Shown here: one piece after another, positions 1 to 39,323 of the stretch | Layout: the number at the start of each line of letters is the position of its first letter | How positions within the stretch are numbered: position 1 is the first letter of the stretch | Assembly (NCBI RefSeq): GCF_900291465.1 | Contig: NZ_LT985808.1 | Span: 1,065,731-1,105,053, forward strand | Source of the DNA: Bacteroides sp. Marseille-P3684 | GTDB taxonomy: Bacteria; Bacteroidota; Bacteroidia; Bacteroidales; Bacteroidaceae | Direction of reading: 5' to 3' | DNA: 39,323 nt | Notes under the pieces: generated by a model | What the model was told of the DNA's origin: nothing | The model's input: only the letters and a program-made list of their open reading frames with translations | Databases searched by the model: none | Translations under genes and position numbers: made by a program

Positions 1-402
1 GACGCGAAATGGGACGGGCTGAAAGGATATCTTACCAATACAAATATCCCGACCGGTGAAGTATATGCCGCATATCATAACCTATGGCATGTCGAAAGGG
101 CTTTCCGCATCTCAAAATCGAAGATAGAGATACGACCTATGTTCCACTTCACCCACCGCAGGATAAAGGCACACGTATGCATCTGTTTTGTGGCATTGAA
201 AGTTTATAAGGAACTAGAGCGGCTGCTGAAACTATCCAATGTCAATATGAGTGTCGACAAGGTTTTAGCACTTGCACAGACGATTGTAACAATACAGCTG
301 ACACTGCCCAAGAACAAACAGGTTATCAATCGAACTATGCTGATGAAACGCCATCAACCTATCGCACCATTATTCTCTGATGAGTTTTGGGTGACACGTT
401 GA
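1..402 (+). CDS. IS1634-family transposase, C-terminal fragment
   Basis: An open frame enters from the window edge and stops at 400-402, giving the last 133 residues of a DDE transposase. Residues such as WHVERAFRISKSKIEIRPMF and the following HICICF-like segment match the C-terminal part of the transposase starting at 37851 (WMVERAFRIGKGTLEMRPMF) closely but not identically, so this is a different member of the same family. The conserved Y/W-x-VERAFR segment is the region that carries the catalytic glutamate in IS4/IS1634-type enzymes. The true start is outside the window. Confidence 0.75.
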   Translation, partial: DAKWDGLKGYLTNTNIPTGEVYAAYHNLWHVERAFRISKSKIEIRPMFHFTHRRIKAHVCICFVALKVYKELERLLKLSNVNMSVDKVLALAQTIVTIQLTLPKNKQVINRTMLMKRHQPIAPLFSDEFWVTR

Positions 403-412
403 CGAAGTCAGG
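1..412 (+). mobile_element. IS1634-like insertion sequence, right end only
   Basis: The window opens inside an insertion sequence. It holds the 3' end of a transposase gene, then ten bases ending in GTCAGG. Read inward on the other strand this end is CCTGACTTCGTCAAC, which matches the left end of the related element near 37738 (CCTGACTTTGACAGC) at 12 of 15 positions. That fits a pair of terminal inverted repeats. The remaining left part lies outside the window. Confidence 0.7.
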
Positions 413-423
413 AAAAAGAGAGT

Positions 424-867
424 GAGTTTAATCACCCTCTTTCAATGAGCCATTTGTGAAGCGTTTATGAAGCGTTTTTTACTATTTGTAATTTGTTGGT
501 AACAAGTTGTGTATGCAAACCAAAAGATAAGGAGCTATTTATTTTTGGAGCGTTTGTGAAGCGTTTGGCAAACCTTTTATCGTGTAATAAGTGCTTTTAC
601 CCGTAACGCCCTGCATTTCCAGCCATGTTCCCATTTGTTGCAATAAACGATATGCAGTAGTCCGGTTGGTATTCAATATTCTTTGAACGTCCGAATTGGT
701 GACGCTTCCATTTTGGGCTGCATATTCAATGACAGGTATATATCTTTCATCCACCCGTTGTGCCAATAACTGTGAGCGCACGTCCGTGTAATAGGTAATC
801 ATTAGCCCGCTTTCAGGTATTCGTCCCGCCAGCTTTCTTTCCATTCAATATTTTGGTTCTCACTCAT
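424..867 (-). pseudogene. AlbA_2 (RecG-like) ATP-binding regulator, internally deleted
   Basis: On the minus strand an ATG at 865-867 begins MSENQNIEWKESWRDEYLK, the typical start of AlbA_2/Schlafen-type ATP-binding proteins. The frame stops after 21 codons. An overlapping frame then carries the family's C-terminal winged helix (VIEYAAQNGSVTNSDVQRIL, then TTAYRLLQQMG) down to a stop at 539-541. The AlbA_2 core and ATPase-like middle are therefore missing, apparently by one large deletion with a frame change. Further downstream, 424-470 encodes TLHKRFTNGSLKEGD in another frame. It resembles a continuation of the tail NASQTL, so about 70 bases seem to have been inserted or duplicated inside the 3' end. 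Intact members are roughly 400-600 residues long. Two other AlbA_2 loci lie at 18621-19868 and 23728-23844. Confidence 0.65.
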
Positions 868-940
868 ATACTCATATAATTCTTACATTTATGCAAATGT
901 ATGAAAAATAACGGTGCACTTTTTATCAAGCCGACAATCT

Positions 941-1187
941 TTTGCTGGCGGGTATCAGGCTGTCCATCTGGGTGCTTATCGAGGTGGACTTCTCCCGCTG
1001 GTTGATGGTCATGCTCTGTTGCTTCTGCAATACCTTTCCAAAACGCTCCGGCAATATCTTTGCTGTCCCGCCAACCACTTGCCCACTGAAAATGTTGCTC
1101 ACCGTTGACCTTGTTTCCCTTGTTCCCGGAATCACGGGTAAACTGGCTGTAATCCTGAAAGAGCTGTAGCGGGTGCGAAGGAGGGAA
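941..1187 (-). pseudogene. TraG/MobC-type conjugation coupling protein fragment
   Basis: Two minus-strand frames together spell a stretch I recognise from TraG-type coupling proteins of Bacteroides conjugative transposons. PLQLFQDYSQFTRDSGNK lies in one frame. After a frame change near 1110, NIFSGQVVGGTAK, ERFGKVLQKQQSMTINQREK and STSISTQMDSLIPAS follow in the next. The protein normally continues well past IPASK, but here it ends within a few codons at 926. It has no proper start, one frameshift and about 80 of some 600-700 residues, so it is a relic. It indicates that a conjugative element once sat here, next to the AlbA_2 relic. Confidence 0.6.
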
Positions 1188-1298
1188 TACAGCAGTCCAC
1201 AGGCAGACCTGGCGACGCAGATGGTGCGCTTGTGGATGGCTGTATGATGTCATTTTGCAACCCCATCCCTTCACATCCCTATACAAAATCACCCAAAA

Positions 1299-1817
1299 GC
1301 TCCTTTTCAGCTAACGCGACTTTTTGAAAAATCGCCTAAAGTAGGTTTCTTTAGGAATATTCATGCGGATGAGCGTGCATACTTATTCTAAAACAGGGGC
1401 GAATGTGAATAATTATACCGCGAAACAATATTGTTTCACTCGTCAAACAATATTGTTTCACGTACCAAACACAAGTGTTTGACGACTCAAACAATATTGT
1501 TTCGTCTTCCGAAGTCAAAAGTTCGGACGGCGAAACGCTTGTTTTATAAAAAGGATACATTATTTCACGGACGTTTACCTCTAGAATGTTCCAACGGATG
1601 ATGATTTGGAACGTGTTATTTTGAGGGGTGAATTGTCGTTTGCGAAATCAGTTAGCTCCTGCTATATGGTTGCTCTGTTTCTTTCTTCTGTGAAATATGT
1701 ATTTATTCCGCCAAAGTGTATTTTGCGAAACGCCCGAGAAGGCCTGTTTTACGCACGAACTCCTCCTTCGGGGCGAACGAGAGCATTCTGGAGGCCCTTC
1801 GTTTGACGTTTTGACAG
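1299..1817 (-). repeat. Dispersed non-coding repeat element, copy A
   Basis: Copy B lies at 24977-25490 in the opposite orientation. Read on the minus strand, copy A shares with B four ordered blocks. Block 1 is 1797-1817 (GTCAAACGAAG core) and block 2 is 1713-1740 (TTCTCGGGCG then TTCGCAAAAT). The third shared block is the 22-bp palindrome array. Block 4 is 1299-1328 (TTCAAAAAGT then GCGTTAGC). Both copies are about 515-520 bases long although the sequence between blocks is diverged. I see no convincing gene in it. The alignment was made by eye; the array and blocks 2 and 4 are the strongest parts. Confidence 0.5.
1422..1547. repeat. 22-bp-period palindrome array A (six units)
   Basis: Six 16-base units begin at 1422, 1444, 1466, 1488, 1510 and 1532, exactly 22 bases apart with 6-base spacers of varied sequence. 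Unit 1 is GAAACAATATTGTTTC, a perfect palindrome. Units 2 and 4 are CAAACAATATTGTTTC. Unit 3 is CAAACACAAGTGTTTG, with perfect 7-base arms. Units 5 and 6 are decayed (CGAAGTCAAAAGTTCG and GAAACGCTTGTTTTAT). The spacing is close to two helical turns, so sites would lie on one face of the DNA. Confidence 0.85.
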
Positions 1818-2082
1818 ATTGACAAATTGGGGGAGGGTGTCACCGACGTGTATTTCCCTGCGATTCGGCTGACGGAAGTTGGATTCATAACCGTATGACG
1901 GCGTTTTTCGCTGAAAAAGTTGTGGACTTCTGATGGGATTGTTGTATTTTTGCTCATGGCTTTAAGTTCTGAGTGCTTTTTTCTTGTTATATCTAATTGT
2001 TTTATTCCCAGCGGTATGCAAAAATACTCAGAGCTTTTTTATGCCATTGTTTCACACTCATTCCTAAATCCGAACTTGAGTT
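1818..2082. other. Intergenic stretch upstream of fic
   Basis: No gene is evident. It contains the promoter-like TATTTTTG at 1945-1952 and a long leader to the Fic start. In the leader CTGAGT at about 1968 can pair with ACTCAG at about 2030, and the second arm is followed by AGCTTTTTT. This could be an attenuator-like hairpin, but the loop is about 55 bases and AT-rich, so the idea is weak. Confidence 0.3.
1945..1952 (+). promoter_or_regulatory. -7 promoter box for fic
   Basis: TATTTTTG fits the Bacteroidota -7 consensus TAnnTTTG. No clear TTTG -33 box is seen 19-21 bases upstream (TTGTGG lies near 1919). It would leave a leader of about 125 bases before the Fic ATG at 2083. Confidence 0.35.
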
Positions 2083-2841
2083 ATGATTATATTTACAGAC
2101 CGGCAGTTACAAAAGGCGGAACAGATACTTCAGTCTCCGTTGGCGAAATTAAGTGATCTGACCTCATCAGAAATACGCGATTTGGCTGTAGTGTGGTGCT
2201 ATTATTCCGGAAAGATTGAGGGGAATACATATACATACGTCGAAACCGAGGCCTTGCTGAAGGATGGCATTACATCGGAAAAACGGTACGAGGATGCCAA
2301 AATGCTAAAGAACCTGCATAATCTTTTTGTTTCTGAAATGGAGTATATCCATAAAGGGAAGAATACCGAAGTAATAGATGAGCGCACTCTGCTCCGGCTG
2401 CATTCCGGATTGTCTTCCGGCTTGGTCTCCGATGAGGAAGTCGGTCAGTTCCGCACACGTCCGGTCAGAATATCCGGGACTGATTATGTTCCTCCCCGGG
2501 ACATCTATGAGATACGTTTCAAACTGAGCGAGGTGCTTTATCGGCAGACGGAACTGGAGAATCCCCTTGAACGTGCTGTGTATCTTCACTGCAACATTGC
2601 ACGGATACAGCCGTTCATTGATTGCAACAAACGTACGGCACGTCTTGTGGAAAGCATTGTGATGATGAATGCCGGACTGATTCCGGTCTATTCATCGAAG
2701 GAGGCGGACATCCTGAATTATCGTAAAGGCTTGATTAGTTTCTATGAAAACGGGACCTATAGTCTGTATGTGGATTATTTTCTGGATAGGCAGATAGCTC
2801 GGATAAAGGACTTGACGATGGATGCCGGAATGGATATGTAA
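2083..2841 (+). CDS. Fic/DOC family protein with altered active-site motif
   Basis: This 252-residue Fic-fold protein would be expected to transfer AMP or another nucleotide part to a hydroxyl of a target protein. An N-terminal inhibitory motif of the class II type is present at residues 42-47 (SGKIEG, fitting [S/T]xxxE[G/N]). The catalytic loop, normally HxFx[D/E]GNxxR, reads QPFIDCNKR at residues 176-184. The catalytic histidine is thus glutamine and the first loop glycine is cysteine, while Phe, Asp, Asn and Arg are kept. Because the fold and inhibitory motif are intact, it is probably folded and selected for, but either inactive in AMP transfer or using other chemistry. It stands alone on the plus strand between decayed mobile DNA and a TPR regulator gene. 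I am sure of the family and unsure of any activity. Confidence 0.8.
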   Translation: MIIFTDRQLQKAEQILQSPLAKLSDLTSSEIRDLAVVWCYYSGKIEGNTYTYVETEALLKDGITSEKRYEDAKMLKNLHNLFVSEMEYIHKGKNTEVIDERTLLRLHSGLSSGLVSDEEVGQFRTRPVRISGTDYVPPRDIYEIRFKLSEVLYRQTELENPLERAVYLHCNIARIQPFIDCNKRTARLVESIVMMNAGLIPVYSSKEADILNYRKGLISFYENGTYSLYVDYFLDRQIARIKDLTMDAGMDM

Positions 2842-2957
2842 CCCCAAGCATCCCGTCCGTCGTTTGATTGGTTCTTAACCATGGATGGGCGAAAGGTCCT
2901 TGTGATGGCCGTCTCTTTTGGGGAAACGTTCTTAGCCTGAACGCACTTAACATATGA

Positions 2958-4709
2958 ATGATGATGAAGAGAATTAGAAATCTGATACCTGTAATCCTGT
3001 GGCTGACAGTCCTGTTGGCTGCTGTAAGTTGTGGACGGCAGGGTGCCGTCAGGGAAAAACTGGATGTGGCAGAGAGCCTGATGAATGCCAGGCCGGACTC
3101 AGCCCTTGCCGTCCTGCAAGGCATACCTGCGTCAGCAGTCAAAGGGAAAAAAGCGTCTGCCAGATATGCGCTGCTCAGCTCCATGGCGTTGGACAAGAAC
3201 TACATCGACACGACCACTTTTGACATCCTCCAACCGGCTATTGACTATTATACTCAGCACGGTACCCCCGACGAACAACTCCGGACCTACTATTATCAAG
3301 GCAGGATTTATCAGAATCAGGGCGATGATGACTCTGCCATGCGTTCATTCATGAAGGGGCGTGATTTGGGAAAACGGGTGACGGACTCTCTGCTGTTGGC
3401 CCATACCCTGGTGGCACAAGGCACGTTGTATCTCAAACAGTACAAGACAGACGAATTTATTCAAAACAACAGGGCGGCTGCGGTTCTGTATGCTGCCATC
3501 GGCAAAGACCTGCTTGCCATCAAGAGCTGGACGAACGCCCTGGACGGTTGTGTGATGAGGAATGACAGACCGGCGGCAGACAGTCTCCTGTCCGTTTGTA
3601 TGGCTTTGGTACAGAAGTATCCCGACGGCGGAACGTACCTGTTCCCGTCCCTGCTGGCTTATACCGTAGCGTTTTGTTCCGCTGATGAGATCCGGACTTT
3701 TCTGGATAGATACCAAGGTCTGGAGCTGACTCGGGACGAGCGTCTGAATTTCGCCCAAGGTTATACGAAGATTGGCGAATATGACAAGGCGATGAAGTGC
3801 CTTTCGGAAGCCAGTACCGCCGGGTCCATCCTGGATTCGATGAAGTATGCTTCGGTAAAAATCCGTATCCTGGAAAAGCAAGGCAGGTATGAACAGGCGC
3901 TGGATTTATACAGGAACTACTCTGCTCTGCTCGAACGGTATCAGAAAGGCCTGCTTTCGCAAGACCTGCTGTTCTCTGACAAAAGGCATCAGCTTGAGAT
4001 GGAAAACCTGATGGAGATTCAGGAACGTGACCGACTCATCTGGGGAACGCTGTGCAGCCTGTTTGCGTTGGTCATACTTGCGGGCTGGCTGTACTATCAG
4101 GGACACCTCAGCCGGACAAAACGCATCCTGACAGAGAAAGAAAATGAAAACCTGCGACTTGCGCAGGATAACCTCTGCAAGGAGAAAGAAAAGGTGGAGC
4201 TTGAACGGAACAGGAAAATCCTGGAGACAGAGAACCTGAAGCTGGAAATTGTCCGGCTGGAAAGCGAACGTGACAATCTGAAGGCATTGCAGCGGAAGCA
4301 GTCGGAACTGGCAAGCCCCGTGAAGAGTGTCATCAAGAACAGGCTTGACATGCTCAACGGTCTGTTGGCAAAAGAGATTACCCGGAATGACAGCTATGCA
4401 GAGCAGTATAATCAGTGGATTGAGATGGCCCGCAATGACAAAAAGCAGTTCATGAACTCGACCCGCTTGGCTTTTGCAGCCTCGCATCCCAGGTTCATAG
4501 AGTTTCTCGAACAGCACGGGCTGACCACTGATGAAATCAATTATCTGTGTCTGTATGCCATCGGGTTGCGCGGCAAGGAAGTGGGAGAATATATTCAGGT
4601 GAAACGTCATTACATCATGAGCCATGAAATCCGAATGAAACTGGGACTTGACGAGCATGAAACCAATATCGGACTCTATATACGCCGACTGATGAAGAGT
4701 CTCGAATGA
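2958..4709 (+). CDS. Membrane-bound TPR regulator with LuxR-like DNA-binding C-terminus
   Basis: This 583-residue protein has a lipoprotein-type signal (LLAAVSC, Cys25) and TPR-like helical repeats at about 35-350 (for example YYYQGRIYQNQGDDDSAMRS and YTKIGEYDKAMKCL). One transmembrane helix follows at about 360-380 (WGTLCSLFALVILAGWLYY). Then come a charged coiled coil (about 385-450) and a C-terminal helix-turn-helix of LuxR/sigma-region-4 type (about 525-583, GLTTDEINYLCLYAIGLRG then EVGEYIQVKRHYIMSHEIR). The likely layout is a periplasmic TPR sensor and a cytoplasmic DNA-binding end. Such Bacteroidota proteins often sit beside outer-membrane receptor genes, as here (5041-6339), so it probably controls that gene. 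The first of three consecutive ATGs at 2958 was taken as start; the next two are equally possible. Confidence 0.7.
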   Translation: MMMKRIRNLIPVILWLTVLLAAVSCGRQGAVREKLDVAESLMNARPDSALAVLQGIPASAVKGKKASARYALLSSMALDKNYIDTTTFDILQPAIDYYTQHGTPDEQLRTYYYQGRIYQNQGDDDSAMRSFMKGRDLGKRVTDSLLLAHTLVAQGTLYLKQYKTDEFIQNNRAAAVLYAAIGKDLLAIKSWTNALDGCVMRNDRPAADSLLSVCMALVQKYPDGGTYLFPSLLAYTVAFCSADEIRTFLDRYQGLELTRDERLNFAQGYTKIGEYDKAMKCLSEASTAGSILDSMKYASVKIRILEKQGRYEQALDLYRNYSALLERYQKGLLSQDLLFSDKRHQLEMENLMEIQERDRLIWGTLCSLFALVILAGWLYYQGHLSRTKRILTEKENENLRLAQDNLCKEKEKVELERNRKILETENLKLEIVRLESERDNLKALQRKQSELASPVKSVIKNRLDMLNGLLAKEITRNDSYAEQYNQWIEMARNDKKQFMNSTRLAFAASHPRFIEFLEQHGLTTDEINYLCLYAIGLRGKEVGEYIQVKRHYIMSHEIRMKLGLDEHETNIGLYIRRLMKSLE

Positions 4710-4786
4710 TACAGGTGCGGCTTCCTTCCCGGGGTCCTCTCATCGTTTCACCCATACTTTCCATCCCTTTTCGGACGTCCCTTTGC

Positions 4787-5037
4787 CCTCAAGGCGAACA
4801 ATCTCGTCGGGGGCAGACGATACTCCAATTGTCTTAAGCTCCTTGAACTTGCCACTGCTCTTGTCTGCGATAACCACGCTCACAGTGCCGCTACGGTTCT
4901 TTTTCTTGCGTACAAACATGCCATAAAGGTACTCATTTTAGGTTTGCGTCACCCGCGTCACCGTGAAGATTTTCTGGAACGGCTGATTTTAAAAATGTTA
5001 CAATTGTTGAAATATCAAGCTGTCAAAGTCAGGAAAA
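4787..5037 (-). mobile_element. IS1634-like element, left-end fragment (250 bp)
   Basis: Read on the minus strand, this stretch matches 37735-37985 with only two mismatches that I can see, both between 4921 and 4980. It contains the IS left end, the leader and the first ~41 codons of the transposase (start codon complement at 4918-4920). The match stops abruptly at 4787 and the rest of the element is gone, so a deletion probably followed insertion. The fragment abuts the receptor gene at 5041. The near identity to the other copy means the insertion is recent. Confidence 0.85.
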
Positions 5038-5040
5038 TGG

Positions 5041-6390
5041 GTGGAAGTGGGAGCGTCGCCTATTCGTGTTACCTTGGAGCCCCTCATGTTGAATGAAGTT
5101 GTTACGATTGCCCGGCGGGCACTTTATGAACAAAAGAACGGTGAAATGATTGCTCGTGTGAAAGGGACTATACTGGAGACATTTCCCAAGACGACCGATA
5201 TCATTGCACAGCTGCCATTTGTCAGTGCTCAGGATGGTGTCTTTAAGGTCTTTGGCAAAGGCACTCCCGTCATTTATATTAACAACAGGCGGGTGCAGGA
5301 CCTGAAGGAACTGGATCGGTTGATGCCGTCCGAAATAAAAAGTATAAAGGTCAATACCATGCCGGGTGCAAAATATGATGCCACCGTCAGTGCTGTTATC
5401 CAAATCATTACAGCAAGAGCACAAGGAGAAGGTTTGGGTGGAACTTTATATGTTGGCTCCAAACGTTCCGAGCGTTGGTCTACGGAAGAATTTGCGTCAC
5501 TTAACTACCGACACAAAGTCTGGGATTTGTTTGGTTCCGTCTATTGGATACAAAAGCGCCAGCAAATTGACATGAAATCCGGTCAGCAGTTGAGTGTGGT
5601 AGACACTGTACACGGAGTGGGCTACCGGGAAGAAGAAGAGCTGAAGTCCAACCGGATAACAGCTGTTGGAGGAATAAACTACAATCCGAATGAGAAGATT
5701 TCGGCAGGTGTGCAGTATGTATCCAATCATGCGAGCTGGAAAAACAACATGTTCAACGATATCAGCCATATCGTCAATGATAACATGAGTATGACGCAGC
5801 AGTTGGCATCATCTGACAGTCCTGACTATGATCACAATATCAATACCTATTTTAGTGGTAACCTGGGAGGCAATCTTTCTTTGGACGTTAATCTGGATTG
5901 GGTGAAAGGACATGAGACGGACAAGATGTATTCATGGTTTCCGAATGATGTATCTGAAGATGTCAGTACGGTCAGCAATCGCCGTTACGGTTATTATGCT
6001 TCGAAAGGTGTGCTGACTTACGCCAGTAAGTATGTGAACCTGGAAGGTGGAGCAGAATATGCGTATACTGACATGACTCAAACTTATGATATTGACAACA
6101 CCACACTCGGTATCAACAACTCCAACGACGTTACCAGGCAGAATCGTTGGGCATTGTTCGTTTCTGCCAAATCCCAGTTCGGTCATTGGGGATTCGGAGC
6201 CGGGATACGTTACGAAGATATTGATTTCAACTATTATAAAAATGAAGCCTGGAACAAGGAACAATCAAAAAAATTATATGACGGCCAGATATATTGGCTT
6301 CAACATATCTTATACCTTCCAACAGGGGCAAAGGTCTAAGCTGAAGCGTGATTCTTCGCTGATTAATGCGGATCAAAATTCAGGTGTCCA
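5041..6390 (+). pseudogene. TonB-dependent receptor / outer-membrane beta-barrel protein, truncated both ends
   Basis: The frame lacks signal peptide and start: it begins directly at the IS end with LEPLMLNEVVTIARRALYEQ, which corresponds to the segment before the plug domain. The plug follows (FPKTTDIIAQLPFVS, then VFGKGTPVIYINNRRVQDL and PSEIKSIKVNTMPGAKYDAT), then beta-barrel strands rich in aromatic residues. This is the outer membrane protein beta-barrel family that lacks a SusD partner. Near 6285 a frameshift separates KKLYD from FNISYTFQQGQRSKLK in the next frame, which itself ends by about 6394, so the C-terminal barrel is missing. Loss of the 5' end is explained by the IS fragment and its deletion. 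It was probably the target of the TPR regulator upstream. Confidence 0.75.
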
Positions 6391-6498
6391 ATGATTGTTG
6401 TTGGGCCTCTGTCGGCAGGAAATAGGATTATAGAATATAGGTTTTATTAGTTGAATGAATTTGTTCATCTTTGCAACTAGAATACTGGTGGCGAAGAA
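6340..6498. other. Intergenic stretch after receptor relic
   Basis: It carries the last out-of-frame codons of the broken receptor and then AT-rich sequence with no gene that I can support. It ends at the minus-strand terminator described next. Confidence 0.3.
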
Positions 6499-6525
6499 TA
6501 AAAAAAACCGTCCTTGATGGACGGG
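6499..6525 (-). terminator. Rho-independent terminator (minus strand)
   Basis: On the minus strand CCGTCC, loop ATCAA, GGACGG is followed by eight T. It is a clean intrinsic terminator, but no protein gene precedes it. The transcript it ends may be the candidate small RNA at 6500-6578. Confidence 0.7.
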
Positions 6526-6578
6526 TATCTCCTTTAACTTGGTTACGTGTTTTGATAACAGAGGCTTTACCAAGCATT
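6500..6578 (-). ncRNA. Candidate small RNA of about 80 nt
   Basis: A minus-strand unit with no protein gene. At 6585-6592 GACCTTTG is one base off the TAnnTTTG -7 box, and TTG lies about 18 bases upstream. Next comes about 80 bases in which CTTGGT and ACCAAG can pair, then AAAGGAGA, then the terminator hairpin with eight T. Promoter, pairing and terminator are all short of proof, and I do not recognise the RNA family. Confidence 0.35.
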
Positions 6579-6615
6579 ACAATGCAAAGGTCAGATTTTA
6601 AATTGAATGTGCAAC

Positions 6616-6755
6616 ATGAAATATAAAGAAATTGTTCGGTTGTACTCGTATCCGAGGATTCCCAAATATTATAAAGCAGTCAATGGCGATAAGAACAAGG
6701 CTCAGATGCTGTATTTGCCAATATGAAGATAGCCCGGGCATTCCATCCCAGCTAA
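6616..6755 (+). pseudogene. Abi-like (AbiD/F, Abi_2) protein, N-terminal relic with frameshift
   Basis: ATG at 6616 begins MKYKEIVRLYSYPRIPKYYK, then AVNGDKNKAQMLYLPI and a stop at 6724-6726. In the next frame the text continues NMKIARAFHPS and stops at 6753-6755. Restoring one G in TTGCCAAT gives LYLANMKIARAFHPS, which with RLYSYPRIPKYYK and NGDKNKAQMLY is the start of Abi_2-family abortive infection proteins. The gene is cut after about 50 residues, exactly where the tRNA-Lys terminator begins. It is a phage-defence relic beside a tRNA gene. Confidence 0.55.
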
Positions 6756-6793
6756 AAGAAAAAGGTCTCCAACTGTTTCAGCTGAAGACCTTT
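6755..6793 (-). terminator. Terminator of tRNA-Lys
   Basis: On the minus strand, just after the tRNA, AAAGGTCT pairs with AGACCTTT around a loop with inner pairing AGCTG/CAGTT. A T-rich run follows. Confidence 0.7.
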
Positions 6794-6797
6794 CTTC

Positions 6798-6873
6798 TGG
6801 TGATCCGCCTGGGGTTCGAACCCAGGACCCCAACATTAAAAGTGTTGTGCTCTACCTGCTGAGCTAGCGAATC
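6798..6873 (-). tRNA. tRNA-Lys (anticodon TTT)
   Basis: A full cloverleaf on the minus strand. The acceptor arms are GATTCGC and GCGGATC and the D arm is GCTC/GAGC. The anticodon stem CAACA/TGTTG has loop CTTTTAA and anticodon TTT. The T arm CTGGG/CCCAG has TTCGAAC. The discriminator is A and an encoded CCA lies at 6798-6800. Confidence 0.95.
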
Positions 6874-6908
6874 AAACCTTCTTTTGCACTCATTTCTGAA
6901 TTGCGGTG

Positions 6909-6916
6909 CAAAGGTA
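6909..6916 (-). promoter_or_regulatory. -7 promoter box of tRNA-Lys
   Basis: The minus strand reads TACCTTTG, a full TAnnTTTG match, with TTGT about 18 bases upstream. Transcription would start about 28 bases before the tRNA. Confidence 0.6.
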
Positions 6917-7095
6917 CGTACTTTTTTGAATGTGACAAGTGTTTGAGATGATTTTTTGTCCGGCAATTGTATTTTATACGAAAAGGAGCGTCCGGTGATA
7001 CCAGAATGTAGGAAAAACAACGGGGAAAAGTACATAAAATAAGCTGAAATGCTAAAATATAACGAATTTTAATTCCGAGTAAAGCACGAATGTAC

Positions 7096-7103
7096 TACTT
7101 TTG
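7096..7103 (+). promoter_or_regulatory. -7 promoter box of rsmI
   Basis: TACTTTTG matches TAnnTTTG. It lies only 11 bases before the ATG at 7115, so the leader would be very short. No TTTG -33 box is visible. Confidence 0.45.
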
Positions 7104-7114
7104 CTTCTTTAAGA

Positions 7115-7816
7115 ATGCAAACAAAAATGGGAAAACTCTATGTTGTACCTACTCCCGTGGGAAACTTGGAAGACATGACATTCCGGGCGATACGGATACT
7201 GAAAGAGGTGGACTTGATTCTGGCGGAAGACACGCGGACGTCAGGAGTGTTGCTGAAGCATTTTGACATAAAGAATGCCATGCTCTCGCATCACAAGTTC
7301 AATGAACACCAGACGGTGGAACGTATCGTGGAGCGAATCAAGGGAGGCGAACAGGTGGCACTGATTTCTGATGCCGGCACACCGGGAATCTCCGACCCCG
7401 GATTCCTGATTGTGCGCGAATGCGTCCGTAACGGAATTGAGGTCCAGTGCCTGCCGGGAGCTACCGCCTTTGTCCCGGCACTTGTTGCTTCAGGATTGCC
7501 CGACGAACGTTTCTGCTTCGAAGGCTTCCTTCCGCAGAAAAAGGGACGTGCCACACGCCTGGCGCAATTGCAGGACGAGGCGCGGACGATGGTGTTCTAT
7601 GAGTCACCCTATCGGCTGGTGAAGACCCTGACGCAGTTTGCCGAGGTGTTTGGTGCCGAACGCAAGGTCGCGGTCTGCCGTGAAATCTCGAAGGTGCACG
7701 AAGAAAGTGTCAGGGGAACCTTGGCGGAAGTCATTGCCCATTTCCAGCAGAGTGAACCGAAAGGGGAAATCGTCATCGTGCTCGCCGGAAAGGACAAGGA
7801 TGAAAAGGAAAAATAA
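7115..7816 (+). CDS. rsmI: 16S rRNA (cytidine(1402)-2'-O)-methyltransferase
   Basis: RsmI methylates the ribose of C1402 in the decoding centre of 16S rRNA, using S-adenosylmethionine. The 233-residue protein has the tetrapyrrole-methylase-type signatures of the family. These are VVPTPVGNLEDMTFRAIRIL near the start, AEDTRTSGVLLKHF, SDAGTPGISDPGF (about 87-99) and LPGATAFVPALVASGLP (about 112-128). The N-terminal methylase region is complete. It is shorter than the E. coli protein (286 residues), as is common in Bacteroidota, which lack much of the C-terminal extension. The ATG at 7115 is preferred, but MGKLYVV four codons later is also possible. The coiled-coil lipoprotein gene follows 28 bases downstream on the same strand. 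Confidence 0.93.
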   Translation: MQTKMGKLYVVPTPVGNLEDMTFRAIRILKEVDLILAEDTRTSGVLLKHFDIKNAMLSHHKFNEHQTVERIVERIKGGEQVALISDAGTPGISDPGFLIVRECVRNGIEVQCLPGATAFVPALVASGLPDERFCFEGFLPQKKGRATRLAQLQDEARTMVFYESPYRLVKTLTQFAEVFGAERKVAVCREISKVHEESVRGTLAEVIAHFQQSEPKGEIVIVLAGKDKDEKEK

Positions 7817-7844
7817 ACACGTTACACTATAAAACAACAAAATT

Positions 7845-8702
7845 ATGAAAAAGTTACTTTGGCTGTCATTCTGTGCAGTTGCACTGATGACTTCTTGTGA
7901 ACAAATGGGAGGCGGAAGCAAAGCCTTGCAAGCAGAGAACGATTCGTTGAAGGTGGCGCTTTCAGACAGAGAGAACGAGCTCGACCAGATAATGGGTACG
8001 TTTAACGAAATCCAGGAAGGATTCCGGCAAATCAATGAGGCTGAGGGCCGTGTGGATTTGCAACGCGACCAGAATGGGGAGAACCTGTCGGCTTCGCAGA
8101 AAGTGAAAGATGACTTGAAGCTGATCACCCAGACCATGGCGGACAACCGCGAAAAGCTGGCGAAACTGCAACAACAGTTGAAGAACAGCCGCTACCAGTC
8201 GACCGAGCTGAAGAAGGCCATCGCCTCACTGGAAAGAGACCTGGCTGAGAAAGCCGAGCAAATCAAGGCGCTCCAGGCTGAACTGGCTGCCAAGGACATC
8301 CGCATCGCCGAACTGGATGATGCCGTTGCCGGACTGACGACCGATGTGGAAAACCTGTCGGCTGAAAACGAAATCAAGACCAAGACCGTCGAAGCACAGG
8401 ACAAGGCCCTGAACACCGCTTGGTTCGTGTTCGGTACAAAATCGGAACTTAAAGAACAGAAAATTTTGCAAAAAGGAGATGTTTTGCAAAGCGATGACTT
8501 CAACAAAGATTACTTTACCCAAATCGACATCCGCACCGACAAGGAAATCAAGCTATACTCTAAGAGTGCTAAGCTGTTGACCAACCATCCGGAAGGCTCC
8601 TACTCATTGGTGAAAGATGCAAAAGGACAATATATTTTGAAAATCACCAATCCGAACAAGTTCTGGAGCGTGTCGCGCTATTTGGTAATTCAAGTAAGAT
8701 AA
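7845..8702 (+). CDS. Coiled-coil lipoprotein of unknown function
   Basis: A 285-residue envelope protein. The signal ends in the lipobox LMTSC, so Cys18 would be lipidated. Residues about 25-190 form a long heptad-rich coiled coil (for example LKKAIASLERDLAEKAEQIK). A compact C-terminal domain follows (about 195-285, ALNTAWFVFGTKSELKEQKI then FTQIDIRTDKEIKLYSKSAK). The N-terminus points to the periplasm or outer membrane. The plan of lipid anchor, coil and small beta-rich domain is widespread in Bacteroidota, but I know of no defined role. It is 28 bases downstream of rsmI and could share its transcript. The HAD gene downstream has its own promoter at 8681-8712, which begins inside this gene's 3' end. 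Confidence 0.75.
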   Translation: MKKLLWLSFCAVALMTSCEQMGGGSKALQAENDSLKVALSDRENELDQIMGTFNEIQEGFRQINEAEGRVDLQRDQNGENLSASQKVKDDLKLITQTMADNREKLAKLQQQLKNSRYQSTELKKAIASLERDLAEKAEQIKALQAELAAKDIRIAELDDAVAGLTTDVENLSAENEIKTKTVEAQDKALNTAWFVFGTKSELKEQKILQKGDVLQSDDFNKDYFTQIDIRTDKEIKLYSKSAKLLTNHPEGSYSLVKDAKGQYILKITNPNKFWSVSRYLVIQVR

Positions 8703-8712
8703 TCTATCTTTG
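8681..8712 (+). promoter_or_regulatory. Promoter of the HAD phosphatase gene (-33 and -7)
   Basis: TTTG at 8681-8684 and TATCTTTG at 8705-8712, separated by exactly 20 bases. This is a textbook Bacteroidota promoter. Transcription would begin near 8719. Confidence 0.75.
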
Positions 8713-8753
8713 CACCAGTCGTTTCTGTGCAAAGGAAGCGACTGCGTGCATTT

Positions 8754-9452
8754 ATGACAGCAAAGTACAGGAACCTGTTTATCGATTTGGACGATACACT
8801 GTGGGCGTTCTCCGAGAATGCCCGGGATTCATTTGCTGAAGTGTATGTGGAGTTTGACTTCGGGCGCTATTTCGATTCGTTCGAACAGTTTTATTCCATT
8901 TATACCGAGAGGAACAATGCGCTGTGGGTCGATTATGACCACGGACGCATCACCAAGGAAGAGTTGAACCGCGAACGTTTCAGCTATCCCTTGCTCAAGG
9001 TGGGAGTCGGTGACCCGGAGTTGGTCCACGCATACATGAAGGCTTTCTTTCGTATCATTCCAACTAAACAGAAACTGATGCCGCATGCCCGGGATGTGCT
9101 GGAATACCTGAATGGGAAGTACCGCCTTTACATCCTGTCAAACGGTTTCCGGGAATTGCAGTCGCGGAAGCTGGCTTCAGCAGGCATTGAAGGCTATTTC
9201 CGTAAAGTCATCCTTTCGGAAGACCTGAAGGTGAACAAGCCGCGTGCCGAGATTTTCTACTTTGCCTTGTCGGCTACCCAGTCGGAACTCAGGGAGTCGC
9301 TGATGATTGGTGACAGCTTTGATACCGACATCGCCGGTGCCCGGGGAGTGGGGATGGACCAGGTGTTCTACAACCACCGCCACCGTACGGAGCTCCCCTT
9401 CCGTCCGACGTACGAGGTAGCATCCTTGACGGAATTATTCGACCTGTTGTGA
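8754..9452 (+). CDS. HAD-family noncanonical pyrimidine nucleotidase, YjjG type
   Basis: A 232-residue HAD hydrolase, probably a nucleoside monophosphate phosphatase acting on pyrimidine or damaged nucleotides, cytosolic. Motif I is FIDLDDTLW (nucleophile Asp11, acid Asp13). Motif II is ILSNGF, motif III is the Lys of VNKPRAEIF, and motif IV is MIGDSFDTDIAGA. A helical cap lies between motifs I and II (about residues 20-95), as in the YjjG group. A GTG at 8727 would add nine residues. ATG 8754 is chosen because homologues start with a short MxxKYxNLFIDLDDTL stretch and because the promoter at 8681-8712 leaves a normal leader to it. The exact substrate cannot be read from sequence. Confidence 0.85.
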   Translation: MTAKYRNLFIDLDDTLWAFSENARDSFAEVYVEFDFGRYFDSFEQFYSIYTERNNALWVDYDHGRITKEELNRERFSYPLLKVGVGDPELVHAYMKAFFRIIPTKQKLMPHARDVLEYLNGKYRLYILSNGFRELQSRKLASAGIEGYFRKVILSEDLKVNKPRAEIFYFALSATQSELRESLMIGDSFDTDIAGARGVGMDQVFYNHRHRTELPFRPTYEVASLTELFDLL

Positions 9453-9553
9453 AACAGGGGATAACTAAATAACAATAAGATACTCTTTAATGACTTCTAT
9501 GAGGACGTTGTGAAACGTGGATGAATAGAAAATTATCTCTAAAATGTGAATGG

Positions 9554-9583
9554 ACAGCCTCCTTCGGGAGGCTGTTTCCGTTT
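9554..9583 (+). terminator. Rho-independent terminator after the HAD gene
   Basis: ACAGCCTCC, loop TTCG, GGAGGCTGT, then TTCCGTTT. The nine-base-pair stem with a stable tetraloop lies about 100 bases after the stop codon and before the hflX promoter. Confidence 0.75.
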
Positions 9584-9645
9584 CCGGACATCTCCGGCGT
9601 GTGTAAAAACCGGGAAGGAATATCCTTAAATAGAAACGAATCCAT

Positions 9646-9653
9646 TATCTTTG
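9646..9653 (+). promoter_or_regulatory. -7 promoter box of hflX-DUF4954
   Basis: TATCTTTG is identical to the -7 box of the HAD gene. It leaves a leader of about 65-70 bases to the hflX ATG. No good -33 box is present. Confidence 0.5.
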
Positions 9654-9726
9654 TGAACTTCAATCCCGCCAAGGTTCAGACAGGGTTGAGGCTAGAATCA
9701 AGACACAGTAAATTAGCTGATACAGA

Positions 9727-10992
9727 ATGAAAGAATTTGTTATCTCTCAAGCTCAGACCGAAAAAGCCGTACTGGTCGGTCTGGTCACCCGATTGCAAGA
9801 CGAACGTAAGACCAACGAATACCTTGACGAACTGGAGTTCCTGGCGGACACAGCCGGGGCGGAAGTGGTCAAACGTTTTACTCAAAAACTCGATATGCCC
9901 AACTCGGTGACTTACATAGGGAAAGGTAAGCTGGAGGAGATTCGTGCCTACCTGGAATCCTGCGAGGAAGACCCCGAGACGGAAATCGGTATGGTGATAT
10001 TCGACGACGAATTGTCGGCAAAGCAAATCCGAAACATAGAGAAGGAGCTGAAGGTGAAGATTCTCGACCGCACTTCACTCATTCTGGACATCTTCGCAAT
10101 GCGTGCCCAGACGGCGAGTGCCAAGACGCAGGTGGAGCTGGCGCAATATAAATACATGCTTCCCCGCCTGCAACGTCTGTGGACTCACTTGGAACGTCAG
10201 GGAGGTGGCTCGGGCAGTGGCAAAGGCGGTTCGGTGGGACTGCGTGGTCCGGGTGAGACCCAGCTCGAAATGGACCGCCGTATCATCCTCAACCGCATGT
10301 CGCTCCTGAAGCAGCAGCTGGCGGAGATTGACCGGCAGAAGTCCACCCAGCGCAAGAATCGCGGACGACTCATCCGCGTGGCTCTCGTGGGCTACACCAA
10401 TGTAGGCAAGTCTACCCTGATGAACCTACTGGCAAAGAGCGAGGTGTTCGCTGAAAATAAGCTGTTCGCCACGCTCGACACCACGGTGCGCAAGGTCATC
10501 ATCGACAATCTCCCCTTCCTCCTGTCCGACACGGTCGGGTTCATCCGCAAGTTGCCTACTGACCTGGTCGATTCGTTCAAGTCGACGCTTGACGAGGTGC
10601 GCGAGGCAGACCTGCTCATTCACGTGGTCGACATCTCCCATCCCGACTTTGAGGAACAGATTACGGTGGTCGACAAGACACTAGCCGACCTGGGTTGTGC
10701 CGACAAGCCGACCATCCTGGTGTTCAACAAGATTGACGCATACACCTACGTGGAGAAGGATGCCGACGACCTGACGCCGCGCACCAAGGAGAACATTACG
10801 CTGGAAGAGCTCATGCAGACGTGGATGGCAAAGATGCACGACAACTGCATCTTCATCTCCGCCCGTCAGAAGACCAACATCGACGAGCTGAAGGCGATGT
10901 TCTACAAGAAGGTCAAGGAGCTGCACGTACAGAAGTATCCCTACAACGACTTTCTCTACCAGACGTACGAGGAAGACGGGAACCCCGAATAA
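9727..10992 (+). CDS. hflX: Ribosome-rescue GTPase HflX
   Basis: HflX is a GTPase that binds the 50S/70S ribosome and splits or rescues stalled ribosomes under stress. In this 421-residue protein the N-terminal HflX domain includes YIGKGKLEEI (about 63-72) and the conserved GLRGPGETQLEMDRR (171-185). A glycine-rich linker, GGGSGSGKGGSVG, precedes the latter. The G domain has G1 GYTNVGKST at 222-230, G3 DTVGF at 268-272 and G4 NKID at 334-337. Length and motif order are normal. It is followed after 10 bases by the DUF4954 gene, so the two are very likely co-transcribed. Confidence 0.95.
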   Translation: MKEFVISQAQTEKAVLVGLVTRLQDERKTNEYLDELEFLADTAGAEVVKRFTQKLDMPNSVTYIGKGKLEEIRAYLESCEEDPETEIGMVIFDDELSAKQIRNIEKELKVKILDRTSLILDIFAMRAQTASAKTQVELAQYKYMLPRLQRLWTHLERQGGGSGSGKGGSVGLRGPGETQLEMDRRIILNRMSLLKQQLAEIDRQKSTQRKNRGRLIRVALVGYTNVGKSTLMNLLAKSEVFAENKLFATLDTTVRKVIIDNLPFLLSDTVGFIRKLPTDLVDSFKSTLDEVREADLLIHVVDISHPDFEEQITVVDKTLADLGCADKPTILVFNKIDAYTYVEKDADDLTPRTKENITLEELMQTWMAKMHDNCIFISARQKTNIDELKAMFYKKVKELHVQKYPYNDFLYQTYEEDGNPE

Positions 10993-11002
10993 TCCCCCGG
11001 CT

Positions 11003-12880
11003 ATGATGATGAATGCTTACCGTCCGTTGTCGGTCCGCGAGATAGCGGTCTTGCAGCAGCAAGGCTGCCGGGCAGACGACTGGAGTCACATACAGGTGAA
11101 GGACGGCTTCACACCCGAAGCCGTCGAGCAGGTGCGTTTCTACGGTCCGGTCCGTCTGGGTGTCTTTCACCGGACGTTGGAGCCGGAGCCGGGCATACAC
11201 CGTCCGTCGGGTATCCGTCAGGCAGAGCTGCATGATGTCACCGTGGGCGATGACTGTCTCATCGAGCAGGTGGGCTGCCTGTCCCGTTACGACATTGCGC
11301 CGGGTGCATACATCTCCCGGGTGGGGACGATGAGCGTGGAGCCTTCCGCCACGTGTGGCCTGGGCACACCGGTCAATGTGTTGAGCGAGGCGGACGCCAC
11401 CTTCCGTGTGTGGCTCCACCGACGGCTGGGCGCGCAGGAGTTTTACCTTCGTTCGCGGTTGTCTTCGTCGGGGTGTCGTGCCCTCGATGCCTGGGTGAAG
11501 GCGGAAGTGGAGGCATCCATCCCGTCGCGGGGCGTTGTGGGGGCGGATGCCTGCATCGTCGGTGTCTCCAGGCTCCGGAATGTCTATGTCGGCGCTTCAG
11601 CCGTCATCGACGGAGCATCGTGTGTGGAGGACTGCTACCTGGACAGTTGCCGCGAAGCCCCCGTCCGTCTGGGGACCGACGTCATCTGCCGGCGTACGGT
11701 GCTGCAAGGCGGTGCGGAAGTGCTGGACGGTGCGAAGGTGAGCGAGTGCCTCGTCGGGCAGGCTGTTCATGTCGGCAAGGGATTCTCGGCGGAAGCCTCC
11801 CTCTTCTTTGCCAACTCCTACCTGGACAACGGGGAGGCGTGTGCCGTCTGTGCCGGACCGTTCACGGTGAGCCATCACAAGTCGACCTTGCTGATAGGCA
11901 GCATGAGCTCGTTCTTCAACGCCGGCTCGGGTACGAACATGAGCAACCACATGTACAAGCTCGGTCCGCTGCATCACGGGGAGCTGGAGCGTGGGTGCAA
12001 GACGGCGTCGGGAGCCCACCTCGTGTGGGGCGGACGCGTCGGGGCTTTCTCCATGGTCATGGGCAAGTTCGACTGTCACGCCGACCTGTCTGCCTTCCCC
12101 TTCTCTTACCTCTTTCACACTGACGGACGTACCGTGCTCGTCCCTGCCATCAACTTCTTCACGGTCGGCACCTGTCGTGACGTGCACAAATGGCCCGTCC
12201 GTGACAAACGTCCGGAGGGTGTCCCTCCCTGTGACTTCATTTCCACCTGCGAGGCGCTGACTCCCTACACGGTCTCCCGCATCCGAGAAGGACGGATGAG
12301 GCTGGAACAACTCTTGCACGCACAGGCAGGCAACGCCCCGGAATGGTATGAGCCGGTACGCGGAGTGTTCGTGAAGGCAGGCGCACTGGAGCGCGGCATC
12401 GGTCTCTACCGACTGATGGAGCAGCTCTACATCGCCCGCTACCTGCCCGAGGAAACGTCCGCAGAACTGTGCATCCCCCTGCGGTCCGATGAGGAGTGGC
12501 ACGACATGCTGGGGCTGGTGGTACCCGGAAGTGCCTTCCGTGCCCTGTGCGACGAGGCGTCAGACGGACGCGGGGCATCCCTGCAGGAGTTCCTGGACAA
12601 ACTCGGATGCCTGTGTCTCGCCTATCCCGTCTGGGTGCAGGCACACATCCGTGCCCTTTATTCTGCGGAAGAGAGGGAGGAAGCACGCGTCCGCCGGACA
12701 GCCAACGAAGAACGCTTTTATGCCCTGCTGGAAGCTGACGTCAGCAAGGAGGAATGCCTGGGTGGAGCTACGTTTGCCCCTCTTGCAGCCGCATTCAGAG
12801 AACAGCTGCACCGCGAAAAGGAAGAACAACTAAAGAAAGCTAAAGAACGGGCATCTTCCCCGAAGCCCGGGCACGACTAA
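11003..12880 (+). CDS. DUF4954 family protein (left-handed beta-helix)
   Basis: A 625-residue protein of the DUF4954 family, common in Bacteroidota. The middle (about residues 70-340) shows the hexapeptide-like periodicity of a left-handed parallel beta-helix as in sugar-nucleotide acyl- or uridylyltransferases. Examples are HDVTVGDDCLIEQVGCLSRY, then GVVGADACIVGVSRLRNVYVG and AEVLDGAKVSECLVGQAVHV. A conserved polar segment SHHKSTLLIGSMSSFFNAGS and SNHMYKLGPLHHGELERGCK suggests a ligand site. The last ~60 residues are charged and helical. Function is not established. The usual guess is a sugar-nucleotide or acyl-transferase-like enzyme. It sits 10 bases behind hflX. Codon use here is notably GC-rich compared with the accessory regions, like the other core genes. 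Confidence 0.8.
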   Translation: MMMNAYRPLSVREIAVLQQQGCRADDWSHIQVKDGFTPEAVEQVRFYGPVRLGVFHRTLEPEPGIHRPSGIRQAELHDVTVGDDCLIEQVGCLSRYDIAPGAYISRVGTMSVEPSATCGLGTPVNVLSEADATFRVWLHRRLGAQEFYLRSRLSSSGCRALDAWVKAEVEASIPSRGVVGADACIVGVSRLRNVYVGASAVIDGASCVEDCYLDSCREAPVRLGTDVICRRTVLQGGAEVLDGAKVSECLVGQAVHVGKGFSAEASLFFANSYLDNGEACAVCAGPFTVSHHKSTLLIGSMSSFFNAGSGTNMSNHMYKLGPLHHGELERGCKTASGAHLVWGGRVGAFSMVMGKFDCHADLSAFPFSYLFHTDGRTVLVPAINFFTVGTCRDVHKWPVRDKRPEGVPPCDFISTCEALTPYTVSRIREGRMRLEQLLHAQAGNAPEWYEPVRGVFVKAGALERGIGLYRLMEQLYIARYLPEETSAELCIPLRSDEEWHDMLGLVVPGSAFRALCDEASDGRGASLQEFLDKLGCLCLAYPVWVQAHIRALYSAEEREEARVRRTANEERFYALLEADVSKEECLGGATFAPLAAAFREQLHREKEEQLKKAKERASSPKPGHD

Positions 12881-12893
12881 CTGAAGATATTCG

Positions 12894-12901
12894 TACATTT
12901 G
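12894..12901 (+). promoter_or_regulatory. -7 promoter box of fumarase
   Basis: TACATTTG, a full match to TAnnTTTG, followed by a leader of about 35 bases to the ATG at 12943. Confidence 0.55.
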
Positions 12902-12942
12902 CATACGTACTAATCTAATTATAAAACGTAATACTTTATATT

Positions 12943-14589
12943 ATGGCAACACCTCCGTTTAAGTATGAAGCTCCTTTCCAGCTCGGAGAGGATACGACTG
13001 AGTATTATCTGTTGACAAAAGACTATGTGTCGGTGAGCGAGTTTGAAGGCAAGCCGATTCTGAAAATCGAGAAAGAAGGTCTGACCGCCATGGCGAACGC
13101 CGCCTTCCGCGATGTCTCGTTCATGCTGCGCCGCTCACACAACGAGCAGGTCGCCAAGATCCTGAGTGACCCCGAAGCCAGTGAAAACGACAAATATGTG
13201 GCACTGACCTTCCTGCGCAATGCCGAGGTAGCCAGCAAAGGGGTGCTCCCGTTCTGCCAGGATACCGGTACTGCCATCATCCACGGCGAGAAAGGACAGC
13301 AGGTGTGGACAGGCTACTGCGACGAGGAAGCACTGTCCCACGGTGTCTATAAGACTTACACGGAAGAGAACCTCCGCTACTCACAGAACGCTCCGTTGAG
13401 CATGTACGAGGAGGTGAACACCAAGTGCAATCTCCCTGCACAAATCGATATCGAGGCCACCGAAGGCATGGAGTACAAGTTCCTCTGTGTGACCAAGGGA
13501 GGTGGCTCTGCCAACAAGACCTATCTGTACCAGGAGACGAAGGCCATCCTGAATCCCGGCACGCTCGTTCCCTTCCTGGTGGAGAAGATGAAGACGTTGG
13601 GTACGGCTGCCTGCCCGCCCTACCACATCGCGTTCGTCATCGGAGGAACGTCGGCTGAGAAGAACCTCCTCACGGTGAAGCTGGCTTCGACCCACTACTA
13701 TGACAACCTGCCGACGACCGGTAGCGAAGGCGGACGTGCCTTCCGTGACATCGAACTGGAGAAGCAGGTGCTCGAGGAGGCTCACCGCATCGGGCTGGGT
13801 GCCCAGTTCGGCGGCAAATACTATGCACACGATGTCCGCATCATCCGCCTGCCGCGCCACGGCGCTTCCTGCCCCGTCGGTCTGGGCGTTTCCTGCTCTG
13901 CCGACCGCAACATCAAGTGCAAAATCAACAAGGACGGTATCTGGATTGAGAAGCTCGACAGCAATCCGGGCGAACTGATTCCGGCAGAACTCCGTCAGGC
14001 TGGCGAAGGCGATGCCGTGAAGATTGACCTGAACCGTCCGATGGCAGAGATTCTCAAGGAACTGACGAAGTATCCGGTTGCCACCCGCCTTTCGCTCAAC
14101 GGAACCATCATCGTGGGCCGTGACATCGCCCATGCCAAGCTGAAAGAGCGTCTCGACCGTGGCGAAGACCTGCCGCAATACATCAAGGACCATCCCATCT
14201 ACTACGCCGGTCCGGCAAAGACCCCGAAGGGCATGGCGTGCGGTTCCATGGGACCGACGACAGCCGGACGTATGGACCCCTACGTGGACCTCTTCCAGAG
14301 CCACGGCGGCAGCATGATCATGCTCGCCAAGGGTAACCGCAGCCAGGCTGTGACCGATGCCTGCAAGAAGCATGGCGGCTTCTACCTCGGCTCCATCGGT
14401 GGTCCGGCAGCCATCCTCGCACAGAACAACATCAAGAGCATCGAGTGTGTGGAATATCCCGAACTCGGCATGGAAGCCATCTGGAAGATTGAAGTGGAGA
14501 ACTTCCCGGCCTTCATCCTCGTGGATGACAAGGGCAATGATTTCTTCAAGCAAATCAAGCCCCAGCCGCTCTGCTCGGTGAAGAAGTAA
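12943..14589 (+). CDS. fumA: Class I fumarate hydratase (4Fe-4S)
   Basis: This enzyme interconverts fumarate and malate in the cytosol. In Bacteroidota it works in the reductive branch that makes succinate and propionate. The 548-residue protein has both parts of class I fumarases fused, the alpha region (about 15-320) and the beta/C-terminal region (about 330-540). Cysteines 105 ([10 protein letters not shown]), 224 ([11 protein letters not shown]) and 318 ([10 protein letters not shown]) stand where the three cluster ligands of E. coli FumA are, so the oxygen-labile 4Fe-4S site is intact. Conserved segments [13 protein letters not shown] and GGTSAEKNL are also present, as is [20 protein letters not shown]-like sequence in the C-terminal half. 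It has its own promoter and a strong terminator, so it looks monocistronic. Confidence 0.93.
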
Positions 14590-14613
14590 TCAGCTGACAC
14601 GACTGTAAACTGT

Positions 14614-14659
14614 AAACGGCACAAGCCATCCCGTCGCATGACGGAGGCTTGTGCCGTTT
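14614..14659 (+). terminator. Strong hairpin terminator after fumarase
   Basis: AAACGGCACAAGCC pairs perfectly with GGCTTGTGCCGTTT across 14 base pairs, and CCGTC/GACGG forms a second stem inside the loop. It lies about 25 bases after the stop. The symmetric ends make it potentially bidirectional. Confidence 0.8.
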
Positions 14660-14701
14660 ATCGTTAGGGACAGACCGGTTCAAACGCCGGGAAGAGCGCG
14701 G

Positions 14702-14783
14702 TGAAAGTACGCCTTATACGGACCTAAGTATTATACTTTGGCAGCCTAAGTATTATACTTAGGGGGTCTAAGTATGATACTTT
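14702..14783. repeat. 22-bp-period palindrome array C (three good units)
   Basis: Units of 16 bases begin at 14724, 14746 and 14768, exactly 22 bases apart. They are CTAAGTATTATACTTT, CTAAGTATTATACTTA and CTAAGTATGATACTTT, each with the palindromic core AAGTAT-n-ATACTT. A decayed fourth unit may lie at 14702-14718 (GAAAGTACGCCTTATA, register off by one). The core differs from arrays A and B, but spacing and unit length are the same. It lies between the converging fumarase gene and the aroA operon. Confidence 0.8.
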
Positions 14784-14888
14784 GCTTCATTAAGGTGGCG
14801 TTCGTACTGTGTCAATGCCCCGCCTTCCGTTGATTGATGACGGACTGTGACGGGGAAGGGCGCAGGTGTGTGCGCGGCGACGACCTTG
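14784..14888. other. Intergenic stretch at the end of the aroA operon
   Basis: No gene is evident. CCCCGCCTTCCGT and ACGGACTGTGACGGGG could form an imperfect hairpin, but no T run follows on the minus strand, so I do not call it a terminator. Confidence 0.25.
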
Positions 14889-15116
14889 TCAGGATGTCGA
14901 CGCCTGTTCCGTCTGAAAAAAGAAAAACACCGCCATGACCATCAGCACGACGCCCAGCACGCCGTAGAACCAGCGGGCACGGCGACGCCCCAGACTGCGC
15001 ACGATGAACTGTGTGTTTTGGGCAGTGAAGAACCAGTCCCAGTCGAGTACGGCAGCCAGTAGCGACAGGATGCCGGCGAGAGCGAACAGGGACTGGACGA
15101 AGTATTGCGGTCCCAT
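14889..15116 (-). CDS. Imm17-like small two-helix membrane protein
   Basis: A 75-residue protein with two predicted membrane helices (about 8-24, SLFALAGILSLLAAVLDWD; and about 50-68, FYGVLGVVLMVMAVFFFFQ), joined by a basic loop (RSLGRRRARWFYG). The pattern YFVQSLFALAGILSLLAA, WDWFFTAQNTQFIV and GRRRARWFYGVLG is what databases call immunity 17 family protein, as I recall. That name comes from presence in some polymorphic-toxin loci. Here no toxin gene is nearby. It is the last gene of the aroA-tsaE operon, 12 bases after tsaE, so a general inner-membrane role is as likely as toxin immunity. Confidence 0.6.
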   Translation of the reverse strand: MGPQYFVQSLFALAGILSLLAAVLDWDWFFTAQNTQFIVRSLGRRRARWFYGVLGVVLMVMAVFFFFQTEQASTS

Positions 15117-15128
15117 GTGGATGGCAGC

Positions 15129-15545
15129 TTATGCGTCGAAGCGTACCACACGGCAGCCCTGTTCGTCTTCTTCTATCGTCACCTTGACGGCATCGGACGG
15201 TAACAGCTCTTCCACCAGCTCCGGCCATTCGATGAAGCACAGGGCGCCGCTGTAGAAGTAGTCCTCATACCCCATGTCATACACCTCCTCGAGCTTCTTG
15301 ATGCGGTAGAAGTCGAAGTGGTAAATCAGCTCTTCGGTGGCTGAGCGGTACTCGTTGACGATGGCGAAGGTGGGTGAATTGATGACGTCGGTCACTCCCA
15401 GGCATTCGCAGATGGCCTTGATGAAGGTGGTCTTGCCGGCACCCATTTTGCCGTAGAAGGCAAAGACCGTGTTGTCGCCCATGGCAGCGATGAACTCGCG
15501 GGCGGCATCGTGGATGTTTTCCAGTGAAGTAATCTTGATTTCCAT
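15129..15545 (-). CDS. tsaE: tRNA threonylcarbamoyladenosine biosynthesis ATPase TsaE
   Basis: TsaE is the ATPase that works with TsaD and TsaB to make threonylcarbamoyl-A37 in tRNAs reading ANN codons. The 138-residue protein has the P-loop [16 protein letters not shown] (about 30-45). The family segments [12 protein letters not shown] (about 58-69), [20 protein letters not shown] and [14 protein letters not shown] follow. The start is the ATG whose complement is at 15543-15545 ([11 protein letters not shown]). A longer frame to 15608 would overlap the permease gene and add residues with no family likeness. It lies 16 bases after the metal permease and 12 before the Imm17-like gene. Confidence 0.92.
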
Positions 15546-15561
15546 ATGGTTGTTCGTTTGT

Positions 15562-16380
15562 TTAGTTCCGGTTCCGTAGAAGAAGCTTCCCCACCTTGCA
15601 TCCGGCATAGATGAGGATGGAGAAGAAGATGATGGACGCTCCCGAAGGCACGTTGTAACGATAGGACAGCAGCAGTCCGCCCAGGCAGCTGAGGCAGGCG
15701 ATGAGGATGGACAGCCCGATGATGCGGCGGAAGCTGTTGGTGAAGAGGTTGGCAGTCATCTGCGGAATGGTGAGGAGCGAGATGGCGAGCACGATGCCCA
15801 CCATGCGCAGACAGGCAACGATGGTGAGGGCGATGAACATCATCAGTCCGTATTCAATGACCGTGACGGGGAGCCCTTGCGAACGGGCAAACTCACGGTC
15901 GAACGCCGTATAGACAATCGGGCGTAGGAAGAGGGTGAAGAGGAGTCCCAGCAATGCCGACAGGACGGCAAGCACCCAGATGTCCGAACGGGTGATGGTG
16001 AGGATGTTCCCGAAGAGATAGGACGAGAGGTCGGGGGCAAAGCCCGGGGCGAGGAAGCTGAAGATGATGCCGATGGCCATGCCGAATGTCCAGAACACGG
16101 CAATGGCGGAATCCTCGCGCATGTCGCGCCGCTTGCTCAGCCACTCCACGCCGAATGCCGAGAGGACGGAGAAGACGGCTGCCGAGAGGATGGGGGAGAT
16201 GCCCAGGTAGACTCCCAGCCCGATGCCTCCGAACGAGGCGTGCGTGATGCCTCCGCTGATGAACACCAGCCGCCGCGTGACGATGTACGTGCCGATGATG
16301 CCGCAGGCGATACTGGCAAAGAGACTGCCCAGCAACGCATGCTGGAAGAACGTGTATTGCAGGATGTCGAGAAGTTCCAT
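15562..16380 (-). CDS. Metal ion ABC transporter permease (ABC-3 / ZnuB type)
   Basis: The 272-residue integral inner-membrane subunit of a zinc or manganese importer, with about eight hydrophobic helices. Family segments are [20 protein letters not shown] (about 29-49) and [11 protein letters not shown] after it. The helix-rich middle includes [19 protein letters not shown], and the loop SSYLFGNIL marks the ABC-3 group. [20 protein letters not shown] lies near the C-terminus. The ATPase and binding-protein genes are not next to it, so partners must be elsewhere. It sits in the aroA operon, 12 bases after the small membrane protein gene and 16 before tsaE. Zinc is the more usual substrate, but sequence alone does not decide. 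Confidence 0.88.
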
Positions 16381-16392
16381 AGTGTGGGGTAA

Positions 16393-16824
16393 TCAGGATT
16401 TGGGGACGGGATGTGCGCGCAGGTCGTCCACGATGAGGATGATTTCATCTTTCACGCCGTCGGGCAAGGAGACGCCTCGCAGTTGCAGGCTGCGCACCCA
16501 GCCGGGCACGTCGTCCGGCCGCATCGTGTAGAGTACCTCGCGGAAGGCGTCGGCGTCCTCGTCGTTGTAGCCGTCAGAGGGAGTACCGCGGAAGCGGTCC
16601 AACTCTTCGTCGTCGTAGTATTCAATCTTCCGGCTGACTCCTGCCAGCAGGCTGTCGCGTTCACAGACGGCATGCTGGCCGCAGCATTCCATGTCCGTGC
16701 GTGGGGCGGGCGCATCTTCTTCCGTCGGTGTGTCGCCCTGTTTCTTCCGGTTCAGGTTTCCCAAAGCATAGGCTGCGATGCCGAGCACCAGCAGCGCTCC
16801 GATAAAAATAGCTATCAGTGTCAT
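16393..16824 (-). CDS. Small membrane-anchored protein with Cys motif, unknown function
   Basis: A 143-residue protein. An N-terminal transmembrane helix (about 3-21, LIAIFIGALLVLGIAAYAL) precedes a cytosolic part. In it ECCGQHAVCERDSLLA (about 46-61) carries three close cysteines and a histidine, as in a metal- or cluster-binding loop. An acidic helical part follows (YYDDEELDRFRG, then DEDADAFREVLYTMRPDDVP). I recall close relatives in Bacteroidota sometimes labelled phospholipase, without a lipase motif that I can see here. Its start overlaps the aroA stop by four bases (ATGA), so the two are translationally coupled. Function is unknown. Confidence 0.7.
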   Translation of the reverse strand: MTLIAIFIGALLVLGIAAYALGNLNRKKQGDTPTEEDAPAPRTDMECCGQHAVCERDSLLAGVSRKIEYYDDEELDRFRGTPSDGYNDEDADAFREVLYTMRPDDVPGWVRSLQLRGVSLPDGVKDEIILIVDDLRAHPVPKS

Positions 16825-18053
16825 AGTTCCTCCAGATGAAATCCCGCACGGCGCAGGTCGTCCCAGTAGTGAGGGTACGACTTCGACACCACTTGCGGGT
16901 GGTTGATGCGAATCTCCGGCAGGCAGAGGGCTGCCGGTGCGAAAGCCATCGCCATGCGGTGGTCTTCATACGTGTCGATGACGGGGCAGGGGTCAGCCGG
17001 CACCCGTTCTCCGTCCCAGGCGAGGACGGAGCCTTCTTCCTCTCGGACGGCATAGCCCAACTTACGCAGCTCGATGCGCAGGGCCTCCATGCGGTCGGTC
17101 TCCTTGATTTTCAAGCTTTGCAGTCCGCTGAAGCGGAAGGGCATCCCGAGCAGGGCACAAGTCACGACGAATGTCTGCGCCAGGTCGGGTTGGTTGGTGA
17201 AGTCATAGTCCATCCTTTCCAGCGCGCGGGGCATGCGACCGAGCACGGCACCTGCTCCGTTGAAGTCCGTCTTCACGCCCAAGGCTCCGAAGAGCTGCGC
17301 CACGGCACTGTCTCCCTGCGGACTGTCGGGCAGCAGTCCCGGCAGTTCCACCTGTGCCTCCCGGCTCAATGCCGCCATTTCGTACCAGTAGGAAGCTGCG
17401 CTCCAGTCGCTCTCCACGGTGTAGGGGCGTGTGCTGTAGGCATGTGCTTCCACACGGACGCTACGTCCGTCGGGCATCCATCGCACCTGTCCGCCGAAGT
17501 CGGTCATCAGACGGAGCGTCAGGTCGATGTAGGGACGCGAGATGATGTCGCCCGTCAGGTGGAGCGTCAGTCCTTCCGGAAGCGTGGCGCCAATCATCAG
17601 AAGGGCGGAGATGTATTGTGAGCTGACGTCTCCCGGCAGTGAGACCTCCGATGCCGTGAGCCTTCTTCCGTGTATCAATAAAGGTGGAAATCCTTCCGTC
17701 TGCGTATATTCAATGTCTGCCCCCAGGCTGCGCAAGGCATCAACCAGGATGCGGATGGGGCGTTGCTGCATGCGGGCAGTTCCCGTCAGGAGATGCTGTT
17801 CGTCCGGTTGTACTGCAAAGAAAGCCGTAAGGAAGCGCATGGCTGTCCCCGCTGCCCCGATGTCGACCACATCTCCGCGTGAACGCAGTCCGTCGACCAT
17901 CACCCGTGTATCATCGCAGTCGGATAGATTGCCGATGTCCGCCTTTCCGCCAGCCAAAGCATCGAGGACAAGTGCCCGGTTGCAGATACTTTTCGAGGCA
18001 GGCAGGCTGATGCGGCAATTGATTTGTGAAGGAGCTGTAATTCTTAGTTGCAT
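16821..18053 (-). CDS. aroA: 3-phosphoshikimate 1-carboxyvinyltransferase (EPSP synthase)
   Basis: AroA joins phosphoenolpyruvate to shikimate-3-phosphate, the sixth step of the shikimate path to aromatic amino acids. The 410-residue protein starts MQLRITAP and has the substrate-binding LPASKSICNRALVLDAL (Lys21, Ser22, Arg26). Further family segments are GAAGTAMRFLTAFFAVQ, PGDVSSQYISALLMIGATLP and LKIKETDRMEALRIELRKLG. DTYEDHRMAMAFAPAAL lies near 358-374. It is slightly shorter than E. coli AroA (427 residues). It is the first gene of a five-gene minus-strand operon and has a -7 promoter box just upstream. Confidence 0.95.
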   Translation of the reverse strand: MQLRITAPSQINCRISLPASKSICNRALVLDALAGGKADIGNLSDCDDTRVMVDGLRSRGDVVDIGAAGTAMRFLTAFFAVQPDEQHLLTGTARMQQRPIRILVDALRSLGADIEYTQTEGFPPLLIHGRRLTASEVSLPGDVSSQYISALLMIGATLPEGLTLHLTGDIISRPYIDLTLRLMTDFGGQVRWMPDGRSVRVEAHAYSTRPYTVESDWSAASYWYEMAALSREAQVELPGLLPDSPQGDSAVAQLFGALGVKTDFNGAGAVLGRMPRALERMDYDFTNQPDLAQTFVVTCALLGMPFRFSGLQSLKIKETDRMEALRIELRKLGYAVREEEGSVLAWDGERVPADPCPVIDTYEDHRMAMAFAPAALCLPEIRINHPQVVSKSYPHYWDDLRRAGFHLEEL

Positions 18054-18085
18054 TTTAAATGAGTGGTTTACTAACTACATCTTTG

Positions 18086-18093
18086 CAAAAGTA
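18086..18093 (-). promoter_or_regulatory. -7 promoter box of the aroA operon
   Basis: The minus strand reads TACTTTTG, a full TAnnTTTG match, 33 bases before the aroA ATG. The expected leader is about 26 bases. Confidence 0.55.
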
Positions 18094-18260
18094 CGCATAA
18101 AAACCTTAGTTGCGTCAGCTTTCGGCGAAAAACCTCATTCTGTCATCGGAATCGCCCTTTCGGGTGACACTTGTACTTGCTTCCATCGCCTTTCCGGCCG
18201 TCTTCCTCTGTTGCCGTGTCAGAAAAAATGCCCTTCCCGATAAAAAAAGTCATGGAAAAG

Positions 18261-18291
18261 TTTGCATAACCAAAAAGAAGGCGTACCTTTG
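18261..18291 (+). promoter_or_regulatory. Promoter of tRNA-Pro (-33 and -7)
   Basis: TTTG at 18261-18264 and TACCTTTG at 18284-18291 with a 19-base spacer. The predicted start is only a few bases before the tRNA. Confidence 0.75.
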
Positions 18292-18302
18292 CATCCGCAA
18301 TT

Positions 18303-18377
18303 CGGGGTGTAGCTCAGCCCGGTTAGAGTACGCGTCTGGGGGGCGTGTGGTCGCTGGTTCGAATCCAGTCACCCCGA
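18303..18377 (+). tRNA. tRNA-Pro (anticodon GGG)
   Basis: A full cloverleaf. The acceptor is CGGGGTG/CACCCCG and the D arm is GCTC/GAGT. The anticodon stem CGCGT/GCGTG has loop CTGGGGG and anticodon GGG. The T arm is GCTGG/CCAGT with TTCGAAT, and the discriminator is A. CCA is not encoded (ACT follows). An accessory island starts directly downstream. Confidence 0.93.
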
Positions 18378-18390
18378 CTGGTAAAATGAA

Positions 18391-18431
18391 GGAGTTAAGT
18401 GATGAACTTAGCTCCTTTTTATTTTTATATA
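18391..18431 (+). terminator. Terminator of tRNA-Pro
   Basis: GGAGTTAAGT pairs with ACTTAGCTCC (one wobble) around loop GATGA, followed by TTTTTATTTTTA. Confidence 0.75.
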
Positions 18432-18443
18432 CTGACGGATTAC

Positions 18444-18481
18444 GGCTCAGTTTGTTTTTGGCTCAGTTTGGGCTCAGTTTG
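18444..18481 (+). repeat. Triple GGCTCAGTTTG direct repeat
   Basis: GGCTCAGTTTG occurs at 18444-18454, 18460-18470 and 18471-18481, right after the tRNA-Pro terminator. It could be part of an integration site or a recombinase-binding array at the island edge. No second copy is seen at the other end of the island. Confidence 0.6.
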
Positions 18482-18485
18482 TTTT

Positions 18486-18611
18486 CCTGAAAAGGCATTT
18501 CATTATTATGAAGAAGCGGAAGATTATTACAATATGGGGCGAATGTATGAGCAAGGTGTCGGTACAAAGCAGGATTTGCAAAAGGCATTTGAATGTTATT
18601 CAAGTCTCTGA
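18486..18611 (+). pseudogene. Sel1-repeat protein, C-terminal relic
   Basis: The frame reads EKAFHYYEEAEDYYNMGRMY then EQGVGTKQDLQKAFECYSSL and stops at 18609-18611. This is one and a half Sel1-type repeats (xYNMGxMYExGxGxxxDxxKAFxxY). There is no start or earlier repeat: it begins straight after the GGCTCAGTTTG repeats. It is the tail of a gene lost by insertion or deletion at the tRNA-Pro site. Confidence 0.55.
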
Positions 18612-18620
18612 TTTTGAATG

Positions 18621-19868
18621 TTAATTGCTTGCGTCTTGGCATAATAGTAATGATTTTCCTTTTTCGGTGGTATAATATTTCTGTAAACGACTGTTAGGCT
18701 TGTCAGGAACGGTCATTGCCAACAATCCTTCCTCAACCATAGGCTTTATGAATTTCTTCATAAATGTAGCTCTGTCTTTAAATCCAGCACAAACAATAAT
18801 CTCACTGTTTGCCCGACCTTCTGTTGCGCAAAAAGACAGAATTGAATTAAGTATATTCCATTCTATACCTAATTTATCTTTAACTTGTTCCCGACTTATC
18901 GGTGACTTATCGGTGACTTGTCGGTGACTTGTTGGTATATTCTCCGCAAACTCAAACTCTTTAGGGTCACGATAGGTAATAGAAAAGATAAACTCCTCTC
19001 CACTATGTATCTCTATTTCAGAGTTTTCAAAATATAACGGAGCATATTTTCGAATATTTTTCTGTCCAGAACCAAGTTCTTCAGCCCATTTCATTTCACG
19101 GAACACCTTTGTTATTAGCGGATTCTTTGTACGGGTGCGCCAATCATTTATATCTATATCCCCTGTTTGGAAAGGTTTCGTACGATGCCACGGACAACAG
19201 TTCAGAATAGTCTGTTCCTTGCCAAATAAGAGAATAGCAGCCAACTTATATCCTTCTTTGTTTGTTCCCCGTTGTTTACCCCAAAACAGACTTTTCAGGA
19301 ATTCTTCATTTGTCATGCTCAGCCACGGATGATTGGAGTTATGGATGGAAATGTGGCTACGCATAATTTTGAACGATTCTTCGTCCATATCTTCCAAGGT
19401 CACATCGGGAAACACCTCGTTTTCGGAAGATTCCTTTTCTTTTCGCATGAACATATTCTTAATCAGATAGGTATGCTTTGACACATCATTGTCCGCATCA
19501 CCCCAACGGTCGAAGAAACGATTTTTGTATCTATGTACCTGTTCACTCTCTGGTACATTCAGATACAAGATAATCTTACCGTCTACCTCAGCCTGTTCCG
19601 GTGTGATTGGCATTGGAGGAAGAAATTGTTCAGGATTATTCAGCGTATTGATAATGCTTTTGGTCATATCTGTTACACATTTAGGGTTAATTCCCAATAT
19701 TGCGCCATCATCATCTACTCCCAAAAAGATATACCCTCCCTCTGCATTCAAGAAAGAGCATACGGTTTCATACACAGATGCTGAAACCTGATCCGTACAT
19801 TTCTTAAATTCTACTTGCTTATTCTCGCCATGCGAAAGTAAGTCCTTTATTTTATCTGTTGATAACAT
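18621..19868 (-). CDS. AlbA_2-domain ATP-binding protein (RecG-like regulator), probably internally deleted
   Basis: A 415-residue cytosolic protein. The N-terminal AlbA_2 (Schlafen-like) domain has VEFKKCTDQVSASVYETVCS and GGYIFLGVDDDGAILGI (about 19-60). The C-terminal half has KNPLITKVFREMKWAEELGS (about 252-271) and KNIRKYAPLYF, then a winged-helix end. In relatives I know, about 100 residues of an ATPase-like domain stand between the NCCPWHRT and TGDIDINDWRT-like segments. Here HRT joins KPFQTGDIDINDWRT directly, in frame, so the domain seems deleted. A 12-base repeat, seen as VTDKSPISREQVKDK, spans 18893-18935. Such proteins may be transcriptional regulators or defence factors. An unrecognised gene tail lies upstream. 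Confidence 0.65.
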   Translation of the reverse strand: MLSTDKIKDLLSHGENKQVEFKKCTDQVSASVYETVCSFLNAEGGYIFLGVDDDGAILGINPKCVTDMTKSIINTLNNPEQFLPPMPITPEQAEVDGKIILYLNVPESEQVHRYKNRFFDRWGDADNDVSKHTYLIKNMFMRKEKESSENEVFPDVTLEDMDEESFKIMRSHISIHNSNHPWLSMTNEEFLKSLFWGKQRGTNKEGYKLAAILLFGKEQTILNCCPWHRTKPFQTGDIDINDWRTRTKNPLITKVFREMKWAEELGSGQKNIRKYAPLYFENSEIEIHSGEEFIFSITYRDPKEFEFAENIPTSHRQVTDKSPISREQVKDKLGIEWNILNSILSFCATEGRANSEIIVCAGFKDRATFMKKFIKPMVEEGLLAMTVPDKPNSRLQKYYTTEKGKSLLLCQDASN

Positions 19869-19881
19869 GCTATTTCGTTTA

Positions 19882-20005
19882 TAATACTTTTATCGCTTCG
19901 TCTATTACACTACTGGCAAAACTATCCAAGTAAATGTTGGTCGTTTCTTCTTCCAATGATGAAATGCTAAAACCGCCCTTGCCAAATGGGTAAGTTGTTT
20001 CTGAG
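19882..20005 (-). pseudogene. C-terminal tail of an unrecognised protein
   Basis: On the minus strand, QDGETSETTYPFGKGGFS then ISSLEEETTNIYLDSFASSV and IDEAIKVL lead to a stop just upstream of the AlbA_2 gene. It reads as real protein (acidic helices, few rare codons) but has no start. It joins the integrase relic at about 20005 in a different frame, so two unrelated gene pieces are fused here. I cannot name the family. Confidence 0.35.
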
Positions 20006-20008
20006 GTT

Positions 20009-20280
20009 TCACCATCTTGATTCCTTTACATTTCCTTTGTTTGAGTAGTGAAAGAATTCTTGTTCGAATTGATTTAGTGTCCAATCAACTTTATTAGCAT
20101 CAAAATCTGCTATAATGCGAAGTATCTCTGATTTCTTTTGCGTTAACCATTCGTTGAGGTATATTCGGTCTGGATGTAATTTGGGGATACGTTTATCTGT
20201 GACAAACATTTCAAGTTTGTCATTCCATTGATGTGCCCCTGCATAAATGCTTAACGCCATCACCTTCCGTTTATTATTTT
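20009..20280 (-). pseudogene. Tyrosine integrase, N-terminal domain relic
   Basis: The minus-strand frame reads NNKRKVMALSIYAGAHQWND, then KLEMFVTDKRIPKLHPDRIY and LNEWLTQKKSEILRIIADFD, then ANKVDWTLNQFEQEFF. This is the Arm-type DNA-binding N-terminus of Bacteroidota tyrosine integrases (the pattern xxWNxxxxxV, lined-up helices, and WTLNQFE). The catalytic C-terminal domain with the Arg-His-Arg-Tyr set is absent: the frame ends at 20009 in SRW. The sequence before NNKRK has no integrase likeness, so the N-terminus is cut too. It points to a lost mobile element near tRNA-Pro. Confidence 0.6.
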
Positions 20281-20307
20281 CCGGTAAATAATTTGTATAG
20301 TTGTATA

Positions 20308-20337
20308 TTGTTTTTAATACCTGTTTTATTAGCTTTG
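20308..20337 (+). promoter_or_regulatory. Promoter of the helicase gene
   Basis: TTGT at 20308-20311 and TAGCTTTG at 20330-20337 with an 18-base spacer. The leader to the ATG at 20421 is about 75 bases. Confidence 0.5.
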
Positions 20338-20420
20338 CAACGATAAAGTAGATTGTATCATAGATATACAGTCCTTTTATTGCAACAGGTTTAAAAATCA
20401 AGACGGATAAATAATCGAGC

Positions 20421-23400
20421 ATGAGTATATGGAATGTTTTACGGCGGATGATTACAGGCGGAAAGAGAAACTCTACCGCCAGGGAGGAGGTGCCGGAACA
20501 TATACCACAGGAATACAAGGAGGTCTTGGCTTTCAATCGGACTTTTGATGCATTGATGACAGAAGAGCGTTTTATAGCTCGGAGCGATTATAAGGAGTTG
20601 GTTGAAGGGGCAGCCCACTTGTATCAGTTCTATGAGACATTGTCGTCTTCCAATGTACTGGATGATTTTATTCGTAAAAGTAAACTTGATTCATCGCAAA
20701 TAGACCGTTTTCGTGAGACATATGCCGGGCTATATGATTTGACTAAGGAATCTCCTTTTGTGCAACAACACAATGAAGAATATGTCAAACGTCACCTGGT
20801 GTTGGAGAAAGACTATCTGGATACTATCCTGAAGGAATGCGATCCTGCAATTTTGCTGGATGAGGAACAGCGCAGGGTGCTTCTTTCTGAGGAAGATCAC
20901 ACGTTGGTGATTGCAGGAGCCGGGGCGGGCAAGACAACCACTGTAGCTGCCAAGGTAAAATATCTGGTAGACAAACGTGGAATAGAACCTTCCAAAATCC
21001 TGGTGATTTCATTCACCAATAAAGCTGTTGGAGAACTGCGTGAACGGATTAACGGCTGTTTGCACATCAATTGCCCCATTACTACATTCCATTCGGCCGG
21101 ATATGCCATTTTGCGGAAGGGAGATTCTGAAGGCAAGCGTATTGTCGATGGAGGCTACATGTATGCTGTTATAAACAAGTATCTGAAGTCTGCCGTGATG
21201 AGCCGGGAAGATCTGGTGAAGAAACTGATTCTTTTTTTCGGGTCTTATTTTACTGCACCTTATGAGGGAGATGATTTGAACCGTTATTTTCGCTTTGTTT
21301 CCAAGGCTGATTTTTCGACGTTGAAAAGTAACTTGCATGAGTATGTGAGACAGATTGTGGACCGTAAGACTGAAAAAGTACAGACTCTTAACAATGAAAT
21401 ACTCCGTTCCATTGAAGAGGTTCGTATCGCTAACTGGCTCTATCTTCATCAGATTGACTATGAGTATGAACCGGTCTATCGCTATCGTGTCTTGGATGCC
21501 AGCAAGCCTTATACGCCGGATTTTCGGATAAAACAGGGTGACAAAGAATCTTATATTGAGCACTTTGGAATTACGGAGGATGGACGGAACAGCCGTTATA
21601 CACCGGCGGAACTGGAGCGTTATAAAGCCCGGGTGAATGATAAAATCCGTTTGCACCGGAAACATAAGACCGATTTGATCTATACATTTTCTGCTTATCG
21701 GGATGGACGTTCTTTTCTGGAACACCTGGAGGAGCAATTGTTGGAACGGGGGTATGTCATAAATGAACGTCCGTTGAATGAGGTCTATAAGAAACTGGTA
21801 GACGCGGAAGAAAATAAGTATATTACCAAGTTTACTCTTTTGATTTGCCATTTTATCAGTAATTTCAAGACGCAAGGTTACAAGGCTGAGAAATTCGAAG
21901 CGTTCAAATCTTCCGTGAAGAATGTGCGTACAAGGCTGTTCCTGGATATTTGTAGCGTTTGTTTCCTGGAATATCAGAAGGCATTGAAAGAAAGCTGTAG
22001 TATTGATTTTGAAGATATGATCAATGAGTCGGCTGAACTGATTCGTAAGAAACAGGTGAATCAGGAACATTTGGACTTCAAATATATCATCGTTGATGAG
22101 TATCAGGATATCTCCAGACAACGTTACAACCTGATACGTGAGCTGTCAGCTTTGTGTAGTGCCAAGATTGTGGCAGTGGGAGATGACTGGCAGTCTATCT
22201 ATGCCTTTAGCGGTTCTATTTTGCCGTTATTTACTCGGTTCTGCCAGGAAGTGGGTTATGGACAGGAATTGAAGATTACACGCACGTATCGAAATGCGCA
22301 AGAAGTGATAGACATTGCAGGTGCCTTTATCCAGCGGAATGAGAATCAGATAAAGAAAGCATTGATTTCTCCGAAACGTATTACGAATCCGGTAGTCATC
22401 CGTACATACAGTGAGAAATACTCCAGGCAGCAGGACGGAGGACGTTATTACAATCTGGGAATAGCCGTGAATGAGGCTATCAGTGATGTGATTGAGTATA
22501 ATAAGGTTGAGGGAAAGTCACGTGTTGTTTCTATTCTGTTGATCGGACGTTATGGCTTTGATGCCGTCCATCTCTGTCGTTCAAAAGAGTTTAACTATGA
22601 TGAGAAGTCCGGACGTGTGTATTCCTCACGTTATGGTTCACAGGTAAAGCTGCAATTCCTGACTGCGCATAGCTCTAAAGGATTGAGCGCGGACAATGTT
22701 ATTATAATCAATGCAAAAGATGATGTTTACGGATTCCCCTCTAAGGTGGATGATGATCCGGTATTGAGCCTGGTAGTCGTCAATGACAATTCGTACACTT
22801 ATGCGGAAGAGCGTCGCCTGTTCTATGTGGCACTGACCCGTACAAAAAATCGTGTCTTTATTGTGACACCTTCACAGCGTCCCTCGGAATTCATCAAAGA
22901 GCTGTTGAGCGATACGGCGCGTTATCCGAATGTCACCTTGAAAGGTGAATTGGCGTCTGCTGTGAATGACCCGTTGCCTATAGGAAACCGTTGCCCGATT
23001 TGTGGATATCCGATGCAGCTGCGTTGGAACAAGAACTATGGATTGAAACTGTGGATTTGTACCAACGAACAGGAACTGTGTGGCTTTATGACGAATGACA
23101 TGAGAGGGGGAGAACTGGGCATTCAGAAATGTGATTGGTGTGAAGATGGGTATTTGGTTGTGAAACCAGCCAAACAGCATTTTATTCTGGGCTGTACGAA
23201 CTATAAGGATGATAAGTCCGGATGCGGCCGGATGTTGGGATTGTCGCATTACAGGGCTTGGCTGCGGCATGATTTCGGCATTGAAGACCGTTCTGTCAAT
23301 TGTCCTTCTTATTTCAAAAAGAAGCCCGTGGAGGATATGGACGAGGTGACTCCTCCGGAGATGATTCCGGTTAAGGCAAAGAAGACTGTTTCTTCCGGTT

Positions 23401-23717
23401 CTTTTGCCGGAGTGAATATGGTGGAATATACGCCAGGCAAGATCGATACTGTTGAATTCCGGGTCTTAACCAATGCGGAAGGTCAAATCATTACAGACAT
23501 GGAACTCCTTAGACTTCTGTATGAGCTACGTATGCAGCTTGCACAAAAAGAAGGGATTGCAGCATCGAAGATTTTGCAGGATGCTGTGCTTGTACGCCTG
23601 GCGACGGACAAGCCGACTGACAGAGAGGAGTTCCTTCGCATTTATGGCATAGGTGATCGGAAGTATGAAGCGTACGGCGATGTTTTTTTAAGTGAAATCA
23701 AGTCCTATGTACATTAG
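20421..23717 (+). CDS. UvrD/HelD-like superfamily 1 helicase with nuclease motif, zinc fingers and HRDC-like end
   Basis: A 1098-residue DNA helicase of the UvrD/Rep/HelD class. Walker A is AGAGAGKTTT at 165-174. Motif II is VDEYQDI at 558-564, with GDDWQSIYAFSGS at 587-599. Later motifs are TAHSSKGL (748-755) and EERRLFYVALTR (796-807). Between motifs Ia and II, residues 340-425 carry PDFRI (366) and YIEHFG (378-383), the pattern of a PD-(D/E)xK or Vsr-type nuclease fold. C-terminal cysteines form two groups, C858/C861/C880/C887 and C904/C907/C925/C935, like topoisomerase-type zinc fingers. Residues 1020-1095 resemble an HRDC domain (YELRMQLAQKEG, then IYGIGDRKYEAYG). It may act in repair or against foreign DNA. 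Lower GC than core genes and its place in the tRNA-Pro island suggest horizontal gain. Confidence 0.85.
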   Translation: MSIWNVLRRMITGGKRNSTAREEVPEHIPQEYKEVLAFNRTFDALMTEERFIARSDYKELVEGAAHLYQFYETLSSSNVLDDFIRKSKLDSSQIDRFRETYAGLYDLTKESPFVQQHNEEYVKRHLVLEKDYLDTILKECDPAILLDEEQRRVLLSEEDHTLVIAGAGAGKTTTVAAKVKYLVDKRGIEPSKILVISFTNKAVGELRERINGCLHINCPITTFHSAGYAILRKGDSEGKRIVDGGYMYAVINKYLKSAVMSREDLVKKLILFFGSYFTAPYEGDDLNRYFRFVSKADFSTLKSNLHEYVRQIVDRKTEKVQTLNNEILRSIEEVRIANWLYLHQIDYEYEPVYRYRVLDASKPYTPDFRIKQGDKESYIEHFGITEDGRNSRYTPAELERYKARVNDKIRLHRKHKTDLIYTFSAYRDGRSFLEHLEEQLLERGYVINERPLNEVYKKLVDAEENKYITKFTLLICHFISNFKTQGYKAEKFEAFKSSVKNVRTRLFLDICSVCFLEYQKALKESCSIDFEDMINESAELIRKKQVNQEHLDFKYIIVDEYQDISRQRYNLIRELSALCSAKIVAVGDDWQSIYAFSGSILPLFTRFCQEVGYGQELKITRTYRNAQEVIDIAGAFIQRNENQIKKALISPKRITNPVVIRTYSEKYSRQQDGGRYYNLGIAVNEAISDVIEYNKVEGKSRVVSILLIGRYGFDAVHLCRSKEFNYDEKSGRVYSSRYGSQVKLQFLTAHSSKGLSADNVIIINAKDDVYGFPSKVDDDPVLSLVVVNDNSYTYAEERRLFYVALTRTKNRVFIVTPSQRPSEFIKELLSDTARYPNVTLKGELASAVNDPLPIGNRCPICGYPMQLRWNKNYGLKLWICTNEQELCGFMTNDMRGGELGIQKCDWCEDGYLVVKPAKQHFILGCTNYKDDKSGCGRMLGLSHYRAWLRHDFGIEDRSVNCPSYFKKKPVEDMDEVTPPEMIPVKAKKTVSSGSFAGVNMVEYTPGKIDTVEFRVLTNAEGQIITDMELLRLLYELRMQLAQKEGIAASKILQDAVLVRLATDKPTDREEFLRIYGIGDRKYEAYGDVFLSEIKSYVH

Positions 23718-23727
23718 TGCTTTCTAT

Positions 23728-23844
23728 TCCTTTTTGACTTGGTGCCGTGGTATATCTTCTGTAAGTTCAAACTCTTTAGGCCCAAGATAGGTAATTCCCT
23801 GAATGTTTCCTGTCTCGAACTAAGCTCTTCGGTTCATTTCATTT
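23728..23844 (-). pseudogene. Second AlbA_2-type gene relic (fragment)
   Basis: Minus-strand codons give GNIQGITYLGPKEFELTEDI then PRHQVKKE, matching SITYRDPKEFEFAENIPTSH of the protein at 18621-19868. Before it, the bases that should encode MKWAEELGSGQKNIR are recognisable (ATGAA, then CCGAAGAGCTTAGTTCG) but contain a deletion and an in-frame stop. The remainder of the gene is absent. The fragment lies between the helicase stop and the glycosyltransferase stop and marks the right edge of the accessory island. Confidence 0.6.
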
Positions 23845-23845
23845 T

Positions 23846-24658
23846 TTATAAATACTGCTCCACTCCCTGTGCACAGCGTATCGCATGCCGGGCGTTCAGC
23901 TCTTCCATGTGGCGGAAATTCTTCTCCCGGTTATACATGTACTTGTCCTCGTGCCAGAGGTGGTAGACGATGCCCGAGAACTTGAGGTACCGTTTCTGGC
24001 ATCCGCTGTTCTGAAGACGGTTGCCCAAGTCAATATCCTCTCCGCCCCAGCCCTCGTAGAACTCGTCGTAGCCGTTGATGCGGATGAAATCTTCGCGGAA
24101 GAACGACATGTTGCAACCCAGTGCTGCCGACCTGTTCCTGCGGTATCGCGGAGCCAGGAAATGAGCCAGGAGAGGGCAGTGGATGGCATTCTCTGCCTTG
24201 CTCTCGATGCCCCGCGTCCAATAGTGGATGGACGGCACTACCCCGGAACGGCAGATGCGTTCCGTCAGCTCCCTGCCCAGGTTCACCCTTCCGCCTTTCA
24301 CGTAGACTCCGTGAGCTGCTTCGCGGAGGTGGTCGGCGATAAACTCCGGATGCAGGAAAACATCCCCGTCCAGCTCGATGATGTAGTTGCCCGTGCTGCG
24401 TGCCACACACTTGTTGCGCATCATCGCCAGCCGGAAGCCCTTGTCTTCATGCCAGACATGAATCAGCGGGAAGGGAGCTTGCTGTTGCAATGCCTGAATC
24501 AGCTGTGCGGTCTCTTCCGTCGAGCCGTCATCGCCCACAAGGACCTCGTCGGGTAATACAGTCTGGCGGAACAGGCTCTGCAGACATACCTGCAGTGCAT
24601 CACAGCGGTTGTAGGTGGAAACGATTACGGAAATTCTTCCCAAGTCTTTTTTCTCCAT
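23846..24658 (-). CDS. Family 2 glycosyltransferase with GT7-like C-terminal segment
   Basis: A 270-residue GT-A fold enzyme that would move a sugar from a nucleotide donor to a surface glycan. The N-terminal ISVIVSTYNRCDALQVCLQS (about 9-28) and VGDDGSTEET bind the donor. The metal-binding triad is DGD at 97-99 (ELDGDVF). NKCVARSTGNYI precedes it. GWGGEDIDLGNRL (about 203-215) is the galactosyltransferase-type C-terminal motif with the likely catalytic base. There is no signal peptide or membrane helix, so it works on the cytosolic face. No capsule or LPS operon is adjacent: its neighbours are the island on one side and a 1-kb gene-free stretch on the other. Donor and acceptor are unknown. 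Confidence 0.88.
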   Translation of the reverse strand: MEKKDLGRISVIVSTYNRCDALQVCLQSLFRQTVLPDEVLVGDDGSTEETAQLIQALQQQAPFPLIHVWHEDKGFRLAMMRNKCVARSTGNYIIELDGDVFLHPEFIADHLREAAHGVYVKGGRVNLGRELTERICRSGVVPSIHYWTRGIESKAENAIHCPLLAHFLAPRYRRNRSAALGCNMSFFREDFIRINGYDEFYEGWGGEDIDLGNRLQNSGCQKRYLKFSGIVYHLWHEDKYMYNREKNFRHMEELNARHAIRCAQGVEQYL

Positions 24659-24976
24659 TGTCAGTTAAGGTTCGGTTATTAAATCGGTTCAAGTGTATGC
24701 AGCCGGTAGTCACGGGACGGATACGGGTCTCCTTCATCTTTTCATGATTCTTGACAAACTGAAGCTCTGAAAGCGGAATGTCCGAGCTATCCGGGCGATA
24801 TACAGGACTAAATAACAAATTTTATCGGGCATATACAAGTGTGAAAACAAAAATATCTTCCGGCGGGTGCGCTTTTCTCCGACATCCCCTCAAGCAGGCG
24901 TTTCCGCATCCGGTGGAGAAGCCTGACGGAAAACTCCGGTGCGAACATCCGGTTTCTCTACCCTTGCTCTGAGAGT
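24659..24976. other. Gene-free stretch upstream of the glycosyltransferase
   Basis: Short open frames exist on both strands, but none has family likeness or a good start. It may hold the glycosyltransferase promoter, but no full TAnnTTTG box is visible on the minus strand. Confidence 0.3.
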
Positions 24977-25490
24977 GACAAAATGTCAAACGAAGCCTTC
25001 CACACGGCCCTTCCTTGCATCCAAATACGGTTTGATGGATTTCCTGGCATTCTCAGGCGATTCGCAAAATGCATCTTGTTGCCGTATGGCTTATATTTGT
25101 CCCGTTGTGTCGGGCAAAATGTCCGCATTGTATCCTTTGTCTGTTTGGAGCTAGGTTTGATTACTCCTTTTATTACCTTCCGATTTGTTGACGCTGCTCA
25201 CCTTCTGGAGAGCAAAACTCCAAAGTTTTGACTTCCATTTTCCAAAGATTTGACTTCCGGGCACGAAACAAACGTGTTTGGCAGGTGAAACTATATTGTT
25301 TGAGGCGTCAAACTATATTGTTTGGCTCGCGAAACAATATAGTTTCGGGCACGTTTTGCCTGTTTTTCGGAAATGGAATGTATAGTTTTCTAAAATCAAG
25401 GTCTTTATAGAGCTGTTTTGTTAGCGTTTGTTTGCATTCGCTCGCTAGATTATGCGAAGATTCAAAAGTATGCGTTAGCGGGAAGGAGTG
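24977..25490 (+). repeat. Dispersed non-coding repeat element, copy B
   Basis: Copy A is at 1299-1817 in the other orientation. Shared ordered blocks in B are 24977-24995 (GACAAAATGTCAAACGAAG), 25049-25077 (ATTCTCAGGCG then ATTCGCAAAATGCATCTT), the palindrome array, and 25461-25488 (TTCAAAAGTATGCGTTAGCG). Another short match, TGTATCCTTT, lies at 25129-25138. The distance from block 1 to block 2 is 73 bases here and 77 in A, and total lengths are nearly equal. No gene is apparent inside. Confidence 0.5.
25213..25346. repeat. 22-bp-period palindrome array B (six units)
   Basis: Units start at 25221, 25243, 25265, 25287, 25309 and 25331, exactly 22 bases apart. The last four are GAAACAAACGTGTTTG, GAAACTATATTGTTTG, CAAACTATATTGTTTG and GAAACAATATAGTTTC. 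The first two read CAAAGTTTTGACTTCC and CAAAGATTTGACTTCC. The very first is also part of a perfect 7-base-arm hairpin CAAAACTCCAAAGTTTTG at 25213-25230. Array A read on its minus strand has a unit CGAACTTTTGACTTCG in the matching place, so the two arrays are related. Confidence 0.85.
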
Positions 25491-25648
25491 TTTTTGCTGA
25501 ATTTGTCAAGTGAAAAGGATATAAGTGCTGTCTTTTTGATAAAGGTAGTGCGTGCGGAGGATTTCTCTTCCCAGAAGGACGTTCGATGCCTGCCTGGCGT
25601 CCGTTAGAAATCCATGAAAGAAAAAACAGGTCCGCATTGAAAAATTTA
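25491..25648. other. Gene-free stretch before the CsgG-like operon
   Basis: Nothing recognisable apart from the promoter box that follows. Confidence 0.3.
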
Positions 25649-25656
25649 TAACTTTG
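25649..25656 (+). promoter_or_regulatory. -7 promoter box of the CsgG-like operon
   Basis: TAACTTTG is a full TAnnTTTG match, about 52 bases before the ATG at 25709. No clear -33 box is seen. Confidence 0.5.
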
Positions 25657-25708
25657 TGGGACCATAGAGAGCTGAATCAACCAAGAATCAAACCAACGAA
25701 ATGTGCGT

Positions 25709-26650
25709 ATGAAAAGAAACATTCGACGGATGTGGGTGGCTGTGTTGGCACTGTTGTGCTGCACCGCGTATGCCCAACAAGAGGTAGAGGTGACTGGAGC
25801 GGACGGCGCTGCGGTCAGGACCGAGGGAAAGACCATCAAGAGGAAAGTGGCAATCGGGCGTTTTTCCAATGAGACGCAGTACGGAAAAGGCATCTTCTAT
25901 GACAAGGAGAACGATCCCATGGGCAAGCAGGCACTCGACATCCTGTCTGCCAAGCTCGCCGCGTCGGGTAAATTCATCCTGCTGGAACGCAACGACCTCG
26001 ATGTCCTGATGGCGGAGGCGGAGAAGGGAGGTGCCGAGCTGTCGACCATCGGAGCGGATTACCTCATCATCGGTTCCATCACGGAGTTCGGACGGAAGAA
26101 CGTCGGCAAGGCGGGCGTCTTCACGCGCAGCAAGACACAGCGGGTGGAGGCAGCCGTCGCCATCCGTCTGGTGGAAGTGTCGACGGGACTGATTGTTTAC
26201 TCCGATGAGGCGAAGGGGGAAGCGGAACTGACCACCAAGACGACCCTCGGTGTGGGTGGACGGGCAGACTATGACGCCACGTTGAGCGACAAGGCCATCT
26301 CCGAAGCCATCGGTCAGCTGGTGGAGAACATCATCGACAAGTGTACCGACAAGCCGTGGCGCACGTACTTCCTGAGCTATGACACGGACGCTGTCCTCAT
26401 CGGCGGAGGGGCGAGCCAGGGCATCGCTGTCGGCGACACCTTTGCCGTCAAGCTGAAGGGCAAGCAGGTGAAGAACCCGCAGACGGGTATGCTCATCGAA
26501 CTGCCCGGCAAGCAGGTGGGCACTGTGACGGTCACTGCTACGGCCGGCGACACGCCCGAGACGGAATATTCCTCCGTGGAAGTTCCTGCCGGGACGCCCA
26601 TTGACCCGGCGCATCTGTCGGACTATTACATCGAGGAAGTGCAGCCATGA
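25709..26650 (+). CDS. CsgG/HfaB-family envelope assembly protein
   Basis: A 313-residue exported protein of the CsgG family, whose best-known member forms the outer-membrane pore for curli secretion. The signal segment is MKRNIRRMWVAVLALLCCTA then YAQ, cleaved after AYA or lipidated at one of the cysteines. The CsgG domain (about 35-225) has KVAIGRFSNETQYGKG, LSAKLAASGKFILLERNDLD, then GADYLIIGSITEFGRKN and the conserved AAVAIRLVEVSTGLIVYSDE. A C-terminal beta-rich part follows. ATG 25709 is preferred over the GTG at 25703. It overlaps the next gene by four bases. The trio CsgG-like, DUF4810 and DUF799 recalls the neisserial NMB1164-1163-1162 lipoprotein set, so I infer an outer-membrane complex rather than curli export; no curlin gene is present. 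Confidence 0.85.
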   Translation: MKRNIRRMWVAVLALLCCTAYAQQEVEVTGADGAAVRTEGKTIKRKVAIGRFSNETQYGKGIFYDKENDPMGKQALDILSAKLAASGKFILLERNDLDVLMAEAEKGGAELSTIGADYLIIGSITEFGRKNVGKAGVFTRSKTQRVEAAVAIRLVEVSTGLIVYSDEAKGEAELTTKTTLGVGGRADYDATLSDKAISEAIGQLVENIIDKCTDKPWRTYFLSYDTDAVLIGGGASQGIAVGDTFAVKLKGKQVKNPQTGMLIELPGKQVGTVTVTATAGDTPETEYSSVEVPAGTPIDPAHLSDYYIEEVQP

Positions 26651-26997
26651 GAACGTTGCTCGCCCTTGTGTCGGGCATCATCCTGCTGTGCGGATGCTCC
26701 ACCACGGAGACCTCGCTCTACTCGTGGTATGACTACGAGGGGGCGACCTACCGTTACAGCAAGAAGGCAACGCCCGAACTCCGCGACAAGCTGTTGCAGG
26801 AGTACCGTCGCATCATCGACCGTCAGCACGGTGTCCGTCGGACGGTGCCTCCCGGCATGTATGCCGAGTACGGGTTCCTGCTTTACCGGATGGGCTATCC
26901 CGAGGAGGGCATCCCCTACCTGAAAGAAGAAATCCGTCTCTATCCCGAGTCGGAGACTTACCTGTCACGTATCATCAAACAGTTGGAGAAGAAATGA
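26647..26997 (+). CDS. DUF4810 lipoprotein
   Basis: A 116-residue lipoprotein with lipobox LLCGC (Cys17). YSWYDYEGATYRYSKKATPE and the helical repeat-like MYAEYGFLLYRMGYPEEGIP then YLKEEIRLYPESETYLSRII are typical of DUF4810, a short TPR-like protein. Its start overlaps the CsgG-like stop, and its stop overlaps the DUF799 start, each by the four bases ATGA. The three proteins are therefore made in a coupled way and probably form one complex in the outer membrane. Confidence 0.85.
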   Translation: MRTLLALVSGIILLCGCSTTETSLYSWYDYEGATYRYSKKATPELRDKLLQEYRRIIDRQHGVRRTVPPGMYAEYGFLLYRMGYPEEGIPYLKEEIRLYPESETYLSRIIKQLEKK

Positions 26998-27695
26998 GAC
27001 TACATCTGTCCATCCTGCTGAGTGCAGGACTCATCCTGGCGGCGGTCACCTCCTGCGGCACCGTAGCGGAGACGGTCGTCACCCGCGGACAGCAATACCC
27101 GAAGCTGTATGCGGAGGCACCCGGTTCCATCGTCATCATGCCGCCCGTCAACCGGACGAATGCCGTGGAGGCGAAGGAGTATTTTTACACCACGCTCTAC
27201 CGTCCGTTGTGCGAGAAGGGGTACTACGTCTTTTCCCCTTACCTGACGATGGAGCTGTTCCGTTCCGAGAGCGCCTATGATAGCGAGCTGTTTCTGGAGG
27301 GCAGCCTGAAGCGCTTCCGCGAAATCATCGGGGCAGACGCGGCGATGTTCACCGTCATCAAGGCGTGGGAGCGCGACAACCTGGGTGGTAAGCTGACGGC
27401 ACGTGTGGAGTTCATCCTGCGTTCCACCACGAGTGGCGAGGTGCTCTACCGACGGGAAGGTAATCTGACGGTCGACACGGAGCTGTCAGCCGATGAGGAC
27501 GACAGTCCGCTCGAAGTCCTGTTGGGCATGGCGGCAACGATGCTCACCACATCGCTGACTGACCAGGTCGTGGCAGGCAGACGTTGCACGGACGCCGTCC
27601 TGAGCGACATGCCGTTGGGCAAGTATTCCCCGGCATACGGTACCGACCGCGAGGTGAAGGCGGGAAAAAGCTATTTTGAGGCGACGGTGAAGTAA
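26994..27695 (+). CDS. DUF799 (GNA1162-like) lipoprotein
   Basis: A 233-residue lipoprotein, lipobox AVTSC (Cys21). PGSIVIMPPVNRTNAVEAKE (about 44-63), YFYTTLYRPLCEKGYYVFSP and the later GADAAMFTVIKAWERDN are hallmarks of DUF799, the family of neisserial GNA1162. Its fold resembles TolB-N/CsgG-like periplasmic domains. It is the last gene of the operon and is followed by a strong hairpin. The family works with CsgG-like and DUF4810 partners, but its cargo is unknown. Confidence 0.87.
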   Translation: MRLHLSILLSAGLILAAVTSCGTVAETVVTRGQQYPKLYAEAPGSIVIMPPVNRTNAVEAKEYFYTTLYRPLCEKGYYVFSPYLTMELFRSESAYDSELFLEGSLKRFREIIGADAAMFTVIKAWERDNLGGKLTARVEFILRSTTSGEVLYRREGNLTVDTELSADEDDSPLEVLLGMAATMLTTSLTDQVVAGRRCTDAVLSDMPLGKYSPAYGTDREVKAGKSYFEATVK

Positions 27696-27715
27696 TGTCC
27701 GTCGGCAGAAAGACT

Positions 27716-27761
27716 GACGCGGGTAACACAGCCTTCGGTGGAGGGTCGTGTTACCCGCGTC
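27716..27761. terminator. Hairpin terminator between converging genes
   Basis: GACGCGGGTAACAC pairs perfectly with GTGTTACCCGCGTC around an 18-base loop. It lies between the DUF799 stop (27695) and the stop of the minus-strand arabinofuranosidase (27799), so it can serve both. There is no long T run. Confidence 0.65.
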
Positions 27762-27798
27762 TGTTCACAGGGGCAGGAAGCTGTCGTGCGTCGGTGTC

Positions 27799-29340
<1,542 letters not shown>

Positions 29341-29371
29341 AGGTAGTGTGGTTTATTGTAACATACAGCTA

Positions 29372-29379
29372 CAAATGTA
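29372..29379 (-). promoter_or_regulatory. -7 promoter box of the GH51 gene
   Basis: The minus strand reads TACATTTG, about 32 bases before the ATG. A full TAnnTTTG match; no -33 TTTG at the right distance. Confidence 0.5.
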
Positions 29380-29427
29380 CGCCAAAAAAGGCTAAACGGA
29401 GTACATCTGCCGGCTGTATATGTATGT

Positions 29428-29490
29428 TTACTTGCTTTTCTTGCCCCAGTAGGTCTTGCCGGTGTTGGCGTAGGCTGATGTTATCTGCAT
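29428..29490 (-). other. 20-codon frame, gene tail or micro-ORF
   Basis: The minus strand encodes MQITSAYANTGKTYWGKKSK and stops. The GC-rich codons match the core genes and differ from the AT-rich DNA around it. It may be the tail of a lost gene or a tiny protein. No ribosome binding site stands out. Confidence 0.25.
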
Positions 29491-29594
29491 GTGAGGTGCA
29501 GGAAATCAGAAGAATAGTTTAAGTACTAAAAGTTAAAACAATACATTAACATTCTTATTTAACATTTAAGAAATGGGAATTTATAGCTTCTTTC

Positions 29595-29602
29595 TACCTT
29601 TG
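29595..29602 (+). promoter_or_regulatory. -7 promoter box of the first susC-susD pair
   Basis: TACCTTTG, a full match, leaving a leader of about 45 bases to the ATG at 29655. Confidence 0.5.
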
Positions 29603-29654
29603 TGCATGAAATCATTTCCTTTTTACTAAACCTATTTATTAACAACCTGACCTT

Positions 29655-32600
29655 ATGATGAAAAACAAGGCAAACAGTGAACGCTTCTTCAGCGTCACGA
29701 AAACTTCTTTTATCTGGGGAATTTCCAGTCTGTTGATAGCAGCTCCTCTTTCTGCCAAAGTGGCGTGGGGGGGGGTGAAAACGACTAATCCTCAGGAGGT
29801 TTTACAATCCAAGACCGTATCCGGTCAAGTGCTCGATGAGAAAGGCGAACCCATGATTGGCGTTTCCGTTTTGGTGAAGGGAACGAAAGTGGGCGTCATC
29901 ACAGACATCGAGGGAAACTTCAAGCTCACAGCTCCGTCCGGAGCAACCGTCCTCCAATTAACTTATATGGGTTATAAACCCCAGAACGTGCGCATAGAGG
30001 CCGCACCGCTCATCATCCATATGCAACCGGAGGAACAGCAGCTTGATGAAGTTGTTGTGGTGGGCTACGGCAGCGTACGCAAACGCGACCTGACAGGCTC
30101 TGTAGCTTCTGTTGGGGCGGACAAGCTGAAAGAGCGTTCTTATGGCAATGCGCTGCAATCGATGGCTGGACAAGTGTCTGGTGTACAGATTACACAGACT
30201 CAGGGAGCACCGGGTATGGCTCCTACCATCAAGGTACGTGGTGCTTCTTCCATCAATGCCGGGACAGCTCCGCTTTATGTCATCGATGGTATCCCATTGG
30301 AGGACAATACCTCCTCTACAGGGAGCAACGGTACGTCTAAGAATATGACGTTCAATCGTAATCCTTTGAATAATATTAATCCCAACGATATAGAGTCTAT
30401 AGAGATTCTGAAAGATGCTTCCTCTGCTGCCATTTATGGTTCCCGTGGAGCGAATGGCGTAGTCTTGATAACGACCAAGCAGGGTAAGGCGGGCAAAACA
30501 AGAGTAGAAGGTAACTATGAGTTTGGTATTACCAGAGTGAACCGCCGGGTAGATGTCATGGATGCCAAGCAGTGGATTGAGTTTGAAATAGCTGCCCGCA
30601 ATAATACTTGGGCTACTATATTGAAGAAGAATCCGAATGCCAAGCGAGGCAATGATACGGCCATACCTGTTGAGTTCTCCGATCCGGAATGGCTGGAGCG
30701 CATAGGAAACGGTACTGACTGGGAGGATGTGCTGCTGCGAACCGCATTGACACACAATGCACAGATTTCGGCTTCAGGTGGTTCTGAAAAAACACAGTTT
30801 ATGCTGTCGGCCGGCTATTTGAATCAAGAAGGAGTTGTGATTGAGAACGATTACAACCGTCTGTCATTACGCAGTAATGTGAATCATCAGTTTAATGAGC
30901 GGCTGAATGCGAGTGTCAAGATCGCTTTGACTCGTTCCAATGACTCTTCTTATGGAACCGCTGGAAAGTCGGATGCGGTCAGTCTGGCCTTGCAGAGCGA
31001 CCCGATTTTTCCTTTGCGGGTAGAAACGGGTTCCCTTGGATTTAAAGACCCTCAGTCCATGTGGAACACTTTCGATAAATATGGCTTTCAACTATGGCAT
31101 CCCTATTCCTTGACGCGCGAAATGTCTAAAAAGAAGACTACTGATATCGTTTTGCTCAACACGGCTATTGACTATAAGATTTTGGACGGGTTGAATTTTA
31201 AAACAGCTTTTAATGCGAATGTGGAGGACTCTCACTATAGTTCCTACTGGAATGATGGGCAGGATTATGGATATTCCATGTGGGTGGATGCTACAGCGGA
31301 TTTCGTCACAATGCGTTCTACAAACTGGGTTTGGGAAAACACGCTCAATTACAATCAGACGATTCGTGCTGACCATAATCTGACTGGACTTTTGGGTTAT
31401 ACGATGCAAGAGCAGTCTATGGAATTCGGCAATATGACAGCTGGCTCTTTCCCCAATGACTTGGTGCATACATTGAATGCCGGAAAGGTGAAGAACGGCT
31501 CCACTTCGGCTACGGAGTGGGCATTGATCTCTTTCCTCGCACGTGCAACCTATTCCTACAAGGGGAAATACATGGCATCGGCAGCGTTGCGTGCTGACGG
31601 ATGCTCGCGTTTCGGAGTCAATAATCGCTGGGGGTATTTCCCTTCCGTATCATTGGCTTGGCGTGTTTCGGAAGAGGAATTTATGCGTTCGCTGCCATGG
31701 TTGGACAATCTGAAACTGCGTGTCAGCTATGGAGAGACTGGAAATAACCAGATTCCTGATTACGGAGCCATCGGACTGCTCAGTTATAACTCGTATGTGG
31801 AGAATGGGGCTGTAAAGCAGGGTATCTATACCGGTACATTCCCTGACCCGGACCTGAAATGGGAAAAGACGGGGCAGGTGAATCTTGGTCTGGATGCCTC
31901 TCTGCTCAACAGCCGGATTAATTTGTCTCTTGACGTGTATTATTCCAAGACGCGTGACTTGTTGCTGGATGTCCCCATTCCGGTATTGACGGGCTTCCAG
32001 TCTCGTCTTACGAATATCGGAGAGTTGGAGAACCGTGGTGTGGAGTTCTCTCTCTCGACACACAATGTGGAGGGTGCTTTTACTTGGACTACGGACTTCA
32101 ATATCTCAGCCAATCGCAATAAGGTTCTGAAGTTAGGAGCCAACGATGCTCCAATCCTGGTCAATACGAACGATGCTATCTCCAAAACGGAAGTCGGGCA
32201 ACCCATCGGCAACTACTATGGTTATGTCTTCGACGGTGTATTGAGCTCTGCCAACATTGCCTCCGGACTGCCTGTATATCCCGGGAGTGAAGCTGGAGAT
32301 CCCAAAGTGCGCGATGTGGATGAGAATGGTATCATTAATGCGGATGACCGCACCATTTTAGGTAACTATCAGCCTGACTTCACATGGGGACTCACAAACA
32401 ACTTCAGTTATAAAGGAATTGAATTGTCAATCATGCTTACAGGATCGCAAGGTGGTGAAATAATGAACCAACAGTCGCGTTTCCTGAAGGAGTTTAACGG
32501 AAACCGGAATGCCTATGCCTATGTGAGCAACTTCTGGCGTTCGGATGAGGAACCGGGTGACGGACATATCTTCAAGCCCCGTGTGACGCAGAATACAGTA

Positions 32601-32876
32601 CAGGCACAGAGCTCCAGCTATTGGGTGGAAGACGGTTCTTTTGTACGGATCAAGAACGTACGTTTGGGATACAACTTCCCCAAGGCTTGGCTCTCAAAGC
32701 TGAAAATCAACAACCTGAAGGCGTATCTGAATTTTGAGAATGTCTACGTCTTTTCAGACTACTCCAACTATGACCCTGAGGGCAGTACATTCCAGTCTGG
32801 GTATCGTGTGGGTTATGATTATGGTGCCTATCCGAATCCTTTTGCGGCAACGTTGGGAATTAGCTTAGGTTTCTGA
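29655..32876 (+). CDS. SusC/RagA-type TonB-linked outer-membrane transporter (frame open at G9 tract)
   Basis: A 1073-residue outer-membrane channel that, with the SusD lipoprotein, imports oligosaccharides by TonB energy. The signal peptide ends near PLSA (33). A carboxypeptidase-regulatory-like domain follows (about 53-130, VSGQVLDEKGEPMIGVSVLV). The conserved DEVVVVGYGSVRKRDLTGSV and a plug (ALQSMAGQVSGVQITQTQGA, then IKVRGASSINAGTAPLYVID and ILKDASSAAIYGSRGANGVV) precede the barrel, which ends in YPNPFAATLGISLGF. Just after the signal peptide the codons for Trp38-Gly-Gly-Val41 contain nine consecutive G (29767-29775). The frame is open with nine; a gain or loss of one G would stop it. The susD gene follows after 45 bases. 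Confidence 0.93.
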   Translation: MMKNKANSERFFSVTKTSFIWGISSLLIAAPLSAKVAWGGVKTTNPQEVLQSKTVSGQVLDEKGEPMIGVSVLVKGTKVGVITDIEGNFKLTAPSGATVLQLTYMGYKPQNVRIEAAPLIIHMQPEEQQLDEVVVVGYGSVRKRDLTGSVASVGADKLKERSYGNALQSMAGQVSGVQITQTQGAPGMAPTIKVRGASSINAGTAPLYVIDGIPLEDNTSSTGSNGTSKNMTFNRNPLNNINPNDIESIEILKDASSAAIYGSRGANGVVLITTKQGKAGKTRVEGNYEFGITRVNRRVDVMDAKQWIEFEIAARNNTWATILKKNPNAKRGNDTAIPVEFSDPEWLERIGNGTDWEDVLLRTALTHNAQISASGGSEKTQFMLSAGYLNQEGVVIENDYNRLSLRSNVNHQFNERLNASVKIALTRSNDSSYGTAGKSDAVSLALQSDPIFPLRVETGSLGFKDPQSMWNTFDKYGFQLWHPYSLTREMSKKKTTDIVLLNTAIDYKILDGLNFKTAFNANVEDSHYSSYWNDGQDYGYSMWVDATADFVTMRSTNWVWENTLNYNQTIRADHNLTGLLGYTMQEQSMEFGNMTAGSFPNDLVHTLNAGKVKNGSTSATEWALISFLARATYSYKGKYMASAALRADGCSRFGVNNRWGYFPSVSLAWRVSEEEFMRSLPWLDNLKLRVSYGETGNNQIPDYGAIGLLSYNSYVENGAVKQGIYTGTFPDPDLKWEKTGQVNLGLDASLLNSRINLSLDVYYSKTRDLLLDVPIPVLTGFQSRLTNIGELENRGVEFSLSTHNVEGAFTWTTDFNISANRNKVLKLGANDAPILVNTNDAISKTEVGQPIGNYYGYVFDGVLSSANIASGLPVYPGSEAGDPKVRDVDENGIINADDRTILGNYQPDFTWGLTNNFSYKGIELSIMLTGSQGGEIMNQQSRFLKEFNGNRNAYAYVSNFWRSDEEPGDGHIFKPRVTQNTVQAQSSSYWVEDGSFVRIKNVRLGYNFPKAWLSKLKINNLKAYLNFENVYVFSDYSNYDPEGSTFQSGYRVGYDYGAYPNPFAATLGISLGF
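29767..29775 (+). repeat. G9 homopolymer in susC, in-frame state
   Basis: Nine consecutive G in TGG GGG GGG GTG just after the signal-peptide region. A tract of the same length lies at the same place in the second susC gene (36402-36410). Such tracts slip during replication. Confidence 0.8.
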
Positions 32877-32921
32877 TATACACCAGTTTCTTCTCTTTTG
32901 AACCAATCTAGATATAGAATC

Positions 32922-34340
32922 ATGAAAACAATAAATATTCTTTTGGCATCCTTCTCATTCGTGCTCATGAGCGGATGCGACAGTTTCCTGGACCGTCAAC
33001 CCATCTCCAATGCATATGCAGATCAATTCTACCAGACGGAAAGTGACTTTCAAACAGCACTCACAGCTGCTTATCACACGCTGTATACTATCTACTCACC
33101 GGAGGGACTATCCTCTTTCTTCGGAGAGCTGATGTCGGATAATGCATGCAATGAGAGCACAGCTGGCAATGTGAAGGATTTTGAGGCCTTTGATACGCAT
33201 GTGGGTATGGATGCAAATAGCACATTGGTATTGAACTATTGGAATCAGTACTATGAATCACTCTATGTCATCAACAATGTGTTGGAACGTAGTGAGGAGG
33301 CCTCTTTCTCGCATAAGGAGGCTTTGCAGGCGGAAGCGCGATTCCTTCGGGCACTCTATTATTTCAACATGACACGTGCCTGGGGAGACATTCCTTTAGT
33401 CTTGCACCCGGTCAGTGTGAAAGAGGCACTCAGGCAGGGACGTACCCCACAGGCACAGGTCTATGAGACCATTATCCAAGACCTGCAGTTCGGCATTGAC
33501 AACTTGCCAGACAAGCAGCACGAGCGTTTTGCTGGTGCTGCAACTTCAGATGCAGCCTGTGCATTGTTGGGAAAAGTCTATCTGACGTTGAACAGGAAGG
33601 CGGAAGCAGCAGCTGTGTTGAACAAGCTGTATGGCAAATTTACGCTCTTACCTCATTATGAGGATCTTTGGGATTTGAACCATAAAAATAGTGCAGAGTC
33701 AATATTTGAGATTCAATATAAGGGGGGTGCAGGAAATCCCTATAGCTTGTATTGGTCCATGTTCACTCCTGTGGATAACCATGTCTTGACGGCGTGGGGT
33801 GGAGGTTTGAATCAGGTTACTGACGACCTTTGGAATGCCTATGAACAGGGGGACCCACGACGGGATATTACGATTCAGGATGGTTATTACAAGAAGAATG
33901 GTGACAAGGTGAATACACGTTTCACCATCAAGTGGAGGGATGCAGATGCAGAGAAGAACGGCTCTCGGGAAGCGGCAGATAACAATTTTATCGTCCTTCG
34001 TTATGCGGATGTACTTCTGATGCTCACGGAGGCTACCGGTGATGCTACATACTTGAATGAGGTACGGCAGAGAGTTGGTATGCCACTGTATGGGACTCCC
34101 GGATACCCGGCTGATCGCTATCCAACCGTTGCGTTGGCTTGTGAACATGAGAGGCAGGTAGAACTGGCAATGGAGTTTCATCGCTGGTTTGATCTGATAC
34201 GGACGGGTAGAGCCATCGAGGTGCTCAAAAATAGTTCGAAACATGTCACGCTCACGCCGGGGCAACTTTTGTTGCCAATTCCTCTTGATGTCATTTCTCA
34301 GAATCCGGACGTGATGACTCAAAATGAAGCTTATCGTTAG
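32922..34340 (+). CDS. SusD/RagB-type glycan-binding lipoprotein
   Basis: A 472-residue surface lipoprotein that caps the SusC channel and binds glycan. The lipobox is LMSGC (Cys19). The N-terminal SusD-like part has CDSFLDRQPISNAYADQFYQ then TESDFQTALTAAYHTLYTIY, and TPR helices bear ALQAEARFLRALYYFNMTRA with WGDIPLV. The C-terminal RagB/SusD segment has NNFIVLRYADVLLMLTEATG, LNEVRQRVGMP and HERQVELAMEFHRWFDLIRT then GR. ATG 32922 gives a normal signal; a TTG at 32898 would add eight residues and is less likely. Length and motif order are standard. It is followed by a terminator at 34354-34400, so the transcript is susC-susD. Confidence 0.93.
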   Translation: MKTINILLASFSFVLMSGCDSFLDRQPISNAYADQFYQTESDFQTALTAAYHTLYTIYSPEGLSSFFGELMSDNACNESTAGNVKDFEAFDTHVGMDANSTLVLNYWNQYYESLYVINNVLERSEEASFSHKEALQAEARFLRALYYFNMTRAWGDIPLVLHPVSVKEALRQGRTPQAQVYETIIQDLQFGIDNLPDKQHERFAGAATSDAACALLGKVYLTLNRKAEAAAVLNKLYGKFTLLPHYEDLWDLNHKNSAESIFEIQYKGGAGNPYSLYWSMFTPVDNHVLTAWGGGLNQVTDDLWNAYEQGDPRRDITIQDGYYKKNGDKVNTRFTIKWRDADAEKNGSREAADNNFIVLRYADVLLMLTEATGDATYLNEVRQRVGMPLYGTPGYPADRYPTVALACEHERQVELAMEFHRWFDLIRTGRAIEVLKNSSKHVTLTPGQLLLPIPLDVISQNPDVMTQNEAYR

Positions 34341-34353
34341 ATTTTCTGACAAC

Positions 34354-34400
34354 CTGCAAGGAGAGCGCATGAGAGCTGTCTCCTTGCAGCTTCTCTTTTT
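34354..34400 (+). terminator. Terminator of susC-susD
   Basis: CTGCAAGGAGA pairs perfectly with TCTCCTTGCAG around a 14-base loop, then CTTCTCTTTTT. It begins 13 bases after the susD stop. Confidence 0.8.
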
Positions 34401-34523
34401 CCGGACTTTGTCATTCAAAAGTCGATTTAATACGCGACATTTACTGAATGTCCTTGCTGCAGGCTGCATAGATAAGGATGTTTGCGACCCGCATTATGAT
34501 TTATCTATCAATTTCTTACAGCC
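34401..34523. other. Short gene-free stretch between converging genes
   Basis: Nothing recognisable between the susD terminator and the end of the ATPase gene. Confidence 0.25.
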
Positions 34524-35849
34524 CTACATGTCTTCCATTGACAAAAGCCGGCTCTCTATCTCATACTTGAACAAGACTTTCTTCCGTAGTTCCTCTACTT
34601 TGTGTGCAAACAAATCCGGCTTGAAATTTTTGGATTGTCTTTTCACTTCTGCTACCAAAGCTTTTTTCTCTTCCGCATAGAGTCCGACAATATCTATTTC
34701 ATCCTGGTCTTTGTTGTTCTTGCCTTGCCACCAGGAACCGATGTCTGCAAATTCCTTGCTCTCCATCATCTGTTGGCGGAAATACATTTCCAAAGCCAAG
34801 CCGGAGAATGTCGGGTAATCCTTTTTTATAATATCAGCCAAGCGCTCAAAATTCTGTATCTCTATGTAATTCTGATACTTGATGAAATACCGGAACCAGA
34901 AGCGTAAAAACAAATCTGATACTTCGTAGCGGACGGTTTGAGAACCCTCCTTTGAGAGTATGGGCCGTTTCTTCTTTACCAGATTATAATCCTCTTCCAA
35001 CCTCTTCAATTGTCCGCCCAGGTTCATACCGCCCATCGCATTTTCCATTTCCGGCAGGGTATTCTTACCGTTGGAGATTGCGGACAAGATAGAAAAGTAA
35101 TTGCCGTATTTTTTTCCGAGCTCTTGTATCAGCAAAGCCTGCCCTTCAGTGAGAAAGGATGAATCGGGTTGCAGCATGAAATCGACCATGCTTTCCATGT
35201 TGGTGCATCCATTGTCCATGAACTGCTCAATATATTTGGGAACACCGCCGGTAAAGGTATAGAGTGCCAACAAATCATCTTTCGTATAGTCAGCCTTGTG
35301 ATCTGAGATGATTTCTTTTAATACGGAAGTCGTAAAAGGAGTTAACTTCATGATACTGTCAGCACGACCATACAGCGGCTCTTTCGAATCCCTGAAGATT
35401 TTATTCATAAGGGTATGGACCGAACCACTCACGATAAGATTGACGTGGCTCTGTTTCCTCAGTCGATCCCAAGTATCCTGCATCAAGCTGTAAATTTCTT
35501 GATTGATGTAGTAGAACTCCTGAAATTCATCAATAACCAGATTGTATTTCAGCCGTGTACCCAAATCCATTAAGAAGCGGAATATTTCTGCAAAGTTGAT
35601 AAGTTCCGGTACATAAATATCCAGTGCCTGCCGGATTTCGGAAGTAAAGCGTAAACAGAGATCTGCCTCGTTGCTTCGGCTGACAAACAGATATACCGTA
35701 GGAGTACCCTCGCAGCTTTTGAATATAAGACTGGTCTTGCCGATACGCCGCCTACCGGTAAGTACAGTCATTTGGGAATGCACGGAAAAAGATACTTGGC
35801 GGACCTTGTCTAATGATTCCAATTCCTTTTCTCTATTGTAGAATTTCAT
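34524..35849 (-). CDS. AAA ATPase with C-terminal DUF234-type nuclease-like domain
   Basis: A 441-residue cytosolic protein. The ATPase_2-type NTPase has Walker A GRRRIGKTS at 32-40 and Walker B NLVIDE at 103-108. An arginine/glycine segment ends with the helical GGVPKYIEQF. The C-terminal DUF234 domain has YEVSDLFLRFWFRYF and then a PD-(D/E)xK-like set, DEIDIVG (Asp386) and LVAEVK (Glu401, Lys403). This architecture is common in archaea and Bacteroidota and has no firm function; defence, toxin-like or element maintenance roles have been guessed. It is monocistronic. Its leader contains a 31-base inverted repeat at 35885-35915, a possible operator. Confidence 0.87.
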   Translation of the reverse strand: MKFYNREKELESLDKVRQVSFSVHSQMTVLTGRRRIGKTSLIFKSCEGTPTVYLFVSRSNEADLCLRFTSEIRQALDIYVPELINFAEIFRFLMDLGTRLKYNLVIDEFQEFYYINQEIYSLMQDTWDRLRKQSHVNLIVSGSVHTLMNKIFRDSKEPLYGRADSIMKLTPFTTSVLKEIISDHKADYTKDDLLALYTFTGGVPKYIEQFMDNGCTNMESMVDFMLQPDSSFLTEGQALLIQELGKKYGNYFSILSAISNGKNTLPEMENAMGGMNLGGQLKRLEEDYNLVKKKRPILSKEGSQTVRYEVSDLFLRFWFRYFIKYQNYIEIQNFERLADIIKKDYPTFSGLALEMYFRQQMMESKEFADIGSWWQGKNNKDQDEIDIVGLYAEEKKALVAEVKRQSKNFKPDLFAHKVEELRKKVLFKYEIESRLLSMEDM

Positions 35850-35884
35850 ATTCTTGCTTTTTTATATCCGTTGTATTGTGCAAA

Positions 35885-35915
35885 GTTTACCGTCGTAAAA
35901 TTTACGGTGGTAAAC
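35885..35915. promoter_or_regulatory. Inverted repeat, possible operator of the ATPase gene
   Basis: GTTTACCGTCGTAAA and TTTACGGTGGTAAAC flank a single A and match as inverted repeats at 13 of 15 positions. It sits between the -7 box at 35929-35936 and the ATG at 35849, that is, just after the predicted transcription start. This is a typical repressor position, but a leader hairpin is also possible. Confidence 0.55.
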
Positions 35916-35928
35916 TTTCAGCCGACAG

Positions 35929-35936
35929 CAAAGTTA
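35929..35936 (-). promoter_or_regulatory. -7 promoter box of the ATPase gene
   Basis: The minus strand reads TAACTTTG, a full match to TAnnTTTG, about 80 bases before the start codon. Confidence 0.5.
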
Positions 35937-36198
35937 CTAATAAATCAGGAAATACAATATAATTCAGGCATTGCTCATCTGCAAACTTCATTGCCACCCC
36001 ACTTTCCCACCCTAATATCCCACTCATGATAAATAAGTTTACATCTCCCTTCTCCTTGCTTCCAGGTAATCCTTGTCCCTATCGTTCGGTTTGAATCACT
36101 CTTCCGGATAGTATTGTTTGATTATTTATTTTTACTATATGTGTGGTATATGTCATTAAAATAACAACTTTTTTACTTATTTGATACAAATATTTTCA
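35937..36198. other. Gene-free stretch between divergent genes
   Basis: AT-rich, with no supported gene. It separates the minus-strand ATPase from the second susC promoter. Confidence 0.3.
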
Positions 36199-36206
36199 TA
36201 CATTTG
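36199..36206 (+). promoter_or_regulatory. -7 promoter box of the second susC gene
   Basis: TACATTTG, a full match, leaving a leader of about 90 bases to the ATG at 36303. TTTG lies 15 bases upstream, which is shorter than the usual spacing. Confidence 0.5.
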
Positions 36207-36302
36207 CAAGGTGAAACGCTTCCGTTGTTCATTGCTGTGAGGGTAGGGAGACGGAGGCAGTGTACAAGTTCCCAAATATCCATAAATTTAAACCAACTCA
36301 TT

Positions 36303-37738
36303 ATGAGAGAGGACAGACACCTATGGAGGGCAATGAAGCGACCTTTGCTCTTTGCCTGCTATCTGTTTGCAGCACAGATGGTTGTTGCAAATTCCGTGGG
36401 AGGGGGGGGGTAATTTTGAAGGAGTAGAGACTCAGCAAAGTCCCCAACCTGGTAAACGAACCATTACCGGCGTGGTGCTTGACACACAAGGAGAACCGCT
36501 CCCCGGTGCCAGCATTTACGTGAAAGGAGACACTCGAAACGGTGTCACAGCCGACGCCAATGGACGATTTACGCTTGCCGTCCCGGCGAAAACCAAAGCC
36601 ATCATTGTGTCGTTCGTCGGCATGGAGCAGCAGGAAGTGGTCCTGCTTGACCGGACGGATGAATACAGCGTCCGCCTGCAAAGCAGCACAACAATCGACG
36701 AGGTAGTCGTTACCGGTATCGTGACCAAGCGGAAAGATACCTTCACCGGTTCATCGGCTAGCTTCAGTGGCGAAGAACTGAAAGCCGTGGGCGTGCAGAA
36801 TCCTCTGGCTAGCCTTCGCAGCCTCGACCCCTCCTTCAACCTGATGGAAAGTGACCTCTTCGGTTCAGACCCGAACCGTCTGCCGGACATCGAGATTCGC
36901 GGCAAGTCCAGCATCATGGGTATGCGCGACGAAGTGTCCGAGGACCCCAACCAACCGCTTTTTATCCTCGACGGTTTCGAGAGTACGCTGGAAACCATCT
37001 ACAACCTTGACATCAACCGCATCGCTTCGATGACTATCTTGAAGGATGCCGCCTCCACCGCCATCTACGGTTCGAAGGCAGCCAACGGCGTAGTGGTTGT
37101 AGAGACCGTGCAGCCTCAACCCGGACAACTCCGCCTGAGCTACAACGGCTCCATGGACATCTCCTGGCCTGACCTGACGAGCTACAACCTGATGAATTCA
37201 AGGGAGAAACTGGAGTTTGAACGACTGGCGGGGAAATATGACGGTGGAACGGCTGATGAGTTGATTGAGAAGGATAATCTTTACCAAAAGCACCTGGCTG
37301 ATATAGCGAGTGGGGTTGATACCTATTGGTTGTCGGAACCTTTGCGTACGGGTATTAACCATCGTCACCAATTATATGCAGATGGTGGAGCCGGTGGATT
37401 CATGTTTGGTATTGGTTTGAACTATAACGGGGTGACCGGTGTGATGAAAGGTTCGGACCGTGATGTGCTGGGAGCTAACATTGACTTGATTTACCGGGTA
37501 GGCAAATTGCAGTTTACCAATAAGTTTACTGCCCAACAGACTAAATATACCAATCCGATCGTTCCCTTTAGCGACTATGCTGAAGCCAGTCCCTATTACA
37601 AAAAATACAATGAGGATGGTGAAGTGGAGCGTTGGTTGTCCAATAATGATTATGAGCCGAATGTGGGCAATCCATTGTACAATGCTTCATTGAATAGTCG
37701 GGATGAGACGAAGGATTTCCAACTTTCTGATTATTTCC
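36303..37738 (+). pseudogene. Second SusC-type transporter: G9 tract out of frame and 3' end lost to an IS
   Basis: ATG 36303 begins MREDRHLWRAMKRPLLFACY then LFAAQMVVANSVGGGG and hits TAA at 36411-36413, directly after nine G (36402-36410). One base out of phase the SusC protein continues: NFEGVETQQSPQPGKRTITG, the regulatory-like domain (VVLDTQGEPLPGASIYVKGD), DEVVVTGIVTKRKDTFTGSS, a plug (IEIRGKSSIMGMRDEV and ILKDAASTAIYGSKAANGVV) and the first barrel strands. With eight G (or eleven) signal peptide and body would be one frame, so the gene is in an OFF state. It is also broken at about 37738 by an IS1634-like element after QLSDYF, leaving roughly 470 of 1000 residues. No susD is in view; it would lie beyond the IS. 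Confidence 0.85.
36402..36410 (+). repeat. G9 homopolymer in second susC, out-of-frame state
   Basis: Nine G between GTGGGA and TAATTTTGAA. With this length the signal-peptide frame ends at TAA; loss of one G or gain of two restores the full frame. Confidence 0.85.
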
Positions 37739-39323
37739 TGACTTTGACAGCTTGATATTTCAACAATTGTAACATTTTTAAAATCAGCCATTCCAGAAAA
37801 TCTTCATGGTGACGCGGGTGACGCAAACCTAAAATGAGTACCTTTATGGCATGTTTGTACGCAAGAAAAAGAACCGTAGCGGCACTGTGAGCGTGGTTAT
37901 CGCAGACAAGAGCAGTGGCAAGTTCAAGGAGCTTAAGACAATTGGAGTATCGTCTGCCCCCGACGAGATTGTTCGCCTTGAGGTCAAAGCGCGTCAATGG
38001 ATAGACGAATATTCCGGTCAGATGACACTTGACTTTGACGAGAGCGCTCAGGCGCTCCAAGAAGCGAGAAATACCATTGCGCGCATCGAGAGGACGCTCC
38101 AGAACACGCCACAAGTTATCCTCGGCCACATATATGACAGAATTGGCTTTGGAGTAATCGGGGACAGCATTTTGCGCCATCTCGTCATCGCAAGGGTCTG
38201 TCATCCGCAGAGCAAGGTTGCCACAGCGTCGTATCTGAAGTCCTACTTCGACGAAGACGTTCGGTTACATAACATCTACCGCTATATGGACAAGCTGTAT
38301 AATACGCAGCGCGAGAAGGTCCAGCGGATAAGCGTAGAGCACACGATGAGGATTCTCGGCGGACGGATTGGGGTCGTTTTCTACGATGTGACCACACTTT
38401 ACTTCGAGTCCGCACCACAGCCGGACGATGTTCTTCGTCAGGCAGGCTTCTCAAAGGACGGCAAGATGGCAGAATCGCAGATAGTCCTCGGACTGCTGGT
38501 GAGCGAGGACGGCTACCCGATGTCCTACTCTATCTTCAACGGCAGCCAGTACGAGGGGCGCACAATGATTCCCGTAATCGATGACTTTGTCCAGCGCTTC
38601 AAGCTGACAGACTTCATCGTTGTGGCCGACTCGGGCCTTATGAACACAAAGAATGTGGAGCTGCTGGAATCCGCCGGCTACCGGTATATTATCGGGGCGA
38701 GAATCCGAAACGAGTCTCCAAAGATTAAAGACTGGATTCTTGCAATTGACAGGACGGACGGGAACATTATTGAATGTTGCAAGAATGATTGCCAGAGGCT
38801 GGTTGTGAGCTATTCAGATGCACGGGCAAAGAAAAACGCATGGAACCGCAACAAAGGCGTCGATAGACTCCGCAAGGCCTATGCGAAAGGTACTCTGACC
38901 AAGGACAACGTCAATAAGCGAGGCTACAACAAATTTCTCGATATCAGCAAGGACATAACCGTAAGTATCAATGAGGAAAAGATAGCAGAAGACAGTCTTT
39001 GGGATGGACTGAAGGGGTATATAACGAATACGACCCTGTCCGGGAAAGAGGTCATATCACAATACCATGGCCTTTGGATGGTTGAGAGGGCTTTCCGTAT
39101 TGGCAAAGGGACGCTCGAGATGCGTCCAATGTTCCATTTTACGGAGAAACGTATCGAGGCCCATATCTGCATCTGCTTTGTAGCCTACAAGGTGTATAAG
39201 GAACTTGAACGGGTCATCAGAGAAGTCGGCATGAAGATGAGCGTTGACAAGGTTCTTGAAATCGCCAAGACAATAACGACGCTCAGAATAAGGCTGCCCA
39301 ACGGCTCGGTATATACTGAGACT
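37736..39323 (+). mobile_element. IS1634-like insertion sequence, left end and most of its length
   Basis: The left end CCTGACTTTGACAGC interrupts the second susC gene and is followed by a leader of about 110 bases and the transposase. The first ~250 bases are repeated almost identically at 4787-5037 in inverted orientation. The right end is beyond the window. Confidence 0.85.
37851..39323 (+). CDS. IS1634-family DDE transposase (3' end outside window)
   Basis: An open frame of 491 codons from ATG 37851 runs off the window without a stop. It begins MFVRKKKNRSGTVSVVIADK, has a helical N-terminal part, then the DDE catalytic region: VVFYDVTTLYFES (first Asp), DFIVVADSGLMNTKN (second Asp), and YHGLWMVERAFRIGKGTLEM with the glutamate. 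HICICFVAYKVYKELERVI and ITTLRIRLP follow, so only the last few dozen residues are missing, judging by the relative at 1-402. The long frame without damage and the near-identical second copy of its 5' end suggest that the element is active or was so recently. Confidence 0.85.
   Translation, partial: MFVRKKKNRSGTVSVVIADKSSGKFKELKTIGVSSAPDEIVRLEVKARQWIDEYSGQMTLDFDESAQALQEARNTIARIERTLQNTPQVILGHIYDRIGFGVIGDSILRHLVIARVCHPQSKVATASYLKSYFDEDVRLHNIYRYMDKLYNTQREKVQRISVEHTMRILGGRIGVVFYDVTTLYFESAPQPDDVLRQAGFSKDGKMAESQIVLGLLVSEDGYPMSYSIFNGSQYEGRTMIPVIDDFVQRFKLTDFIVVADSGLMNTKNVELLESAGYRYIIGARIRNESPKIKDWILAIDRTDGNIIECCKNDCQRLVVSYSDARAKKNAWNRNKGVDRLRKAYAKGTLTKDNVNKRGYNKFLDISKDITVSINEEKIAEDSLWDGLKGYITNTTLSGKEVISQYHGLWMVERAFRIGKGTLEMRPMFHFTEKRIEAHICICFVAYKVYKELERVIREVGMKMSVDKVLEIAKTITTLRIRLPNGSVYTET

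Follow-up and report, generated by a model that had tools for sequence, protein, structure and literature searches.

The gene for a SusC-type transporter that starts at position 36303 of the DNA analysed here is broken by a run of nine G (G9) directly behind its signal-peptide frame. This stretch, referred to as the window, comprises 39,323 nucleotides and lies on contig C1 (1065731-1105053) of the host genome (G000; 3.71 Mb in 3 contigs). The host is a Phocaeicola relative; its nearest neighbours among the named genomes scanned are P. coprophilus An818, with 89-90% amino-acid identity, and a MAG of an uncultured Phocaeicola. From the observed positions, frames, enrichment, conserved place, mixed states and flank motif of such tracts it appears likely, as judged from sequence, that G9 is a contingency tract which mediates slipped-strand phase variation of SusC transporters and of their regulators. 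Replication slippage would alter the length of G9; lengths of one class modulo three would put the signal peptide in frame with the SusC body, and other lengths would stop translation at or shortly after the tract. The 36303 gene would have been caught out of frame and a second gene, at 29655, in frame, both as members of a set that extends over several species of the genus and takes in susC linkers, promoter boxes and regulators (hybrid two-component sensors and FecR proteins). We infer that tract length changes within a population, at some rate, and this would affect nutrient uptake or phage sensitivity.

The initial annotation had drawn the picture of one switched gene. The tract at 36303 is present as described, but it does not stand alone: a second susC with G9 (29655-32876) had been overlooked, and 36303 is one gene of a set found across the genus, in which promoters and regulators are affected as well. 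The features of the window are as follows.

29655..32876, plus strand: second susC, full length, in-frame allele (TIGR04056, 957.6 bits, cut-off 368; 1073 aa).
29767..29775, plus strand: G9 tract of the second susC, directly after the signal peptide, in frame.
32898..34340, plus strand: susD partner of the second susC (SusD-like_3, SusD_RagB).
36199..36206, plus strand: TACATTTG, upstream of ATG 36303, a candidate promoter box matching TAnnTTTG, which we take to be the consensus of the Bacteroidetes -7 box.
36303..36413, plus strand: signal-peptide frame of susC, out-of-frame allele, with TAA directly 3' of the tract.
36402..36410, plus strand: G9 tract of the 36303 gene.
36336..37755, plus strand: SusC body frame (CarboxypepD_reg_2, Plug), ending at a stop within the insertion sequence (IS).
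37642..37737, plus strand: left copy of a 96-bp direct repeat; the right copy lies beyond the window, at the equivalent of 39557-39652.
37738..39323 and on to the equivalent of 39556, plus strand: IS1634-family element, 1819 bp, with a transposase of 506 aa from 37851.
37642-39323 and beyond (L046 3373-5383): the IS with both direct repeats, inside susC.

The frame from ATG 36303 was confirmed to run through 33 codons of signal-peptide-like sequence (MREDRHLWRAMKRPLLFACYLFAAQMVVANSVG) and three GGG codons into TAA at 36411-36413. The claim that the SusC body is readable in another frame was also borne out, by the open frame with its two domain matches. The first part of this body reached 280 bits against TIGR04056 (positions 1-414 of 981), below the whole-protein cut-off of 368 because the protein is truncated; the other piece, scored separately, gave 299 bits (398-981). 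The SusC_RagA signature TIGR04057 was passed by the gene body. The 29655 gene carries Plug and CarboxypepD_reg domains in addition to its score over the TIGR04056 cut-off, which places it in the SusC/RagA family. Apart from the frame break at the tract and the IS, the 36303 gene shows no decay: its frame runs on uninterrupted as far as the natural stop beyond the IS, and a SusD-like start follows next. The promoter of this gene, at TACATTTG, holds no tract. Further upstream an 18-nt near-perfect inverted repeat with a 1-nt loop (35882-35918) lies between a minus-strand ATPase gene and susC 36303, and is a possible operator.

The element that cuts the 36303 gene from 37738 stands between two identical 96-bp direct repeats. 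Its transposase scored 358.5 bits against NF033559 (cut-off 100), which makes it a member of the IS1634 family. Two members of this family make long direct repeats of variable size, from 8 to 514 bp, and a mechanistic model for such long target duplications is said to be lacking, according to the passages on these elements in PMC2266710. Since the repeats are identical, the insertion looks recent. With the gene interrupted in this way, slippage alone could not yield a full-length product or switch the copy back to ON. Two lesions silence it, and of these the tract alone belongs to a reversible type. The proposal of a random ON/OFF gene is thus supported in part.

Nine G in a row had been described as rare in DNA of this composition. 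Judged by the window itself, such a run stands out only slightly (the 8-G word has 4 matches against a shuffle mean of 1.23, a count reached in 6 of 100 shuffles), so that window shuffles do not exclude a chance run. The genome-scale counts do exclude it: against 16 runs of at least nine, only two of exactly eight were found in 3.71 Mb, and the 18 runs of at least eight comprise 2 of 8, 12 of 9 and 4 of 10, tracts far longer than expected by chance. Runs of exactly eight were always fewer than those of at least nine in the four genomes compared (2/16, 4/17, 9/34 and 11/50). This is the reverse of the chance decay seen for runs of four to seven G in 599 kb of fetched DNA (1782, 265, 20 and 4, respectively).

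The genome-wide search suggested in the initial annotation placed 7 of the 16 runs of at least nine near the 5' end of susC genes, within ~130 nt of the start; if runs were placed uniformly, the probability of this would be 3.9e-15, with 57 susC genes x 150 nt as target. These are 29767, 36402, L033, L035, L036 and L039 on the plus strand and L041 in the C sense; five are in frame and two out, and a change of length would alter the frame there. L036, out of frame, is otherwise open across 1034 aa. Among the 55 other susC starts of the host genome only L246, itself a tract gene, is out of frame near its start, and L244 has an internal stop.

The comparison within the genus covered 15 genomes, and susC genes with tracts were found in five of them besides the host. 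A set of 120 tracts was analysed, namely all runs of at least nine in G000 (16), G003 (17), G008 (34) and G009 (50) together with three of the 15 in G006. Forty of the 120 lie inside susC coding sequence, either behind the signal peptide or the STN domain or in the surroundings of the CarboxypepD_reg domain, the domain names being assigned by homology to the scanned genes. Altogether 45 susC places were called and seven were left out of the state count: the promoters L149, L169 and L037, the distant or unclear L040 and L043, L164 (start unclear; out of frame by script) and L197 (downstream frame broken; in frame by script). The 38 judged, all from G000, G003, G008 and G009, divide into 27 in frame and 11 out, so that in-frame and out-of-frame alleles of otherwise intact genes occur side by side. 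The in-frame share exceeds one third (P 2e-6), which indicates that the frames are under selection; despite this, out-of-frame susC alleles are common. G001 was kept outside the 120; among the 30 of its 57 runs that were examined at least five lie in susC genes (L268, L275, L276, L289, L292), and one tract in G010 is also in a susC gene (L061).

With 57 runs of at least nine G in G001, one in G004 and none in G005, all of the same genus, the tract set was gained or lost within the genus, and its lack in the last two genomes is counted against a contingency tract. Loss of mismatch repair was rejected as the cause, MutS1 being over the cut-off in 15/15 genus genomes (in G008 the gene is truncated where its contig ends). 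The set is not strictly genus-bound, only mostly so, as judged from one case outside, L079, and from an excess of TGGGGGGGGGTAAA there: this motif occurred 35 times against 2 for the reversed control in the 15 genus genomes and ~70 against ~49 times in 384 family genomes outside the genus (hand sums). None of the 11 loci examined outside the genus has a tract in a SusC gene. In L079 (1502-1561; genus g8, G021) G9-TAAAG precedes a TACTTTTG box by 12 nt and the start codon (ATG) of a receptor with Plug and CarboxypepD_reg domains by 43 nt, a possible promoter switch.

In the family of the 29655 gene (eight members from G000, G008, G009 and G010) the tract aligned at one place, and in 7/8 it is uninterrupted, at 9 or 12 G and with differing frame states. 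The paralogue L214 has GGGAGGGGG where the 29767 tract stands and its frame is open. In the 36303 family, G003 / P. coprophilus An818 (L047) has the interrupted 9-mer GGGGAGGGG, also with an open frame. Homopolymer phase variation of susC, as first proposed, is well supported in the comparison by the homologous tract place in four genomes, the 27 alleles in and 11 out of frame, the interrupted in-frame alleles and the 36303 gene without other decay. The related genes L036 (G000, out) and L177 (G008, in) both have G9 and differ in one base directly after the tract; the difference of state between them does not come from tract length, which counts against a pure length switch. Moreover, lengths of 9 to 12 occur in homologues, yet exactly nine G were found in 35/40 susC coding tracts whatever their frame state (49/80 in the other tracts), so that the flanks determine the state no less than length does. 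Birth of the tracts by block insertion was rejected after alignment of 10 ortholog pairs. In five of them (L140, L158, L165, L185, L186) the tract takes the place of a G/A-rich linker without a change in length, L172 has a 12-nt insertion (C sense) and L160 (coding) and L149 (promoter) have the tract in both orthologs; L168 was not readable and L156 gave no alignment.

Of the 80 tracts that are not in susC coding sequence, seven (L138, L149, L163, L166, L169, L199, L037) are followed by TAnnTTTG, which on the C strand starts at a distance of 13, 14 or 15 nt from the C tract and where a change of length would alter promoter spacing; as a control, three TAnnTTTG were found in positions 18-107 of all 80. 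In the host genome such a C10 tract (L037) precedes a susC, with the TACATTTG box 15 nt on, and L137 and L173 have the box with one mismatch (TACCTTCG). The genes behind the promoter tracts encode SusC (L037, L149, L169), a Sigma70_r2 protein (L138), an LRR protein (L199) and DUF4992, DUF4957 and DUF5123 lipoproteins (L163, L166, L137). A module, CAACAT...ATTTTA-C9/10-N4-6-TTTTTAAC-g-TACnTTTG, recurs upstream of susC, of genes for DUF4992 lipoproteins and of an ECF sigma-like gene. It was seen at L163, L166, L137 and L173, three times before a DUF4992/DUF4957/DUF5123 lipoprotein. Here tract length presumably changes promoter strength.

Regulators also carry tracts, two of them in the host genome, where no clear role was evident for the runs outside susC, its promoter and these sensors. 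L038 (2233-6333) encodes a hybrid two-component sensor (Reg_prop, HisKA, HATPase, receiver, HTH_18) with a C9 tract in frame, and in L045 (3191-7247) a C10 tract divides such a sensor in two, a propeller portion of 574 aa and a portion of 806 aa that holds Y_Y_Y, kinase, receiver and HTH; the hybrid two-component regulator may thus be phase variable itself. FecR anti-sigma genes with G/C tracts in their coding part were confirmed by Pfam in L179 (G008, split) and L131 (G009), and others are L283 and L291 in G001; in L162 a distance of 36 nt separates the tract from the downstream FecR frame, as annotated. In G009, genes for Acyltransferase_3 and hexapeptide transferases lie beside or hold G tracts (L110, L114, L126, L195, L202), which suggests that glycan modification is also switched there.

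The long runs share a flank, AAAA-N6-T-G9-TAAAA. TAA directly follows 64 of the 120 (53%) against 26 of 2,071 runs of four to seven (23/1782, 3/265, 0/20 and 0/4, in order of length; 1/2 for runs of eight). Around the 120, AAA occurs at -11..-6 in 44% and T at -1 in 52%, and the mirror-image flank (AAT before the run) in three. The TAA flank is strongest in G008 (26/34) and weaker in G009 (19/50). Counts of TGGGGGGGGGTAA were 51 against 9 reversed in the 15 genus genomes and 11 against 2 in 46 genomes outside (hand sums). A stop codon as the sole reason for this flank was rejected, since TAA also follows 37/80 tracts outside susC coding sequence and 5/6 C-sense tracts. Being common to coding, non-coding and C-sense cases, the flank is a feature at the DNA level, and slippage does not explain it. 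Interrupted 9-mers followed by TAAA occur near other susC genes, and the interrupted motif GGGGAGGGGTAA was tried and rejected as a fixed element (13, forward and reverse added, against 10 in the reversed control genus-wide, a hand sum; 7 against 2 in G000 and G003). An intergenic repeat (gtaggggcgaccggtc.ggtcgcccggtccaat) is shared by L031 (~4515) and L034 (~4827), close to two of the G runs without the TAA flank.

The clustering of lengths at nine would be produced either by a mutational pull to nine or by a binding site of fixed length. Something like a mutational pull that sets tract length is known for Campylobacter. A tentative and rather doubtful extension is that AAAA-N6-T-G9-TAAAA is a dedicated element, the flanks being recognised by a trans-acting factor of the genus that would hold the length near nine and set the rate of slippage or the transcription of the genes so marked. 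SusC genes, dozens of them, would then be united with their sensors and anti-sigma factors in a single phase-variable regulon under co-ordinated control. This suggestion is retained because lengths cluster at nine, as they also would with a fixed-length binding site.

Against a contingency tract, free slippage is expected to spread the lengths more than 35/40 at G9, and with its second lesion the 36303 copy could simply be a dying gene. That this gene is a decaying pseudogene, with the frame break and the IS as two steps of loss and a tract that has no switching role there, is an unlikely explanation. The two lesions are independent and at least one similar copy is also broken (L048 of P. coprophilus, where similarity is lost after query residue 421), but aside from these lesions the frame continues to the natural stop and into the SusD-like gene, the identical direct repeats speak for a recent IS, and other susC genes of the host carry the tract while being intact. 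It seems improbable that the nine-G block is primarily a DNA or RNA element, such as a protein-binding site or part of a promoter, with the effect on the frame as a by-product. The flank in both orientations to genes and outside genes, the length fixed near nine, the seven promoter-linked cases with a box at 13-15 nt and the interrupted 9-mers followed by TAAA would fit such an element. However, coding tracts cluster in the linkers of one family and 11/38 disrupt the frame, which would be costly if binding were their only function, and GGGGAGGGGTAA is enriched only weakly over its reversed control.

Ribosomal frameshifting or transcript slippage on G9 might give some full-length SusC from the out-of-frame allele, at a low level in every cell. 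G9 is a plausible slippery run and a TAA directly behind it would favour such an event, but tracts outside genes, C-sense tracts and in-frame tracts are left unexplained, which makes this reading very improbable. Finally, a homopolymer error of sequencing or assembly would mean that the real tract keeps the frame and that there is no switch. Homopolymers are error-prone, and the host assembly is probably from long reads, given its only 3 contigs, so that G9 may be miscounted by one. A miscount might change the apparent state of a gene, but it would not give rise to 16 long tracts, to their placement in susC or to the same tracts in other assemblies; moreover, the other tract-bearing genomes are fragmented assemblies in which run lengths also peak at nine, and out-of-frame alleles occur in G003, G008 and G009 too. 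The probability of this explanation is very slight indeed.

Variation of the surface of gut Bacteroidales is credited to DNA inversion, and the contingency tracts proposed here would be a second, independent system that acts importer by importer. If this is true, one clone is a mixture of diets and may also be mixed in its susceptibility to phages, with which SusC-type proteins and other parts of the surface are connected, with sensors and anti-sigma factors flipped in places. A homopolymer switch is invisible to programs that find inversions and is easily lost in annotation as a 'frameshifted pseudogene'. Owing to the shared flank, one can test whether a switch of this kind may be an element of defined sequence.

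Invertible promoters had been named as the known route of phase switching in Bacteroides, and this agrees with PMC11868660 and PMC12632263, whose passages on the subject name DNA inversion and, in the same place, no simple-sequence switching. The words 'slipped' and 'homopolymer' do not occur in PMC12632263, nor do 'homopolymer', 'slipped' and 'frameshift' in PMC12118408. PMC3090145 mentions that slippage might occur at a polysaccharide locus of B. fragilis, where four C stand in a row. A search of the open-licence PMC literature gave no report of homopolymer switching of SusC, which is not proof of absence. As far as this literature was searched, the kind of switch is known, and the host group, the targets and the flank are new.

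Invertase-mediated phase variation of SusC/SusD proteins was reportedly described in Bacteroides fragilis by Nakayama-Imaohji in 2009. The random on/off switching of SusC-type transporters in Bacteroidaceae is common to both systems, whereas that of B. fragilis works by inversion of promoter regions and the present one would work by a change of tract length and frame, without flanking inverted repeats. No inverted repeats with arms of at least 11 nt were found around the 29767 tract (29300-30300) or the 36402 tract (35700-37000, where the only pair, at 35882-35918, is unrelated), and a switch by an invertible promoter was rejected for both. Promoter-spacer homopolymer switches are known of the Bordetella fim and Neisseria porA type. 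These also have a C tract at a fixed distance from a promoter box, but here the box is the Bacteroidetes -7 box TAnnTTTG and the TTTTTAAC module recurs. The meningococcal HmbR/HpuAB receptors are given as an example of poly-G contingency loci in the relevant passage of PMC3786947. Like the poly-G/C loci of Campylobacter, Helicobacter and Neisseria, the tracts described here include poly-G within the frame of outer-membrane nutrient receptors, with lengths of ~9-10, mixed states and both promoter and coding positions. They differ from them in belonging to another phylum and to the SusC/RagA family, in their shared flank motif, in lying repeatedly in interdomain linkers and in including the HTCS and FecR regulators of such loci.
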